From: Stenotrophomonas cyclobalanopsidis | GTDB taxonomy: Bacteria; Pseudomonadota; Gammaproteobacteria; Xanthomonadales; Xanthomonadaceae | Length of the DNA: 64,000 bases | NCBI RefSeq assembly: GCF_008710035.1 | Contig: NZ_VYKI01000012.1 | Coordinates: 13,330-77,329, forward strand | Reading direction: 5' to 3' | Shown: in pieces, positions 1 to 64,000 of the stretch | Layout: the number at the start of each line of letters is the position of its first letter | How positions within the stretch are numbered: position 1 is the stretch's first letter | The notes under the pieces: model-generated | What the model was told of the DNA's origin: nothing | What the model saw: the letters and a program-made list of their open reading frames with translations, nothing else | The model's database searches: none | Program-made: the position numbers and the translations under genes

Positions 1-250
1 CCGCCGGGCGGGCGATCGCCCCCCCCCCCCCCCCCCGCTCCCCCCCCCCCCCCCCCCCCCCCCCCTCGACTCTACCGCGCACCCCTTTTTCACGGCGCGC
101 CTGCCGGGCTCCAGCAGCGCGTTCCTGTTGTTCTTGTGGCCGCAGCAGCGGCGTGCGCGGACCGCCCGGCGTGTCCTGCCAATGCAGGCAGTGACGCTCA
201 GATCCCCGCACCTGGCGCTGCAGGTGCGGGCGGGGCTGCCTGGGTGATGA
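1..250. other. Non-coding window edge with two long C homopolymers
   Basis: Two almost uninterrupted C runs lie at about 20-36 and 41-65. Such runs are very unlikely in a bacterial chromosome and resemble a consensus or assembly artefact. The rest holds no convincing gene. An inverted repeat at 205-230 (CCCGCACCTG paired with CAGGTGCGGG) sits just beyond the stop of the minus-strand gene at 251-520 and could act as its terminator, although no T tract follows on that strand. Confidence 0.6.
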
Positions 251-520
251 TCAACCTCTGGCGCGCGTTCGGGCAGCCTTTTTCGCTGCTGCCTTCTTTG
301 TAGCAGTCTTCTTCGCAGCGGCTTTTTTCGCCGGCGCCTTCTTCGCCGCCTTGCGCGCGCTGCCGCTGCGCTTGCCACCGCCATCCTGCTTGTTGACGGT
401 GGCCCAGGCGATGCGTTCGGCGGTGCTTTCACTGGCGCCGCGCTCGCGTTCGCTTTCCTCGATGTGCTCGGCCTGGCGCCTCTGCTTGTCGGTGTAGGCG
501 GACTTCTCACCCCGGGGCAT
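251..520 (-). CDS. Small basic protein with histone H1-like lysine/alanine tail (often annotated plasmid stabilization protein)
   Basis: Protein of 89 residues. The start at 520 (MPRGEKSAYTDKQ) follows an AGGAG ribosome binding site about 8 bases upstream. The N-terminal ~50 residues (YTDKQRRQAEHIEES, AERIAWATVNKQDGGGK) match a small conserved bacterial family usually called plasmid stabilization protein, although no plasmid role is evident here. The C-terminal ~35 residues are repeats of AKK, AAAKK and ATKK ending RTRARG, like eukaryotic H1 or bacterial nucleoid-associated tails, which suggests DNA or RNA binding (inference). It starts 23 bases after the katE stop on the same strand, so the two are probably co-transcribed. 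Biochemical function is unknown. Confidence 0.75.
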   Translation of the reverse strand: MPRGEKSAYTDKQRRQAEHIEESERERGASESTAERIAWATVNKQDGGGKRSGSARKAAKKAPAKKAAAKKTATKKAAAKKAARTRARG

Positions 521-543
521 GTCGCTTCTCCTGTGAGGGACGG

Positions 544-2634
544 TCAGGCCAGCAGGCGCAGCTTCGGCTCGCGCGCCCATTGGCGGGTGGCTGCGGCAGC
601 GAGGAAGGCCTTGGCGTCTTCCGCTTCGACGGTGCCGGCATCGTTGCCGACGCGCGCCGCCTTCAGCAGCGCCTGGCCGCCGGCATCGCTGGCGATGGCT
701 TTCAGGTGTGCCCACGCGTGGCTGACGAACTCGACGGCGGCGGCTTCCTTGGCCAGCGTCTTGCCGCCTTCTGCACTGAGTACCACGGCCACGGCGTCGA
801 ACACGGCCGAAGGTGTGCCGGCCAACTGGCCATCGGCGGCCTGCCGCTTGCCGTCGCTGAGCGTGGCACCCCCCACTTTCGGCGCTACCAGCTTCACCTC
901 GGCGCCAGCCTTCTGCGCGGCCTTGCGCAGGCTGGCGATGACCCCCGCGTCCGAGCCTTCATCGAAAAGAATGCCAATGCAGCGTCCCTGCAGCGTGTCC
1001 TTCGTGCGGCCGATGATGCGCACCTCGGGAACGGCGGGCATGTCCTGTGCCGGCGTTTCGGTCGGTGCGGCATCGGGCAGGTCGCCCAAGGCCAGGCCAT
1101 CGGCCACTCGCCTGGCCAGCGACTCGTCGATGTTGCGCAGGTGGCTGACGGTACGCACGCGTACCTTCATTGTTTCTACTTTCGAAAGCTCGAACACCAG
1201 CGCCGAGGCGAGGTGCGCCTGCTCCGGCTTTTCGAGGCTGCGGAAGAACGCACGCGCCTGGCTGTAGTGGTCGGCGAAGCTCGCCGCACGCGTGCGTCCC
1301 TTGCGTCCGTCGTCGGCAGTTGCATGGCTGCGGAAGCCGGCCGGGGTTTCGCGCGGGCTGTCGTCCTCCAGCGAGCTCGGATCGTAGGCCACGCGCCCCT
1401 TCGGCACCTGCATCTGCATGTGGCCGTCGCGCTGGTGGTTGGCGAACGGGCACTTCGGCGCATTCACCGGAATCTGGTGGAAGTTCGGCCCGCCCAGGCG
1501 GATCAGCTGCGTGTCCAGGTACGAGAACAGTCGGCCCTGCAGCAGCGGGTCGTTGCTGAAGTCGATGCCGGGCGGCACGTTGGCGGGGCAGAACGCCACC
1601 TGCTCGGTTTCGGCGAAGAAATTGTCCGGCCAGCGATCCAGCACCATGCGCCCGATCACCTTCAGCGGCACCAGCGACTCGGGAATGATCTTGGTCGGGT
1701 CCAGATGATCGAACGGGAACGCATCGGCCTCTTCTTCAGTGAACAGCTGCACCGCCAGTTCCCATTCGGGGAAGTCGCCGCGCTGGATTGCCTCGAACAG
1801 GTCGCGACGATGGAAATCGTTGTCGGCCGACTGCAGTTTCAGCGCTTCGTCCCACACGGTGGACTGGATGCCCAGCTTCGGCCGCCAGTGGAACTTGACG
1901 AAGGTGGACTCGCCCGCCTCGTTCAACAGGCGGAAGCTGTGCACGCCGAAGCCCTCGATCATGCGCAGCGAACGTGGAATGCCACGGTCGCTCATCGCCC
2001 ACATGATCATGTGCATCGATTCGGGCATCAGCGAAATGAAATCCCAGAACGTGTCATGCGCGCTGGCCGCCTGCGGAAACGCGCGGTCCGGCTCCATCTT
2101 CACCGCATGCACGAGGTCGGGAAACTTCATCGCATCCTGGATGAAGAACACCGGGATGTTGTTGCCCACCAGATCCCAGTTGCCTTCGGGGGTGTAGAAC
2201 TTGACCGCGAAGCCACGCACGTCGCGCGGGGTGTCGACCGAGCCGGCGCCGCCGGCCACGGTGGAAAAGCGGGTGAACACCGGCGTCTTCGTGCCGACCT
2301 CGGTCAGCACGCGGGCGCGGGTGTACTTCGCCAGCGAACTGGTCAGTTCGAAATAGCCATGGGCGGCGCTGCCGCGTGCGTGCACGATGCGCTCGGGAAT
2401 GCGCTCATGGTCGAAGTGGGTGATCTTTTCGCGGAGGATGAAATCCTCCAGCAGGGTGGGGCCGCGCGGGCCCTCACGCAGCGAGTTCTGGTTGTCGGCT
2501 ACCGGGATGCCCTGGTTGGTGGTCAGCGCCGGGTGGCTGCCGCCGGCAAGCTGGTGCAGTTCGTCACCCTCGCCGCGGTGCTGGTCAATGCTGGGGGAAG
2601 GTGCGCGCTTGCCGGTCGGCTTGCTGGCGGCCAT
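544..2634 (-). CDS. katE: Large-subunit catalase HPII
   Basis: Protein of 696 residues that dismutates hydrogen peroxide with heme. The length fits the clade 2 large catalases rather than the ~480-residue small ones. Catalytic His85 lies in [13 protein letters not shown], the active-site Asn in [11 protein letters not shown], and the proximal heme tyrosine in RLFSYLDTQ. The C-terminal ~150 residues ([18 protein letters not shown] onward) form the extra flavodoxin/DJ-1-like domain typical of HPII. The start [10 protein letters not shown] at 2634 has GGAG upstream; an upstream in-frame extension is not family-like. A small basic protein follows in the same operon, and a PAS-AraC regulator is divergent 115 bases away, a plausible local regulator. 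Confidence 0.95.
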
Positions 2635-2749
2635 CGGGATATCTCCGAGGTTGCAGGGGGAAAGCAGTGACAATCCTTTGTAGCCTGTTAACGCCCGGTT
2701 GGGTCGGGGTGAACGTACGGGCAAAACCGCGCTCGGGTATGCTTGCCGC

Positions 2750-3484
2750 ATGCGAGTCGAACCCACCGACATCGAAGCCCTGTTCGACGCCATCCCGGAC
2801 GTGCTGTTCTTCATGAAGGACCGCCAGGGCCGCTACACCCACGTCAACCAGACCATGCTGCGACGGCTGGGGCTGCGTGCGCGCAAGGATGTCATCGGCC
2901 GTACTGCGGCCGAGATCTACCCGACCGGTCTGAGCGCGGACTATGTGGACCAGGATGCGCGCGTGCTGTCCGGCGAGGTGATCGAGAACCTGATGGAGCT
3001 GCACCTGTTCGCCAACCGCGAACCGGGCTGGTGCCTGACCTGCAAGCGGCCGCTGCTGGTGGATGGCAGCATCCAGGGCCTGATCGGCATCTCCCGCGAC
3101 CTGGGCCAGAAGGACAGCCTGGGCAGCCAATACGAGCAGCTGCGCCTGGCCCTGGCCCACCTCAACGCGCACTACGCTGAAAACGTGCGCATGCAGACCC
3201 TGCTGGACATTACCGGCTTCTCGCTGTCCAAGCTGGAGCGCAGCTTCCGCAAGGTGTTCCAGATGACCCCGCAGCAGGTGCTGACCCGGCTGCGCATCCA
3301 GATGGCCATGCACCTGCTGCACGGCGACGACAGCATCGCCTGCATCGGCCAGGCCTGCGGTTTCAGCGACCAGAGCGCGTTTACCCGCAAATTCAAGGCT
3401 GAAACCGGTTTCTCGCCGCGCGCCTACCGGGCGCGTATTGGAGAGAATGTCGATGCCACTGTCGGCGAAGCCATGCTGCCCTGA
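2750..3484 (+). CDS. PAS domain and AraC-type HTH transcriptional regulator
   Basis: Protein of 244 residues. An N-terminal PAS sensor domain (about residues 8-115; [20 protein letters not shown], then [12 protein letters not shown]) is joined to a C-terminal AraC double helix-turn-helix (about 135-235; [18 protein letters not shown] and [20 protein letters not shown] with the family ending [10 protein letters not shown]). The PAS domain presumably binds a small ligand or heme; the sequence does not say which. It is divergent from katE, so regulation of katE or of itself is a reasonable inference. TATGCT at 2738-2743 lies only 6 bases before the ATG, so the transcript may be leaderless. Confidence 0.88.
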
Positions 3485-3565
3485 GCGGTCTGCTGCACTG
3501 TGCCTATCCCCGTGGGTGGGGGACAATGTAAGGTGACGCCCCTGTAGCCGCCGCCAGTCCCGCCG

Positions 3566-4936
3566 ATGCCCGCCAGCCCTGTTACGCCTGCCTCGTCTTC
3601 CCGCCTCGGCCATTCGCTGAAGCCGCGCCAGCTGATCATGATGGGCCTGGGCAGCGCGATCGGCGCCGGCCTGTTCCTCGGTTCCGGCGTGGGCGTGCAG
3701 GCGGCCGGTCCGGCCGTGCTGGTGTCCTATCTTGTCGCCGGCGCGCTGGTGATCATCGTGATGAACGCCCTGGGCGAAATGGCGGCGGCCAAGCCGACCA
3801 GCGGCGCGTTCTCGGTGTACGCGGCCGATGCCATGGGCGCCACCGCCGGTGCCACCGTGGGCTGGCTGTGGTGGGTGCAGCTGGTCATCGTCATCGCCGC
3901 CGAGGCGGTCGGTGCGGCCGGCCTGCTGGCCACGGTCTGGCCGGTGATACCGGTGCCGATGGCGGCGCTGGCCTTCATGCTGTTCTTCACCGCGATCAAC
4001 CTGCTCGGGGTGAAGAATTTCGGCGAGTTCGAATTCTGGTTCGCCATCCTCAAGGTGGCCGCCATCCTGGTCTTCATCGCCATCGGCATCGCCCTGCTGA
4101 TGGGCTGGCTGCCGCAGGTGGCCTCGCCGGGGCTGAGCAACTTCACCCAGCACGGCGGCTTCGCGCCCAAGGGCCTGGCCGGCATCGGCGCGGCCCTGCT
4201 GGTGGTGGTGTTTGCCTTCGGCGGCACCGAGATCGTGGCGGTGGCCGCGGCCGAGACCGAGGATCCCGAGCGCAGCATCGCCCGTGCCATCCGCACCGTG
4301 GCCTGGCGCATCCTGGTGTTCTACATCGGCTCGCTCAGCGTGATCATCGCGGTGGTGCCGTGGACCAGCGAATCGCTGAAGTCGCCGTTTGCCGCGGTGC
4401 TCGCGGTCGCCAACATCCCGGGCGCGGCCACGGCCATCACCCTGATCGCGGTGATCGCGCTGCTGTCGGCGCTCAATGCCAACCTCTACGGTGCCTCGCG
4501 CATGATCTATTCGCTGGCGCAGCGCCGTGAGGCACCGGCCGTGCTGGGCTGGACCGACCCGCGCCAGGTGCCGGTCATCGCCGTGCTGGCCAGCGTGCTG
4601 TTCGGTTTCGCCGCCACCATCATGGAGCTGCTGTTCCCAGGCAAGGTGCTGCCGGTGCTGCTGAACATCGTCGGCTCCACCTGCCTGCTGGTGTGGACGC
4701 TTTCGCTGGTTTCGCAGCTGGTGCTGCGCCGTCGTGCCGATCGCCTGGGCACCCGCCTGCCGTTCCGCATGGCCGGTTTCCCGTGGCTGACGGTGTGCGC
4801 GCTGGGCATTCTGGCGCTGATCTTCGGGCTGCTGCTGAGCGAGGCGCACACGCGTCTGCAGTTCCTGTCGATGGTGGTGCTGACCGCCGTCATCGCCGCC
4901 GGCAGCGCCATCGCCCGGCGCATGCGCGCAGCCTGA
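3566..4936 (+). CDS. APC-family amino acid permease
   Basis: Integral inner-membrane transporter of 456 residues with about twelve hydrophobic segments. The N-terminal family signature is clear: LKPRQLIMMGLGSAIGAGLF, with the glycine-rich substrate-binding break GSAIGAGLFLGSG in TM1, followed by GEMAAAKPTSGAFSVYA. AAAETEDPERSIARAIRTV is the conserved loop before TM7. It belongs to the AnsP/ProY/GabP/CycA group of proton-coupled amino acid permeases; the substrate cannot be read from the sequence. It stands alone, followed by a SMAG array and preceded by an 81-base gap. Confidence 0.88.
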   Translation: MPASPVTPASSSRLGHSLKPRQLIMMGLGSAIGAGLFLGSGVGVQAAGPAVLVSYLVAGALVIIVMNALGEMAAAKPTSGAFSVYAADAMGATAGATVGWLWWVQLVIVIAAEAVGAAGLLATVWPVIPVPMAALAFMLFFTAINLLGVKNFGEFEFWFAILKVAAILVFIAIGIALLMGWLPQVASPGLSNFTQHGGFAPKGLAGIGAALLVVVFAFGGTEIVAVAAAETEDPERSIARAIRTVAWRILVFYIGSLSVIIAVVPWTSESLKSPFAAVLAVANIPGAATAITLIAVIALLSALNANLYGASRMIYSLAQRREAPAVLGWTDPRQVPVIAVLASVLFGFAATIMELLFPGKVLPVLLNIVGSTCLLVWTLSLVSQLVLRRRADRLGTRLPFRMAGFPWLTVCALGILALIFGLLLSEAHTRLQFLSMVVLTAVIAAGSAIARRMRAA

Positions 4937-5238
4937 TCCTGTAGAGCCGACCCTACGGTCGGCTGCCGTTGCTGTGTCTTTGTAGAGCCGACCCTATGGT
5001 CGGCTGCTGTTGCTTTGGCTTTGTAGAGCCGACCCTACGGTCGGCTGCTGTTTGCGCAGACGTCAGCCGAGCATGGGCTCGGCTCTACAAGGGCAGCGTC
5101 CGGCAGCCGAGCATCGGCTCGGCTCTACAAGGGCAGCGCCCCTGAGCCGAGCATGGGCTCGGCTCTACAGGAGGCATACATCCGCCGTGCCATCCTGATC
5201 GCGTGGGCCGTCACCGGCCTGTCGAACAGGAGTGCCGC
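4937..5238. repeat. Array of six SMAG palindromes, three forward then three inverted
   Basis: The gene-free stretch is almost filled by six GTAG-type hairpins. Three forward units begin GTAGAGCCGACC at 4941, 4982 and 5023, about 41 bases apart. Three inverted units end GGCTCGGCTCTAC at 5088, 5128 and 5168, about 40 bases apart. Each is a ~23-base stem-loop with GTAG at one end, as described for SMAG repeats of S. maltophilia. The spacers within each half also resemble one another (TGCTTTGGCTTT type; AAGGGCAGCG type). The array could end transcripts of the upstream permease or stabilise their 3' ends. Nothing else is seen. Confidence 0.85.
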
Positions 5239-5649
5239 ATGCTGCGCAGTCGCCCGTTCCTGATGTTCACCGGCCAGGCCGAGGCCGCCTTGGCGCTGTA
5301 CGCCGAGGCCTTCGCCGATTTCCGTCTACTGGGCCTGCAACGCCACCCCGAGGGCGCCGGCGCTGGCGTGCCCGGCCAGGTACGCCAAGCCATCTTCCTG
5401 CTGGGGGGCACGCACTACCTGTGCTTCGACAGCCTGGATGTGCACGACTTCACCTTCAGTCCGTCGATCTCGCTGTTCGTCGAATGCGCCGGCAGCGAGC
5501 AGTTCGAGCGTGCAGCACGCGTGCTCGGCGAGGGCGGGCACTGGCTGATGCCGGTGGGTGACTACGATTTCAGCAACCGCTACGGCTGGGTGCAGGACCG
5601 CTACGGCGTGTCGTGGCAGCTGAGCCTGGGGCAGATGCCGGACCCGTGA
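5239..5649 (+). CDS. VOC family (PhnB/glyoxalase-like) protein
   Basis: Protein of 136 residues. The start MLRSRPFLMFTGQAEAAL at 5239 has AGGAG eight bases upstream. The sequence (FLMFTGQAEAALALYAEAF near the N-terminus, FSPSISLFVECAG mid-protein, YGWVQDRYGVSWQLSL at the C-terminus) is typical of the PhnB / 3-demethylubiquinone methyltransferase-like branch of the vicinal oxygen chelate superfamily. Members bind small molecules or metals and the substrate is not predictable. The metal ligand positions look poorly conserved. It is convergent with gcvP, with a shared terminator between them. Confidence 0.8.
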   Translation: MLRSRPFLMFTGQAEAALALYAEAFADFRLLGLQRHPEGAGAGVPGQVRQAIFLLGGTHYLCFDSLDVHDFTFSPSISLFVECAGSEQFERAARVLGEGGHWLMPVGDYDFSNRYGWVQDRYGVSWQLSLGQMPDP

Positions 5650-5668
5650 TCGGTTCAGCCGCTGCGTT

Positions 5669-5691
5669 CGCCGGGCATGGCCCGGCGCTAC
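5669..5691. repeat. SMAG-type palindrome
   Basis: CGCCGGGCATGGCCCGGCG followed by CTAC: a short palindrome with CTAC (GTAG on the other strand) at its end, located between the VOC gene and the shared terminator. Confidence 0.75.
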
Positions 5692-5701
5692 CGCAAATGA
5701 T

Positions 5702-5725
5702 AACGGCCCGCTTGCGCGGGCCGTT
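5702..5725. terminator. Bidirectional hairpin between VOC gene and gcvP
   Basis: A perfect 10-base-pair stem, AACGGCCCGC / GCGGGCCGTT with loop TTGC, lies 6 bases from the gcvP stop and 52 bases after the VOC stop. Convergent placement suggests it ends both transcripts. Confidence 0.7.
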
Positions 5726-5731
5726 CGTTGA

Positions 5732-8599
<2,868 letters not shown>

Positions 8600-8669
8600 G
8601 GCGAAGGATCCGTCAGGAAAGGGCACACGCACGGGCACGAGCCGCCGGTTGGCGGTCTGCGGGGCGCCC

Positions 8670-8830
8670 CTCTGTCCTTTTGCCTGAGAGTTTAAAAGTG
8701 CGGCTGGCCGCAGCTTCGTGCCCCTTCGGCGCCGGATCGAACCGGTCTCTCCAGAGTTCTGTTACGGGTGGTATCGGGCCTGAGCGATTACGGGCGTTGC
8801 GCCTTCGGCAGCGGTGTTCCGCTTCTCCCA
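8670..8830 (-). promoter_or_regulatory. Tandem glycine riboswitch in the gcvP leader
   Basis: Read on the minus strand, two glycine aptamers follow one another. The first runs from GGGAGAAGCGG through GCCGAAGGCGCAAC to CGCTCAGGCCCGATACC. The second runs from TGGAGAGACCGG through GCCGAAGGGGCACGAAGC to CTCTCAGGCAAAAGGACAGA. The GCCGAAGG core and the CTCAGG...AAAGGACAGAG 3' end are diagnostic of the glycine riboswitch. The leader then runs about 70 bases to the gcvP ATG and contains GC-rich inverted sequence that could be the expression platform. In this family glycine binding usually turns cleavage genes on. Confidence 0.95.
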
Positions 8831-8845
8831 CCATGTTGCCCGCCC

Positions 8846-8851
8846 ATTATA
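8846..8851 (-). promoter_or_regulatory. gcvP: Putative -10 element of the gcvP riboswitch transcript
   Basis: A perfect TATAAT on the minus strand (ATTATA on plus) lies 16-22 bases upstream of the first riboswitch aptamer, where transcription should start. No good -35 hexamer is seen at 17-18 bases spacing. Confidence 0.6.
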
Positions 8852-8886
8852 CGGGTTGCCATAGCCGCTTGCCGCGGCTGAACACG

Positions 8887-8920
8887 GGCCCGCAGAGGGG
8901 CAGAACCCCTGCGGGCCTGA
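8887..8920. other. GC-rich hairpin between gcvP leader and the MFS gene
   Basis: GGCCCGCAG and CTGCGGGCC flank AGGGG...CCCCT, forming a strong interrupted stem in the divergent intergenic region. It could be a terminator without a T tract or a cruciform; the role is unknown. The remainder of 8831-9059 holds no gene, apart from a TATGAT at 8984-8989 that could be a -10 for the MFS gene. Confidence 0.5.
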
Positions 8921-9059
8921 ATGGCCGATGGCCCGGCCATGCGTTCTGTGCAGGGGTCGATGGCATCGGCCGCAATCCGGGCCTATGATGGCCGGACTCT
9001 CGTATTCATCTGGCGCCGTCCCTGCTGCAGGGGATCGGCGCCCGCCGTGCGTGCCACGC

Positions 9060-10310
9060 ATGGCCCAGCCGGACGCTTTGCCGATGACCCCCGCTGTTGC
9101 CCCTTCCACCCGACGCATGGCCCTGCTGCTCGCAGGCCTGGCCATGTTCGGCCCGTTCTCGATCGACACGATCTTCCCGGCCTTCCCGCAGCTGGCCCAG
9201 CGCCTGGCGGTGGACGAAGTGGCCGTGCAGCAGACCATCAGCGTCTACCTGCTGTTCTATGCGCTGATGAGCCTGGCCCACGGGCCGCTGTCCGATGCCT
9301 GGGGCCGCAAGCGGGTGATCCTCGGCGGCCTTGTGGTGTTCATCGGCGCCTCGGTCGGCTGCGCGCTGTCCACCGACCTGAGCACGCTGCTGGTGTTCCG
9401 CGCGCTGCAGGGCCTGTCGGCCGGCGTGGGCATGATCGTCGGCCGCGCGGTCATCCGCGATCTCTACCACGGCCACGATGCGCAGCGGCTGATGAGCCAG
9501 GTATCGATGCTGTTCGGTATCGCCCCGGCCATCGCGCCGATCATCGGTGGCTGGATCCTGCTCAGTGGCGCCGGCTGGCCGCTGATCTTCTGGTTCCTGG
9601 TGGTGTTCTCGCTGCTGCTGCTGGTGTGCACCGCCCGCTTCATGCCGGAGACCCACCCGGCGGAGGCGCGCGTGCCGTTGTCGCCGCGCGTGCTGCTGCG
9701 CGACTACGTTCGCATCGGCTTCAACCCGCGCTTTCTGCGCCTGGCCCTGGCCGGCAGCGTCGGTTTCGGTGGCATCTTCCTGTACATCGCCTCGGCGCCG
9801 GTATTCGTCATGCAGCACCTGCACCTGGGCGAAGGTGGCTTCGCCTGGTTGTTCATCCCCACCATCGGCGGCATGACCACCGGTTCGTTCCTGTCCGGGC
9901 GCATGGCCGGGCGCACGACGCCCACCCGGCAGGTCGCCACCGGCTTCATCCTGTGCACAGTGTCCGTGCTGCTCAACGTCGGCTACGTGAGCCTGGCGCC
10001 GCAGTTCGCCCTGCCGTGGGCGGTGCTGCCGATCTTCCTCGGCGGCATGGGCATGGCGCTGATCTTCCCGATCCTGGCGCTGGCCGTGCTCGACATGTAC
10101 CCGCACCAGCGCGGCCTGGCGTCCTCGCTGCAGGCGTTCATCCAGCTGATGATCAGCACCGTGGTGGCTGGCGTGGTGTCGCCGCTGCTGAGCGGCAGCC
10201 CGCTGCACCTGGCCCTGGGCCAGGCCGCCTTCTTCGCCGGCGGCTTCGTATTCTGGTACTGGGAACACCGCCGCGAGCGCGCAGTGCAGGCAGTGGCCAC
10301 GGGCCATTGA
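9060..10310 (+). CDS. Bcr/CflA family drug-efflux MFS transporter
   Basis: Inner-membrane exporter of 416 residues with twelve predicted helices. The family motif in the loop after TM2 is present as GPLSDAWGRKRVILGGL, and TM1 reads FGPFSIDTIFPAFPQLA, typical of the Bcr/CflA (DHA1) group, which exports bicyclomycin, chloramphenicol or sulfonamides; the substrate here is unknown. The start was chosen at MAQPDALPMTP (9060); a second Met at 9084 is possible and neither has a strong ribosome binding site. The gene is single and divergent from gcvP. Confidence 0.88.
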   Translation: MAQPDALPMTPAVAPSTRRMALLLAGLAMFGPFSIDTIFPAFPQLAQRLAVDEVAVQQTISVYLLFYALMSLAHGPLSDAWGRKRVILGGLVVFIGASVGCALSTDLSTLLVFRALQGLSAGVGMIVGRAVIRDLYHGHDAQRLMSQVSMLFGIAPAIAPIIGGWILLSGAGWPLIFWFLVVFSLLLLVCTARFMPETHPAEARVPLSPRVLLRDYVRIGFNPRFLRLALAGSVGFGGIFLYIASAPVFVMQHLHLGEGGFAWLFIPTIGGMTTGSFLSGRMAGRTTPTRQVATGFILCTVSVLLNVGYVSLAPQFALPWAVLPIFLGGMGMALIFPILALAVLDMYPHQRGLASSLQAFIQLMISTVVAGVVSPLLSGSPLHLALGQAAFFAGGFVFWYWEHRRERAVQAVATGH

Positions 10311-10401
10311 GCAGCGCGGACCGGTGATCGACGCTGCGTGAAACGGCGTCGCGGCCGGGGTGCGTTATCCTTGCGCCCCCTCGTCGCGGTATCGCCTTCC
10401 C

Positions 10402-10794
10402 ATGTCCACCACCTCCAAGACCCGCCGCGACCAGCGCCGCCGCCAGGAAGAAAAGGCTGCCAACAAGGCCGCCGCGCAGGCCTCGCCTGTCGAGCCGCAT
10501 GCCGAACTGCGCGATGCGCAGCGCACGCTGCTGGCCGGCGTCGTGCGCCGCGATGGCGAGTGGGTACTGGGCATGGATGGCCGCATCGCCGGCCACAGCG
10601 AGAGTGCCGCGCAGGTGCTGGCGCTGATCATGCAGGCCGGTGAACTGCACGAGCGCAAGGGCACGCCGGTGCGCCTGGTGTATTCCGATGCGCTGCGCGA
10701 TGCCGCGCAGGCCGAGGCCAAGGAGAAGGGCCAGACCTTCGAGGAATACAAAGCCGAACTGGCCGCGGCGATGGCGGCGAAGAAGAACAACTGA
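10402..10794 (+). CDS. Conserved hypothetical protein with basic N-terminus
   Basis: Protein of 130 residues, not recognised as a characterised family. The start MSTTSKTRRDQRRR at 10402 opens a highly charged stretch (QEEKAANKAAAQ) to about residue 30. A compact middle follows (LRDAQRTLLAGVVRRDGEWVLGMDGRIAGHSESAAQVLALI), then a lysine/glutamate-rich tail ending AAMAAKKNN that is probably helical. There is no signal peptide or membrane segment, so it should be cytoplasmic. It follows the MFS gene by 91 bases and probably has its own promoter. Function unknown. Confidence 0.7.
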   Translation: MSTTSKTRRDQRRRQEEKAANKAAAQASPVEPHAELRDAQRTLLAGVVRRDGEWVLGMDGRIAGHSESAAQVLALIMQAGELHERKGTPVRLVYSDALRDAAQAEAKEKGQTFEEYKAELAAAMAAKKNN

Positions 10795-10804
10795 CCTGCA
10801 GTGG

Positions 10805-10874
10805 GTAGCGCCGGGCCATGCCCGGCGAGCGCAGCGGTGCAATGAAAAGCCGCCGGGCATTGGCCCGGCGCTAC
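10805..10874. repeat. Pair of inverted SMAG-type palindromes
   Basis: A forward GTAGCGCCGGGCCATGCCC unit begins at 10805, and an inverted unit from 10852 ends GGCGCTAC at 10874. Both are GTAG-ended stem-loops, facing each other across 25 bases between two convergent genes. Confidence 0.75.
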
Positions 10875-10882
10875 CGAAATCA

Positions 10883-10912
10883 AAGGGGCGGATCCTCGCG
10901 GACCCGCCCCTT
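10883..10912. terminator. Bidirectional terminator between hypothetical gene and M2 peptidase gene
   Basis: AAGGGGCGG / CCGCCCCTT stem with a 12-base loop, followed by TCTTT on the plus strand and preceded by A residues for the minus strand, only 3 bases from the peptidase stop codon. Confidence 0.7.
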
Positions 10913-10915
10913 CTT

Positions 10916-12880
10916 TCATTTCGCTGCCGGTGCCGCGCTGGCCTGCCAGCCGCACATCTGGCCCTGGTTCTGCTGCTTCAGCCAGTCGTTGACCGGGCTG
11001 AAGTACTCGATCATCGGGCCGGCATCGAGCTTGTCACTGCCGGTCAGCTCCTTCAGCGTGGCCTGCCACGGCTGGCTGGCGCCCTTGCTCAGCATCGCCC
11101 AGTACTTCTGCCCGGCTTCCTTGTTGCCGTAGAAGGTGCACTCATGCAGCGGGCCCTTGAAGCCGGCCGCATCGCACAGGCCCTTGTAGAACTGGAACTG
11201 CAGGATGCGCGCCAGGAAGTAGCGGGTGTACGGGGTGTTGCCCGGCACGTGGTACTTCGCGCCCGGATCGAAGAACTCCTCGCCGCGGGTGCTGGCCGGC
11301 GCCACGCCCTGGTACTTCGCCTTCAGGTCCCACCACGCCTTGTTGTAGTTGTCCGGGGTGATCGAACCATCGAACACACCCCAGCGCCAGCGGTCGATCA
11401 TCAGGCCGAACGGCAGGAACGACACGCCCGACAGGGCCATGCGCATCTGGTTGTTGATGACCGCCTCGCGGCTCTCGGTCGGCGCGTCCACCAGGCCGAT
11501 CGAGCTCAGGTACTTGGGCGTCATCGCCAGCACGATGGTGTCGCCGATCGCTTCGTGGAAGCCATCGTTGGCACCGCCCTGGAACAGGGGCGGCAGCGGG
11601 TTGTAGGCCAGGTCGTAATAGATGTGGCCCAGCTCGTGGTAGATGGTGGTGAAGTTCTCTTCGTTCGGCTTGATGCACATCTTGGTGCGCACGTCGCCTT
11701 CCATGTTCATGTCCCACGCACTGGCGTGGCAGACCACGTCGCGGTCATCGGGCTTGATGAACTGGGTGCGTTCCCAGTACGACTGCGGTAGCGAGGGCAT
11801 GCCCAGCGACACGTAGAAGTCCTGCGCGCGTTCGGTCATCTGCCTGGCGGTGCGCAGTTCGGCCTCGCGCTGCGCCTTGTACTGCGCGGCGACGTTGGCA
11901 TCCTTGCCGGCCTTGGCCAGCGCCGCGCTCAGGTTGGCCTGGTACTGCTTTTCCAGCGCCGCGGTGATGTCCAGGCTGCCGGCGCCCGGGTACGGTTCCA
12001 GCTGGTCCCACAGGTTGGACCAGTCCTGCTGCCACATGTTGCCCATCAGGTGCGCGGCGATCAGGCCGTTGCCCACTTCGGCCTTGTCCTTGCCGTAGGT
12101 CTTGTCCAGCTTGCCGCGCGCGTAGCAGTGCAGCTGCTCGTACATCGGCTTGACCTGTTCCCACAGGCGGTCGGTTTCCGGCCCGATCTGCTCCGGCGGC
12201 ATGTCGTAGCCGCTGCGCCACATCTGCCCGGCATCGGTGAAGCCCATGCCCTTGGCGCCTTCATTGACCAGGCTGACGAACTGCTGATAATCGCCGCGCA
12301 TGCCCTTGGTGGTGCTGTGCCAACCCTGCCACGCATCGAGCTGCGCGTCGTAGTCGCGGCTGCGCGCCAGCACCTGCTCCAGCTCGCCGAGCTGGCGGCA
12401 CGAGTTGGGATCGTTGGCATCGGTGCAGTACTTGCCCGCGCCGTAGCTGCCTTCCATGCGGGTGGCAATCTGGGTCAGCTGGGCCAGCTTGGCCGGATCA
12501 CGCGGCGCTGGCATCGAGGACATCAGCTTGAGCAGGTGAATGGCGCGCTTGCTGTCCTCGCTCATCGGCTGGCCTTCGAACTTGCCGGCCTGCTCGATCC
12601 AGCTGTTGAGCTGGGTCAGCGAGCGCTCGTTGGCCTTGGCGGCGATGCGTTCGGAATCGCTGTTGATGTAGGTGGAGGACAGCCACTGTGCCGAGGTCAT
12701 CTCCGGGTAGGCGGCCTTGAATTCGGCGTTGATGCGGGCGACGAACTGGTCGGCGGTCTCGACGGCGGGCGCGCTGGCGGTGGCGGCCTCGGTGCCGGGC
12801 GAAGCTTCCTTCTTGCAGGCGACCAGGGCCAGCGTGGCGGCGGCGATAGCCGAGGCCAGCAGGAGATGGCGGTGAGTCAC
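10916..12880 (-). CDS. M2 family (ACE-like) peptidyl-dipeptidase lipoprotein
   Basis: Protein of 654 residues. A lipoprotein signal peptide (MTHRHLLLASAIAAATLALVAC, lipobox LVAC) precedes a single M2 peptidase domain covering most of the chain. The zinc site is HELGH at residues 415-419 (TTIYHELGHIYYD), with the downstream glutamate helix GANDGFHEAIGDTI. M2 enzymes, homologues of angiotensin-converting enzyme, remove C-terminal dipeptides; bacterial members occur in Xanthomonas and Stenotrophomonas. The protein is probably anchored in the outer membrane facing the periplasm. It is monocistronic, with a repeat-rich 470-base region upstream. Confidence 0.92.
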   Translation of the reverse strand: MTHRHLLLASAIAAATLALVACKKEASPGTEAATASAPAVETADQFVARINAEFKAAYPEMTSAQWLSSTYINSDSERIAAKANERSLTQLNSWIEQAGKFEGQPMSEDSKRAIHLLKLMSSMPAPRDPAKLAQLTQIATRMEGSYGAGKYCTDANDPNSCRQLGELEQVLARSRDYDAQLDAWQGWHSTTKGMRGDYQQFVSLVNEGAKGMGFTDAGQMWRSGYDMPPEQIGPETDRLWEQVKPMYEQLHCYARGKLDKTYGKDKAEVGNGLIAAHLMGNMWQQDWSNLWDQLEPYPGAGSLDITAALEKQYQANLSAALAKAGKDANVAAQYKAQREAELRTARQMTERAQDFYVSLGMPSLPQSYWERTQFIKPDDRDVVCHASAWDMNMEGDVRTKMCIKPNEENFTTIYHELGHIYYDLAYNPLPPLFQGGANDGFHEAIGDTIVLAMTPKYLSSIGLVDAPTESREAVINNQMRMALSGVSFLPFGLMIDRWRWGVFDGSITPDNYNKAWWDLKAKYQGVAPASTRGEEFFDPGAKYHVPGNTPYTRYFLARILQFQFYKGLCDAAGFKGPLHECTFYGNKEAGQKYWAMLSKGASQPWQATLKELTGSDKLDAGPMIEYFSPVNDWLKQQNQGQMCGWQASAAPAAK

Positions 12881-13351
12881 GGGCGGTCCTTGGGTGGTGA
12901 ACGACGGCCGAAGGCTAGTGGGCGCGCGTGCCTACCGCAAGTGGGGAAAGTTGGTGGGGGGCGGCAGGGCTGCGCCCTGCACCCGCAGAGGCGAAGGCAA
13001 CGTCAACGTCAAAAGTGGGCTGTCCGTGGGTCACCGCCCCACCTTCGACAGGTTCACGCGGCTGTTGTTAGGTGCCGACCAACGGTCGGCACCCACCAAC
13101 AGCAGCGGAAATCGGCACCCACCAGAGCAGAACACCGTTCCGACAGATCGCGGGAAACTGTCGAAGGCGGGGTGGGTCCGGTTGAGGGGGGGGAGCGCCA
13201 TGGATGGCGCGACCAAGCCTCCATGGAAGGACTTACGGCGTCCCCCTCAACCGGACCCACCCCGCCAACCCTCAGCAAACCGGCTTTTGACGTTGACGTT
13301 GACGTTGATTCTGCAGGTGCAGGGCTGCAAGCCCTGCCAGAACACCTCCCC
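12881..13351. other. Gene-free stretch filled by a composite palindromic repeat
   Basis: No credible gene lies here. From 12963 to 13338 the sequence is a chain of inverted repeats: an outer hairpin (GGCAGGGCTGCGCCCTGC, 12963-12980), AACGTC direct repeats, a GTGCCGACC hairpin near 13071-13092, the 101-base long palindrome at 13166-13266, TTGACG direct repeats around 13287-13309, and an outer hairpin (GCAGGGCTGCAAGCCCTGC, about 13319-13338). The two ends are inverted relative to each other. The same architecture recurs at 39008-39531. Confidence 0.75.
13166..13266. repeat. Long palindrome, copy A
   Basis: Arms at 13166-13190 and 13242-13266 are perfect 25-base reverse complements (left arm begins GGCGGGGTGGGTCCGG). 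The central ~50 bases carry the conserved core in inverted orientation, with the inner stem GCGCCATGGATGGCGC. Arms are identical to copy C at 39075-39176, while the core is turned round. Confidence 0.85.
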
Positions 13352-15001
13352 TCAGCTCTCGCAGCCGGCGAAGAGGTCGCGGTCGCGTTCGTACAGCGCC
13401 GTCTTCACCTGCATCAGCCCCAGCACCGACGGGAAAAGGTTGTCGTGGTCGGTGTGCGCCGCCGAACGCTTGCGCAGGCACTGCAGGTCCAGCCCGCGGC
13501 TGCGGGCGAAACCCGGCGAGAACCACATCGTCATCGGCACGCGGGTCTGCTCGGCCGGAGCGATCGCGTACGGTACGCCGTGCAGGAACAGGCCCTTCTC
13601 ACCCAGCGACTCGCCGTGGTCGGAGAGATAGATCATCGCCGTGTCGTAGTCCTGCAGGCCCTGCAGCGTGCCGATCGTCCTGCTCAGCAAGTGGTCGGTG
13701 TAGAGCACCGCGTTGTCGTAGCTGTTGACGATCTCCTCGCGCGAGCAGCGGCCGATGTCACGCGTATCGCAGGTCGGCTTGAAGCGCGCAAAGGCGGCTG
13801 GGTAGCGCTCGAAGTAAGCCGGGCCATGGTTGCCCAGCTGGTGCAGCACCACCACCCGATCGCCCGGCTTGGCACGCACCTGCGTGGCCAGGTCCTGCAG
13901 CAGGATCTCATCCATGCAGCGGCCATCCGCACACAGGCCGGGCGTGGTCGCGTCGGACAGCGACTGGAAATCAAGACCTTCGCAGACGCCCTTGCAGCCA
14001 GACTGGTTGTCACGCCACAGCGGCGTGACGCCGGCGCGGTTCAGGACGTGCAGCAGCGATTGGTGCGCGCGGATTTTCTTCTCGTCGTAATCGTGGCGGC
14101 CCCAGGGCGAGTACATGCAGGGCAGCGAGACTTCGGTGCTGGTGCCGCATGAATGCATGTCCGGGAAATTGATCACCGCTGCCTGCGCCAGTTCCGGGGT
14201 GGTGTTGCGCCCACCGTTGAGGCCCCAGTCCTGCGCACGCACGGTCTCGCCCATCACGATCACCAGCAGCCGCGGCTTGCTGGTCGCCGCGCGCGGGGTG
14301 GCCTTGGCATCGGTGCCGATCGGCAGCTTAGGAGCATGCTGCACCGGGTTGTCGCTGCGCAGCGCACGCGGCAGGCCCAGCAGCACGTTGGCCGGGGTGG
14401 CCAGGTAGCGCACTTCGCGCTGGTTGCGCATCAGCGCCGAGACATCCTGGTACGAAATCAGCGCGCCACCCACGGCAGTGACCGCCGCCACCAGCAGGAA
14501 GCCCACGCGCCACAGCAGGCTGCGGCCCCAGCTGCGGCGGCGCAGTTCCACCCGCCACAGCAGCACCATCGGCAGCACCGCCAGCAGCAGCACGGGCCAG
14601 ACCAGCGAGGCTGTCATCAGCTCGCGGCTTTCCTTCGGGTCGGTGGCCAGCACGTTGCGCAGCATGTCCGCATCCAGGTAGATGTGGAACTGGCTCATGT
14701 AGTGCGCGGCGAAGGCGGTCACCAGCAGCAGCACGCTGGTCACCACCTTGGCATTCCAGCGCCAGACGAGGATGCCCAACAGCACGCCGTGCGCGCCGAG
14801 CAGCAGCAGGAACAGCGACAGCGCGTAGCGCAGGCTGCCGGGATGGCTGGCCATGGCGCTGTGCCAGAAAAGGCCGTTGCCGGCGACGGCGAAGAACAGG
14901 CTGGTCAGCGCGATCAGCGCTTCGGTGGACAGCTGCGGGCGCCAGCGGCGAAGGCTGGCAAGTGCCGGCAGGCGCAGCGGACGATGGACCGATGCATTCA
15001 T
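13352..15001 (-). CDS. eptA: Phosphoethanolamine transferase (EptA/MCR-like) for lipid A
   Basis: Protein of 549 residues that transfers phosphoethanolamine from phosphatidylethanolamine to lipid A, lowering negative charge and polymyxin binding. Five hydrophobic segments in residues ~28-190 anchor a periplasmic alkaline-phosphatase-fold domain. The metal ligand Glu252 is in VMGETVRAQ, the nucleophile Thr287 in SCGTSTEVSLPC, and further metal ligands in YLSDHGESLGE. Many cysteines in the soluble domain fit the family disulfides. The start MNASVHRPLR at 15001 has AGGAGG upstream and overlaps the PAP2 gene by ATGA, so the two are translationally coupled. The divergent two-component system downstream of the third gene is a likely regulator. 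Confidence 0.93.
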   Translation of the reverse strand: MNASVHRPLRLPALASLRRWRPQLSTEALIALTSLFFAVAGNGLFWHSAMASHPGSLRYALSLFLLLLGAHGVLLGILVWRWNAKVVTSVLLLVTAFAAHYMSQFHIYLDADMLRNVLATDPKESRELMTASLVWPVLLLAVLPMVLLWRVELRRRSWGRSLLWRVGFLLVAAVTAVGGALISYQDVSALMRNQREVRYLATPANVLLGLPRALRSDNPVQHAPKLPIGTDAKATPRAATSKPRLLVIVMGETVRAQDWGLNGGRNTTPELAQAAVINFPDMHSCGTSTEVSLPCMYSPWGRHDYDEKKIRAHQSLLHVLNRAGVTPLWRDNQSGCKGVCEGLDFQSLSDATTPGLCADGRCMDEILLQDLATQVRAKPGDRVVVLHQLGNHGPAYFERYPAAFARFKPTCDTRDIGRCSREEIVNSYDNAVLYTDHLLSRTIGTLQGLQDYDTAMIYLSDHGESLGEKGLFLHGVPYAIAPAEQTRVPMTMWFSPGFARSRGLDLQCLRKRSAAHTDHDNLFPSVLGLMQVKTALYERDRDLFAGCES

Positions 15002-15765
15002 GCACGTGCCTCCTGGCGGGTCGGACGTTGCAGCGTGCGGCGGACCAGCAGCCGCTGCGTGATCAGGAACAGGCCCAGCGACAGCAGCCAACATAGTAGG
15101 GCCGTGGCGACGTCATGCGAAAGAAAATGGGCGCCGCGCAGCTGCTGGCTGATGCCGAACACCAGGCCGCTGCCGAGGCCGATCCACAGCCCCGCCCAGC
15201 GCCACGCCGGGCGCCAGAGCAGGGCGAAGAAGTACAGGCACAGCCAGGCGTAGCCGGCGCTGGCATGGCCGGCCGGGAAACAGGCACGCGCAGGCATGCT
15301 CTCAGGGCGGCTGGCCAGCAGGCCGATGAAGGGCTCATGGCCGCCATAGCGCAGCAGGTCCCAGGGGCACTCCATCGGCACCAGCGCCTTGAGCAGAGAG
15401 ACCAGGCCGGTGCCCAGTGCCATCGCAACCACCACGTACAGCAGCGCCCAGCGCAGGGTGCGGTCGCGGCCACGACGCCAGTGGTGGAAGCACAGCAGGG
15501 TCGCCACCAGGGCCGCCGCCGTGCTCAGCCATTTGCCGCCCTTGTGCACGACCGCGCGGGTCAGCCAGGCATCCTGCAGTGCCCAGTGGCCGCCCTCCAG
15601 GCGGAACAGGTGGTCGGCCACCCACTGGTCACCGCCAAACCCCATCAACAGCACGAACAGCGGAACGCCGACGGCCAACGGCAGCAGCAGGTGCGTCAGT
15701 ACGAACCGCGATGCCAACCACGAAGGCGCGAAGGCAAAGGCGGGGACAGGGGAACGAGCGGGCAT
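14998..15765 (-). CDS. PAP2 family phosphatase, probably lipid A or undecaprenyl-pyrophosphate phosphatase
   Basis: Membrane protein of 255 residues with about six helices and the PAP2 catalytic triad of motifs: KALVPMECPWDL (variant of KxxxxxxRP), FPAGHASAGYAW (PSGH-like, with the catalytic His) and RGAHFLSHDVATALLCW (SRxxxxxHxxxD-like). The first motif lacks the usual RP, reading CPWD. Related proteins next to eptA genes remove lipid A phosphates or recycle lipid pyrophosphates. It sits immediately upstream of eptA with a 4-base ATGA overlap, so it probably prepares or complements the phosphoethanolamine modification (inference). Confidence 0.85.
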   Translation of the reverse strand: MPARSPVPAFAFAPSWLASRFVLTHLLLPLAVGVPLFVLLMGFGGDQWVADHLFRLEGGHWALQDAWLTRAVVHKGGKWLSTAAALVATLLCFHHWRRGRDRTLRWALLYVVVAMALGTGLVSLLKALVPMECPWDLLRYGGHEPFIGLLASRPESMPARACFPAGHASAGYAWLCLYFFALLWRPAWRWAGLWIGLGSGLVFGISQQLRGAHFLSHDVATALLCWLLSLGLFLITQRLLVRRTLQRPTRQEARA

Positions 15766-15876
15766 GCGGGAAAAGGCCGTGGCAGGAATCCGCGGCCATG
15801 CTCGTCGCCGTCATGTCGGAGAAGGGTCGTACACCCGTTCGCCCCGGGTTAACGCAGCCCCGGCGCGAGCCAGCGT

Positions 15877-17607
15877 TCAGTCTTCTTCTTCTGAAGCGCC
15901 GGCACGTTCGGCATGGCAGCCGGCGTCCCAGGCACTGCCCGGCAGCAGCTGCCAGCGGTTGCGGTTGGCGATACCGATGTCGATCACCTGGGCCGGATCC
16001 ACGCAGGGGCTCATGGCCTTGTCCAGCACCAGCACCCAGCGGTTTTCCGGGGCCTCGGCCAGCCACGGCCCGGCATCGTGCCACTGCTCGGCCCAGGGGC
16101 GTTTGAAGCCGAACTCACGTACCGGCCGGTCGGCCTGCAGCAGGTTCTGTTCGCGCCAGGCCACCAGGGCCAGCTCGGCATCCGGACCGATCCGCTTGCC
16201 GACCCGCTGCATCAGCGCCGAGGCGGAGGCGTAGGGGTCCAGCGTCGGCATCAGCACCAGCCCATAGAGCATCCACAGCATGCCGTGGGTGAGCAGGACC
16301 AGCACGACCGCACGGCGCACGCGCAGCCACACCGCCAGCGTGGCCACGGCAATGGCGAAGACCAACAGGCCGTTGCCCAGCACCGGCAGCAGCGAATCGG
16401 GCATTGCCCGCCGTGCCAGCTGTGCCTGCGCCCAGTGGCTGTCGGTCATCATCATCACGCCCAGCGTGCCGGTGGCGAGCATCAGCAGCAGGCTGTAGCC
16501 GAACAGGTAGCCGCGCACGCACCGGCGGCGCAGCAGGCCCGGCAACAGCGGGGCCACGGCCAGCGCCATCGCCGGCAGCATCGGCAGCACGTAGACCTCG
16601 CGCTTGCCAGGGCTGGCAGTGAAGAACAGCAGCACCAGCAGCGCCCAGCCCAGCAGCAGCCATTGCCGGCGATCGCCGCGGCGCAGGCGGCGCCACCAGG
16701 GCTTGGCGAGCAGCGGCAGAAGCAGGCTGCCGGGCAGCCACAGCGTCAGGATCACCCGCAGGTAGTACCCGGCCGGCTGGCGGTGATGCCAGGCGTTGGT
16801 GTAGCGGGTACCGGTCTGCTTGAACAGCAGCTCATGGGCATACGACTGCAGTGATGCGCTGGGCTCGTGCAGCAGCGCCCAGCCCAGCGGCGCCAGCCAC
16901 ACCGCCGTACCCAGCAGGAAGGCCGGCAGCAGCCAGAGCAGGGTGGCCGGGTGCGGGACGGACACGGCCTGCCCGCGACGGCGCTGGTACAGCCACCAGC
17001 CGAACCAGGGCAGCACGATCAGCAGTGGCAGGAAGCCCACGCCCTTGGTCACCGTGCCCAGCCCGGCGGCGAAGCCGGCCAGCCACAGCGCCGGCAGGTT
17101 GCGGCGTTCACCGAGGTGGCGCAGCAGGCCCCACAGGGCCACAGTGGTCATCGCCACCAGCACCATGTCGATCTGTGCGCGCTTGGCCATCAGCCCGAAC
17201 TGCAGCGTGCAGAACAGCGCCGCCATCGCGTACAGGGAGTGCCGTGGCGACCACAGCCGTCGCGCCAGGTCCGAGACCAGCCACAGGCTGAGCAGGGCCG
17301 CCAGCAGCGAGGGCAGCAGGAACGACCACTGCCAACTGCCGACCACCTGGTGGGCGACGGCCTGCAGCCACATGAACACCGGCGGCTTTTCCGCGTAGAG
17401 CTCGTTGCCGCGGTGCGGCAGCAGCCATTCCCCGCTGTCGACCATGGCCCGCGCGGCCAGCACGAAGCGCGGCTCGTCCGGCGGCTGCGGCTGGCGCATG
17501 CCGATGCCGGCGCCCAACGAGACGATCATCAGCACCCAAAGCAGGGGCAGAAACCAGCGGCGGGGCAGGGCTACGGGCACAGCGGGCTCCGGGAGCGAAA
17601 CGGCCAT
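15877..17607 (-). CDS. ArnT-like / PMT-family glycosyltransferase
   Basis: Polytopic GT-C glycosyltransferase of 576 residues. The first periplasmic loop carries the diagnostic PDEPRFVLAARAM and ELYAEKPPVFMWLQA, matching ArnT-type transferases that move a sugar from a polyprenyl phosphate carrier to lipid A. About eleven hydrophobic segments follow and a ~100-residue soluble C-terminal region ends the protein. Start MAVSLPEPAVP at 17607. Whether the sugar is 4-amino-arabinose cannot be told; no arn biosynthesis genes are in the window. It lies 111 bases before the PAP2 gene on the same strand, so the three form a probable envelope-remodelling operon. Confidence 0.85.
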   Translation of the reverse strand: MAVSLPEPAVPVALPRRWFLPLLWVLMIVSLGAGIGMRQPQPPDEPRFVLAARAMVDSGEWLLPHRGNELYAEKPPVFMWLQAVAHQVVGSWQWSFLLPSLLAALLSLWLVSDLARRLWSPRHSLYAMAALFCTLQFGLMAKRAQIDMVLVAMTTVALWGLLRHLGERRNLPALWLAGFAAGLGTVTKGVGFLPLLIVLPWFGWWLYQRRRGQAVSVPHPATLLWLLPAFLLGTAVWLAPLGWALLHEPSASLQSYAHELLFKQTGTRYTNAWHHRQPAGYYLRVILTLWLPGSLLLPLLAKPWWRRLRRGDRRQWLLLGWALLVLLFFTASPGKREVYVLPMLPAMALAVAPLLPGLLRRRCVRGYLFGYSLLLMLATGTLGVMMMTDSHWAQAQLARRAMPDSLLPVLGNGLLVFAIAVATLAVWLRVRRAVVLVLLTHGMLWMLYGLVLMPTLDPYASASALMQRVGKRIGPDAELALVAWREQNLLQADRPVREFGFKRPWAEQWHDAGPWLAEAPENRWVLVLDKAMSPCVDPAQVIDIGIANRNRWQLLPGSAWDAGCHAERAGASEEED

Positions 17608-17712
17608 TGTCGGAAACAGGAAGTGGGAGAGGCGTCGGAGACGTGCGCAGGGCGACCGCATTCCGACATGGTCAGCGCTACCATGGTACGAACTTATGTG
17701 GACATTCTGCGC

Positions 17713-18423
17713 ATGCGCCTGTTAGTGATCGAGGACAGCCGCCAGTTGGTGGCCAACCTGTTCGACTATTTCGAGTCGCGTGGGCACGTCCTCGACGTGG
17801 CCCCCGACGGCATCACCGGCCTGCACCTGGCCGCCAGCCACCCCTACGACGCGGTCATCCTGGACTGGATGCTGCCGCGCATGGAAGGGCCGGAAGTGCT
17901 GCGCCGCCTGCGTACGGACCAGGGCTCGGAAGTGCCGGTGATCATGCTGACCGCCCGCGACGAGCTGCCGGACAAGATTGCCGGCTTCCGCGCCGGTGCG
18001 GACGACTACCTGACCAAGCCCTTCGCCCTGCCCGAGCTGGAGGTGCGGCTGGAGGCCCTGCTGACCCGCGCGCAGGGGCGCAACCCCCGCAGGCGGCTGC
18101 AGGTGGCCGACCTGGTGCTGGACCTGGCGACCCTGGAAGCCCAGCGTGGCGGCCGGGCGCTGCATCTCTACCCGGCCTGCCGCAAGCTGCTGGAAGTGCT
18201 GATGCGGGCCAGCCCCGGCGCGGTCACCCGCCAGCAGCTGGAGTTCGCCCTGTGGGGCGACGAGCCGCCGGATGGCGACCTGCTGCGTTCGCACGTCTAC
18301 GAACTGCGCCGCAGCGTGGATGGCCCCTTCAATGACAAGCTGATCCATACCCTGCCGCGCGTCGGCTACCGGTTGGCGGCCAGTGGCAGTGCAGGCAATG
18401 GAAGCAATGAAGAAAGCGCGTAA
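17713..18423 (+). CDS. OmpR-family response regulator (ColR/PmrA-like)
   Basis: Protein of 236 residues. The receiver domain (1-~118) has the acidic pair ED in RLLVIEDSRQL, phospho-acceptor Asp in AVILDWMLPRMEG, Thr in MLTARDE and Lys in YLTKPFALPE. The C-terminal winged helix (about 130-228) ends LRSHVYELRRSVD...IHTLPRVGYRL. It most resembles ColR/PmrA-type regulators, which control eptA-like genes in related bacteria. It is divergent from the ArnT-like gene by 105 bases and overlaps the kinase gene by 26 bases, so the pair is coupled. Regulation of the neighbouring lipid A genes is inferred. Confidence 0.9.
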   Translation: MRLLVIEDSRQLVANLFDYFESRGHVLDVAPDGITGLHLAASHPYDAVILDWMLPRMEGPEVLRRLRTDQGSEVPVIMLTARDELPDKIAGFRAGADDYLTKPFALPELEVRLEALLTRAQGRNPRRRLQVADLVLDLATLEAQRGGRALHLYPACRKLLEVLMRASPGAVTRQQLEFALWGDEPPDGDLLRSHVYELRRSVDGPFNDKLIHTLPRVGYRLAASGSAGNGSNEESA

Positions 18424-19693
18424 GCCGGGGCCGCTGTACCGGCGTGTGCTGGGCTGGCTGCTGGGCTATCTGGCGCTGATCTCGCTGGCGGTGTTCAGCG
18501 TGGGCAACTACGTGCACGAACATGCCGAGCATGCGGCGTGGCGCGCGTTGCTCAACTCCGAACTGGACAGCATCGTCGAGCACACCGAGCACGAGCCGCA
18601 GTATCACTGGCAGGATTCGGACACTCTCAGCCTGTACCGCTTCGACGAAGCGAACATGCCTGAAACCCTGCGCGACCTGCATCCGGGCCTGCATGACGGG
18701 GTGATGGTCGGCGAGCGCGAGACGGCGGTGATGGTGCGCGACACCGGCGCGATGGGGCGGGTCGCCCTGGCCCTGGACATCTCCGACTTCCACGACCTCG
18801 AACAGTTCGCCACTAGCTGGGTGATGCTGGCCGGCATCATCATGGTGTTCGTCACCGTGCTGATGGCCTCGTTCGGCATGGAGCGCGTGGTGCGCCCGCT
18901 GAGCCTGCTGGCCCAGCATATCGGCGCACTGCGGCCCGGCGAGCAGGGCCAGCGCATCGACGTCGACCCGCGTGGCAGTTCGGAACTGCACACGATTGCC
19001 GACGCGCTGAACGATTACCTGGACCGCAACGAGCAGTTCGTCGAGCGCGAGCGGGTGTTCATCAGCACGGCCAGCCATGAGCTGCGCACGCCGATCGCGG
19101 TAATGACCGGTGCGGCCGAGCTGGCGCTGGAACAGCCGGGGCTGCCCGAGCGCGCGCGCCAGCAGATGCAGCGCGTGCTGCGTACGGCGCAGGGCGTGGA
19201 ACAGCTGATCGAGCTGCTGCTGGTGCTGGCCCGCGATCCGGCCCGGCTGGCCGCGCGCGCCGAACGCATCGCGCTGGACCAGCTGCTGCCGGAGATCGTC
19301 GACGACCATCGCCACCTGCTGGGTGACAAGGACCTGAGCATCGGCATCCAGGCCGCACCGGTGGACATCGTCGCGCCGCTGGCGGTGGTGCAGGCTGCGA
19401 TCGGCAATCTGCTGCGCAATGCCATCGAGAACAGCGGGCGGGGCCACATCGAACTGCGGCTGAGCCCGCAGGCGGTGCTGACCCTGCAGGACCCGGGGCA
19501 TGGCATGGCACCGGAAGAGATCGCCGCCATCCACGCGCGCATGGCCCGTGGCGAACGTGCGGATCGCGGCGGCATCGGCCTGGACCTGATCGCCCGCCTG
19601 TGCGAGCACCTGCGCTGGACCCTGCACCTGCAACCCGTCGAGCCGCGCGGCACCCTGGTCACCCTTGACTTCGGCGCGTCGCGTCCCAGCTGA
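18398..19693 (+). CDS. Sensor histidine kinase partner (ColS/PmrB-like)
   Basis: Inner-membrane kinase of 431 residues. TM1 lies near residues 18-37 (VLGWLLGYLALISLAVFSVG), a periplasmic sensor of about 110 residues is rich in His and acidic residues (HEHAEHAAW, IVEHTEHEPQYHW), and TM2 lies near 145-168. A HAMP-like linker follows, then the H box FISTASHELRTPIAV, N box LLRNAIENS and G boxes DPGHGMAPEE and GGIGLDLIARL. The His/Asp/Glu-rich sensor could bind metal or cationic peptide (inference). The start could also be at 18407. Confidence 0.9.
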   Translation: MEAMKKARKPGPLYRRVLGWLLGYLALISLAVFSVGNYVHEHAEHAAWRALLNSELDSIVEHTEHEPQYHWQDSDTLSLYRFDEANMPETLRDLHPGLHDGVMVGERETAVMVRDTGAMGRVALALDISDFHDLEQFATSWVMLAGIIMVFVTVLMASFGMERVVRPLSLLAQHIGALRPGEQGQRIDVDPRGSSELHTIADALNDYLDRNEQFVERERVFISTASHELRTPIAVMTGAAELALEQPGLPERARQQMQRVLRTAQGVEQLIELLLVLARDPARLAARAERIALDQLLPEIVDDHRHLLGDKDLSIGIQAAPVDIVAPLAVVQAAIGNLLRNAIENSGRGHIELRLSPQAVLTLQDPGHGMAPEEIAAIHARMARGERADRGGIGLDLIARLCEHLRWTLHLQPVEPRGTLVTLDFGASRPS

Positions 19694-19708
19694 CCGACCG
19701 CCCTGGTG

Positions 19709-19870
19709 GATGCCAACCTTGGTTGGCACCCTGCAGCCCTGGTAGATGCCAACCTTGGTTGGCACCCTGCAGCCCTGGTAGATGCCAACCTTGGTTGGCA
19801 CCCTGCAGCCCTGGTAGATGCCAACCTTGGTTGGCACGCTTGCCGTCGACCAAGGTCGACGCCTACCAGA
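19709..19870. repeat. Four tandem 36-base hairpin units plus a fifth related palindrome
   Basis: The 36-base unit beginning GATGCCAACCTTGGTTGGCA occurs at 19709, 19745, 19781 and 19817 with perfect periodicity. Each contains the palindrome TGCCAACCTTGGTTGGCA and the spacer CCCTGCAGCCCTGGTA. A different GTAG-type palindrome (GTCGACCAAGGTCGAC then CTAC) follows at about 19845-19868. The block lies between the kinase stop and a convergent VOC gene. Confidence 0.9.
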
Positions 19871-19910
19871 GCAATTGCCGGCGCGCTCCGATCGACGCCA
19901 GCCAAATCAA

Positions 19911-20302
19911 TCACCGTCCCTTCGGGCGCTCCACATGCTGGTCGATCAGGATCACGTTGCCGTCGGGATCGGCCAGCTGCAGATACCCCGTGCCCTGTCC
20001 GTCCGGATCCGTGCGCGCGGTCAGCTCGATGCCCTGTGCATCCAGCGCGTCCTGCAGTTCGCGCACATCCTGGAACTCGCCAAGCTCCTGCCGGAACTGG
20101 TCCCAGCCCGGATTGAAGGTCAGCAGGTTGCCTTCGAACATGCCCTGGAACAGGCCGATGACGATGCCGCCATTGCGCAGCACCAGCCAGTTGCGTGCGG
20201 CATCACCGCCGGTCACCACGAAGCCCAGCGCTTCGTAGAACCCGCGCGAGACCGCCAGGTCCTTCACTGACAGGCTGACCGAGAAAGCACCCAGTTGTGC
20301 AT
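19911..20302 (-). CDS. VOC family (glyoxalase-like) protein with apparently frameshifted start
   Basis: The reading frame ending at 19911 encodes a ~128-residue VOC protein ([20 protein letters not shown] at the N-terminus, [18 protein letters not shown] at the C-terminus with the metal-ligand Glu position replaced). The natural start is disturbed. A well-placed ribosome binding site (GGAGCAGG) and an ATG at 20302 are one base out of frame with the coding region, so that ATG reads MHNWVLS and stops soon. A single missing base after the ATG (for example ATG-A-CACAACTG) would restore M-T-Q-L-G-A-F. The first in-frame ATG is at 20438 and would add unlikely sequence. Either a real mutation, a sequencing error or a CTG start is possible. 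Confidence 0.7.
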
Positions 20303-20430
20303 GACCTGCTCCGATGGCGATGTGCCGATGGCGATGCGCGGTTGGCGATGGGCAATTCTGCGCAGGTCGTGGAGCCGCGGCAAGCAGCGCAGCATGACCC
20401 GGCGTGAAGGCGATGTTAACCTCGGGGCAG

Positions 20431-20455
20431 CGCCGCATCCTGCGGCGTTTTTTTT
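20431..20455 (+). terminator. Intrinsic terminator just upstream of the DUF819 gene
   Basis: CGCCGCA-TCC-TGCGGCG followed by eight T residues is a textbook rho-independent terminator on the plus strand, ending 28 bases before the DUF819 start. No plus-strand gene lies upstream within 700 bases, so it must end a leader, a small RNA or readthrough from the kinase operon. Confidence 0.8.
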
Positions 20456-20482
20456 CCGCTCTTTCGATCGACAGAGGATCCC

Positions 20483-21733
20483 ATGCCGACCGAACCCGCT
20501 ACTGCCCTGATCAGCAACGACATCGTGGGCCTAGGCCTGATTGCCGCCACCCTTGCCCTGATCTTCTGGGCGGCCAGTGGCCCGACCCCGCTGCTGAAGA
20601 AGATCTTCGCCTGGGTGCCGGCCCTGCTGCTGTGCTACTTCATCCCCGCCATCTACAACACCGCCGGTGTCATCGATGGCCACAACACTGCGCTGTACAA
20701 CCCGGTGGCCCGCGACGTGCTGCTGCCGGCCGCGCTGGTCCTGCTGACCCTGTCGATCGACCTGAAGGGCATCGCCAAGCTCGGCCCGAAGCTGCTCGTG
20801 GTGTTCTGCGCCGGTACCGCCGGCATCGTGCTCGGCGCCATCGTCTCCTTCCAGACCATGAAGCTGATCCATCCGGAAACGGTGGCCGGTGATACCTGGG
20901 CCGGCATGGCCGCACTGGCTGGAAGCTGGATTGGTGGGGGCGCCAACATGGTGGCCATGCGCGAAGTGTTCGGCGTCGATGCCACCACCTTCGGCCAGTT
21001 CGCGGTGGTCGACGTGGCCTGCGCCAGCCTGTGGATGGCCATCCTGCTGTTCCTGGCCAACCGTGCGCAGCAGATCGATACCCGCAATGGCGCCGATACC
21101 CGCGCCATCGATGAAATGAAGGCGCGCATCAGCGCCTACGACGCGCAGAACGCCCGTATTCCCAGCATGACCGACCTGATGATCATCGTCGGAGTGGCGC
21201 TGGGCGGCGTCGGCCTGGCCCATGCGATCGCGGCGCCGCTGGCGGGCTGGTTCAAGGCCAACGTCAGCTGGGCCAGCCAGTTCAGCCTGGACAGCCAGTT
21301 CGTGTGGGTCATCCTGCTGTCCACCGCGATGGGCCTGGGCCTGAGCTTCACCCGCGCGCGCCGCCTGGAAGCCGCCGGCGCCTCGCGACTGGGCACGGTG
21401 TTCCTGTATTTCCTGATCGCCTGCATCGGCATGCAGATGAATCTGCTGTCGCTTCTGGACCGGCCATGGCTGTTCCTGCTGGGCGCGATCTGGATGGCAA
21501 CGCACGTGCTCGTGCTGTGGGTGGTGGCCAAGCTGCTGCGTGCGCCGCTGTTCTTCTTCGCCATCGGCTCGCAGGGCAACATCGGTGCGGCGGCATCGGC
21601 CCCGGTGGTGGCGGCGGCGTTCCATCCTTCGCTGGCACCGGTGGGCGTGCTGCTGGGCACGGTGGGCTACGCCACCGGTACCGGCCTGGCGTATGTCACC
21701 GGCTTGATCCTGAAGTGGATGGCCAACGGCTGA
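20483..21733 (+). CDS. DUF819 family integral membrane protein
   Basis: Protein of 416 residues with about eleven hydrophobic segments. It matches the DUF819 (YjcL-like) family through [38 protein letters not shown] and [20 protein letters not shown]. The fold resembles sodium-coupled symporters of the BASS/CPA type, so a transport role is suspected but no substrate is established. Start [13 protein letters not shown] at 20483 with GAGGATCCC upstream. Preceded by an intrinsic terminator, which suggests control by attenuation or an independent small transcript. Confidence 0.85.
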
Positions 21734-22017
21734 GTAATTCGGCCGGGGGCGCCTGGCATCCGCCGTGGTGCCGGCCGCTCGCCGGCCATCCATGGCGCTC
21801 ACGTCCCCGGAACCGGACGCATCCGTCTTCGACAGTTGGCTGGCGGCCAGTAGATCCACGCCATGCGTGGATGAAATCTGTCAGGTAGCGATAAGTAAAA
21901 CGGGGTCACATCCGCTTCCCTTTGGAAAACGGATATGACCCTGGACTCAAATTCGACAGCTGGAAGGTCTAATCCACGCATGGCGTGGATCTACTGAAGG
22001 TATCGAATCCAAACACC
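21734..22017. repeat. Inverted pair of GTAG palindromes flanking a GGGTCA hairpin
   Basis: The 284-base gap between convergent genes holds a forward unit GTAGATCCACGCCATGCGTG (21850-21872) and an inverted unit ending CGTGGATCTAC (21972-21994). Between them is an interrupted stem, GGGTCAcATCCG / CGGATaTGACCC (21903-21941). The flanks TCTGTCAG and TTCGACAG around that stem resemble those of the hairpin at 39244-39282. Nothing coding is seen. Confidence 0.75.
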
Positions 22018-22242
22018 TCAGCAGCAGCGACCGCCGTTGCGACCGCCGTAGCGCGCTTCCTGCCTCTCGCGGAAGAACGTCTTGTAGTCCATCGGTTCCT
22101 GATCCGGATGCTTCTCCAGCATGTGCCGGACGTAGTTGTCGTAATCAGGAATCCCACAGCACAGCCGTGCGGTCTGCACCAGGCGCCGCCAGATGCGGCG
22201 GTGCGTCTGGTACTGGCCGACGGGAACCAGTTGCGTGCTCAT
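22018..22242 (-). CDS. YbdD/YjiX family small protein (DUF466) paired with CstA
   Basis: Protein of 74 residues ([48 protein letters not shown], ending GGRCC). The CGxPDYxxYVxHM motif and [11 protein letters not shown] are hallmarks of the YbdD/YjiX family. These small proteins are encoded directly downstream of CstA/BtsT pyruvate transporters, and in Enterobacteria they are needed for full transport activity. Its ATG overlaps the last base of the cstA stop codon (TAATG-type junction), so translation is coupled. Confidence 0.92.
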
Positions 22243-24323
22243 TACAGATCCACCATTTCGTGCGGCTTCAGCGCCACGTACGGGGTCTCGCGGTCACTGC
22301 GCTGCGGATTGCGGCGGGCCGCCAGGATGGTCTTGATCGAGTACACCAGCACCGCACCCACCACCAGCAGGAACAGCGCGGTCAGGCTGGTGTTGACGTA
22401 GGCATTGACCACGATCTGCTGCATCTGCGCCACCGACTTGGCCGGCGCGGTGATCGTGTCGCTGGCGATCGCCGCCTGATACTTGTGCGCCTGGGCCAGG
22501 AAGCCCTGCGCCGGGTTGCTGTCGAAGATCTTGATGAAGCCGGCATAGGTGGTGCAGATCAGCAGCCACACGGCCGGAACCGCGGTCACCCACGCGTAGC
22601 GGTCACGCTTCATCTTGAACAGCACCACCGTGCCAAGCATCAGCGCGATACCGGCCAGCATCTGGTTGGAGATGCCGAACAGCGGCCACAGTGTCTGGAT
22701 GCCGCCGAAGGGATCGACCACGCCGGTGTAGAGCAGGTAGCCCCACAGCGCCACGCAGCCGGCGGTGCCGATGATGTTGGCCGTCCACGACTCGGTCTTC
22801 TTCAGCGCCGGGATGAAGTTGCCCAGCAGGTCCTGCAGCATGAAGCGACCGGCACGGGTACCGGCATCGACCGCGGTCAGGATGAACAGCGCTTCGAACA
22901 GGATCGCGAAGTGGTACCAGAAGGCCATCATCGCGTCGCTGCTGCTCGGGATCGCCTCGTGCAGGATCTGCGCGATACCCACCGCCAGCGTCGGTGCGCC
23001 ACCGGCGCGGTGCAGGATGGTCGGTTCACCGATGGCCGCCGCCGTGGCGGTCAGCTGTTCCGGACTGATGGTGAAGCCCCAGGTGTTGGTGATGAAGTGC
23101 GCCGCCGAGGCCGCATCGGCACCGATCACCGCCGCCGGGCTGTTCATCGCGAAGTAGATGCCCGGATCGATGATCGAGGCGGCCACCAGCGCCATCACTG
23201 CCACGAACGATTCCATCAGCATGCCGCCGTAGCCGATGTAGCGCATGTGCGATTCATTGGCGAGCAGCTTGGGCGTGGTGCCCGAGGAGATCAGGGCATG
23301 GAAGCCGGACACCGCGCCGCAGGCGATGGTGATGAACAGGAACGGGAACATGCCGCCCTTCCACACCGGGCCGTCGCCGCTGGCGGCGAACTGGGTCAGC
23401 GCCGGCATCTTCAGTTCGGGCATGACCACCAGGATGCCGATGGCCAGGGCGATGATCGTGCCGATCTTCAGGAAGGTCGACAGGTAGTCGCGCGGGGCCA
23501 GCAGCAGCCACACCGGCAGCACCGAGGCGACGAAACCGTAGCCGATCAGCATCCAGGTGATCTGGGTGCCGGTGAAGGTGAATGCCGGGCCCCAGGTCGG
23601 GTCCGCCGCCACCTTGCCGCCGAACCAGATCGCGGCCAGCAGCAGGATCAGCCCGACCACCGAGATCTCACCGATCTTGCCGGGGCGGATGTAGCGCATG
23701 TACACGCCCATCAGGATCGCGATGGGCATCGTCGCGATCACCGTGAACATGCCCCAGGGACTTTCGGCCAGCGCCTTGACCACCACCATCGCCAGCACCG
23801 CCAGGATGATGATCATGATCAGGAAGGCGCCGAACAGGGCGATGGTGCCGGGCACCTGGCCCATTTCCTCTCGCACCAGGTCGCCCAGCGAACGGCCGTT
23901 GCGGCGGCTGGACAGGAACAGGACCATGAAGTCCTGCACCGCGCCGGCGAGCACCACGCCCACCACCAGCCACAGCAGGCCGGGCAGGTAGCCCATCTGC
24001 GCGGCCAGCACCGGGCCGACCAGAGGGCCTGCGCCGGCGATGGCGGCGAAGTGGTGGCCGAACAGCACGTGCTTGTTGGTCGGGACGTAGTCCAGGCCAT
24101 CGTTGTTGATCACCGCGGGGGTCGCCCGGGTCGGATCGAGCTGCATCACCTTGTCGGCGATGAACAGGCTGTAGAAGCGGTAGGCCACCAGGTACAGCGA
24201 TACCGCAGCGACCACGATCCACAATGCGTTGATGTGTTCGCCGCGGCGCAGGGCCACAGTGCCCAGACAGAACGCGCCGAGCAGGGCGAGGGCCGCCCAG
24301 CCTATTTTGGAAAACCCTTTCAT
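22242..24323 (-). CDS. cstA: CstA-type carbon starvation protein, pyruvate transporter
   Basis: Integral membrane protein of 693 residues with about sixteen to eighteen helices. The N-terminal cytosolic motif [30 protein letters not shown] is characteristic and was checked only in part by eye. CstA/BtsT proteins take up pyruvate (and sometimes peptides) during carbon limitation. It forms a two-gene unit with the YbdD-like gene. The ~230-base upstream region shared with the divergent pirin gene should carry the promoter, but no convincing CRP-like (CLP) site was found by eye. Confidence 0.93.
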
Positions 24324-24556
24324 GAGGTGCTCTCTCCCGGAAAGATGTTCAAAGGGTCCCGCGTGACCTGTGCACGGTCAATCGCTACGGAACCTTTCTG
24401 CGGTAGTACTTTGGTCGAACACAACGCAGGCACCGCCGCGGGGCGGACATGACGCACGGCGAACACCAGCAATGGAACAATCGGTTGCGGCGCCGCCCAT
24501 TGGCGTTGCGGCCCGCGGCGTCCATCTTCACTGGCATCCATCCAACAGGAGTCGCC

Positions 24557-25408
24557 ATGAGCCTTCCCGAACCGGTCCGCGTGCAGCGCACCATCCGTGG
24601 CATGCCCACCTCCGACGGCGCCGGCGTGCGGCTGACCCGTGTCATCGGCGGCCCGTCGCTGCCCGACCTCGATCCGTTCCTGCTGCTGGACGAATTCGGT
24701 ACCGACCGTGCCGAGGACTACATCGCCGGCTTCCCGGAGCACCCGCACCGGGGCTTCGAGACCGTCACCTATATGCTGGACGGGCGCATGCGCCACCGCG
24801 ACAACCACGGCAACGAAGGCCTGCTGACCCCGGGCAGCGTGCAGTGGATGACCGCTGGCCGCGGCCTGGTCCATTCGGAGATGCCGGAACAGGAAAGCGG
24901 GCAGATGCGCGGTTTCCAGCTGTGGGTGAACCTGCCGGCGCGCGACAAGATGACCGATCCGAAGTACCAGGAGTTCGCGCCCGAGCGCATTCCGGTGGTG
25001 CAGCCGGCCGAGGGTGTGCAGGTGAAGGTGATCGCCGGTACCGTCGATGGCACGGTCGGCCCGATCGCCCAGCCCGCAACCGATCCGGTGTATCTGGACA
25101 TCAGCCTGGACGCCGGCCGCGCCTGGACCTACACGCTGCCGGAAGGGCACAACGCCTTCGCCTACGTGTTCGAGGGCGGGGTGACGGTGGGTGAGCAGGA
25201 CGCCGCGCGTGACGTGGCGCGCCAGGAGCTGGCGGTGCTGGGCGGCGGCGAGCAGCTGCACCTGTCGGCCGGACGCGAAGGCGCGCGGTTGATCCTGGTG
25301 GCGGGTCGCCCGCTGCGCGAGCCGGTCATGCGCCATGGTCCGTTCGTGATGAACACCCGGCAGGAACTGATGCAGGCCTTCGTCGATTTCCAGGAAGGCC
25401 GCTTCTGA
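24557..25408 (+). CDS. Pirin family protein (first of two nearby)
   Basis: Bicupin protein of 283 residues. The N-terminal cupin has the metal-binding signature FPEHPHRGFETVTYML and GRGLVHSEMPE, giving the three His and one Glu expected for pirins; the C-terminal cupin is degenerate as usual. Bacterial pirins include quercetin dioxygenases and regulators of pyruvate dehydrogenase; the role here is unknown. Start MSLPEPVRVQRTIRG at 24557 with CAGGAG upstream. It is divergent from cstA (pyruvate transport), which fits loosely with a link to pyruvate metabolism. A second pirin lies 790 bases downstream on the other strand. Confidence 0.88.
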   Translation: MSLPEPVRVQRTIRGMPTSDGAGVRLTRVIGGPSLPDLDPFLLLDEFGTDRAEDYIAGFPEHPHRGFETVTYMLDGRMRHRDNHGNEGLLTPGSVQWMTAGRGLVHSEMPEQESGQMRGFQLWVNLPARDKMTDPKYQEFAPERIPVVQPAEGVQVKVIAGTVDGTVGPIAQPATDPVYLDISLDAGRAWTYTLPEGHNAFAYVFEGGVTVGEQDAARDVARQELAVLGGGEQLHLSAGREGARLILVAGRPLREPVMRHGPFVMNTRQELMQAFVDFQEGRF

Positions 25409-25411
25409 GGG

Positions 25412-25488
25412 GTAGCGCCGGGCCAGGCCCGGCGGCTTTCCCAGCGCCGCGCGCAAGCGCCCGTTCGCCGGGCATGGCCCGGCGCTAC
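25412..25488. repeat. Inverted pair of SMAG-type palindromes
   Basis: A forward GTAGCGCCGGGCCAGGCCC unit begins at 25412 and an inverted unit ends GGCCCGGCGCTAC at 25488, between convergent genes. They belong to the same CCGGGC sub-type seen at 5669-5691 and 10805-10874. Confidence 0.75.
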
Positions 25489-25540
25489 CGAGCAATGTTG
25501 AAGTGCGGGAATGCTGCCAGGCAGTCATCCCCGTGCCCGC

Positions 25541-25999
25541 TCAGCGTCCGTCGGCCACGGCCGACGGGGTCAGGCTCATGCCCTGCGCCAGCTGCTGCAG
25601 GCTGCCCAGTTCCTGGGTGCTGCCCGGGTACAGCGCGATCTGCGCATAGCGGCCCTTGTCCAGCTTGATCACGCTGATGCGCCGCTCGGCATAGCCCGGC
25701 GGTTGCTGGCCGCCCAGATCGGGCTGGTACCAGTACATCGATTCACCGCCGAAGCTGCCCTTTTCCTGGCGCAGCGAACGACTGAGCGGAATGCCCGGAT
25801 CGCGCTGGCTGAGCATCAGGCTCAGCACTTCGCGGCCATCGGCGGTGGCCGCACGGCACACCACGAAATCAGCTTGTGCCTGCTCCTGCCATTGCAGGCC
25901 GCTGCTGGCGGGCAGCGACGGACACTCGACCGGAGCCTGTGCGGCGGCCTGGGCCGCGGCAAACAACAGGCTCGACAACACAACAGGCGCGAACTTCAT
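25541..25999 (-). CDS. Conserved secreted hypothetical protein
   Basis: Protein of 152 residues with a cleavable signal peptide (MKFAPVVLSSLLFAAAQAAA, cleavage near AQA-AAQA). The mature part has two cysteines (VECPSLP and DFVVCRAA) that may pair, and aromatic GESMYWYQPDLGG. No known domain is recognised. The start at 25999 follows a GGGGGA purine run. It lies between two pirin genes; the gene order alone does not define a function. Likely periplasmic. Confidence 0.7.
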   Translation of the reverse strand: MKFAPVVLSSLLFAAAQAAAQAPVECPSLPASSGLQWQEQAQADFVVCRAATADGREVLSLMLSQRDPGIPLSRSLRQEKGSFGGESMYWYQPDLGGQQPPGYAERRISVIKLDKGRYAQIALYPGSTQELGSLQQLAQGMSLTPSAVADGR

Positions 26000-26165
26000 G
26001 CATCCCCCAAGGTGGCGTGTCGTAAGGCTCCACCGGCGCGCCGGTGGCGGTGGCATCCCATCCCCGGATGCCAAGCCGTCCGCAGCTGTACGGACGGTCA
26101 TCCTGACCTTAACGGAATGTGAGCGGCCGCACAAATTCCGGTTACAACCGTAACCATCACGTTGG

Positions 26166-26190
26166 GTAGAGTCGACCGTTGGTCGACTGC
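26166..26190. repeat. SMAG-type palindrome before the second pirin stop
   Basis: GTAGAGTCGACCGTTGGTCG followed by ACTGC: a GTAG-ended palindrome immediately after the minus-strand pirin gene, where it may serve as terminator. The rest of 26000-26165 holds only a CCACCGG/CCGGTGG hairpin near 26030-26047. Confidence 0.7.
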
Positions 26191-26194
26191 GGTT

Positions 26195-27055
26195 CTACTG
26201 CGGCAGCGGAATGAATTCCTTGTCGTCGCCGGGGATGGTACCGAAGCGGCCGGCCTCCCAATCGTGCTTGGCCTGTTCGATGCGCTCCTTGGAACTGGAC
26301 ACGAAGTTCCACCACAGGTGACGCGGGCCATCGAGCGGCTCGCCACCGAACAGCATCGCCTTCACCGGCGTCTTCGCGCGCAGGCGGCCAACGGCGCCGG
26401 CTTCGGGAATGACCAGGTGCTGGGCCGGGATGTCCACGCCATCCAGCTGGGCCTGGCCCTCGAGGATGTACAACGCGCGTTCGCGATGGCCGTTGTCGAT
26501 ATCGATCTCCGCATCCGGGTCGAGGTCGATGGCCACGTTCAGCGTATCGGCGAACACCTTCACCGGCGATTCCTCGCCATAGGCGCGGCCGGCGATCACA
26601 CGCAGCCACGCGCCGTTGCGGCGCTGCTCGGGCAGGGTGGCGGCGGCATGGTGGTAGAACGCCGGCTCGATCTCCTCGTGCGACTTCGGCAGCGCGACCC
26701 AGGTCTGCATGCCGTGGATCGGGTTGTCGTGGCTGCGGTCCGGCGGCGGGGTGCGCTCGGAATGGGCGATGCCGCGGCCGGCAGTCATCCAGTTCACGTC
26801 GCCGGGGCGGATGACCTGGTCCGAGCCCAGCGTATCGCGGTGGCCGATGGCGCCGGACCACAGGTAGGTGACGGTGGCCAGGCCGATATGCGGGTGCGGG
26901 CGCACGTCGATGGCAGTGCCGGGGTGCATGATGGCCGGGCCCATCTGGTCGACGAACACGAACGAGCCGATGCTGCGGGCCTGCAGGGTGGGCACCGCGC
27001 GGCGCACTTCCAGGCCGCCGATGTCGTGGACGCGCGGGGCGATGATGGTGGTCAT
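26195..27055 (-). CDS. Pirin family protein (second of two nearby)
   Basis: Bicupin protein of 286 residues. The metal-binding motif reads VRPHPHIGLATVTYL and GRGIAHSERTPP, keeping the expected His residues; Glu of HSE is also present. The C-terminal cupin spans about residues 175-260 (ERALYILEGQAQLDGVDI). Start MTTIIAPRVHDIGG at 27055; the ribosome binding site is weak. It differs clearly from the first pirin (24557-25408), so this is not a recent duplication. Function unknown beyond family membership. Confidence 0.88.
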   Translation of the reverse strand: MTTIIAPRVHDIGGLEVRRAVPTLQARSIGSFVFVDQMGPAIMHPGTAIDVRPHPHIGLATVTYLWSGAIGHRDTLGSDQVIRPGDVNWMTAGRGIAHSERTPPPDRSHDNPIHGMQTWVALPKSHEEIEPAFYHHAAATLPEQRRNGAWLRVIAGRAYGEESPVKVFADTLNVAIDLDPDAEIDIDNGHRERALYILEGQAQLDGVDIPAQHLVIPEAGAVGRLRAKTPVKAMLFGGEPLDGPRHLWWNFVSSSKERIEQAKHDWEAGRFGTIPGDDKEFIPLPQ

Positions 27056-27761
27056 GCGGGCGTTCTCGCTGGCAGGGATCAAGGGCGCCAGCATGGCATG
27101 CGGTCGTGGCGGGCACATGCCCCATGCGGGTAACAGGCTGTTCCGTAGCGTCGAGCTTGCTCGACTGGGTTCCGGCCAACGGCGCAGCCCCTCGTGGCTG
27201 GTCGATCGGTAGAGTCGACTGTTAGTCGACTGGCGCTGAGGTTTGCCGGGCGCGTCAGCCACGGAAGAGAAAAAGGAAAATCAACATCAAACGCCGGTGG
27301 CTTCGCTCGCATCCACGCAGGCGTGCCAACGGCGCAGCCCCTCGTGGCTGGTCGATCGGTAGAGTCGACTGTTAGTCGACTGGCGCTGAGGTTTGCCGGA
27401 CGGGTGGGCTGCGCAGGGGACGCTGCAAGTACGTCCGTGTAAGCTCGGTCGCCGCATCCATGCGGCTCACGCCCCTGCGCAACCCACCCGCCCGGCCCCC
27501 GACAGTTTCCGGGCGCGTCAGCCACGGAAAAGAAAAAGGAAAATCAACATCAAACGCCGGTCGCTTCGCTCGCATCCACGCAGGCGTGGACCAAGCGTGT
27601 CGACCAAGGTCGACACCTACCGCAGCGGGGTTACCCGCCCACACCGCCCCGCCCAACAAACAGAAAAGCCAGAGCCGGCTGTTGCTCCGGCTTCAGGAGC
27701 AGTCGAGCAAGCTCGACTCTACGGGGCGGCGGGTGCCGGGCCGCAGGCCCGGCCGACACAT
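27056..27761. other. Gene-free stretch of direct repeats, GTAG hairpins and long palindrome copy B
   Basis: No credible gene in 706 bases. GTAG-type palindromes lie at about 27145-27168, 27209-27232, 27359-27382, 27597-27620 and 27701-27722. A ~70-base segment (GGCGCAGCCCCTCGTGGCTG...) occurs at 27181-27250 and again at 27331-27400. A ~85-base segment (CGCGTCAGCCACGGAAgAGAAAAAGG...) occurs at 27250-27330 and again at 27514-27596. Between these lies long palindrome copy B. The stretch looks like repeated partial duplication of a composite repeat. Confidence 0.8.
27401..27490. repeat. Long palindrome, copy B
   Basis: Arms at 27401-27419 (CGGGTGGGCTGCGCAGGGG) and 27472-27490 pair over 19 bases with one mismatch. 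The core is GACGCTGCAAGTACGTCC followed by the inner stem GCCGCATCCATGCGGC. Confidence 0.85.
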
Positions 27762-29825
27762 TCACACCACCGGTTCGCGCAGGACGGGGTTGTCCCAGCC
27801 CGGTCGCGGGGCGAAACGGTCGCCGTGGCGCTGCTGCAGCGCCTTCAGCCGCTCTACGATCGCATCGGCGCCCACCGCACGGATGTGCTGGATCGGACCA
27901 CCACGGAACGGGGCAAAGCCCGTACCGAAGATCACGCCCGCATCCAGCAGGTCCGCATCGGCCACCACGCCTTCGTGCAGGCAGGCCACCGCTTCGTTCA
28001 GCAGCGGCAGGATCAGGCGGTCTTCCAGGTCCGCCGGGGCCTGGTAGCCGCCGGCCACGTCCGGCTTCTTCGCCCGGCCGTTTTCCCAGGTGTAGATGCC
28101 CTGGCCATCCTTCTTGCCGCGCTTGGCAGGGTCCACCGTTGCCAGCGCTTCGGGCACCTGCAGGCCCAGGAACGGTGCCAGCTCCTTGCCCACGCCGGCG
28201 GCCACGTCCAGGCCCACCGTGTCGATCAGTTCGATCGGGCCCATCGGCATGCCGAACTTCACCGCCGCCTTGTCGATCACCGGGCCCGGAATGCCTTCGG
28301 CATACGCGGTGGCCGCTTCCAGCATGTACGGGAACAGCACGCGGTTGACCAGGAAGCCCGGGCTGCCGGCCACCGGCACCGGGAACTTGCCCAGCGCCTT
28401 GCAGAATGCGGCCAGGCGGCGTTCGGTCTCCGGCGCCATGCCGTCGTGGTGGATGATTTCCACCAGCGGCATCTGTGCCACCGGGTTGAAGTAGTGCAGG
28501 CCGGCGAACTGGGCCGGGCGCTGGATGTGGTCGCGCAGTTCCACCAGCGGAATCGACGAGGTGTTGGTGGTCAGCAGCGCGTCCAGCTTCATCTTCGGTT
28601 CCAGCGTCTGGTACAGCGCACGCTTGGCCTCCGGGTTCTCGACGATGGCTTCGATGACCAGGTCGGCCTCGGCCACGCCGTTGCCTTCCAGGTCCGCACG
28701 CAGGCGCGCGGCCACCGCCGGGCGCTTGCTCTCCTCGCGCACCTTCTTGGCGAACAGGGCCTGCGCGCGTTCCATGGCCGGGTCGATGAAGCGCTGCTCA
28801 CGGTCCTGCAGCGTCACCTCGAAGCCCTTGTAGGCAGCCCAGGCGGCAATGTCGCCGCCCATCACGCCGGCGCCGACCACGTGCACGTGGCGGATGCCGG
28901 AATCGCCGCCGCCCAGGCCCTTCAGGCGTTCGGTCAGGAAAAAGATGCGGATCAGGTTGCGCGCGGTCGGCGTGCTGGCCAGCTTCACCACCGCGCGGCG
29001 CTCGGCGTCCAGGCGCGCCTGCACCGGCTTGCCGGCGGTACGCTGCCAGGTGCTGATCAGCGCGTACGGCGCCGGATAATGGTCCTTCTTCGCCTTGCGT
29101 GCGACCTGCTTGACCATCTGCGGGGCCAGCAGCTTGCGCGCCAGCCAGGTGTTGGTCGCCCAGGCGGTCGCGCGCTGCTTGAACGGGCGGGTGGTGCCGG
29201 ACAAGGCCAGGGCCACGGCGGTATCGAGCACCACCGCCGGGGCCACCACCTTGTCGACCAGGCCGATGCCGCGGGCGGCCGAGGCTGACAGGGTGCGGCC
29301 GGTCAGCATCATGTCCATGGCCGCGGGCGCGCCCACCAGCTGCGGCAGGCGCGCGCTGCCGCCCCAGCCCGGGAAAATGCCCAGCTGGGTCTCCGGCAGG
29401 CCGATGCGGGTGCTGCTGTCATTGGAGGCCACGCGGTAGCGGCAGGCCAGGGCCAGCTCGGTGCCGCCGCCCAGGCAGTGGCCGTGGATGGCCGCCACGG
29501 TGGGGCAGGGCAGCTCGGCCAGCTTCTGGTAGGTGGACTGGCCGCGGCGGATCGCGTCGTTCACGGTGCCGCGGCGGTCGAACTCCTGGAACTCCTTCAG
29601 GTCCGCCCCGGCGATGAAGCCGGCTTTCTTCAGCGACTGGATGACCACGCCCTTGGGCGGGTCCAGGGCGATGCGCTCGAGCAGGTCGCCCAGCTCCAGC
29701 AGCACGTCCTGCGACATCGCGTTGACACTGCTGTCCTGGCGATCCAAGGACAGCACGACCACGCCGTCATCGCGGATCTCGGGGTGCCAGTGGCTGAAGC
29801 GGAGACCATCGAAGCCTGAGAGCAT
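27762..29825 (-). CDS. Fatty-acid oxidation multienzyme: enoyl-CoA hydratase / 3-hydroxyacyl-CoA dehydrogenase
   Basis: Protein of 687 residues in the FadB/FadJ architecture. The N-terminal crotonase domain (1-~190) has AAIHGHCLGGGTELALACRY and the catalytic glutamates region GLPETQLGIFPGWGG. The NAD-binding domain begins near residue 305 with VHVVGAGVMGGDIAAWAAYKG, followed by the dehydrogenase signature GLHYFNPVAQMPLVEIIHHD. The C-terminal 3HCDH domains end at GWDNPVLREPVV. It catalyses two steps of beta-oxidation. No thiolase gene is adjacent on this strand, unlike fadBA operons, although a thiolase lies at 57180-58355. Confidence 0.92.
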   Translation of the reverse strand: MLSGFDGLRFSHWHPEIRDDGVVVLSLDRQDSSVNAMSQDVLLELGDLLERIALDPPKGVVIQSLKKAGFIAGADLKEFQEFDRRGTVNDAIRRGQSTYQKLAELPCPTVAAIHGHCLGGGTELALACRYRVASNDSSTRIGLPETQLGIFPGWGGSARLPQLVGAPAAMDMMLTGRTLSASAARGIGLVDKVVAPAVVLDTAVALALSGTTRPFKQRATAWATNTWLARKLLAPQMVKQVARKAKKDHYPAPYALISTWQRTAGKPVQARLDAERRAVVKLASTPTARNLIRIFFLTERLKGLGGGDSGIRHVHVVGAGVMGGDIAAWAAYKGFEVTLQDREQRFIDPAMERAQALFAKKVREESKRPAVAARLRADLEGNGVAEADLVIEAIVENPEAKRALYQTLEPKMKLDALLTTNTSSIPLVELRDHIQRPAQFAGLHYFNPVAQMPLVEIIHHDGMAPETERRLAAFCKALGKFPVPVAGSPGFLVNRVLFPYMLEAATAYAEGIPGPVIDKAAVKFGMPMGPIELIDTVGLDVAAGVGKELAPFLGLQVPEALATVDPAKRGKKDGQGIYTWENGRAKKPDVAGGYQAPADLEDRLILPLLNEAVACLHEGVVADADLLDAGVIFGTGFAPFRGGPIQHIRAVGADAIVERLKALQQRHGDRFAPRPGWDNPVLREPVV

Positions 29826-29993
29826 GAACGTTCCATCCGGTTGTGTATGGAGAAGCGGCTATGATCCAGAGGTTGTTTCCCCCGCGTCAAATCCCTATAG
29901 CTGGGGAGTGGCGACCCCGGATCCATGGCCCCGGACCGGGACGTTAGCGGAACGGTGGTTAAAAGCTGGTGCGGCGCCAGGTGATCGGCGGCT

Positions 29994-30021
29994 GAACTTT
30001 TCCCGGGATTGGCAGTCTCAT
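29994..30021 (+). promoter_or_regulatory. rpoE: Sigma-E type promoter of the rpoE operon
   Basis: GAACTT (29994-29999), a 16-base spacer, then TCTCAT (30016-30021): close to the sigma-E consensus GAACTT-N16-TCTGA. It lies about 40 bases before the rpoE start, the expected place for autoregulation. Confidence 0.75.
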
Positions 30022-30060
30022 TGCCCGACGTCGGTTGGGCTGACAGGAGTGCGGCCCCTC

Positions 30061-30681
30061 ATGGCCGATGTTGAAACACCACAGGAGCTGGATCTGGAAC
30101 TGGTCCGGCGCGTGCAGCGCGGCGAGAGCGCGGCCTTCGATGTCCTGGTACGCAAGTACCAGCACCGGGTCGTCGGTCTGGTCGGTCGCTACATCGCCGA
30201 CTGGAGCGAATGTCAGGACGTCGCCCAGGACACTTTCATCCGCGCCTACCGCGCGATCGGAAGTTTCCGCGGTGATGCCCAGTTCTCCACCTGGTTGCAT
30301 CGGATCGCCGTGAACACTGCCAAAAACTACCTGGCTTCACACAACCGCCGCCCGCCGACCGATGACATCGACATCGGCGATGCCGAGCAGTTCGATACCG
30401 GGACACGCCTGCGCGACACCGACACGCCCGAACGCGAGTTGATGCGCCAGGAGCTGGAACAGACGGTGATGAAGGCCGTCAACGCGCTGCCGGAAGAACT
30501 CCGGTCGGCGATCACCCTGCGCGAGGTGGAAGGCCTGAGTTACGAGGAAATCGCGCAGAAGATGGGGTGCCCGATCGGCACCGTGCGGTCCCGGATCTTC
30601 CGGGCGCGCGAGGCGATCGACACTGAACTCCGGCCGCTGCTGGACATCGGCAGCGCCACCCGCGAGAAGAGCCGCGTATGA
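30061..30681 (+). CDS. rpoE: RNA polymerase sigma factor RpoE (envelope stress)
   Basis: ECF sigma factor of 206 residues. Region 2 (LVRKYQHRVVGLVGRY, CQDVAQDTFIRAYRAIGSF, FSTWLHRIAVNTAKNYLASH) and region 4 (LPEELRSAITLREVEGLSYEEIAQKM, IGTVRSRIFRARE) are complete. The start MADVETPQELDLELV at 30061 matches known RpoE proteins, with AGGAG 12 bases upstream. It heads the operon rpoE-rseA-mucD; its stop overlaps rseA by ATGA. Its own consensus-like promoter lies just upstream. The adjacent rseA product should hold it at the membrane until envelope damage. Confidence 0.97.
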   Translation: MADVETPQELDLELVRRVQRGESAAFDVLVRKYQHRVVGLVGRYIADWSECQDVAQDTFIRAYRAIGSFRGDAQFSTWLHRIAVNTAKNYLASHNRRPPTDDIDIGDAEQFDTGTRLRDTDTPERELMRQELEQTVMKAVNALPEELRSAITLREVEGLSYEEIAQKMGCPIGTVRSRIFRAREAIDTELRPLLDIGSATREKSRV

Positions 30682-31553
30682 CCCACAGTCCGTTGAACGA
30701 ATCGCAGAACCACCAATCCCCCGCCGGGCAGCGCCTGGACCAGCGCCACCGCGAACAGCTGTCGGCCCTGGTCGATGGCGAGCTTGGTGCCGATGAGGCG
30801 CGCTTCCTGCTGCGCCGCATGGAGCACGACCCGGAACTGTCCGGCAGCCAGGAACGCTGGCAGCTGATCGGTGACGTCATGCGTGGCCAGGCGTCGCTGC
30901 TGGCCCCGCCGGGGTTCAGTGCCGCCGTGGCTGCTGCCATCGCCGCCGAGCCGGCGCCGCAGGCCGAGCCGCGCCGCCAGGTGCGCCGCACCGGTTGGCG
31001 TGCATGGGGTGGCGGTGCCGCACTGGCCGCCTCTGTGGCTGCCGTGGCCCTGTTCATGGGCGGCGAGAAACTGAGGGATGCCGGCCCTGCCGAAGCCCAG
31101 CCGCCGCAGGTGGTGGCCAGCGAGGCCGAACTGGCTCCTGCGCCCGACCAGGCCGCGGTCACCGAAGCCTCGGCCGACTCCGCTGCGATGGCCGTGGTCG
31201 CTGCCCCCACCGTGGCGATGGCCGCCAGCCGCCGCCAGGACGCTCGCCGCGCCAGCGCTACCCGCAGCCAGCAGGCCGCGCGCGTGGCCCAGCGGGACGA
31301 CGCGCCGCAGCGTGCGGTGGCCGCCGCGCAGCCGGCGCTGAGCCCCAGCGTGCCGGCCAGCAGCACCCGCCACCTGCCCTTCGGCGATGTCGGCAGCCTG
31401 CAGGCCCGGCCGTGGCCGAAGTCCAGCCTGGCCCCGGCCGGGGGCGGCGCGCTCAACGCCAGCTTCCCGACCTCGTCCGGTGGCGCCGCGTTCTACCCGT
31501 TCGAACCGCGCCTGCAGGAAGAACTGCCAGCGCCGCAGCGCCCGCGCGACTGA
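30678..31553 (+). CDS. rseA: Anti-sigma-E factor RseA/MucA
   Basis: Protein of 291 residues. The N-terminal anti-sigma domain (about 25-100; HREQLSALVDGELGADEARF, ERWQLIGDVMRGQ) binds RpoE. One membrane helix lies near residues 107-125 (GGAALAASVAAVALFMGG). The periplasmic part is unusually long, alanine/glutamine/arginine-rich and low in complexity, ending FYPFEPRLQEELPAPQRPRD. RseA is normally ~215 residues, so the periplasmic tail is extended. The site-1 protease DegS recognises OMP C-termini rather than this tail, so its role is unclear. Translationally coupled to rpoE. Confidence 0.9.
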   Translation: MTHSPLNESQNHQSPAGQRLDQRHREQLSALVDGELGADEARFLLRRMEHDPELSGSQERWQLIGDVMRGQASLLAPPGFSAAVAAAIAAEPAPQAEPRRQVRRTGWRAWGGGAALAASVAAVALFMGGEKLRDAGPAEAQPPQVVASEAELAPAPDQAAVTEASADSAAMAVVAAPTVAMAASRRQDARRASATRSQQAARVAQRDDAPQRAVAAAQPALSPSVPASSTRHLPFGDVGSLQARPWPKSSLAPAGGGALNASFPTSSGGAAFYPFEPRLQEELPAPQRPRD

Positions 31554-31629
31554 CGCGTGCGGGCCCATGCCCCGCCACTGGCGGGGCCCTCCTTCCCCCC
31601 TCTCCATCCGATCCGGAGGTTGCCGTCCG

Positions 31630-33156
31630 ATGACTCACCGACTCCGCACGCAGGCCATGGGCCTGCTCGCCCTGACCCTGCCGCTGGTGGCCTGTGCCCA
31701 GCCCGCCGCGCCGGCCGCACCGCAGGCGGCCCCGGCCGTCGCCGCCGCGCCGCGTGCCCCGGCACAGCCGCTGGTCAGCGGCCTGCCTGATTTCACGAAC
31801 CTGGTCGAACAGGTCGGCCCCGGCGTGGTCAACGTCGACGTCACCATCGTGCGCAACAACCGCCAGGCCTCGCGCGGCCCGATGGGCGACGACGACATGC
31901 CGGAGTTCTTCCGCCGCTTCTTCGGCCCTGATTTCCCGATGCCGGGGCAGGGCCAGGGTGGCCAGGACGGCGGCCCCAGCATCAAGGGCCGGGGCATGGG
32001 CTCGGGCTTCATCATCTCGCCCGACGGCTACGTGCTGACCAACTACCACGTGGTGGCCGACGCCAGCGACGTGAAGGTGAAGCTGGGCGACAGCCGCGAG
32101 TTCACCGCCAAGGTGGTCGGCAGCGACCAGCAGTACGACGTGGCCCTGCTGAAGATCGACGGCAGGAACCTGCCGACCGTGCGCGTGGGCGATTCCAACA
32201 CCCTCAAGCCGGGCCAGTGGGTTGTCGCGATCGGCTCGCCGTTCGGCCTCGACCATTCGGTCACCGCCGGCGTGGTCAGCGCCGTCGGCCGCAGCACCGG
32301 CGGTCCGGACCAGCGCTATGTGCCCTTCATCCAGACCGACGTGGCGATCAACCAGGGCAACTCCGGTGGCCCGCTGCTGAACACCCGCGGTGAAGTGGTC
32401 GGCATCAACTCGCAGATATTCTCCGCCTCCGGCGGCTACATGGGCATCAGCTTCGCGATCCCGATCGACCTGGCGATGAGCGCGGTCGAGCAGATCAAGA
32501 AGAGCGGCAAGGTCACCCGTGGCCAGATCGGGGTCGCGCTGGATCCTCGTCCGATTGACGCCACCATGGCGAAGGGCTTGGGCATGTCCGATACCCAGGG
32601 CGCGCTGGTCAATGAAGTCGTGCCCGGGAGTCCCAGCGCCAACGCTGGTCTGCAGCCAATGGATGTGATTCGCTCGGTCAACAATGTTCAAATCCGGGAT
32701 GCTTCGCAGGTTCCGCCCATGATTGGCGTCATGGCTCCCGGGTCGTCTGTGGTGCTGGATGTCCTGCGTGATGGAAAGCAGCGCAGCCTGAAGGTGGTGG
32801 TCGGTGCCGAGTCTTCTCAGGCAGAAGGAGGCAATGCTCGGGGTGATGGTAATGCAGATCGGCAGCCTGGGGTGGCAGATAGGCTGGGATTATCGGTCGA
32901 AGACATTGACGCTCCAACCCAGAAGCAACTGGGCCTCAAGTCCGGCGGTGTACGCATCACTCAAGCTGCAGAAGTGGCTCGGGATGCGGGATTAGTCAGG
33001 GGCTTGGTCATCACCCAGGTAGGCAGAACTCCGGTCAGGAGCGCTTCTCAATTTACGGGTTTGGTGAGTAGCGCCAAGGCAGGGGACGCGATCGTCTTGT
33101 TGGTCTATAACCCCCAGAATGGAGCAAGCCGCTTTGTCGCCCTGACTGCCAAGTGA
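31630..33156 (+). CDS. mucD: Periplasmic serine protease MucD/DegP-like with two PDZ domains
   Basis: Trypsin-like HtrA protease/chaperone of 508 residues. The signal peptide ends in a lipobox-like LPLVACAQP, so it may be a lipoprotein. The catalytic triad is His in TNYHVVAD, Asp in YDVALLKID and Ser in GNSGGPLL. PDZ1 begins near 300 (GQIGVALDPRPID) and PDZ2 near 410. Start MTHRLRT at 31630 with CGGAGG upstream. It is the third gene of the sigma-E operon and degrades misfolded envelope proteins. From about 32560 to the stop, codon choice becomes AT-richer (ATT, GTT, CAA, AAT, AGA, AGG, TCT), unlike the first two-thirds, suggesting a recombined 3' segment. Confidence 0.93.
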   Translation: MTHRLRTQAMGLLALTLPLVACAQPAAPAAPQAAPAVAAAPRAPAQPLVSGLPDFTNLVEQVGPGVVNVDVTIVRNNRQASRGPMGDDDMPEFFRRFFGPDFPMPGQGQGGQDGGPSIKGRGMGSGFIISPDGYVLTNYHVVADASDVKVKLGDSREFTAKVVGSDQQYDVALLKIDGRNLPTVRVGDSNTLKPGQWVVAIGSPFGLDHSVTAGVVSAVGRSTGGPDQRYVPFIQTDVAINQGNSGGPLLNTRGEVVGINSQIFSASGGYMGISFAIPIDLAMSAVEQIKKSGKVTRGQIGVALDPRPIDATMAKGLGMSDTQGALVNEVVPGSPSANAGLQPMDVIRSVNNVQIRDASQVPPMIGVMAPGSSVVLDVLRDGKQRSLKVVVGAESSQAEGGNARGDGNADRQPGVADRLGLSVEDIDAPTQKQLGLKSGGVRITQAAEVARDAGLVRGLVITQVGRTPVRSASQFTGLVSSAKAGDAIVLLVYNPQNGASRFVALTAK

Positions 33157-33169
33157 TGTGATTTAAATT

Positions 33170-33200
33170 GCATGGGTGCGGAATGGCGCCGCACCCATGC
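33170..33200. terminator. Bidirectional terminator between mucD and the small peptide gene
   Basis: GCATGGGTGCGG / CCGCACCCATGC, a perfect 12-base-pair stem with loop AATGGCG, 13 bases after the mucD stop and 13 bases beyond the stop of the convergent peptide gene. AT-rich bases flank both sides. Confidence 0.75.
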
Positions 33201-33213
33201 GTTAATTGTTCAT

Positions 33214-33393
33214 TCAGACTTCCAGGTGTCTCTCCACGCAGTTTCCATAACCATTACTGTCGATAAAGCAACATTGGTACAGATCGCAAACCTTGATCAG
33301 TTCGGCGCTGTCCAGGGCAGGGTTGCTGGCCTTTGCAGATGCCAATGCTAGCGACAGACTCAGCGCTGCCACGGCAATGGCCTTGTTCATCAT
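33214..33393 (-). CDS. Small secreted cysteine-containing peptide, 59 residues
   Basis: A short reading frame read directly from the minus strand. ATGATG at 33393 follows AAAGGAGTCGACC, an excellent ribosome binding site. The signal peptide is MMNKAIAVAALSLSLALASA with probable cleavage after AKA. The mature part of ~36 residues has four cysteines (KVCDLYQCCFIDS, YGNCVER). Codon use is AT-richer than neighbouring genes, like the end of mucD. No family is recognised; small disulfide-bonded peptide, inhibitor, bacteriocin-like or periplasmic accessory are all possible. The strong start signal and signal peptide argue that it is real. Confidence 0.72.
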   Translation of the reverse strand: MMNKAIAVAALSLSLALASAKASNPALDSAELIKVCDLYQCCFIDSNGYGNCVERHLEV

Positions 33394-33491
33394 GGTCGAC
33401 TCCTTTGTTCAGTTTGGATGGTTGCGGGGTTGGCCGCGATGCATTGATGCCACTTGAGTCAGTGCATGGGAATGAGGATGTTTGCAATGCC

Positions 33492-33519
33492 CCGAAGCCC
33501 CGCCCCGGCGGGGCTTCGG
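33492..33519. terminator. GC-rich hairpin upstream of lepA
   Basis: CCGAAGCCCCGCC and GGCGGGGCTTCGG form a perfect 13-base-pair stem with a two-base loop in the 225-base divergent region between the peptide gene and lepA. It has no T tract, so it may be a terminator, cruciform or repeat. A GATAAT at 33574-33579 is a possible -10 for lepA. Confidence 0.5.
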
Positions 33520-33618
33520 TCATTCCGGGCCCTGCGCGATCAGGCCGCTTTCGCGGTGGGGCCCCGGGCATGCGATAATCGACCGTTACCCTGACGACGC
33601 CGCGCGCCGCCGCCACCT

Positions 33619-35427
33619 ATGTCTTCTGATTCGATGCGGAACATCCGCAACTTCTCCATCATTGCCCACGTCGACCACGGCAAGTCCACGCTGGCCGACC
33701 GCATCATCCAGCTTTGCGGCGGCCTGCAGGCCCGCGAGATGGAAGCGCAGGTGCTCGATTCGAACCCGATCGAGCGCGAGCGTGGCATCACCATCAAGGC
33801 CCAGTCGGTCTCGCTGCCGTATGTCGCGAAGGACGGCCAGACCTACCACCTGAACTTCATCGACACCCCCGGCCACGTCGACTTCTCCTATGAAGTCAGC
33901 CGTTCGCTGGCCGCCTGCGAAGGCGCGCTGCTGGTGGTCGATGCCGCCCAGGGCGTGGAAGCGCAGTCGGTGGCCAACTGCTACACCGCCGTCGAGCAGG
34001 GCCTGGAAGTGGTGCCGGTGATCAACAAGATCGACCTGCCCACCGCCGACATCGAGCGCGCCAAGGCCGAGATCGAGGCCGTCATCGGCATCGACGCCGC
34101 CGACGCCGTGCCGGTCAGCGCCAAGACCGGCCTGAACGTGCAGGACGTGCTGGAAGCCATCGTGCATCGCATTCCGGCCCCGGTGCCGCGCGATACCGAC
34201 AAGCTGCAGGCGCTGATCATCGACTCCTGGTTCGACAACTACCTGGGCGTGGTCTCGCTGGTGCGCGTCATGCAGGGCCAGATCAAGGCCGGCGACAAGC
34301 TGCAGGTCATGTCCACCGGCCGTACCCACCAGGTCGACAACGTCGGCGTGTTCACGCCCAAGCGCAAGGTGCTGCCGGCGCTGCGTGCCGGTGAAGTGGG
34401 CTGGGTCACCGCCAGCATCAAGGATGTCCATGGTGCGCCGGTCGGCGATACGCTGACCCTGGCCGCCGATCCGGCGCCGAAGCCGCTGCCGGGCTTCCAG
34501 GAAATGCAGCCGCGCGTGTTCGCCGGCCTGTTCCCGGTCGACGCCGAGGACTACCCGGACCTGCGCGAGGCGCTGGACAAGCTGCGCCTCAACGACGCGG
34601 CGCTGCGCTTCGAGCCGGAAAGCTCCGAGGCGATGGGCTTCGGCTTCCGCTGCGGCTTCCTCGGCATGCTGCACATGGAAATCGTGCAGGAGCGCCTGGA
34701 ACGCGAATACAACCTGGACCTGATCAGCACCGCGCCGACGGTGATCTATGAAGTCCTTAAGACCGACGGCACCATCGTCAACATGGACAACCCGGCCAAG
34801 CTGCCGCCGGTCAACCATGTCGAGGAGATCCGCGAGCCGATCATCCGCGCCAACGTGCTCACCCCCGAGGAGTACATCGGCAACATCATCAAGCTGTGCG
34901 AGGAAAAGCGCGGCAGCCAGCTCGGCATCAACTACCTGGGCAGCCAGGTGCAGATCAGCTACGAGCTGCCGATGGCCGAAGTGGTGCTGGACTTCTTCGA
35001 CAAGCTGAAGTCGGTCAGCCGTGGCTATGCCTCGCTGGACTACCACTTCGTGCGCTTCGACGCCGGCCCGTTCGTGCGCGTGGACGTGCTGATCAACGGT
35101 GACAAGGTCGACGCCCTGTCGCTGATCGTGCACCGCAGCCATGCCGACCGCCGCGGCCGCGAGCTGTGCGAGAAGATGAAGGACCTGATCCCGCGCCAGC
35201 AGTTCGACGTGGCCATCCAGGCCGCCGTCGGCTCGCAGATCATCGCCCGCACCACGGTCAAGGCCATGCGCAAGAACGTGCTGGCCAAGTGCTATGGTGG
35301 CGACGTTTCGCGCAAGAAGAAGCTTCTGGAAAAGCAGAAGGAAGGCAAGAAGCGCATGAAGCAGGTCGGCCGCGTGGAAATCCCGCAGGAAGCCTTCCTG
35401 GCCGTGCTGCAGATGGACAACAAGTAA
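33619..35427 (+). CDS. lepA: Elongation factor 4 (back-translocase)
   Basis: GTPase of 602 residues, full length. G1 is [11 protein letters not shown]2 region [10 protein letters not shown]3 DTPGHVDF, G4 NKIDLP and G5 SAKTG. The LepA-specific C-terminal domain ends [33 protein letters not shown]. It binds ribosomes and aids translation under ionic or temperature stress. Followed by a GGCC/TTCG hairpin at 35436-35451 and, 54 bases on, by lepB; lepA-lepB-rnc-era-recO is a conserved order in gammaproteobacteria. Confidence 0.97.
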
Positions 35428-35481
35428 GCCCGCAGCGGCCCTTCGGGGCCGTTCGTCCGGTGACGTTGCAAAGGACCCTGA

Positions 35482-36276
35482 ATGAAATTGTTTGAGATCC
35501 TCCTGGTCGTACTGACCCTGGCCTCGGGCCTGATCCTGCTGGCCGACAAGCTGTACCTGGCCAAGCGCCGCGCCCAGCGCGCCGGCCTGCTGGATACCGA
35601 GCCGGTGCTGGTGGACTACTCACGCGCCTTCTTCCCGGTGCTGGTGGTGGTGCTGATCGTGCGCAGCTTCATTGCCGAGCCGTACAAGATCCCGTCCAGC
35701 TCGATGATGCCGAACCTGCTGATCGGCGATTTCATCCTGGTCAACAAGTTCTCCTACGGCCTGCGCCTGCCGATCACCAACACCAAGTTCGTGCCTTTCG
35801 GCGAACCCTCGCGCGGCGATGTGGTGGTGTTCCACTTCCCGGGCCACGGCGACAACGATCCGGCCAAGGGCGAGAACTTCATCAAGCGCGTCATCGGCGT
35901 GCCGGGCGACACCGTGGTCTTCGAAGGCGACGGCGTCATCCTCAATGGCGAGCCGCTGAAGTACGACAACAAGGGCATCTACGCCGGCGACAAGGGCCAG
36001 GGCGAGGGCGCCAACCTGCTGGTCGAGCACCTGCCGGGCCGCACCCACACCGTGCTGGAGACCGACTATCCTCGCGGCCAGGGCCAGTGGACCGTGCCGG
36101 CTGGCAAATACCTGGTGATGGGCGACAATCGCGACAACAGCGATGACGGCCGTTTCTGGGGCCTGCTGCCGGAAGAAAACCTGCGCGGCCGTGCGTTCCT
36201 GATCTGGCTGAACTGCCAGGGCTGGTTCTGCAAGGATGGCTTCCAGCCGTCGCGGATCGGCTCGGGCATCAACTGA
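35482..36276 (+). CDS. lepB: Signal peptidase I
   Basis: Protein of 264 residues. Two N-terminal membrane helices (about 3-20 and 52-63) precede the periplasmic catalytic domain. The serine-lysine dyad is Ser74 in IPSSSMMPNLL and Lys135 in ENFIKRVIGVPGD; box E is VMGDNRDNSDDGRFWG. It cleaves signal peptides of exported proteins at the inner membrane. It follows lepA and precedes a DUF4845 gene by 32 bases in one probable operon. Confidence 0.97.
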   Translation: MKLFEILLVVLTLASGLILLADKLYLAKRRAQRAGLLDTEPVLVDYSRAFFPVLVVVLIVRSFIAEPYKIPSSSMMPNLLIGDFILVNKFSYGLRLPITNTKFVPFGEPSRGDVVVFHFPGHGDNDPAKGENFIKRVIGVPGDTVVFEGDGVILNGEPLKYDNKGIYAGDKGQGEGANLLVEHLPGRTHTVLETDYPRGQGQWTVPAGKYLVMGDNRDNSDDGRFWGLLPEENLRGRAFLIWLNCQGWFCKDGFQPSRIGSGIN

Positions 36277-36308
36277 CTTCACATCCACGCGTATCTGGGG
36301 AGAACGCA

Positions 36309-36692
36309 ATGAAGACGATGAACACGCAGCGCGGCATGACCCTGACCTCCTTCCTGGTGGTCCTGATCGTGGTTGGTTTCTTCCTGTACGTCGGCATGAA
36401 GCTGTTCCCGATGTACCAGGAGTACTACGCCGTGCGCTCGGCGATGAAGAGCCTGGCCAACGAGCCTGGCGTCGGCACCATGGCGCCGGCGCAGATCCAG
36501 GACCTGTTCTTCAAGCGCCTGTACATCAACTACTCGGACAACGTGAAGCCGTCCAACGTCAAGTTCAACCGTCGTGACAACGGCTGGACCCTCAACGTCA
36601 ATTACGAAGTGCGTCGCCCGCTGGTGGGCAACCTCGACGTGGTTGGCAAGTTCGAATCATCCCAGGACCTCGTTCGTAGCGGTGCCCAGTAA
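36309..36692 (+). CDS. DUF4845 family membrane-anchored protein
   Basis: Protein of 127 residues. An N-terminal type IV pilin-like membrane segment ([20 protein letters not shown], residues ~4-28) precedes a periplasmic domain ([20 protein letters not shown] ... [15 protein letters not shown]). DUF4845 proteins sit between lepB and rnc in many beta- and gammaproteobacteria; their function is unknown, with a role near signal peptidase or pilin-like assembly suggested only by context. The rnc gene begins inside its last codons. Confidence 0.88.
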
Positions 36693-37362
36693 ATTCATCC
36701 AACGTGGTGACCTGATCGGTCACGTTTTCAGCGATCCAGCCCTGCTCAAGCAGGCGCTGACCCATCGCAGTGCCGGTGCGCCGCATAACGAGCGCCTGGA
36801 ATTCCTTGGCGACAGCATCGTCAACATGATGGTCGCCGAGGCGCTGTACCAGCGCTGGCCCAAGGCCGACGAGGGTGCGATGACCCGCGCCCGCGCCGAG
36901 CTGGTGCGTGAAGGCGCGCTGGCGGTGATTGCCCGCACCCTGGAACTGGGTGAGCGGCTGACCCTGGGCCCGGGCGAACTGAAGTCCGGCGGCCACCGCC
37001 GCGACTCGATCCTGGCCGACGCCCTCGAGGCCGTGGTGGCCGCGATCTATCTGGATGCCGGTTTCGAGGCCTGCCGGGCGGTGGTGCTGCCCTGGTTCGC
37101 CGCCTCGATGGAGGCCCTGCCGGCCACCGGCCGGCCGGAGAAGGACCCCAAGACCCGCCTGCAGGAATGGCTGCAGGCCCGACAGAAGGCGTTGCCGCAG
37201 TACGAACTGGTGTCAGAATCCGGTGACGACCACGCCAAGCACTTCCGGGTACGCTGCAACGTCGCGGACCCTGCCGCCAGTACCGAGGGCGAAGGCCCCT
37301 CGCGCCGGCTTGCCGAACAACAAGCGGCTGCGGCCGTCCTAGAACAACTGGATTCCAAGTGA
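36682..37362 (+). CDS. rnc: Ribonuclease III
   Basis: Double-strand RNA endonuclease of 226 residues. The catalytic motif [21 protein letters not shown] is intact and the second acidic site lies in [20 protein letters not shown]-terminal dsRNA-binding domain (about 155-223) ends [15 protein letters not shown]. The start is taken as GTG at 36682 ([16 protein letters not shown]), overlapping the DUF4845 stop by 11 bases; no in-frame ATG lies in the right place. It processes rRNA precursors and its stop overlaps era. Confidence 0.95.
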
Positions 37363-38255
37363 GCGAACAAACTCCCCATCATTGTGGCAGCGTGGCCGTC
37401 ATCGGCCGCCCGAACGTGGGCAAGTCGACCCTGACCAACGCCCTGGTCGGCGCCAAGGTCAGCATCGTCTCCAACCGCCCGCAGACCACGCGCCATCGCC
37501 TGCTGGGCATCGCCACCTACCCGGACGGCCAGCTGGTGCTGGTCGACACCCCCGGCCTGCACAAGGTGCAGAAGCGGGCGATGAACCGGGTGATGAACCG
37601 CGCCGCGCGCGGCTCGCTGGAAGGCGTCGACGCCGGCCTGCTGGTGATCGAAGCCGGCCGCTGGGACGAGGAAGACAGCCTGGCCTTCAACGTGCTGCGC
37701 GATGCCGGCATCCCGGTGGTGCTGGTGGTCAACAAGATCGACCGCATGAAGGACAAGGGCGCGCTGCTGCCGTTCCTGCAGCAGGTGACCGAAGGCCGCG
37801 ATTTCGCGTCCGTGCACCCGATCTCCGCGCAGAAGCGCAACGGTCTGGAAGCCCTGGTCCGCGACGTGCTGGCCCTGCTGCCGGAAGCCCCGCCGATGTT
37901 CGGCGAGGACGAGATCACCGACCGCAGCCAGCGCTTCCTGGCCGGCGAGCTGGTGCGTGAACAGCTGATGCGCCAGCTCGGCGAAGAGCTGCCGTACGCC
38001 ACCACCGTGGAGATCGAGCGCTTCACCGAGGACGGCAACCTGCTGCGCATCGGTGCGGTCATCTGGGTCGAGCGCGAAGGCCAGAAGGCCATCGTGATCG
38101 GCAAGGGCGGCGCCCGCCTGAAGGACATCGGTGCCAAGTCCCGCATGCAGATGGAACGTCTGTTCGGGGCCAAGGTGTTCCTGGAGACCTGGGTGCGCGT
38201 GCGTGAAGGCTGGTCCGATGACGAGGCCGCACTGAAGGCCTTCGGCTACGAATAA
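37359..38255 (+). CDS. era: GTPase Era, 16S rRNA maturation factor
   Basis: Protein of 298 residues. G1 is [11 protein letters not shown]2 [10 protein letters not shown]3 DTPGLH, G4 NKIDR and G5 SAQ. The C-terminal KH domain has [22 protein letters not shown]. Era binds the 3' end of 16S rRNA. The start is GTG at 37359 (GTG AGC GAA), overlapping the rnc TGA by 3 bases, so rnc and era are coupled. recO follows 18 bases on. Confidence 0.97.
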
Positions 38256-38273
38256 GCCGCGACGGTCGCTTCG

Positions 38274-38993
38274 ATGCTGATCGAGGACGACACCGGGTTC
38301 GTGCTGCATGCACGGGCCTACCGCGAGACCAGCCTGCTGGTCGAGGTACTGAGCGCGCAGCACGGCCGCATCGGCCTGCTGGCGCGTGGTGTGTCCACCG
38401 CAAAGGGCCAGGTGCTGCGCGCGGCCCTGCAGCCACTGCAGTGGATACGCTTCAGTGCCCTGCAGCGTGGTGAACTGGCCCAGCTGCGCGGCGCCGAGGC
38501 GCTGGACGCGGCCCCGCGCCTGGTCGGTCAGGCGATGCTGGCCGGTTTCTACCTGAGTGAACTGACCCTGCGCCTGGCCCCGCGCCAGGACCCGCTGCCG
38601 GAGTTGTACCTGGCCTACGGCGAGGCGCGCGCGCGGCTGGCGGTGGGTGCCGGTCTGGCGTGGACGCTGCGCCGTTTCGAGCGTGAGTTGCTGGCGGCGC
38701 TGGGGCTGGGCTTCGAGCTGGACACAGCCAGCGACGGCCAGCCGGTGGACCCGGCGGCACGCTACGAACTGGACCCGCAGGAGGGCCCGCAGCGCCTGCT
38801 GAGCGAGCGCGGCGGCGAACGCCGGGCCGCGGCAACGGGCTCGGCGCTGCTGGCACTGGCGGCGGATGATGAGCCAGATGCGACAGACCTGGCCAGCCTG
38901 CGCCTGCCGATGCGGCGGGTGCTGTCCCATCACCTGGGGGCCAAGGGCCTCAAATCCTGGGAACTGCTCGAGCAGCTCACTCCCCGGAGGTAA
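38274..38993 (+). CDS. recO: DNA repair protein RecO
   Basis: Protein of 239 residues. The N-terminal OB-fold ([38 protein letters not shown]) and helical C-terminal region are typical. RecO loads RecA with RecFR and anneals single strands. As in many Proteobacteria the zinc cysteines are absent. It closes the lepA-lepB-DUF4845-rnc-era-recO run and is followed by a repeat-filled region before a convergent gene. Confidence 0.93.
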
Positions 38994-39074
38994 GGGGGAG
39001 GGTGTCCGGCAGGGCTTGCAGCCCTGCACCTGCTTCAAGCCAGAGCAACAGCAGAAGCTGGTTTCCTGAGGGGA

Positions 39075-39176
39075 GGCGGGGTGGGTCCGGTTGAGGGGGA
39101 CGCTGCAAGTACGTCCCTGTAAGCTCGGTCGCCGCATCCATGCGGCTCACGCCCCCTCAACCGGACCCACCCCGCC
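39075..39176. repeat. Long palindrome, copy C
   Basis: Arms at 39075-39099 and 39152-39176 are perfect 25-base reverse complements, identical to those of copy A. Core GACGCTGCAAGTACGTCC, then GCTCGGTC and inner stem GCCGCATCCATGCGGC. Confidence 0.9.
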
Positions 39177-39243
39177 TTCGACAGTTTCCGCGAGCTGTCG
39201 GAACGGCAATCTGATCTGGTGGGTGTCGACCGTTGGTCGATAC

Positions 39244-39282
39244 GGGGTCGGATCCCGTTGCTTCGCAACGGGCTCTGACCCC
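39244..39282. repeat. GGGGTC...GACCCC hairpin repeat
   Basis: GGGGTCgGAtCCCGTTGC / GCAACGGGcTCtGACCCC forms a long near-perfect stem with a small TTC loop. Related hairpins occur at 21903-21941 and 43713-43741. Its right flank (AGAATTTCGATATCTGACAG) resembles that at 21942-21962. Confidence 0.8.
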
Positions 39283-39357
39283 AGAAGAATTTCGATATCT
39301 GACAGATGTGCCGACCAACGGTCGGCACCCACCGACAGCCACCGGCGAACTGTCGAA

Positions 39358-39459
39358 GGCGGGGCACTGTGGGTTTGCGGGGTGTGAGCCGCATGGATGC
39401 GGCGACCAAGGCTACATGGACGTACTTGCGCCGTCCCCGCAAACCCACAGTGCCCCGCC
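39358..39459. repeat. Long palindrome, copy D
   Basis: Arms at 39358-39382 (begins GGCGGGGCACTGTGGG) and 39435-39459 are perfect 25-base reverse complements, but their sequence differs from copy C in most of the inner part. The core is the same as in C, inverted, with inner stem GCCGCATGGATGCGGC. Confidence 0.9.
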
Positions 39460-39541
39460 ATCCCACGGAATGCAGGCTTTTGACGTTGCTCTGGCTCTAG
39501 CTTTGGCAGGTGCAGGGCTGCAAGCCCTGCCGACCCATCCC

Positions 39542-40264
39542 TCAGTGCAGGAGCGCTGCCACCGCCGCCCGGAACCCGGCCTGCGCCGGCACCGACTCCG
39601 GCGCGTGATGCAGCTGCCGCACCGCACGCGCCAACCGCGCCGCCCCCACGAACCCGCAACTGGCCTGCAGCCGATGCAGCTGGTTGCGCAGACTCGACGC
39701 GTCGTGCTGGTCCACCGCCTGTTCCACCGCGTCGCGTACCCCCGGCAGCTCGGCCAGGAACAGCTCGCGCAGGGCGATCAGGTGGTTGCGCTGGCCGTTC
39801 AGGGCCGCCAGCGCCGCCGTCTCGTCCCAGTCCTCCACCACCAGCTCGATCGCTGCCGGCGGCGGGGTCGCTCCTGCGGGACTGTTGACCAGGGCGCGGC
39901 GCACCGCCTTCAGCAGCTGGTCGCGCCCCAGCGGCTTGACGAGGGTGTCGCTGAAGCCCGCTTCGCGCAGGCGCTCGTGGATGCTCACGTCGCCATCGGC
40001 GGTGTGGGCCAGGGCAGGCGTGTCCGGATGCGAGCGGCGCAGTTGATGCAACAGCTGCGCCCCATTGCCATCGGGCAGGTTGACGTCGATCAGCCACAGG
40101 TCATGCGCGCCGGGTTCGGCGCGGGCCAATGCACTTGCAAGTGAGTCAGCGGTGTCCACATCCGCTGGTAACGTTTCCAACGCCGCTTTGAAAAAACCAC
40201 GGCTGATGATGTCGTCCTCGACAAGCAGGAAGCGGGGCCGGCTGGTCCGCGGGTTCATCTGCAT
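39542..40264 (-). CDS. Receiver domain-Hpt phosphorelay protein
   Basis: Protein of 240 residues. The receiver (about 8-125) has the acidic pair in RFLLVEDDIISRGF, phospho-Asp in LWLIDVNLPDGNG and Lys in DTLVKPLGRDQLL; the usual Thr/Ser position is in LAHTADGD. A C-terminal Hpt domain (about 150-238) carries the phosphohistidine in RNQLHRLQASCGFVGA. No output or kinase domain is present, so it probably shuttles phosphate between an unlinked hybrid kinase and a regulator. The start was placed at 40264, where GGAGG lies 8 bases upstream; nearby in-frame Met codons at 40258, 40279 and 40297 are alternatives. Confidence 0.82.
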   Translation of the reverse strand: MQMNPRTSRPRFLLVEDDIISRGFFKAALETLPADVDTADSLASALARAEPGAHDLWLIDVNLPDGNGAQLLHQLRRSHPDTPALAHTADGDVSIHERLREAGFSDTLVKPLGRDQLLKAVRRALVNSPAGATPPPAAIELVVEDWDETAALAALNGQRNHLIALRELFLAELPGVRDAVEQAVDQHDASSLRNQLHRLQASCGFVGAARLARAVRQLHHAPESVPAQAGFRAAVAALLH

Positions 40265-40391
40265 CAGGGCTGCCTCCATGTCAGCTGTGTCCATCATCAA
40301 GCACGAGGGCGGCGGGCGCAAGCGGCCATCAGCCCCCTTTGCCCGGATCTGCGACAATACGCACCCATTTTTGCCCGCAGCCTGTTGCCAC

Positions 40392-41726
40392 GTGGCCCGA
40401 TCCCGCTCCCGCATCGACCGTACTCCGTTCCAGACCGAGATCCTCGACCTCAGCCATGATGGTCGTGGCGTCGCCCGCCGTGAAGGCGAGGGCGGCAAGG
40501 TCACCTTCGTCAGTGGCGCCCTGCCGGGCGAAGTGGTGATGGCCGAACCGACCGCCCGCAACCGTCATTTCGACGAGGCCCGCACTGTTGAAGTGCTGCA
40601 GCCCTCGCCGCAGCGGGTGACGCCGAAGTGCCCGCATTTCGGCACCTGCGCCGGCTGCGTGCTGCAGCACCTGGACGAAGACCAGCAGATCGTCGCCAAG
40701 CAGCGCGTGCTGATGGACAACCTGGAGCGCATCGGCCACGTAAAGCCGGGCGCCGTGCTGCCGCCGCTGGTCGGCGAGAGCTGGGGCTACCGCCGCAAGG
40801 GGCGTTTCTCGGTGCGCCGCGTCGAGAAGAAGGACAAGACCCTGGTCGGCTTCCGCGAGCAGGATCCGCGCTTCGTGGCCGACCTCCGCCAGTGCCTGAC
40901 CGTGATCCCGGAAATCGGCACCAAGGTCGAAGCGCTGTCGACCTTCATCGAGTCGCTGGATGGAAAACGCGACATCCCGCAGATCGAATTCATCGCCGGC
41001 GACCAGGCGGTGGTCCTGACCGTGCGTCACATGCAGCCGCTCAGCGATGCAGACCGTGCCGCCTGGGCCGCGTTCGGCCAGCTGCATGGGTTCGTGATCT
41101 ACCTGCAGTCCGGCGGCGTGGACACCGTGCAGCCGCTGGACGGGCAGGGCGTGCCGCTGTCGTTCCGGCTGGCGCCGTGGGATGTGGAGTTGGCGTTCCG
41201 TCCGCTGGACTTCATCCAGGTCAACGCCAAGCTCAATGAAAAGATGATCGCCCATGCCCTGGACCTGCTGGAACCGGGTGAGGACGAGCGCGTGCTCGAC
41301 CTGTTCTGCGGCCTGGGCAACTTCACCCTGCCGCTGGCCCGTCGCGTGCGCGAAGTGGTCGGCGTGGAAGGCGATGCCGGCCTGGTCGCGCGTGCCCGCG
41401 AGAACGCAGAGCGCAACGGCTTGGCCAATGCGCAGTTCTTCAGCGCCGACCTGACCCAGGACCAGCGCAGCACCCCGTGGATGCGCCAGGGCTTCGACAA
41501 GCTGCTGCTGGACCCCCCGCGTTCGGGCGCCATCGAAGTGCTGCAGCAGCTGCCGCTGAAGCAGTTCAAGCGCATCGTCTATGTCAGCTGCCACCCGGGC
41601 TCGCTGGCCCGCGATGCCGGCTACCTGGTCAACGAGCAGGGCTTCACCCTGGTCAGCGCCGGTGCCATGGACATGTTCCCGCACACCGCGCACGTGGAAA
41701 GCATCGCGGTGTTCGAGAAGCGCTGA
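40392..41726 (+). CDS. rlmD: 23S rRNA (uracil-5-)-methyltransferase RlmD
   Basis: Protein of 444 residues. An N-terminal TRAM domain (about 10-70) precedes the iron-sulfur cysteines Cys80, Cys86, Cys89 (PKCPHFGTCAGC) and Cys168 (DLRQCL). The methyltransferase domain has the SAM loop LDLFCGLGNFTLPLA, the DPPRSG motif and catalytic Cys in VSCHPGSLARD. It makes m5U1939 in 23S rRNA. The start is GTG at 40392 (VARSRSRIDRTPFQ); no ATG fits. Divergent from the receiver-Hpt gene by 127 bases. Confidence 0.95.
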   Translation: MARSRSRIDRTPFQTEILDLSHDGRGVARREGEGGKVTFVSGALPGEVVMAEPTARNRHFDEARTVEVLQPSPQRVTPKCPHFGTCAGCVLQHLDEDQQIVAKQRVLMDNLERIGHVKPGAVLPPLVGESWGYRRKGRFSVRRVEKKDKTLVGFREQDPRFVADLRQCLTVIPEIGTKVEALSTFIESLDGKRDIPQIEFIAGDQAVVLTVRHMQPLSDADRAAWAAFGQLHGFVIYLQSGGVDTVQPLDGQGVPLSFRLAPWDVELAFRPLDFIQVNAKLNEKMIAHALDLLEPGEDERVLDLFCGLGNFTLPLARRVREVVGVEGDAGLVARARENAERNGLANAQFFSADLTQDQRSTPWMRQGFDKLLLDPPRSGAIEVLQQLPLKQFKRIVYVSCHPGSLARDAGYLVNEQGFTLVSAGAMDMFPHTAHVESIAVFEKR

Positions 41727-41734
41727 GCGCGCAT

Positions 41735-41756
41735 GGCACCGGAACTGTCCGGTGCC
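41735..41756. terminator. Hairpin between rlmD and a convergent gene
   Basis: GGCACCGGA / TCCGGTGCC, nine base pairs with loop ACTG... then TT, 8 bases after the rlmD stop. Probable terminator without a long T tract. Confidence 0.55.
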
Positions 41757-41773
41757 TTGGCGGTCGCCGGCGC

Positions 41774-42394
41774 CTAGCGCGTCGGCGCCTCCTGCCACCG
41801 CCCATCCATGCGGATGAAGGCCACGGTCTGTTCGCCCCGGTGGGTGCCGTCACCGGCGCGCACCGTGCATTCGAACACGGCTGCCTCACGGCCCAGGTCG
41901 CAATTACGCACTGCATGGACCTGGGTGATGCGCGCGGCCTGTTCATAGGCAGCGCGCTCGCCAGCATCGGTCTGCTGCGTGGCCAGCATGGCGAAACGTG
42001 CGCGCAGCAGTGCCTGCGCCTGCTCCACCGACGGTGCCGGCATCGGCACGTCACGCTGGTCGGGCAGGGTCCACTGGCCGCCCACCCACGCGAAGCGCAG
42101 CAGTTGCGGTCGCGGATGGATGCTCGTGCTGGAGGTGACGATGCAGTCCACCGCAGCGCTGTCCGCTGCCGGGGCGCAGCTGGTCAGGCTTTCCAGCCGG
42201 GGCCGCAGCGTCTCGGCGAGCAGGCGGCTGGTGTCGCTTGCGGGGCGCTCGGCAATCGCCTCGTCGAACATCCGGTCCATCAGTGCCTGCACCTGCGGCA
42301 GCGAGGGAAGCGCGGGCGCATCTGCGGCGGCTGCTGTGCAGGACAGCAGTGCCAGCAGGGCGATGGCGTTACGGGGCAAAGTGCGTCGACGCAT
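41774..42394 (-). CDS. Conserved secreted hypothetical protein
   Basis: Protein of 206 residues with a signal peptide (MRRRTLPRNAIALLALLSCTAAAADA). The mature protein has four cysteines at LTSCAPAADSAAVDCIV and VRNCDLGREAAVFECTV, which probably pair within each segment. The C-terminal part (QTVAFIRMDGRWQEAP) resembles a small beta fold. No named family is recognised. Periplasmic location is likely. It is divergent from the CYTH gene, with 91 bases between starts. Confidence 0.72.
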   Translation of the reverse strand: MRRRTLPRNAIALLALLSCTAAAADAPALPSLPQVQALMDRMFDEAIAERPASDTSRLLAETLRPRLESLTSCAPAADSAAVDCIVTSSTSIHPRPQLLRFAWVGGQWTLPDQRDVPMPAPSVEQAQALLRARFAMLATQQTDAGERAAYEQAARITQVHAVRNCDLGREAAVFECTVRAGDGTHRGEQTVAFIRMDGRWQEAPTR

Positions 42395-42485
42395 CAGGCA
42401 TCCGGTTCTTGAAGGGGCCGGCAGTGTAGTCATGCACGACGACGATGCGGTAGGAACTGTCGTGTGCGACCGCCATACTGTGCGC

Positions 42486-42971
42486 ATGGGCATTGAAATC
42501 GAACGCAAATTCCTCGTCACCCACGACGGCTGGCGTGCCGCCGCGCACCGGGTGATCCCGATGGCGCAGGGCTACATCAACGACATGGGCTCGCTTGATC
42601 GCGGCACGCAGAATGCCTCGGTGCGGGTGCGCATCGAAGGCGACCACGCCGCACTCAACCTGAAGTCGCGCACCATCGGCCACACCCGCCAGGAGTTCGA
42701 TTACCCGATTCCGGTGGCGGACGCGCGCAACCTGCTCGCCCTCTGCGTCGGCGGGCTGATCGACAAGCGCCGGCACCTGGTCGAGCACGCCGGCCTGACC
42801 TGGGAAGTGGACGAATTCCTCGGCGACAACGCCGGCCTGGTGGTGGCCGAAGTCGAGCTGGACAGCGCCGACCAGGCCATCGACCTGCCGGACTGGGCCG
42901 GTGCCGAAGTGACCGACGACACCCGCTACTACAACGTCGCCTTGGCCAGTCACCCCTATTCACAGTGGTGA
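42486..42971 (+). CDS. CYTH domain protein (triphosphate tunnel metalloenzyme)
   Basis: Protein of 161 residues consisting of a single CYTH domain. The metal-binding ExExK signature is MGIEIERKFLV; further tunnel residues are in ASVRVRIEGDHAALNLKS, EFDYPIP and EVDEFLGDNAGLVVAEVEL. Short stand-alone members hydrolyse tripolyphosphate or thiamine triphosphate, or rarely act as class IV adenylate cyclases; which applies is not readable. Start at 42486. It precedes a DsbA-like gene by 40 bases and may be co-transcribed with it. Confidence 0.88.
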   Translation: MGIEIERKFLVTHDGWRAAAHRVIPMAQGYINDMGSLDRGTQNASVRVRIEGDHAALNLKSRTIGHTRQEFDYPIPVADARNLLALCVGGLIDKRRHLVEHAGLTWEVDEFLGDNAGLVVAEVELDSADQAIDLPDWAGAEVTDDTRYYNVALASHPYSQW

Positions 42972-43011
42972 AACCCCTTTTTTCGCTGGCAGTGGTCCCC
43001 ATGTGGTCTGG

Positions 43012-43704
43012 ATGAAGATCGATATCTACTCCGACGTGGTCTGCCCCTGGTGCTGGATCGGCAAGCATCGATTCGAGCAGGGGGTGCAGTTGCTGGGCGC
43101 CGATGCGCCTGAACTCGACATCCAGTGGCAGCCGTTCCAGCTGGACCCGGATGCCGGCGACACCCCGGTGCCGCTGCGCCAGGCCTATGCGGCCAAGTTC
43201 GGCGGTGCCGAGCGTACCGAGCAGATTCTCGGCCAGACCCAGACCACCGCGCGTGCCGAAGGCCTGCCGATGGACTTCAGCCAGGGCCAGGTGCGGGTGA
43301 CCACGCTGCCGGCGCACCGCGTGCTGTGGCTGGCCGGCGAACACGGCGTGCAGGACGCGGTGGGCGAGGCCCTGTTCCGCGCCCATTTCGAGCAAGGCCA
43401 GAACCTGGCCGACACCGCCGTGCTGGTGAAGGCCGGCGTGGCCGGTGGCCTGGACGGCGCCGAGATCGCGCAGCTGCTGGCCTCCGACCGTGGCCTGGCC
43501 GAGGTCGAGGCCAAGCTGGCCCAGGCCCACGCACTGGGCATTTCCTCGGTGCCGACCTTCGTCATCGACGGCCGCTGGGCCATCTCCGGCGCGCAGCCGC
43601 CGGAAGCCTTCGCCAATGCCCTGCGCCAGATCGCTGCCGAGCAGGGCGCCCCCGCCGCCGCCGCCGGTGACGAGGCCTGCGGCCCGGACGGCTGCGCCAT
43701 CTGA
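43012..43704 (+). CDS. DsbA family oxidoreductase (FrnE-like)
   Basis: Cytoplasmic thioredoxin-fold protein of 230 residues without signal peptide. The redox motif is Cys11-Pro-Trp-Cys14 in IYSDVVCPWCWIGKH, the cis-proline loop is SSVPTFVIDGRWAISGAQ, and a helical insertion lies between. The extra C-terminal pair CGPDGC just before the stop is typical of many FrnE-like proteins. Such proteins contribute to disulfide exchange and oxidative stress tolerance. Start MKIDIYSDV at 43012; an in-frame ATG at 43003 is less likely. Confidence 0.88.
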   Translation: MKIDIYSDVVCPWCWIGKHRFEQGVQLLGADAPELDIQWQPFQLDPDAGDTPVPLRQAYAAKFGGAERTEQILGQTQTTARAEGLPMDFSQGQVRVTTLPAHRVLWLAGEHGVQDAVGEALFRAHFEQGQNLADTAVLVKAGVAGGLDGAEIAQLLASDRGLAEVEAKLAQAHALGISSVPTFVIDGRWAISGAQPPEAFANALRQIAAEQGAPAAAAGDEACGPDGCAI

Positions 43705-43712
43705 GCGGGCTG

Positions 43713-43741
43713 GGGTCGGAGCCCCCGCGCGGATCCGACCC
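43713..43741. repeat. GGGTCGGA...TCCGACCC hairpin repeat
   Basis: GGGTCGGA and TCCGACCC pair perfectly over eight bases around a GC-rich loop, 8 bases after the DsbA-like stop. It is the same motif class as the hairpins at 21903 and 39244 and may serve as terminator. Confidence 0.65.
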
Positions 43742-43832
43742 GCGTATCCTTTCGCCCGAACACTGCGCCTGCCGGCCGGTTCTGCGACAATGCGGCACTG
43801 CGCCATGCGGGCGCCCGTAGTGGAGATCGACC

Positions 43833-44840
43833 ATGCTGCTGATCGGCGTTGCCGGCACTGAACTGACCGCCCAGGAACGCGACTGGCTGCAGCACGATGC
43901 CGTGGCCGGGGTGGTGCTGTTCAAGCGCAACTTCGCCTCGCGCCAGCAGGTGACCGATCTGAGCGCGGCCATCCGCGCCGCCGCCCCGCGCCCGCAGCTG
44001 ATCTGCGTGGACCAGGAAGGCGGCCGCGTGCAGCGTTTCCGCGAGGGCTACAGCGATCTGCCGCCGCTGCAGGACATCGGCGTGCTGTACGCCAGCGACC
44101 CGCAGCAGGCGCTGGCCATGGCCGAGCAGCACGCCTGGCTGATGGCCAGCGAAGTGCGTGCCAGCGGCCTGGACCTCAGCTTCGCCCCGGTGGTCGACCT
44201 CGGCCGCGGCAACCGCGCCATCGGCAACCGTGCCTTCAGCGAAGACCCGCAGGTGGTGGCCGCGTTCACCGCGGCCTACGTGCGTGGCATGCATGCCACC
44301 GGCATGGCTGCCACCCTCAAGCATTTCCCCGGCCACGGCACCGTGCTGGAAGACACCCACGTCGACACCGCCATCGACCCGCGCGGGCTGGATGAGCTGC
44401 GCGCGCAGGACCTGGTCCCGTTCAGTGCCGGCATCGCCGCCGGTGCCGATGCGGTGATGATGGCGCACGTGATCTACCCGCAGGTGGCGGCGGAACCGGC
44501 CGGCTATTCGCCGCGCTGGATCCAGGACATCCTGCGCGGCGAGCTCGGCTTCCGTGGCGTGGTGTTCTCCGATGACATCGGCATGGCCGCCTCGCACAGC
44601 GCCGGCGGCGTACCGGCCCGCGTGCACGCGCACCTGGATGCCGGCTGCGACGTGGTGCTGGTCTGCCACCCCGAACTGGTCGATGAAGCCCTGCACGCCG
44701 TGCAGGGGCGCTCCCTCAATACTGCTGCGCTGCTGGGCCTCCTTGGCCGCGGCGCGCTTGGCTGGGATGGCCTGCTGGCCGATGCCCGCCATGGCGACAC
44801 CCAATCCCGTTTGCTCCACACCCTTGGAAGAACCGTCTGA
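43833..44840 (+). CDS. nagZ: Beta-N-acetylhexosaminidase NagZ
   Basis: Glycoside hydrolase family 3 enzyme of 335 residues, normal length. LSFAPVVDLGRGNRAIGNRAF and LKHFPGHGTVLEDTHVD carry the His of the flexible catalytic loop; the nucleophile Asp lies in GVVFSDDIGMAA. It removes N-acetylglucosamine from anhydromuropeptides during murein recycling in the cytoplasm. In S. maltophilia and other species its products influence AmpR control of beta-lactamase (family knowledge). It overlaps hpt by one base (TGATG). Confidence 0.96.
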   Translation: MLLIGVAGTELTAQERDWLQHDAVAGVVLFKRNFASRQQVTDLSAAIRAAAPRPQLICVDQEGGRVQRFREGYSDLPPLQDIGVLYASDPQQALAMAEQHAWLMASEVRASGLDLSFAPVVDLGRGNRAIGNRAFSEDPQVVAAFTAAYVRGMHATGMAATLKHFPGHGTVLEDTHVDTAIDPRGLDELRAQDLVPFSAGIAAGADAVMMAHVIYPQVAAEPAGYSPRWIQDILRGELGFRGVVFSDDIGMAASHSAGGVPARVHAHLDAGCDVVLVCHPELVDEALHAVQGRSLNTAALLGLLGRGALGWDGLLADARHGDTQSRLLHTLGRTV

Positions 44841-45394
44841 TGCCGAACCTCACCATTTCCCAGGCCCTGGCCCAGGCCGACCTGCTGGTCGACCGTCCCA
44901 CCATCGACAAGGCCATCGCCAGCATCGCCGACGCGATCGCACGCGACTACGAGGGCGAGGTCCCGCTGTTCCTGTCCATCATGCACGGTGCGCTGCCGTT
45001 CGCCGGCCAGCTGGCGCTGGAGCTGGGCGCGCGCGGCCAGGATGTGCAGTTCGATTACCTGCACGCCACCCGTTACCGCGGTGAAACCACCGGCGGCGAT
45101 CTGGTGTGGAAGCACAAGCCGGCCACCGCGCTGTTCGGCCGCCGCGTGCTGCTGGTCGACGACATCCTCGACGAGGGCTACACCCTGCAGGGCGTGCGCA
45201 CCTGGTGCCTGGAACAGGGCGCCACCGACGTGCGCATCGCGGCGATGACCGTGAAGAAGCACGACCGCGGCCTGCCGGACGTCACCGCTGACTACGCCGG
45301 CATCGAACTGCCTGACCGTTATGTCTTCGGCTTCGGCATGGACGTCAACGAAACCCTGCGCTGCGTGCCGGCCATCTATGCGATGAAGGAATAA
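44840..45394 (+). CDS. hpt: Hypoxanthine-guanine phosphoribosyltransferase
   Basis: Purine salvage enzyme of 184 residues. The PRPP-binding motif is RVLLVDDILDEGYTL; the flexible loop and hood are in DYLHATRYRGETTGG and ELPDRYVFGFGMDVNE. It converts hypoxanthine and guanine to IMP and GMP. Translationally coupled to nagZ, and upstream of an S-methyl-5'-thioinosine phosphorylase whose product is hypoxanthine, so the two form a salvage route. Confidence 0.93.
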   Translation: MPNLTISQALAQADLLVDRPTIDKAIASIADAIARDYEGEVPLFLSIMHGALPFAGQLALELGARGQDVQFDYLHATRYRGETTGGDLVWKHKPATALFGRRVLLVDDILDEGYTLQGVRTWCLEQGATDVRIAAMTVKKHDRGLPDVTADYAGIELPDRYVFGFGMDVNETLRCVPAIYAMKE

Positions 45395-45436
45395 CAGCGG
45401 GCCGTTCGCGGCCTGTCCTTGTCCTGTCCTGTCCCG

Positions 45437-45460
45437 CGCCGGCATCTTCGGGTGCCGGCG
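45437..45460 (+). terminator. Hairpin between hpt and the phosphorylase gene
   Basis: CGCCGGCA-TCTTCGGG-TGCCGGCG followed by TTTGTC. It may terminate or attenuate the nagZ-hpt transcript before the next gene, only 10 bases upstream of its ribosome binding site. Confidence 0.55.
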
Positions 45461-45484
45461 TTTGTCTCTCCTGGAGCGCATTGC

Positions 45485-46231
45485 ATGCAACAGATCGCCC
45501 TGGCCGTCATTGGCGGCACCGGTGTCTACAACCTGGCCAAGCTCGACGACGTGCAGACGCATGAGGTCGAGACCCGTTTCGGCCGTCCGTCCGGCCCGGT
45601 GCGCGTGGGCACGCTGCTCGGCAACCGCGTGGCCTTCCTGGCGCGCCATGGCGAGGGCCATTCGCTGCCGCCGCACAAGATCAACTACCGCGCCAACCTG
45701 GCTGCGCTGCAGCAGATCGGTGCGCAGCGGGTGCTGGCGCTGAACACGGTGGGCGGCATCGGTGACGACTTTGGTCCGCGCGTGCTGGCCTGCCCGGACC
45801 AGATCATCGATTACACCTGGGGCCGGATCAGCACGATCTGCGAGGAAGAGGGCACCGACGTGGTGCACGTGGACTTCGGCCACCCCTACACGCCGATGCT
45901 GCGCAGCAAAGTCCTGGCCGCGGCAAAGGTGACCGGCGTGAAGATGCACGATGGCGGCTGCTATGGCGCCACCCAGGGCCCGCGCCTGGAAACCATCGCC
46001 GAAATCGCCCGCATGCGCCGTGACGGCTGCGACCTGGTGGGCATGACCGGCATGCCGGAAGCCGCGCTGGCACGGGAGCTGGGGCTGGATTACGCCTGCC
46101 TGGCGATCGTGGCGAACTGGGCCGCAGGCTGCGGTGACGGCGAGGAGATCACCATGGCCGAAGTGCTGGCCAACGTGCAGGCCGCCAGCAACGGACTTCC
46201 GGAACTGGTCGGCGAATTGGCGCGGGGGTGA
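45485..46231 (+). CDS. S-methyl-5'-thioinosine phosphorylase (MTAP/PNP family)
   Basis: Protein of 248 residues. GGTGVY begins the phosphate loop, HKINYRAN and NTVGGIGDDF follow, and the substrate loop reads DLVGMTGMPEAALARELG with VANWAAGCGDG near the end. In the closely related Pseudomonas enzyme the Asn/Ala changes in this last loop favour 6-oxopurine methylthioinosine over methylthioadenosine. It phosphorolyses methylthioinosine to hypoxanthine and methylthioribose-1-phosphate; hypoxanthine feeds Hpt, encoded just upstream. Start at 45485 with TGGAG upstream. Confidence 0.88.
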   Translation: MQQIALAVIGGTGVYNLAKLDDVQTHEVETRFGRPSGPVRVGTLLGNRVAFLARHGEGHSLPPHKINYRANLAALQQIGAQRVLALNTVGGIGDDFGPRVLACPDQIIDYTWGRISTICEEEGTDVVHVDFGHPYTPMLRSKVLAAAKVTGVKMHDGGCYGATQGPRLETIAEIARMRRDGCDLVGMTGMPEAALARELGLDYACLAIVANWAAGCGDGEEITMAEVLANVQAASNGLPELVGELARG

Positions 46232-46260
46232 TTGTCATCCTCGGGCAAGCTTTGCATACT
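46232..46260 (+). promoter_or_regulatory. Sigma-70 type promoter of cspA
   Basis: TTGTCA (46232-46237), 17-base spacer, CATACT (46255-46260). Transcription would begin near 46267, giving a ~50-base leader before the cold-shock gene, shorter than the long E. coli cspA leader. Confidence 0.65.
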
Positions 46261-46318
46261 CAGCCGGTACGCGGGTTCAGCGTACACCACCCATTCATTG
46301 CAAAGGTCTCGCATTAAC

Positions 46319-46525
46319 ATGCCGAACGGTACCGTCAAGTGGTTCAACGACGCCAAGGGATTTGGCTTCATCTCGCCGGAGGATGGCAGCGCCGACGTGT
46401 TCGCGCACTTCTCCGCCATCAACTCCAAGGGCTTCCGCAGCCTGCAGGAAGGCCAGCGTGTCACTTATGACGTGACCCAGGGCCCGAAGGGTGCCCAGGC
46501 TTCGAACATCACGCCGGCCGAGTGA
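46319..46525 (+). CDS. Cold-shock protein, CspA family
   Basis: Single cold-shock domain of 68 residues. RNP1 is KGFGFISPE and RNP2 is VFAHFSAI; the N-terminus is [16 protein letters not shown]. It binds single-stranded nucleic acid and prevents RNA secondary structure at low temperature. It has its own promoter and a strong terminator, so it is monocistronic. Start at 46319. Confidence 0.95.
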
Positions 46526-46544
46526 TCCACTCGACAGTGCGTTG

Positions 46545-46574
46545 AAAACCCCGCTACGGCGGGGTTTTTTTTTT
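46545..46574 (+). terminator. Rho-independent terminator of the cold-shock gene
   Basis: AAAACCCCGC-TACG-GCGGGGTTTT with ten T residues at the end. The stem, loop and T tract are complete. A GTAG-less palindrome CCACGCCATGCGTGG follows at 46610-46624. Confidence 0.93.
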
Positions 46575-46679
46575 GCGCACGGCATCGGCTGGCGGGCATC
46601 GCAGCAGAGCCACGCCATGCGTGGATGAGCTTCGCGGCGGCCCCCTCCATTCGCAATCCGCGTCGGGCACAATGCAGGC

Positions 46680-47948
46680 ATGACGGAACGACTGCGCATC
46701 GCCGTGATCGGCTACGGCACCGCCGGCCAGGCATTGGCCATCCTGCTCACCCGCGATGGCCACGAGGTGGAGATCTTCGAACGGGTGCCGACGCCGGGGC
46801 CGGTGGGTGCCGGATTCCTGCTGCAGCCCAGCGGCCTGCAGGTGCTGTGGCAGATGGGCCTGCTGGACGAGGTGCGTGCGCATGCGGCACCCGTGCACCG
46901 GCTGTATGGCGATACGCCGTGCGAGCGCGCGGTGATGGACATGGGCTATGCCGGGCTGGATGCACGCCTGCATGGGCTGGGCATGCAGCGCGGGGCGCTG
47001 TTCTCGCTGCTGGACCAGGCCCGTGATGGCGCCGGCCAGCTGCATGCCGGCACCACCATCGTGTCGGTCGATGCCGCACAAGGGCGCCTGCGCGACAGCG
47101 AGGGGCGCCAGCACGGGCCGTTCGACCTGGTGGTGGCTGCCGATGGTGCGGCGTCCGCGCTGCGCGGGGGCATCGAGCAGGGCATCGCGCTGGACCGGGT
47201 CTACCCGTGGGGCGCGTTGTGGTGCCTGCTGCCGGCCGACGACTGGCCGCACATGAGCGAGCTGCGGCAGCGCTACGTGGCCGCGCGCAGGATGATCGGG
47301 CTGCTGCCGGTCGGCACCCGGCCGGGCGACGGTACGCCGCGCCTGAGTTTCTTCTGGAGCTTGCCGCGCGCCGATTTCGAGCGCTGGCAGGCCGAAGGCA
47401 TGGCGCCGTGGCTGGAAGAGCTGCACGCGTTGTGGCCGCAGGCCAGTGCACGGTTCGCCCACCTGCAGGAGGCGGGCCAGCTGGCCCGCGCGGTCTACCG
47501 CGACGCGGTGATGAAGCGCTGGCACCAGGGCCGCCTGGTGCTGGCCGGCGATGCCGCGCATGCGATGAGCCCGCAGCTGGGGCAGGGCGTCAACATGGCC
47601 CTGCTTGACGCGCTGGCGCTGCGCGATGCACTGCGCACGCACGGTGGCGGCGAGGCGGCGCTGCTGGCCTACCAGGCGCAGCGCCGTGCGCACGTGGCGG
47701 TCTACCAGCGCTGGAGCCGCTGGCTGACGCCGTTGTTCCAGTCCGACCGCGATGCGTGGGCCAAGGCGCGCGACGTGCTGCTCGGCCCGATGGGACGCAT
47801 GCCCGGCGGGCGCGGCCACATGCTGCGCGTGCTCAGTGGCACCCAGCACGGCTGGTTCGGTGCGATGCCGCTGGATCCGGCTTTCATCGACGCACTTGCA
47901 CGCGCCCCGGCAGGGGTGTCGATCAGCCCGGTTCCGCTGCGTGCGTGA
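46680..47948 (+). CDS. FAD-dependent aromatic-type monooxygenase (PHBH/UbiH family)
   Basis: Flavoprotein of 422 residues. The FAD Rossmann motif is IAVIGYGTAGQALAILL near the N-terminus, DLVVAADGAASALR is the DG motif, and LVLAGDAAHAMSPQLGQGVN is the GD motif contacting the ribityl. The first motif reads GxGxAG rather than GxGxxG with a final G, a tolerated variant. It probably hydroxylates or epoxidises a small aromatic or polyketide-like substrate with NAD(P)H; the substrate is unknown. It stands alone between the cold-shock gene and a small hypothetical gene. Confidence 0.88.
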   Translation: MTERLRIAVIGYGTAGQALAILLTRDGHEVEIFERVPTPGPVGAGFLLQPSGLQVLWQMGLLDEVRAHAAPVHRLYGDTPCERAVMDMGYAGLDARLHGLGMQRGALFSLLDQARDGAGQLHAGTTIVSVDAAQGRLRDSEGRQHGPFDLVVAADGAASALRGGIEQGIALDRVYPWGALWCLLPADDWPHMSELRQRYVAARRMIGLLPVGTRPGDGTPRLSFFWSLPRADFERWQAEGMAPWLEELHALWPQASARFAHLQEAGQLARAVYRDAVMKRWHQGRLVLAGDAAHAMSPQLGQGVNMALLDALALRDALRTHGGGEAALLAYQAQRRAHVAVYQRWSRWLTPLFQSDRDAWAKARDVLLGPMGRMPGGRGHMLRVLSGTQHGWFGAMPLDPAFIDALARAPAGVSISPVPLRA

Positions 47949-48125
47949 ACCGCGTCTTCACGGCACTTAACGGACACCTCACCCCGGATATGCGAGAAGA
48001 GGGGAGCACGCCATCGGCGCGTCGCCCGTTTTCCTTTCCGTGATCAGACATCGCGCGTGGCCGGGCGGCACTGCCGTCGCGGCCTGTTGCGGCCCGGATG
48101 CGCCGCAGAATTCGAGGAGGATGCC

Positions 48126-48395
48126 ATGTTGTTCGCGGTCGATGAGCTGGAATCGGAAATCTGCAAGCTGAGGGGCCTGCTGCAGATGCTGCACGAGGAC
48201 CAGCCCGACGTCCTGGAAGATGTATTTGAGTTCCACGTGGGCAGCCTGATCAGCCATTCGGCACCGGCGCACCATGCGCGCATCCGGACCAGCGCGCGGG
48301 ATATGCTGGTCGCGATCCAGGCGCTGCCACGCCACAGCGATAACAACAAAGCTGATTTCCGGCTGATGCCCGAACTGCTCGCGCGCCCGTCCTGA
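48126..48395 (+). CDS. Small conserved hypothetical protein
   Basis: Protein of 89 residues (MLFAVDELESEICKLRGLLQ ... RDMLVAIQALPRHSDNNKADF). GAGGAGG lies just upstream. It appears mostly helical and cytoplasmic, with one cysteine. No family is recognised. The N-terminal ~25 residues could form a short coiled coil. It follows the monooxygenase by about 180 bases, and its stop lies 27 bases from the convergent pdeM stop. Confidence 0.62.
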   Translation: MLFAVDELESEICKLRGLLQMLHEDQPDVLEDVFEFHVGSLISHSAPAHHARIRTSARDMLVAIQALPRHSDNNKADFRLMPELLARPS

Positions 48396-48422
48396 GCCAG
48401 GCACTGGTTCGTCTGCCCATCG

Positions 48423-49064
48423 TCAGCGCACGGGCAGGGCGACCAGTGCGCCGTCCACGCAGGCGATCCATTGTTCGCCGCTTAGCCGCGGTGGCACAAC
48501 GCCGGCGGTAAATGCCGAGAACGCGGGCAACACCGTCTGTCCCTCCTGCAGCCAGAACGCGGGGAAGCGGCGCCGCAATGCCGGCAGGGCGATCTGCGGA
48601 TGCACGTGGCCAGCGATCACATGGGCATCGTCGGCCTGTCGCGGCTCATGACAGAGCAGGAACGGCCCCAGCCGCAGGTCATCGTGGATCTGCACCTGCA
48701 GCGCGGCATGCGGCAGCTGCTGGTCATGGTTGCCGCGCACTACATGCACGTCCAGCGCAGCATGCTGCTCGCGCCAGCCCAGCCATTGCCGATGCCAGGC
48801 CGCGCGATGCGCCGGCCCGTGCAGGATGTCGCCGAGGATCCACAGTTCGCGGCATGCATGCTGCTGCACCAGCGCCTGCAGGCGTTGCAGGTCGCTGTCG
48901 GTGCCGCCGCGGGGCAGGGCGATGCCGGCGCGACGGAATACATCGGCCTTACCCAGGTGCAGGTCGGCGATCAGCAGCGCCTGCCGTGCCGGCCACCACA
49001 GTGCACGCGCGCCGAGCAGGCACATCGGCTCGCCGCCCAGCTGCACCGGCAATTCAGTGGCCAT
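48423..49064 (-). CDS. pdeM: Ligase-associated DNA damage response endonuclease PdeM (metallophosphoesterase)
   Basis: Calcineurin-like phosphoesterase of 213 residues. Metal-binding motifs are in order: ADLHLGKADVFRRAG, ILGDILHG, RGNHDQQ, CHEPRQ and AGHVHPQI. The start MATELPVQLGG at 49064 overlaps the helicase gene by 11 bases. It is the last gene of a four-gene minus-strand repair unit: MBL exonuclease, ATP-dependent ligase, Lhr-type helicase, PdeM. These four are known to co-occur as a ligase-associated repair cluster. Confidence 0.9.
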   Translation of the reverse strand: MATELPVQLGGEPMCLLGARALWWPARQALLIADLHLGKADVFRRAGIALPRGGTDSDLQRLQALVQQHACRELWILGDILHGPAHRAAWHRQWLGWREQHAALDVHVVRGNHDQQLPHAALQVQIHDDLRLGPFLLCHEPRQADDAHVIAGHVHPQIALPALRRRFPAFWLQEGQTVLPAFSAFTAGVVPPRLSGEQWIACVDGALVALPVR

Positions 49065-51513
49065 GGCGACGCTCCAGCTGCTGTGCCGCGCGCTGCACGC
49101 GGGTGCGCCAGTCTTCATTGCTGAACTGCCCGCGCAGGCGCTCGGCCCACAGCGGGAAACCCAGCGGTGTCAGCGTGGGTGGCCGCTGCAGTGATACCGA
49201 TTGCGTGGCGATGTGCTGCAAGGCCTGCTGCAGGCCTTGCAGATCGAGTGCATCGGTGAGGACTTCCTGTTCGGCCTGCGCCAGCAGCAGGTGGCCGGGG
49301 TCGTGTTCGCGCAGCACGTCGTACAGCAGGCCCGCCGAGGCCTGCAGCTGGCGCAGCGAGCGCGGCATGCCGCCGGGCAGGCTCGGCACCAGCAAACCGG
49401 CGACGCGGGCGATGCCGCGGAACTGTCGGCGTGCCAGCTCGCCGAGGTTCACCGCCGCGCGCAGGTCGTCAAGCAGGTCGGCCGGATCGAACAGCGCCTG
49501 AAATGCCGCTGCATCGCGTTCGATGGGCTCTGCCGGAGCCAGCACGAGGCCGTGGTCATTCACCGCATAGCCGATGCTGTTGCGCTGCAGGCGCGTGAGG
49601 CGCAGCGACAGCAATGCCGCCAGCGCCTCGTGCACGTGGCGGCCCGCAAAGGGGTAGACGAACAGGAACTGGCCTTCGCGACGGCGCACATCTTCCACCA
49701 GCAGCCGCGAAGGCGCGGGTCGTTCCGACAGCGCATCCTGCAGGCCAAGCAGCGGCGCCAGCCAGCGCGCCTCGGCGCTGTTGTCGGCACCGGACAGCAC
49801 CGCTTCCAGCTCGCGCCCCAGGGCCAGCGACAACGGCAGCTGGCCGCCCTGCCAGCGTGGCACCACGCCGCTGCCGCTGCCACGTGCCAGCCGCACGTAG
49901 GCGGTCATGTCGCGCAGCTGCACCAGCTCCAGCAGGCGACCGGCGAACTGGAAACGATCACCGCGGCGCAGGCGGCTGGCGAACTGTTCCTCCACCGCAC
50001 CGAGGCCACCGCCGCGCAGGAACTGCACGCGCACGCTGCCATCGCTGCTGATGGTGCCGATCGACAACCGGTGGCGCAGCGCCTGGCGGCGATCATGCAT
50101 GCGGTAGCGGCCATCCTCGTCCAGCACCACCTTGTGGTACTCGGGGTACTGCGCCAAAGCGCGGCCACCCTGCACGATGAACGCGAGCACGTCCTGCCAC
50201 TGCGTGTCCTGCAGCGCGGCGAACGCATGCGTGCGCCGTACCTGCGCGAGCAGCGCATCGGCGTTGAAGCCGCCGGCCAGCGCACGGTTGACCGCGTGCT
50301 GCGCCAGCACGTCCAGTGACAGCGTGGGCGGCGTGCGCGGTTCGGTGATGCCTTCGCGCAGGGCCCGCCGCACGGCGGCGTACTCGGCCAGCTCCAGCGC
50401 GTGGGTGGGCACGCACAGCACGCTGCCGCTGGCCCCGGGCCGATGCCGCGCGCGTCCCGCGCGCTGGCGCAGGCGCGCCACGCCCTTCGGGCTGCCCAGC
50501 TGCAGCACCTGGTCCACTTCCGGAAAGTCCACGCCGAGGTCGAGGCTGGAGGTGGCCACCACGCAGCGCAGCGTGCCCGCGCGCAGGCCGTCTTCCACCT
50601 GCTGGCGCAGGCCGGCGTCGAGCGAGCCGTGGTGCAGGGCCAGCGTCTGCGCATCTTCCGGCCAGACCGCGGCCAGCGCCTGGTGCCACAGTTCGGCCTG
50701 CGCGCGGGTGTTGGTGAACAGCAGGCTGCTGCGCGCGGACATCAGTGCATCGAGCACGCGCGACAACTGGCCCAGGCCGAGATGCCCGGCCCACGGGAAG
50801 CGCTCACCGCTGGCGGGCAGCAGGCTGCTGATCGCCACCGGTCGCTGTCGTGCGCCTTCCACCTGCACCGCATCGGGCTTGCCGGGCAGCAGCACGTCGC
50901 GCGCCTGCGTCAGGTTGCCCAGCGTGGCCGACAGGCCCCACAGCTGCAGCGCCGGTGCCGCATCGCGCAGCAGCGCGAGGTTGAGCTGCAGCAGCACGCC
51001 GCGCTTGTTGCCCATCAGTTCGTGCCACTCATCCACCACCACGCAGCGCAGCTGGCGCATGCGCTCCAGCGTGTCGGGGTAGCTGAGCAGCAGGGCCAAT
51101 GACTCGGGCGTGGTCACCAGCACATCGATGCGGCCTTCGCGGGCGAGGCGACGGTCGCGGCTGCTGGCGTCGCCACTGCGCAGGCCGACCTTCCAGCCCA
51201 GGCCCAGGCCTTCGATCGGCGCCTGCAGGGCGCGTGCAGTGTCGCTGGCCAGCGCCCGCAGCGGCGTTACCCACAGCACCTGCAGCGGGCGTACCGCATT
51301 GGCCCGCGGCGGCGCCGGCAGTGGGTCGATCATCGCCTGCAGCAGCGGTCCGCCGAACATGGCCAGCGTCTTGCCGCTGCCAGTCGGGGTGTGCAGCAGG
51401 CCCGAGCTGCCCGCCAGGTAATGGCGCCACATCGCGCGCTGGAACGGTAGGGGTTTCCAGCCACGGCTGCCGAACCACGCCTGCAACCGCTGCAGCGCAT
51501 CGCTGCGCTTCAT
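49054..51513 (-). CDS. Ligase-associated DEXH-box DNA helicase (Lhr-Core)
   Basis: Superfamily 2 helicase of 819 residues. Walker A is LLHTPTGSGKTLAMF (residues ~39-53), motif II is VVVDEWHELMGNKRG, motif III LSATLGN, and motif VI QRAGRARHRPG. The C-terminal ~450 residues carry the winged-helix and beta-barrel Lhr-core modules, without the large Lhr C-terminal extension. Lhr-Core proteins unwind 3'-tailed RNA:DNA or DNA duplexes. Start MKRSDALQRLQ at 51513 overlaps the ligase stop by ATGA, and its end overlaps pdeM. Confidence 0.93.
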   Translation of the reverse strand: MKRSDALQRLQAWFGSRGWKPLPFQRAMWRHYLAGSSGLLHTPTGSGKTLAMFGGPLLQAMIDPLPAPPRANAVRPLQVLWVTPLRALASDTARALQAPIEGLGLGWKVGLRSGDASSRDRRLAREGRIDVLVTTPESLALLLSYPDTLERMRQLRCVVVDEWHELMGNKRGVLLQLNLALLRDAAPALQLWGLSATLGNLTQARDVLLPGKPDAVQVEGARQRPVAISSLLPASGERFPWAGHLGLGQLSRVLDALMSARSSLLFTNTRAQAELWHQALAAVWPEDAQTLALHHGSLDAGLRQQVEDGLRAGTLRCVVATSSLDLGVDFPEVDQVLQLGSPKGVARLRQRAGRARHRPGASGSVLCVPTHALELAEYAAVRRALREGITEPRTPPTLSLDVLAQHAVNRALAGGFNADALLAQVRRTHAFAALQDTQWQDVLAFIVQGGRALAQYPEYHKVVLDEDGRYRMHDRRQALRHRLSIGTISSDGSVRVQFLRGGGLGAVEEQFASRLRRGDRFQFAGRLLELVQLRDMTAYVRLARGSGSGVVPRWQGGQLPLSLALGRELEAVLSGADNSAEARWLAPLLGLQDALSERPAPSRLLVEDVRRREGQFLFVYPFAGRHVHEALAALLSLRLTRLQRNSIGYAVNDHGLVLAPAEPIERDAAAFQALFDPADLLDDLRAAVNLGELARRQFRGIARVAGLLVPSLPGGMPRSLRQLQASAGLLYDVLREHDPGHLLLAQAEQEVLTDALDLQGLQQALQHIATQSVSLQRPPTLTPLGFPLWAERLRGQFSNEDWRTRVQRAAQQLERRHGH

Positions 51514-53117
51514 CGCGCCAGGGCCTGCAGGGTCGCCAGCTGGTCGGCTTCGCTGGCCGGCTTGTCCTGGCGCCAGCGCAGGATGCGCGGGAAGCGCACC
51601 GCGATGCCGGACTTGTGCCGCGCGCTGCGGTTGACCGCTTCGAAGCCGAGCTCGAACACCTGTTCGCCGCGCACGCTGCGCACCGGCCCGAAGCGTTCGC
51701 GGGTATTGGCGCGGATCCAGCGGTCCAGCGCCAGGATCTCCTTGTCGTCCAGCCCGGAATAGGCCTTGGCCACCGGTACCAGGGTGTCGCCGTCCCAGAC
51801 GCCGAAGGTGTAATCGGTGTACAGCGTGCTGCGCCTGCCGTGGCCGGCCTGCGCATACAACAACACTGCGTCGATGGTCAGCGGGTCGACCTTCCACTTC
51901 CACCAGTCGCCGCGTCGGCGCCCGGCCTGGTAGATCGAGTCGCGGCGCTTGAGCATCAGCCCTTCGACACCACGCTCGCGCGATGCTTCGCGCAGGTCCG
52001 CAGCGTGCGCCCAATCATCGGCGTGCACATCGGGCGACAGCTGGATGCGTGCATCGCCGAGCGCGCCGACCAGTTCGGCCAGTTGTGCGCGCCGCTGCTG
52101 CAGCGGCAGTTCGCGCAGGTCCTGGCCATCGCGTTCCAGCAGGTCGTAGGCGAGCACGCGCACCGGCGTGTTGCGCAGCGTCGTTGCACCGGGCTTGCGG
52201 CGCTGGATGCGCGTCTGCAGCGCGGTGAACGCGCGTGGCGCGTTCTCGGCCTCATCCCAGGCCAGCAGCTCGCCATCGATCACGCAGCCATCGGGTAGTG
52301 CGGCTGCCGCCTGTTCGATCTCGGGGAAGCGTCCGTCCAGACGCTCCTCGCCGCGCGACCACAGCGCCACTTCGCCCTGGCGGCGCAGCAGCTGCAGGCG
52401 GATGCCATCCCACTTCCATTCCAGCAGCCAGTCGTCGATCGCACCCAGACGTTCCTGCGGCTCGCCTTCCAGCGGCGAGGCAAGGAAAAACGGGTAGGGC
52501 TGCTGGCGGTCCAGCGGCAGCTCCTCCGGTGACAGCAGTTGTGCCAGCAGGCCCGGCGTGGGCACCCATTCGCCGAGCATGCGCTGGGCGATGCGGGCGA
52601 TGTCCAGGCCCGACCATTCGGCCAGTGCCTGCTGCACCAGCCGCTGCGAGACGCCGACGCGCAGCGCTCCGGTCAGCAGCTTGTTGAACACCAGCCGCTC
52701 GCTCGCCGGCAGCTGCCGCCAGCCGGCCACCACGGCGGCGCGGCGTACGTCCTCGGGCTGGTTGGCGACGGCCAGCAGATGCTGTTCGATCCAGTCGGCC
52801 AACGGGCGATCCGGTGCACGCTGCGGCGGATCATCCAGCAGCAGGGTCAATGTTTCGGCCAGGTCGCCGACCTGCGCGTAGCTGTCCTCGACCAGCCACG
52901 CCGGCAGGCCCGACTCCTCGCTCACCCACGCGCGCAGCTCGCCGCTGGCAGCGATCTTGCGGCGTGCGCCGCCGACCTTGCCGCCACTGAGCAGGAACAG
53001 CGCCCAGGCGGCGTCGTGCGCGCCCGCGTGGGCGAAGTAGTCGACCAGGGCCGCGCGCTTGTCCAGCGTGGCCGTGCTGCGGTCCAGCCGCTGGTAGAGC
53101 GCGGCGAAAGCCTTCAT
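51510..53117 (-). CDS. ATP-dependent DNA ligase (cluster-associated)
   Basis: Ligase of 535 residues. The N-terminal DNA-binding domain (~1-205) precedes motif I with catalytic Lys235 in EWKWDGIR, motif III-type AYDLLERDG, motif IV EGLMLKR and motif V WWKWKVDPL. A C-terminal OB-fold ends LRWRQDKPASEADQL. The essential replicative ligase of bacteria is NAD-dependent, so this is an accessory repair ligase. ATGA overlaps join it to the exonuclease upstream and the helicase downstream. Confidence 0.93.
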   Translation of the reverse strand: MKAFAALYQRLDRSTATLDKRAALVDYFAHAGAHDAAWALFLLSGGKVGGARRKIAASGELRAWVSEESGLPAWLVEDSYAQVGDLAETLTLLLDDPPQRAPDRPLADWIEQHLLAVANQPEDVRRAAVVAGWRQLPASERLVFNKLLTGALRVGVSQRLVQQALAEWSGLDIARIAQRMLGEWVPTPGLLAQLLSPEELPLDRQQPYPFFLASPLEGEPQERLGAIDDWLLEWKWDGIRLQLLRRQGEVALWSRGEERLDGRFPEIEQAAAALPDGCVIDGELLAWDEAENAPRAFTALQTRIQRRKPGATTLRNTPVRVLAYDLLERDGQDLRELPLQQRRAQLAELVGALGDARIQLSPDVHADDWAHAADLREASRERGVEGLMLKRRDSIYQAGRRRGDWWKWKVDPLTIDAVLLYAQAGHGRRSTLYTDYTFGVWDGDTLVPVAKAYSGLDDKEILALDRWIRANTRERFGPVRSVRGEQVFELGFEAVNRSARHKSGIAVRFPRILRWRQDKPASEADQLATLQALAR

Positions 53118-54112
53118 TCCTCGCTCCCGAAATCGGTGCGGAAGGCCTCGGCGGCCACGCCGCGTTCGCGCAGGAACGGAATCAGCGCATCGGTGTTCCC
53201 ATGGGTGGCGATCACCCGCGATGCGCCGGTCTGTTCGATAGTCTGCAGCAGGGCAGGCCAGTCGGCATGGTCGGACACCACGAAACCGCGATCGACGTTG
53301 CGCCGGCGGCGGTTGCCGCGCAGCTGCATCCAGCCCGAGGCGAAACCGAGCTGGTGGCGGCCGAAACGACGCAGCCAGGGCGTGCCGGCGGCCGACGGCG
53401 GGGCGATGATCAGCTTGCCGGCCGCCTCCGGTTGGCGGCCCTGTTCGGCCACGGTCAGCGTTTCCAGCATCGGGATGCCCGCCTCGCGGTACACCGCCAC
53501 GCCGTTGGCCACCGCACCGTGCAGCCACGCAGGCGTGTCATCCAGCGGCAGCAGTTCGCCGAGCACGCGTTGCGCCTTGCCCAGCGAATAACAGAGCAGC
53601 ACCGCCGCTTCACCGCGCTGCGCGCATTCCCTGCGCCACGCCACGATCTCGGCGGCCACCGCGGCGGTATCGGGCCAGCGGTAGATCGGCAGGGCGAAGG
53701 TCGCTTCGGTGATGAAGGTATCGCAGGGCACCACTTCGAACGGCGCGCAGGTGGGATCGGGCTGGCGCTTGTAGTCCCCCGAGGCGACCCAGACCTGGCG
53801 GCCATCATCGATGCGCACCTGCGAGGAACCCAGTACGTGGCCTGCCGGATGCAGCGACACCTGCACCTGGCCCAGGGTGAACGGTTGGCCTTCGGCATGG
53901 ACCTGCAGCGGTACGTCGCCCAGCCGCCAGCGCAGGATCGGCGCGCTGCCGGGGCTGCAGTGGTATTCGCCCATGCCGGGCCGGGCGTGGTCGCCATGGC
54001 CGTGGGTGATGACCGCGCGCGGCACCGGCCGCCACGGGTCGATGTGGAAATCGCCCGCGGCGCAGTAGAGCCCTTCGGGGCGTAGTACCACCAGATCGTC
54101 ATTGACTGCCAT
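53114..54112 (-). CDS. Ligase-associated MBL-fold DNA exonuclease
   Basis: Metallo-beta-lactamase/CPSF-Artemis fold protein of 332 residues. The metal motif HxHxDH is His37-Gly-His39-Gly-Asp41-His42 (VITHGHGDHARPG), with later ligands HPAGHVLGSSQ and SGDYK, and VVSDHADW near the C-terminus. It is the first gene of the repair operon and probably trims DNA ends (family knowledge). Start MAVNDDLVVLRPEG at 54112. The 113 bases to the divergent acyl-CoA dehydrogenase gene should carry both promoters. Confidence 0.92.
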   Translation of the reverse strand: MAVNDDLVVLRPEGLYCAAGDFHIDPWRPVPRAVITHGHGDHARPGMGEYHCSPGSAPILRWRLGDVPLQVHAEGQPFTLGQVQVSLHPAGHVLGSSQVRIDDGRQVWVASGDYKRQPDPTCAPFEVVPCDTFITEATFALPIYRWPDTAAVAAEIVAWRRECAQRGEAAVLLCYSLGKAQRVLGELLPLDDTPAWLHGAVANGVAVYREAGIPMLETLTVAEQGRQPEAAGKLIIAPPSAAGTPWLRRFGRHQLGFASGWMQLRGNRRRRNVDRGFVVSDHADWPALLQTIEQTGASRVIATHGNTDALIPFLRERGVAAEAFRTDFGSEE

Positions 54113-54225
54113 GCCTGCACTGTCGCGCGGTGCTCGTGCACGGGGCGAGAACCGGCCTGAACGCGGGGTTGCCGGACGATGCTGCACAATCGGCGCGCAG
54201 CCTTCTCGCCGGCAGGATGGAACCG

Positions 54226-55866
54226 ATGAACGGACCGAGCTTCAGCAGCACCGCGCCCTTTGAAACCCACGTGGTGCTGAACCAGCCGCCGCCGTTTGCG
54301 GGCCGCCAGCTGTGGACCGACGACGTGGCCCTGATGGAGGCCGTGCAGCGCGAAGGCGCGGCCGCATTCGCGCCGCGGCTGGCGATATACGGGGGTCTGG
54401 CCGGCAACCAGCTTTACCAGTTGGGCTTCGATGCCAACCGCGACCGGCCACGGCTGCGCACGCACGATGCGCAGGGCCACCGCATCGATACCGTGGACTT
54501 CCACCCGGCGTACCACCAGTTGATGCACGCGGCCAAACAGCATGGCGTGTCCGGGCTGTCGTGGCATGAGCCACAGCCCGGCGTGCACGTCGCGCGGGCG
54601 GCGTTGAGCTACCTGCACCACCAGGCGGAAGCCGGCACCAGCTGCCCGCTGACCATGACCCATGCCGCGGTGGCGGTGCTGCAGGCGCAGCCGCACCTGG
54701 CCGAGTGGGCGCGCAAGGCGGCCTCGCCCGTGTACGACGCGCGCGACGTGCCGGTGGGCGACAAGGCCGGCCTCACCCTGGGCATGGGCATGACCGAAAA
54801 GCAGGGCGGGTCGGACGTGCGCGCCAACAGCACGCGGGCCGAGCCCATCGATGGCGAACGCTACCGCCTGGTCGGACACAAGTGGTTCTTCTCGGCACCG
54901 ATGTCCGATGGTTTCCTGGTGCTGGCGCAGGCACCGGGTGGGCTGACCTGCCTGCTGATGCCGCGGCGGCTGGCCGATGGCGATCGCAATGCCTTCCACC
55001 TCATGCGCCTGAAGGACAAGCTGGGTGACTGGTCCAACGCGTCCAGCGAAGTGGAGTTCTGCGGCGCGCAGGCGTGGCGCGTGGGCGAGGAGGGCAGGGG
55101 CGTGGCCACCATCATCGGCATGGTGATGATGACGCGCCTGGACTGCATGCTCGGTGCGGCCGCGGAAATGCGCATGGCCCTGGCGCAGGCCCTGCACCAC
55201 GCGCGCCACCGCCGCACATTCGGCAAGCCGCTGGTGGAACACGCGCTGATGGCCAACGTGCTGGCAGACCTGGCGCTGGAATCGGAAGCGGCGACGGTGC
55301 TGGCCATGCGCATCGCGCGCGCGGTCGACTGCGCAGGCAGCGATCCGCAGGAGGCCGCGCTGGCGCGGCTGGGTACGGCGCTGGGCAAGTACTGGGTGTG
55401 CAAGCGCGCGGCCGCGTTCGTCAACGAGGCGCAGGAATGCCTGGGCGGTGCCGGTTACGTGGAAGAGTCGATGCTGCCGCGGCTATACCGGCAGGCGCCG
55501 TTGAATTCGATCTGGGAAGGCAGCGGCAACGTGCAGTGCCTGGACGTGCTGCGCGCGCTGGGGCGCGAGCCCGAGGCGATGCAGGCGCTGCGTGCGGAGC
55601 TGGAAGCAGTGGCCGATCGCGACGCCGGTTACGCGGCGGCACTGCAGCGCTGGGCGTCGGCACCGGCGCCGGATGAATCGCAGGCGCGCTCGTTCTGCGA
55701 GCGTACGGTGCTGCTGCTGCAGGCGTCGCTGCTGTTGCGGGCGCGCAGCCCGATGGCCGGGGTGTTCGTGCGCAGCCGGCTGCAGGGCGAGCATGGGTTG
55801 GTGTTCGGGACGCTGCCGGCGGGGGTGGATCTGGGGGCGATGATGGCGCGGGCGCTGCCGCAGTAG
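54226..55866 (+). CDS. AidB-like acyl-CoA dehydrogenase
   Basis: Protein of 546 residues. The AidB-type N-terminal extension (NQPPPFAGRQLWTDDVALMEAVQ) precedes the dehydrogenase fold: GLTLGMGMTEKQGGSDVRAN (FAD/substrate loop), GHKWFFSAPMSDGFLVLAQ, HARHRRTFGKPLVEHALM and ECLGGAGYVEESMLPRLYR with SIWEGSGNVQCLDVLR. The conserved Glu region is present. E. coli AidB is induced by DNA alkylation and binds DNA; here the gene is divergent from a DNA repair operon, which supports a damage-response role. Start MNGPSFSST at 54226; an ATG at 54217 is possible. Confidence 0.9.
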   Translation: MNGPSFSSTAPFETHVVLNQPPPFAGRQLWTDDVALMEAVQREGAAAFAPRLAIYGGLAGNQLYQLGFDANRDRPRLRTHDAQGHRIDTVDFHPAYHQLMHAAKQHGVSGLSWHEPQPGVHVARAALSYLHHQAEAGTSCPLTMTHAAVAVLQAQPHLAEWARKAASPVYDARDVPVGDKAGLTLGMGMTEKQGGSDVRANSTRAEPIDGERYRLVGHKWFFSAPMSDGFLVLAQAPGGLTCLLMPRRLADGDRNAFHLMRLKDKLGDWSNASSEVEFCGAQAWRVGEEGRGVATIIGMVMMTRLDCMLGAAAEMRMALAQALHHARHRRTFGKPLVEHALMANVLADLALESEAATVLAMRIARAVDCAGSDPQEAALARLGTALGKYWVCKRAAAFVNEAQECLGGAGYVEESMLPRLYRQAPLNSIWEGSGNVQCLDVLRALGREPEAMQALRAELEAVADRDAGYAAALQRWASAPAPDESQARSFCERTVLLLQASLLLRARSPMAGVFVRSRLQGEHGLVFGTLPAGVDLGAMMARALPQ

Positions 55867-55926
55867 GCGGCCAACGGCGAAGCCCCTCGTGGTGGTCGTG
55901 CGGCATCTGCATCGTTGGCGGGCCTC

Positions 55927-56018
55927 GCGGGTGGGTTGCGCAGGGGACGCCGTGAATACGTCCTTGTAGGCTCGAGCGCGCCATCCATGGCGCTTACGCC
56001 CCTGCGCAACCCACCCGC
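55927..56018. repeat. Long palindrome, copy E
   Basis: Arms at 55927-55946 (GCGGGTGGGTTGCGCAGGGG) and 55999-56018 are perfect 20-base reverse complements. Core GACGCCGTGAATACGTCC, inner stem GCGCCATCCATGGCGC. It shares the arm class of copy B but the inner stem class of copy A. Confidence 0.88.
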
Positions 56019-56077
56019 GCGGCCCCGGACGGTTTCCGGGCGCGTCCACCACGGAATCAACGGAAGGCCAGAAGCAG

Positions 56078-56104
56078 AAAAGCCGCGGCCATGCCGCGGC
56101 TTTT
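56078..56104. terminator. Bidirectional terminator between acyl-CoA dehydrogenase and lipoprotein genes
   Basis: AAAAGCCGCGGC / GCCGCGGCTTTT with a three-base loop, flanked by A and T runs so that it can work on both strands. Confidence 0.85.
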
Positions 56105-56156
56105 CATGTAGAGCCGAGCCGATGCTCGGCTGGCGGTAACGCCCGGTAGCGGCGGG

Positions 56157-56567
56157 TCAGTGCTTGGCTTCTTCCTTGGCGGCATTGGCCTTGGCGTCGG
56201 CGGCGACGTCGCGGGCCTTGTCGGCGACCTTCTGCGCCGCGGTCGCGGTGGCGTCGCTGGCGTGGGCGGCGGCATCGGTGGCGGCGGCCTTGGCCTGGTC
56301 GGCGGCATTGGCGGTCGCGTCGGCGGCATTGTCCAGCGCCCGCTGGGTGTCGGCGGCGGCGTGCTCGGACGCTTCGGCAGTCTTGTCGGCAGCCTCGCGG
56401 GTGGCGGCGGCGGCCTTGTCCACGGCTTCGCGGGCGGCGGCGCCAGCGCTGTCGGCGGCCCGTGCAGCGTCCTGCTTGGCCTGTTCGGCCTCCGGGCCCT
56501 TGCAGGCGGCCAGGGCCAGCAGCAGGGAGGCGGCCAGCAGGGTGGTGGTCAGCGGACGGGTCTTCAT
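56157..56567 (-). CDS. Alanine-rich coiled-coil lipoprotein (first of two)
   Basis: Lipoprotein of 136 residues. Signal MKTRPLTTTLLAASLLLALAAC has lipobox LAAC. The mature part is one long heptad-like series of Ala/Lys/Glu/Asp (AKQDAARAADSAGAAAREAV, DKAAAATREAADKTAE, ADQAKAAATDAAAHASDATA), predicted as a continuous amphipathic helix resembling LEA or apolipoprotein-like repeats. Function unknown; roles in envelope protection or peptidoglycan/outer-membrane tethering are possible. A paralogue lies 150 bases upstream on the same strand. Confidence 0.85.
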   Translation of the reverse strand: MKTRPLTTTLLAASLLLALAACKGPEAEQAKQDAARAADSAGAAAREAVDKAAAATREAADKTAEASEHAAADTQRALDNAADATANAADQAKAAATDAAAHASDATATAAQKVADKARDVAADAKANAAKEEAKH

Positions 56568-56660
56568 GGCGGTCTCCAGTGCTGCAATGGATGGGGACGC
56601 CAGCCTATTCATGCCGTCGTGAAGGCCCGGTGGTGGTGCGGCGGCGCCCTCCAGGCAAAG

Positions 56661-56692
56661 AAAAAGCCGCTGGCGAACCAGCGGCTTTTCCA
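56661..56692 (-). terminator. Terminator of the second alanine-rich lipoprotein gene
   Basis: On the minus strand AAAAGCCGCTGG-TTCG-CCAGCGGCTTTTTC, a stem with a U-rich end, 24 bases after the stop at 56716. It separates the two lipoprotein genes into independent transcripts. Confidence 0.85.
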
Positions 56693-56715
56693 GAACAGCG
56701 TGAAGAAAGAAGTTA

Positions 56716-57057
56716 TTACTTCTTGGCTTCTTCAGCAGCGTCCTTGGCCTGCTCGGCGGTGCCTTCGGCAGCCTTGGCAGCGTCCTTGGCCTGCTCAGCA
56801 GCAGCGTCGGTAGCAGCAGCGCCGGTCTGGGCAGCAGCGTCGGTCGCAGCGTCGGCAGCGGTGGCGGCGGTGTCAGCAGCCTGCTGGGCAGCGTCGGCGG
56901 TCTGGGTGCCAGCAGCAGCGGCCTGGTCGGCAGCAGCCTGGGCTTCGGTGGCGGCTTCATTGGCCGATGCAGCGGCGTCCTGGGCAGCTTCCTGCTTCGA
57001 GCAGGCGGCCAGGGCCAGGGCCAGGGACATAGCGACCAGCAGCTTGTTGATGCTCAT
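56716..57057 (-). CDS. Alanine-rich coiled-coil lipoprotein (second of two)
   Basis: Lipoprotein of 113 residues. Signal MSINKLLVAMSLALALAAC with lipobox LAAC precedes a mature chain of repeated AA(D/E)xA units (ANEAATEAQAAADQAAAAG, AADTAATAADAATDAAAQTG, EQAKDAAKAAEGTAEQAKDA). Composition and architecture match the neighbouring lipoprotein at 56157-56567, so the two probably arose by duplication. It has its own promoter-like TTGACA and terminator. No function can be assigned; abundant expression is plausible given the strong signals. Confidence 0.83.
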   Translation of the reverse strand: MSINKLLVAMSLALALAACSKQEAAQDAAASANEAATEAQAAADQAAAAGTQTADAAQQAADTAATAADAATDAAAQTGAAATDAAAEQAKDAAKAAEGTAEQAKDAAEEAKK

Positions 57058-57108
57058 TGTGTGAATCCTCGTCGTTGAATTAGGCAACGCGCAACTGCGC
57101 GCCGACAA

Positions 57109-57137
57109 CATGATGACAAGCCACGTTTGGCTGTCAA
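57109..57137 (-). promoter_or_regulatory. Putative promoter of the second lipoprotein gene
   Basis: On the minus strand a perfect TTGACA (57132-57137) with a 17-base spacer before ATCATG (57109-57114), about 50 bases upstream of the start codon. The -35 is consensus, the -10 weak. Confidence 0.5.
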
Positions 57138-57179
57138 GCGATCCCGCATTCATTTTTGCGAAATCAGCGTTAATCCCTT

Positions 57180-58355
57180 TTAGATCAATTCGATGGCGAT
57201 GGCCGTTGCTTCGCCGCCTCCGATGCAGAGCGTAGCAATGCCGCGCTTGCCGCCATGCGTGCGCAAGGCGTTGACCAGAGTCACGACCAGACGCGCGCCG
57301 GACGCGCCGATCGGATGGCCCAGTGCGCAGGCACCACCATTCACGTTGATCTTCGCATGCGGGATGCCCAGCTCACGCATCGGCGCCATGGCGACGACGG
57401 CGAAGGCTTCGTTGATCTCGAACAGGTCCACCTGGTCCAGGGTCCAGCCGGTTTTCTGCAGCAGGCTGTGGATCGCGCCGATCGGGGCGGTGGTGAACCA
57501 TTCCGGTTCCTGCGAATGGGTGGCATGGCCGACGATGCGCGCCAGCGGGGTGATGCCGCGCGCAGCGGCGTCTTCCTCGGTCAGCAGGACCACCGCGGCG
57601 GCGCCGTCGGAAATGCTGGACGAGCTGGCGGCGGTGACGCTGCCATCCTTCTTGAATGCGGGGCGCAGGGTGGGGATCTTGGCGATGTCCGAACGGCCCG
57701 GCTGCTCGTCGATGGCGAACTCGACCTCACCCTTGCGGGTGGCGACCTTCACCGCGGCGATCTCGTCGGCGAATGCGCCATTGGCCTGCGCGGCCTGGGC
57801 ACGGCGCACCGATTCGATGGCGTAGGCGTCCTGCTCCTCGCGGGTGAACTGGTACTTGTCCACCGCGCATTCGGCGAACTCGCCCATGGCCTTGCCGTCG
57901 TAGGCGTTGACCAGGCCATCGTGGGCCATGTGGTCCACCGCCAGGAAGTTGCCGAAGCGGTTGCCGGTGCGCGAATTGGGCAGCATGTGCGGGGCGTTGG
58001 ACATCGATTCCATGCCGCCGGCGACCACGACCGTGGCCGAACCGGCCTTGATCAGGTCATGGCCGAGCATGATGGTCTTCATGCCCGAGCCGCACACCTT
58101 GTTCAGCGTGGTGGCACCGGCCGACAGCGGGATGCCCGCGGCGATGGCGGCCTGGCGGGCCGGCGCCTGGCCGAGGTTGGCCGGCAGCACGCAGCCCATC
58201 AGGACCTCGGAGACGTCGCTGGCCGGAACCCCGGACTGTTCAAGGGCAGCGGCGATGGCGGCCGCGCCGAGGGTCGGGGTGGGCACGCCGTTGAACTGGC
58301 CGAGGAAGGAGCCGATGGCGGTGCGCTTGGCGGCGGCGATGACGATGTTGGACAT
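57180..58355 (-). CDS. Acetyl-CoA C-acetyltransferase (thiolase)
   Basis: Thiolase of 391 residues, usual length. The acyl-accepting Cys88 is in LNKVCGSGMK; the C-terminal active site is NVNGGACALGHPIGASGAR (His) and LCIGGGEATA (Cys). Biosynthetic/degradative acetoacetyl-CoA thiolases (AtoB/PhaA type) share these features. Start MSNIVIAAAKRTAIGSF at 58355. It is not adjacent to other beta-oxidation genes. It may pair functionally with the hydratase/dehydrogenase at 27762-29825. Confidence 0.93.
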   Translation of the reverse strand: MSNIVIAAAKRTAIGSFLGQFNGVPTPTLGAAAIAAALEQSGVPASDVSEVLMGCVLPANLGQAPARQAAIAAGIPLSAGATTLNKVCGSGMKTIMLGHDLIKAGSATVVVAGGMESMSNAPHMLPNSRTGNRFGNFLAVDHMAHDGLVNAYDGKAMGEFAECAVDKYQFTREEQDAYAIESVRRAQAAQANGAFADEIAAVKVATRKGEVEFAIDEQPGRSDIAKIPTLRPAFKKDGSVTAASSSSISDGAAAVVLLTEEDAAARGITPLARIVGHATHSQEPEWFTTAPIGAIHSLLQKTGWTLDQVDLFEINEAFAVVAMAPMRELGIPHAKINVNGGACALGHPIGASGARLVVTLVNALRTHGGKRGIATLCIGGGEATAIAIELI

Positions 58356-58537
58356 GGCAATCTCGTTGATGCGTGAGCAATGTTCGGAAAGGAGACGGCG
58401 GCTGTTGGATGCAGCGCTGTTTCCCGGCAGACTGCGTGGGGGTCGGCCCAAGTATAGAGGGTCGGCGATGGCTGCCGCCGGGCAGCCCTTGATGCCTGCA
58501 GGGAGCTTGGCAGGCCAACGTTCATGGGAAGGAATCG

Positions 58538-61390
58538 ATGGAACGCAAGACGATGGCACCGTCGGTCCTGGGATCGGCACTGGTGGTTGCATTGACGGCA
58601 TGTGGCGGCGGAGGCGGCGGCAGCAACGTGCGCATCGATCCCCCACCGACCACCCCGCCCACCCCGCCGCCTACCACGCCTCCGCCGACCACCCCGACCC
58701 AGCCGGCCGAACCGGCGATCAACGCCCACCTGTCCATCACCAAGGCCGACGCAGCGCGCAGCGCGGGGCTGGATGGCAGCGGCGTGCGCATCGGCATCGT
58801 CGATTCGGGCGTGCAGCGCAACCATCCCACCCTGACCGGGCGGGTGCTGGCCAACTACAGCTACGTGGATCCGCGCAGCAACAACCTCAACAACGATGAC
58901 GTGGTCGGTCACGGTACGGCGGTGGCCGAACTGGCGGCCGGCAAGGCCTTCGGGTCGTGGCCGGGAGGCATCGCACCGAACGCGCAGATCGTCTCCGCGC
59001 GGATCATTTCCGACACGCGCCCCACCGACGACGGGTCGGGCAACGGCAACCAGGTCGATGGTGCGCTTGGTCTGGCGGGGGTCCACCAGGACCTGATCAA
59101 CCAGGGCGTGAAGATCATGAACAACTCATGGGGCGGGCTGTACTGGACCAACGCCGCGGCCACCGCCCCGATCGCGGCCGAGTACCGTCCCTTCATCATC
59201 GGCAACAACGGCCTGGTGGTGTTCGCCACCGGCAATGAATCCAAGGCCAACCCGTCGGACATGGCGGCGCTGCCCAGCCAGGCCGGCCCGAACAATTCGC
59301 GCCCGGCCGCCGACCTGGAGCGTGGCTGGCTGGCGGTCACCGCGGTCGATTCCACCGACCCCAGCAAGCTGGCCGGCTATGCCAATGCCTGCGGCGTGGC
59401 GGCCAGCTACTGCCTCGCGGCGCCCGGTGCGGCGATCTTCGTCAATCCGAATTACCCGACCGGCTCCACCCTGCTGTGGAACTACGGCACCTCGTTCGCC
59501 GCGCCGCTGGTGTCCGGTGCGGCGGCCGTGGTCTGGCAGAAGTATCCGTACTTCAGCAACGACCTGGTGCGGCAGACCCTGCTCGGCACCGCCACCGACC
59601 TCGGCGCGCCCGGCGTGGACAGCACCTTCGGCTACGGCCTGCTGAACATCGCCAAGGCCATCAACGGGCCGGCGAAGTTCGACTGGGGCAATGCCGTGGT
59701 CAATGTCTCGCAGACCGGCCTGGATTCGGTCTGGAGCAACGACATCAGCGGCAGCGGTGGCCTGGTCAAGCAGGGCGTCGGCGCGCTGGGGCTGTCGGGC
59801 ACCAACACCTACACCGGCGAAACCCGCATCGAGCAGGGCACGCTGGCGCTGCGCGATGGCGCGTCGATCACCTCCAGCGTGGTGGTGGTGCCGCAGGCCG
59901 GCGTGCCTGAGGGCGCCGCGCTGCAGTTCATGACCGGCACCAGCCGGATCCGCGGCAATGTTGACAACGGCGCCACCGTCATCCTGCGCAATGCCAACAC
60001 CAGCGCCACCATCGAGGGCAACTACCTGCATCGTGCCGGCGCGCGGCTGAGCATTGCGCTGGGTTCCAACCCGCTGGAGATCACCGGCACGGCCACCTTG
60101 CAGGGCGGCGACGTGCACGTCGCCAGCATCGTCAGCGGCTACGTGGCTGCCGATGGCCGCACCCAGACCGTGCTGCATGCCGGCCAGGGCGTCACCGGCC
60201 GCTTCGACGCGGTCAGCAACAGCCTGCCACAGGGCACCCTGCTGCAGAGTTCGTTGACCTACGGCAGCGACAACGTGGTGCTGGTCACCGACCGCATCAA
60301 CGTCACCCAGGCCGCCAGTCTGGCGCGCGCCTCCAACGCCGCGCTGGCCTCGGCGCTGCGGGTGGAATCAGCGTTCGAGCGCCTCGATCTCGGCGCTGGC
60401 TCGGCCTCCTTCGCCGATGGCGCGGCCGCGTTGCAGCGGGTGGAAGGCAACCAGGCCCTGCAGGCCAGCCTCGACAGCCTGTCCGGCAAGGCGCATGCGC
60501 TGGCCGCTGCGGCCACCTTCGACAGCATCGACCTGGGCCGGCGTGCATTGTCGGCCCGCTTCGGCCAGGTCCAGGCCGCTCCGCGGCTGGGCGGCACCTG
60601 GCAGAACGCGCTGGGCGATGCCGGCCAGGGCAGCTTCTCGGCCAGCGGCACCGACACCCGGGGCTGGATGATGGGCCAGGACGTGGCGATGGGCGGCAAC
60701 GGCGTGCTCGGCTTTGCCTTCGGCGAACTGCGCAGCTACAGCAACAGCAGCTGGGGCGGCGACCGCGGGCGTGACAGGCAGTCGCAGGCGCAGCTGTACG
60801 CGGGCTGGAGCAGCGGTGGTGCCTACGCGCTGGGCCAGGTGGGTGCCGGCCAGTTCACCCGCCAGATCGATCGCCAGCTGCTGCTGGGAGCCGGCCAGTA
60901 CGGCGTCAATGCGCGATACGGCGGCAGCTTCAGCATGGCCAGCGTGGAGACCGGCTACCGCCTCGGGTCTGCGCATGCAGCGCTGACCCCCTATGTGGGC
61001 GCCGACTACGCGCGGGTCGGCAACGATCGCTTCAGCGAACAGGGCGGGCTGGGCTTCGGCCTGCGCACGCAGGGCGGTATCAGCAGCCGCAGCCAGGCGT
61101 TGGCCGGTGTGCGCGCCGAGCGCGAGTGGCGCGGCTGGTCGCTGCGCGGTTATGCCGAGTGGCAGCAGCTGCTGTCCAGCCAGGGCCTGGATGCGGACGC
61201 CAGCTTCGTCGGCGTCGACGCATGGGCACCGATGGCCGGCCTGCAGCCGACGCGTTCCGGTGGCCTGTTCGGCGTATCGGTGGAATCGTGGTTGAGCCGC
61301 AACACGCGGCTGGGCTTCGGCTACGACCAGCGCTTCGGTCCGCGTGGGGATCTGCGCCAGGTGGCGCTGCGTTACAGCGCCGCTTTCTGA
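58538..61390 (+). CDS. Subtilisin-like autotransporter serine protease with lipobox
   Basis: Surface protease of 950 residues. A signal with lipobox LTAC (Cys22) precedes a Gly run and a Pro/Thr-rich linker (~34-58). The S8 domain (~65-375) has the triad Asp89 (GIVDSGV), His125 (VVGHGTAVAEL) and Ser319 (NYGTSFAAPLVSG). A beta-helical passenger part with an autotransporter-associated repeat follows (GGLVKQGVGALGLSGTNTYT, ~405-430). The C-terminal ~260 residues form the beta-barrel, ending with aromatic LRYSAAF. The lipid anchor plus autotransporter plan resembles NalP and SphB1, which process other surface proteins. The start could be the ATG at 58553. Confidence 0.92.
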   Translation: MERKTMAPSVLGSALVVALTACGGGGGGSNVRIDPPPTTPPTPPPTTPPPTTPTQPAEPAINAHLSITKADAARSAGLDGSGVRIGIVDSGVQRNHPTLTGRVLANYSYVDPRSNNLNNDDVVGHGTAVAELAAGKAFGSWPGGIAPNAQIVSARIISDTRPTDDGSGNGNQVDGALGLAGVHQDLINQGVKIMNNSWGGLYWTNAAATAPIAAEYRPFIIGNNGLVVFATGNESKANPSDMAALPSQAGPNNSRPAADLERGWLAVTAVDSTDPSKLAGYANACGVAASYCLAAPGAAIFVNPNYPTGSTLLWNYGTSFAAPLVSGAAAVVWQKYPYFSNDLVRQTLLGTATDLGAPGVDSTFGYGLLNIAKAINGPAKFDWGNAVVNVSQTGLDSVWSNDISGSGGLVKQGVGALGLSGTNTYTGETRIEQGTLALRDGASITSSVVVVPQAGVPEGAALQFMTGTSRIRGNVDNGATVILRNANTSATIEGNYLHRAGARLSIALGSNPLEITGTATLQGGDVHVASIVSGYVAADGRTQTVLHAGQGVTGRFDAVSNSLPQGTLLQSSLTYGSDNVVLVTDRINVTQAASLARASNAALASALRVESAFERLDLGAGSASFADGAAALQRVEGNQALQASLDSLSGKAHALAAAATFDSIDLGRRALSARFGQVQAAPRLGGTWQNALGDAGQGSFSASGTDTRGWMMGQDVAMGGNGVLGFAFGELRSYSNSSWGGDRGRDRQSQAQLYAGWSSGGAYALGQVGAGQFTRQIDRQLLLGAGQYGVNARYGGSFSMASVETGYRLGSAHAALTPYVGADYARVGNDRFSEQGGLGFGLRTQGGISSRSQALAGVRAEREWRGWSLRGYAEWQQLLSSQGLDADASFVGVDAWAPMAGLQPTRSGGLFGVSVESWLSRNTRLGFGYDQRFGPRGDLRQVALRYSAAF

Positions 61391-61403
61391 TCGGGGTTAC
61401 CCG

Positions 61404-61427
61404 GTAGTGCCGGCCGCTGGCCGGCAT
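61404..61427. repeat. SMAG-type palindrome after the autotransporter gene
   Basis: GTAGTGCCGGCCGCTGGCCG, then GCATTCC: GTAG-ended palindrome 13 bases beyond the autotransporter stop, between convergent genes. Confidence 0.7.
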
Positions 61428-61455
61428 TCCCCTTGTCCCGCGGTCGGGGGGCGGA

Positions 61456-62553
61456 TCAACCGCCGCGCAGGTTGCCCAGGCGCGGGGTGCTGCGGCCCAG
61501 CGGCATCTTCAGCTTGCCGATGGACAGGATGCGCGCTTCGGCGATGCGGTCGGCCGCACGCTGCGGCGCGATGTTCTCTCGCTGGGACAGCTCGAAGATG
61601 CGCGTGAGGTTGTGGTAGATGCTGCGGATCAGGCGCATCGCGCGTTCGCGGTTGTAGCCGTCGATCTCCAGCGACACGTTCATCACGCCACCGGCGTTGA
61701 CCGCATAGTCGGGCGCGTAGAGGATGCCGCGCGCATGCAGTTCATCGCCGATCTCCAGGCTGGACAGCTGGTTGTTGGCGGTGCCGCAGATGATCTTGGC
61801 CTTGATGCGCGGCAGGGTGTCGGCATTGATCGCGCTTTCCAGCGCGCACGGTGCGAACACGTCGGCGTTGACCTCGTGGATCTCGTCCGGCTTGACCGCC
61901 TCGGCACCGAAATCGCTGACCGCACGATCGACCAGGCTGCTGTCCAGGTCGGTCACGTACAGCTTGGCGCCGCGGTCGCGCAGCAGCTTCACCAGTTCCA
62001 TGCCGATATGGCCCAGGCCCTGCACGGCGATGCTGGTCTTGCCCACTTCCTCGTGGCCGAACTTGAAGCGCAGCGACGCCATCAGCGCCTGCAGCGCGCC
62101 ATAGGCGGTGAACGGGGCCGGGTCGCCGGAGCCGCCGTGGACCTGGTGCACGCCGGTCACGAACTGGCTTTCCAGGTAGATGTTCTCCATGTCGTTGACG
62201 TCGGTGCCGACGTCCTCGGCGGTGATGTAGCGGCCGCCCAGCGAGTCGACGTAGCGGCCGAAGGCGCGGAACAGCACTTCGGTCTTGTCCACCTTCGGGT
62301 CACCGATGATGACCGCCTTGCCGCCACCGACATTGAGCCCGGCCAGTGCATTCTTGTAGGTCATCGTCCGGCTCAGCCGCAGCACATCGGCCAGCGCCTC
62401 GTCGGTGCTGGCGTAGGGGCGCATGCGCACGCCGCCCAGGGCCGGGCCCAGGGTGGTGTTGTGGATGGCGATGATCGCCTGCAGGCCGGCATTCTGGTTG
62501 TGGCAGAACACAACCTGTTCGTGGCCGGTGGTGGCGAGGGTTTCGAATAGCAT
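61456..62553 (-). CDS. Leucine dehydrogenase (Glu/Leu/Phe/Val dehydrogenase family)
   Basis: Protein of 365 residues. N-terminal catalytic domain: LGPALGGVRMRPY, the catalytic-lysine motif MTYKNALAGLNVGGGKAVIIGDP; C-terminal NAD domain: VQGLGHIGMELVKLLRDRGAK with VTDLD. It interconverts branched-chain amino acids and their 2-oxo acids with NAD, cytosolic. In Xanthomonadaceae this leads into branched fatty-acid precursor supply. It is monocistronic; the 274-base gap upstream to the HDOD gene contains no gene. Confidence 0.92.
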   Translation of the reverse strand: MLFETLATTGHEQVVFCHNQNAGLQAIIAIHNTTLGPALGGVRMRPYASTDEALADVLRLSRTMTYKNALAGLNVGGGKAVIIGDPKVDKTEVLFRAFGRYVDSLGGRYITAEDVGTDVNDMENIYLESQFVTGVHQVHGGSGDPAPFTAYGALQALMASLRFKFGHEEVGKTSIAVQGLGHIGMELVKLLRDRGAKLYVTDLDSSLVDRAVSDFGAEAVKPDEIHEVNADVFAPCALESAINADTLPRIKAKIICGTANNQLSSLEIGDELHARGILYAPDYAVNAGGVMNVSLEIDGYNRERAMRLIRSIYHNLTRIFELSQRENIAPQRAADRIAEARILSIGKLKMPLGRSTPRLGNLRGG

Positions 62554-62827
62554 GGCGTCTCCGATGGCGCGATCAGCAGCGAACTGCAGCGAACTGCCAA
62601 TGAACGGTAGGGTCCCAAAACAAAAAAAGCGACGTCGTCATGGCTGGGGGACGGGTCGCGAGGCGCCATTCTAGTCCATTCCCCCGGCATCTGCCGTGCA
62701 GATCCGAGCGGTCCGGGTTAAAGAAGATGAAAGTGCGGCCGATGCAGCGTCGACGGCAGGTGGCCGATGTGAAGAACGCGCAGGGGCAGTCAGTGGCAGA
62801 AGCAGTGCAACGACAGGGCCGATCCGG

Positions 62828-63916
62828 ATGAGGCCGGCCTGGTGGCAAACGCTGGTGAAATGGGTGTCCCGGCTGTGCGGCACGGACCCGGTGCGCCTGG
62901 CGACGGCACCGCGGCAGGCCGTGGCCGCCGCGGCCGCCGCAGCCGCCAGCCTGCAGGGCGAGGCGCTGCCGCCGGCGGAGGTCGCCGCGCACCTGCAACG
63001 TGGCCTGCATGCCCTGGCGCTGTACCCGCATCTGGCTGGCGAGCCGGCCGCACCCGGCCCATCGGCGCTGGCCGAGGCGGTGGATCGGGCCCTGCGGGAC
63101 CGTGACTGGGCGACCCGGCAGCTGCCGCGGCGGCCGCAGCTGTTGCCGCAGTTGATCCAGACGGTCAATGACGACGTTGCCTCGGCACGGGTGATGGCCG
63201 CGATCATCGGCCAGGACCCGGTGCTGACCGGCAACCTGCTGCGCATCGCCAACAGCCCGGCCTACAAGGTGCACGAACGGCCGGTGGACAGCCTGCAGCG
63301 GGCGGTGACGCTGGTCGGCACCGAAGGCGTGCGCCAGATCATCAGCGCCGTGCTGGTGCAGCCGGTGATGCAGGTGCAGTGCGAGGTATTCACGCAGTTC
63401 AGCGCGATCATCTGGGAGCACGCGCTGCTGGCCTCGCGCGCGGCGGCGGACCATGCGCGCACGGTCACCTTCGGCGATGCCTTCGCCGCGCAATGGCTCG
63501 GCCTGATGCAGGGACTTGGCGCAGCGCTGGTGATGCGCCAGCTGTTGCAGGAGGCGCAGATCCGGGGTGAGACCGTTGAGCCTGCGGTGGCCCTGGACCT
63601 GCTGGAGCGGTGGTCATTGCCGCTGGCCCAGCGTGTGGTCGCAGCGTGGGAGCTGCCCGAACAGGTGCATCAGGCGCTGGCCGCCGACGCCCAAGGGGCG
63701 CTGGCCGACAGCCTGCGCCTGGGCAGCGCGGCGGCGGCGGCCAGCCTGCTGTGTCGGCATGGCCACGGCACCCAGGCACGCATGCTGGCGCTGCTGGAGC
63801 AGCTGCCTTCGGCACCGGCGCACGCGCTGCGCGGCATCTGGCGGCGGCTGCATGGGCGCAACGTTGAGACCTTGGACGAGGCCTTGCACGATGCCCACAG
63901 CAAGGCTGGGACATGA
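62828..63916 (+). CDS. HDOD domain protein
   Basis: Protein of 362 residues. The HDOD domain (about 100-300; LPQLIQTVNDDVASARVMAAI, PVLTGNLLRIANSPAYK, SLQRAVTLVGTEGVRQII) is followed by a helical tail. HDOD proteins resemble degenerate HD phosphohydrolases, lack the catalytic His-Asp pair and act in c-di-GMP or stress signalling; here the HD pair appears absent (WEHALLASRAAADHA). The N-terminal ~90 residues are alanine-rich. Start MRPAWWQTLVKWVSR at 62828. Confidence 0.82.
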   Translation: MRPAWWQTLVKWVSRLCGTDPVRLATAPRQAVAAAAAAAASLQGEALPPAEVAAHLQRGLHALALYPHLAGEPAAPGPSALAEAVDRALRDRDWATRQLPRRPQLLPQLIQTVNDDVASARVMAAIIGQDPVLTGNLLRIANSPAYKVHERPVDSLQRAVTLVGTEGVRQIISAVLVQPVMQVQCEVFTQFSAIIWEHALLASRAAADHARTVTFGDAFAAQWLGLMQGLGAALVMRQLLQEAQIRGETVEPAVALDLLERWSLPLAQRVVAAWELPEQVHQALAADAQGALADSLRLGSAAAAASLLCRHGHGTQARMLALLEQLPSAPAHALRGIWRRLHGRNVETLDEALHDAHSKAGT

Positions 63917-63919
63917 GCG

Positions 63920-64000
63920 CTACAGCTGCGATTCCAGCGGCAGCCAGCCGATCACCCGCGACAGGATTCTCTGGCGCGGCGTGGACTCAGGCTCGGCGTC
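63920..64000 (-). CDS. 3' end of a minus-strand gene, possibly phospholipase D family (partial)
   Basis: The last 26 codons before a TAG at 63922-63920 read DAEPESTPRQRILSRVIGWL and end PLESQL. The gene continues beyond the window. The C-terminal form (basic residues, then xxLSxxxxWLPLE) resembles the tails of PLD-family cardiolipin synthase-like proteins in Xanthomonadaceae, but this is too short for certainty. It is convergent with the HDOD gene, 3 bases between stops. Confidence 0.45.
   Translation of the reverse strand, partial: DAEPESTPRQRILSRVIGWLPLESQL

Follow-up and report, generated by a model that had tools for sequence, protein, structure and literature searches.

A dispersed, transposon-like palindromic repeat of Stenotrophomonas and other gammaproteobacterial genera as a probable TwoAYGGAY-type RNA with putative CsrA/RsmA-binding loops

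The decoy RNAs of the Csr and Rsm systems, CsrB/CsrC and RsmX/Y/Z, are single genes in which many GGA-hairpin sites are gathered on one RNA. Repeats of the ERIC and YPAL type are intergenic, imperfect and MITE-like palindromes of about 100-170 bp, among which we know of none with CsrA-type loops or a class-wide conserved core. The closest described relative of the element treated here is TwoAYGGAY, a candidate RNA from human gut, gamma-Proteobacteria and Clostridiales, and the proposal that its RNAs bind CsrA is reportedly due to Gardner and Eldai. Since 2010 TwoAYGGAY has stood as a candidate whose function is unknown, and the only functional proposal that we found, in the accessible part of its source, is CsrA binding on the basis of its motif (PMC4333381); the same source describes tandem GAs within a stem and weak conservation of the outer stem. 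It was listed as a probable RNA that is probably not cis-regulatory (Weinberg et al. 2010, PMC2864571), unlike the type label Cis-reg that its Rfam family, RF01731, carries. A further RsmA-binding small RNA, RsmU of the related genus Xanthomonas, is processed from a 3'-UTR in X. campestris; it comes from one mRNA and is reported to be limited to Xanthomonas, and the available text describes no palindromic repeat (PMC7694677). Finally, the SMAG/REP/BIME repeats are intergenic palindromes of Stenotrophomonas whose REP units, in the accessible parts of the sources, measure 20-40 bp and have a GTAG or CGTC end (PMC2613905, PMC3733652).

The DNA analysed here, referred to as the window, is a stretch of 64,000 nucleotides from Stenotrophomonas cyclobalanopsidis. 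A preliminary description had reported five long palindromes in it, and all five are found where it placed them, as copies of a 102-nt element in which a long outer stem, P1, encloses two hairpins, P2 and P3. The arms pair perfectly over 25 bp in copies A, C and D and over 20 bp in copy E, and the single mismatch of copy B is a G.U on the GGA-bearing (RNA) strand. The features are as follows.

13166-13266, RNA strand plus: copy A, complete element; P1 of 25 bp, P2 class GCGCCAT
27395-27496, RNA strand minus: copy B, element with type II arms (GCCGGGCGGGTGGGTTGCGCAGGGG)
39008-39027, no strand: flanking palindrome H1 (GGCAGGGCTTGCAGCCCTGC), left outer end of the C/D composite
39075-39176, RNA strand minus: copy C, element
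39152-39176, minus: copy C, 5' arm of P1, pairing with 39075-39099
39127-39150, minus: copy C, hairpin P2; loop AUGGAU at 39136-39141, closed by C-G
39102-39124, minus: copy C, hairpin P3; loop AGGGAC at 39113-39118, closed by C-G, with the 3'-side bulge CUUGC
39075-39099, minus: copy C, 3' arm of P1
39177-39357, no strand: C/D spacer, containing short REP-like palindromes
39358-39459, RNA strand plus: copy D, element; loops at 39393-39398 and 39416-39421
39512-39531, no strand: flanking palindrome H1', right outer end of the C/D composite
55922-56023, RNA strand minus: copy E, element with type II arms, P2 class GCGCCAT

On the RNA strand the element reads P1 (20-25 bp), GUGAG, P2, a CGACCRA joint, P3 and the return of P1, and the RNA is predicted to fold into a three-way junction with two hairpins; the folds of the window elements are very stable, and the core of copy A is one base shorter. 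P2 has the form GCCGC-AUGGAU-GCGGC, and the exchange of its stem from GCCGCAT to GCGCCAT, noticed earlier, is real and is joined by further classes such as GCGGCAT. P3, which was missing from the preliminary description with its two helices P1 and P2, has the form GCY-UAC-ANGGAC-GUA followed by a 5-nt bulge on the 3' side and RGC, with the pair variants GCU/AGC, GGC/GCC and GCC/GGC and also UAC/GUA versus UCC/GGA. Most Stenotrophomonas copies have tandem GA/GA at positions 29-30/47-48, where standard pairs stand instead in most of 26 elements from other genera; in these 26 the junction and bulge bases beyond the loops are likewise conserved.

Copy D is the inverted partner of copy C, with different arms, and the composite runs from a gene end through H1, hexamer-like repeats, C, REP-like units, D, repeats and H1' to another gene end. 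The hexamer-like runs (CAACGT/CAACAGC) between H1 and the element lie at 39028-39070 in the window and also in the left flanks of type I copies elsewhere in the same genome. Among adjacent elements no more than 900 bp apart, a set drawn mainly from Stenotrophomonas, 68 of 68 pairs point outward. This geometry is not a universal rule, as a same-direction pair in genome G127 (L214) and a same-strand pair in G406 testify. We also considered that the difference between arms insulates the partners from one another; two of 56 pairs have arms at least 80% identical, against 13.5% in random left-right draws (p=0.03), a weak statistic because orthologues are not independent. Five same-strand elements in tandem, spaced 227-229 bp apart, occur at G602:C1:94419-95431 and resemble a multi-site decoy gene.

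The genome that holds the window gives 41 BLAST matches to the core, and a finer pass over fetched stretches yields 48 distinct copy sequences, some of them truncated by contig ends. Many contigs of this genome end in or near the palindromes (L002, L003, L007, L009, L011, L020, L023, L031 and L037), and draft assemblies may for this reason undercount the elements. Four of the 48 sequences carry about 80 nt of inserted DNA within the P2 loop. This insert (L027, L031 and L039, and also L202 of genome G036) brings further hairpins, two of which have, by eye, AGGA loops in the RNA sense, as if the element gained GGA hairpins. A different small palindromic insert breaks the core in L193 and L198, in L193 within the P3 loop after CAUGG. 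Over the 48 sequences the arm class and the core class assort independently, as had been proposed from five copies. Copy C has no match at E<=1e-5 in plasmid and phage collections.

All three helices covary in alignments that reach beyond the window. For the 33 of 48 copies with complete arms and no insert, after removal of duplicates, 99.0% of pair cells are standard and both sides have changed at 23 of 38 pairs; covariation scores 0.522, whereas sliding the partners yields no more than 0.084 and shuffling no more than 0.125, which excludes chance repeats, as the preliminary description had argued. The cross-genus alignment comprises 28 sequences, namely copy C, one Idiomarina copy and 26 elements from 25 genomes outside Stenotrophomonas, these being the ones of exactly 102 nt among 29 matches (L223, L233 and L238 were dropped for length). 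Here 97.4% of cells are paired, both sides have changed at 36 of 39 pairs (25 of 25 in P1, seven of eight in P2, four of six in P3), and the score is 0.960 against at most 0.169 for slid partners. The covariance model used for the search, R1, was built from Stenotrophomonas copies with their structure, so that the sample leans towards elements that pair; given the size of the controls, this bias is unlikely to have caused the covariation. There is strong support for selection on a structured nucleic acid, and cores have visibly been exchanged between arm classes.

In the accessible part of its source, a high-affinity Csr/Rsm site is an ANGGAX hexaloop placed directly on a stem (PMC4005645), and the element fits this definition in 26 of 26 elements from other genera and in 31 of the 33 aligned copies from the window's genome. 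Both loops of all 26 read C-A-N-GGA-N-G and vary at the N positions only, with U13 G11 A2 and U18 C5 A3 in P2 and G15 U10 A1 and U12 C11 G2 A1 in P3, so that the loops are ANGGAN and the Y positions of AYGGAY are not strictly Y. The two exceptions at home are AUUGAU in P2 of one copy and AGGAAC in P3 of another. As the loop sequence is part of R1, elements with an altered GGA score lower, are under-sampled and may be missed. In genome G127, copies whose arms are near-identical vary mainly at the loop N positions, and in L162 E1 the stems differ while both C-AUGGAU-G loops are kept.

With its two AYGGAY-type hairpin loops and weakly conserved outer stem, and the tandem GA of most Stenotrophomonas copies, the element resembles TwoAYGGAY, and RF01731 matches on the same strand at L301 (46.0 bits) and L227 (44.0 bits), above the gathering threshold of 43, and at L240 (40.4 bits). 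The preliminary description had recognised no named family, and had allowed that a match to a described one would count against its claim; such a match is now partly at hand. Its statement holds for the window copies, which stay below threshold, but RF01731 must now be regarded as a candidate, with two of 19 scanned element-bearing loci above its gathering threshold and a third close. The other 17 fall below it, 16 without a match at E<=0.1, and Idiomarina L111, scanned alone, reaches 31.2 bits. The window's own genome gives seven RF01731 matches, the best of 36.1 bits and all under the cut-off, and two of these, when fetched, score 93.2 and 91.1 bits with R1. Taken together, it is very probable that the element is a structured RNA of the TwoAYGGAY type; we would have put this as nearly certain, and hold it somewhat less firmly because of the 17 loci under the threshold. 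A low-threshold Rfam scan of the C/D region found miRNA-like and other chance matches and no TwoAYGGAY at E<=1, so the window copies alone would have hidden the kinship. At gathering threshold the only Rfam match in the window is a glycine riboswitch (RF00504, 62.7 bits) at 8662-8764 on the minus strand, just 5' of a minus-strand gene at 5732-8638 (968 aa).

Compared with the other systems, the element is set apart by its form. From TwoAYGGAY as described it differs in its dispersal in many copies, the drift of its arms, its inverted pairs, its turnover and its ANGGAN loops, and it is this mobile-looking, high-turnover form of a known candidate RNA that is new. It shares GGA hairpins with CsrB/CsrC and RsmX/Y/Z, but it offers two sites per copy in tens of copies. 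RF01731 and CsrB both belong to Rfam clan CL00106 (E. coli CsrB was scanned as a control), and RF00166 (RsmZ), the one decoy family covered in the window's genome, has no match there above its cut-off. REP-like units lie between the paired elements, and a REP/SMAG-like palindrome cluster of alternating orientation (GTAGAGCCGACC...) lies at 4933-5169 of the window; the element itself, with a 102-nt unit, a three-way junction and arms that have no common GTAG or CGTC end, is not of the REP/SMAG kind, whose much smaller size had been pointed out before. A search of the open-access literature, outside which most subscription papers lie, found no description of the repeat family.

Whether the structured molecule is RNA or DNA had been left open, and the wobble pairs now favour RNA of one defined strand. 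Across 166 distinct arm pairs of 20 bp each, included if they had 14 of 18 Watson-Crick pairs and the loop pattern, 3102 cells are Watson-Crick, 98 are other mismatches, and the GGA strand shows 99 G.U against 21 A.C; as related copies are not independent, p-values are only a guide here. Inverted pairs show the bias in both of their opposite members, at 22:5 and 20:4, so it is tied to the orientation of the element rather than to the chromosome; the cross-genus ratio is 10:1. The same sign would arise from a strand bias of C-to-T mutation due to transcription of the GGA strand, and in that case too the strand would be transcribed. The remaining alternative for the polarity is a hairpin of strand-specific single-stranded DNA.

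The elements are widespread and patchy. The core is present in 46 of 61 genomes sampled from the genus, and R1 finds the element in 35 genomes and 15 genera of the family sample (149 genomes, 54 genera), in 65 genomes and 57 genera of the class sample (369 genomes, 271 genera) and in 28 genomes of the phylum sample (398 genomes), which all belong to the same class (for 350 genomes there is no class breakdown). Copy numbers per genome in these samples are lower bounds where they reach 10, 15 or 27, and weak matches are lost in large samples. Among the matches listed in a pattern scan, the named carriers that R1 confirms include Idiomarina aquatica and metagenome-assembled genomes labelled Idiomarina, Chromatiaceae and Sedimenticola, and further listed copies lie in named, cultured S. 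maltophilia strains; a Bacillota metagenome-assembled genome matched by the pattern (L157) was not confirmed by R1. CsrA is encoded in the window's genome. In the class sample it is found (PF02599, E<=0.001) in 60 of 65 carriers and in 253 of 304 non-carriers, a difference that is not significant (p=0.085). Carrier G255, 98% complete and with nine element matches, has no CsrA above the cut-off even at E<=10, only a weak sub-threshold fragment, and four less complete carriers (G401, G129, G160 and G068) have no CsrA match either. These carriers, the loci under the RF01731 threshold and the two loop exceptions speak against the reading as a CsrA-binding RNA.

The alternative that survives best, though we consider it improbable, is that of a non-autonomous mobile DNA element, in which an HUH (RAYT-like) transposase would recognise hairpins of single-stranded DNA from the GGA strand, with the core serving as a recombination signal. 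Tens of copies with so patchy a distribution are what it would predict, and a strand-specific DNA hairpin would likewise give G.T polarity on one strand. The same is true of turnover. Five loci (four in G864, one in G891) were each checked in two congeners. The flanks align in 10 of 10 cases, and an intact element is missing from the orthologous position every time; at L314, L322 and L323 the aligned flanks are separated by about 1.1 kb of different sequence, L316 shows a weak 21.7-bit match there that is perhaps a remnant, and L317 has a 32.4-bit match elsewhere in the locus. With at least 26 copies in G864 and at least 25 in G891, sites must be gained or lost quickly. Of the carriers, 58 of 65 also have a RAYT-like gene (NF047646, E<=0.001), as against 194 of 304 non-carriers (p=3e-5), counts that take in genes under the family's curated cut-off (252 versus 160 of 369 genomes). 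Seven carriers, among them G139 and G363 with at least 10 elements each, have no RAYT-like match at all, so RAYT is associated with the element and not required to move it, and a linked RAYT gene, which the preliminary description had suggested looking for, did not emerge. Genome size confounds the associations with both CsrA and RAYT, and neither is decisive. Furthermore, the cross-genus elements have no common end sequence, and the loop positions that vary are just the N positions of the CsrA motif, both of which count against this alternative.

Orthologous sites of the C/D composite within the genus were located by a neighbour gene. This gene is present in 61 of 61 sampled genomes, and the best 30 of these by similarity, the window's genome included, were compared. 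At 17 of the 30 loci both elements can still be recognised, with small inserts in the P3 or P2 loop at two of these (L193, L202); an insertion sequence lies inside an element in three (L184 and L190, PF01527; L185, IS110-type, PF02371), one or both elements are lost in four (L192, L194, L196, L201), five reach a contig end, and L208 shows no element. We do not take L194, which lacks the composite, as proof of its insertion, since its palindromic H1 copies may have recombined to leave a deletion.

An ordinary 3'-end structure, that is, a bidirectional terminator or a stabiliser of mRNA as proposed for REP-type repeats, in which the GGA loops would be incidental, is very unlikely, even if the surroundings of the element and its very stable folds invite the idea. 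The preliminary description placed the copies between genes, and indeed none of the 48 copy sequences overlaps a called gene (gene positions come from a home-made caller) and every window copy lies 3' of at least one gene. Co-oriented left genes in Stenotrophomonas end 55-97 bp ahead of the element in 22 of 24 cases. For the reading as a transcribed RNA it is a difficulty that, of the 44 Stenotrophomonas copies with a called left neighbour, 24 have their RNA strand antisense to it. In other genera the upstream neighbour lies on the same strand in 37 of 59 cases and the downstream neighbour is convergent in 47 of 69, as judged by a crude ORF caller that placed 34 of 72 elements over an ORF of at least 80 aa, probably spuriously. 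A terminator or stabiliser, however, needs neither C-A-N-GGA-N-G in both loops of 26 of 26 elements nor a conserved junction, and the Stenotrophomonas flanks examined have no U-tract after the palindromes.

The arms of the element have drifted far. Over the 22 bp nearest the core, their median identity within each of G367, G149, G298 and G380 is 41-55%, although one pair in G298 reaches 95%. So strong a divergence led us to consider insertion of the core into pre-existing palindromes, but as a general rule G864 argues against this, since its five copies have partly related flanks and related arms that diverge by compensatory change. In these five close copies 11 of 28 P1 pairs vary, nine by Watson-Crick changes on both sides and two to G.U, with none broken. 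Set beside the nearly identical cores within G367, we read this as free compensatory drift of the arms combined with constraint, or gene conversion, of the core. An outer inverted repeat (GCGAGAAATCTGCTTT / AAAGCAGATTTCTCGC in L321) encloses the palindrome in L321 and L315 of G864; it differs between copies and is mostly still paired, and the mobile unit may be about 200 bp. That complementarity is kept by DNA copying between the arms (template switching at quasi-palindromes) and not by selection seems very unlikely, for although double transversions (A-U to C-G) are common in the P1 arms and the cores of G367 are nearly identical while its arms are 55% alike (median), such copying predicts no bias of the residual pairs to G.U on one strand in both orientations, and P2 and P3 covary likewise over short stems.

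We favour, with moderate confidence, the reading of the element as a transposon-like repeat that is at the same time a TwoAYGGAY-type RNA with putative CsrA/RsmA-binding loops. Each palindrome would be a copy of a dispersed repeat, and a transcript of its GGA strand would fold into the three-way junction, with P1 little constrained in sequence beyond its pairing. P2 and P3 would each present a C-A-N-GGA-N-G hexaloop, and a CsrA/RsmA dimer would most likely be held through both; that the RNA binds CsrA/RsmA is, judging from its loops, a reasonably probable prediction, and among possible functions the one with most support. The intergenic copies, often 3' of genes, could act as decoys or as CsrA-dependent 3'-UTR elements, and P1 is a plausible substrate for RNase III, whose cleavage could release the junction from longer transcripts. 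That the net effect of the elements is titration of CsrA/RsmA as a decoy is a more tentative prediction, somewhat doubtful on sequence evidence. The conserved junction and bulge bases exceed the needs of a plain decoy, and patchy distribution and turnover would fit a selfish element too.

For TwoAYGGAY, the analysis adds hosts in 57 of the 271 genera of the class sample, a defined strand, a sharper loop consensus and, in one genome alone, 48 distinct copies; with copies also at hand in cultured S. maltophilia, the CsrA hypothesis becomes directly testable. Homologues of CsrB/C or RsmX/Y/Z are reported to be absent from Xanthomonas in the accessible parts of two sources (PMC7286519, PMC7694677), and the elements are candidates for the missing CsrA/RsmA antagonist in this bacterial family. 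The data also suggest that regulator-binding RNA may be spread by a transposon-like repeat. A bolder proposal, which we regard as rather unlikely, is that a protein-free mobile repeat carries CsrA/RsmA decoys as its cargo and that its copies jointly form the missing equivalent of CsrB/RsmZ in Stenotrophomonas and in dozens of other gammaproteobacterial genera. If this were true, each insertion would add two regulator-binding hairpins, and a selfish repeat would set the activity of a global post-transcriptional regulator.
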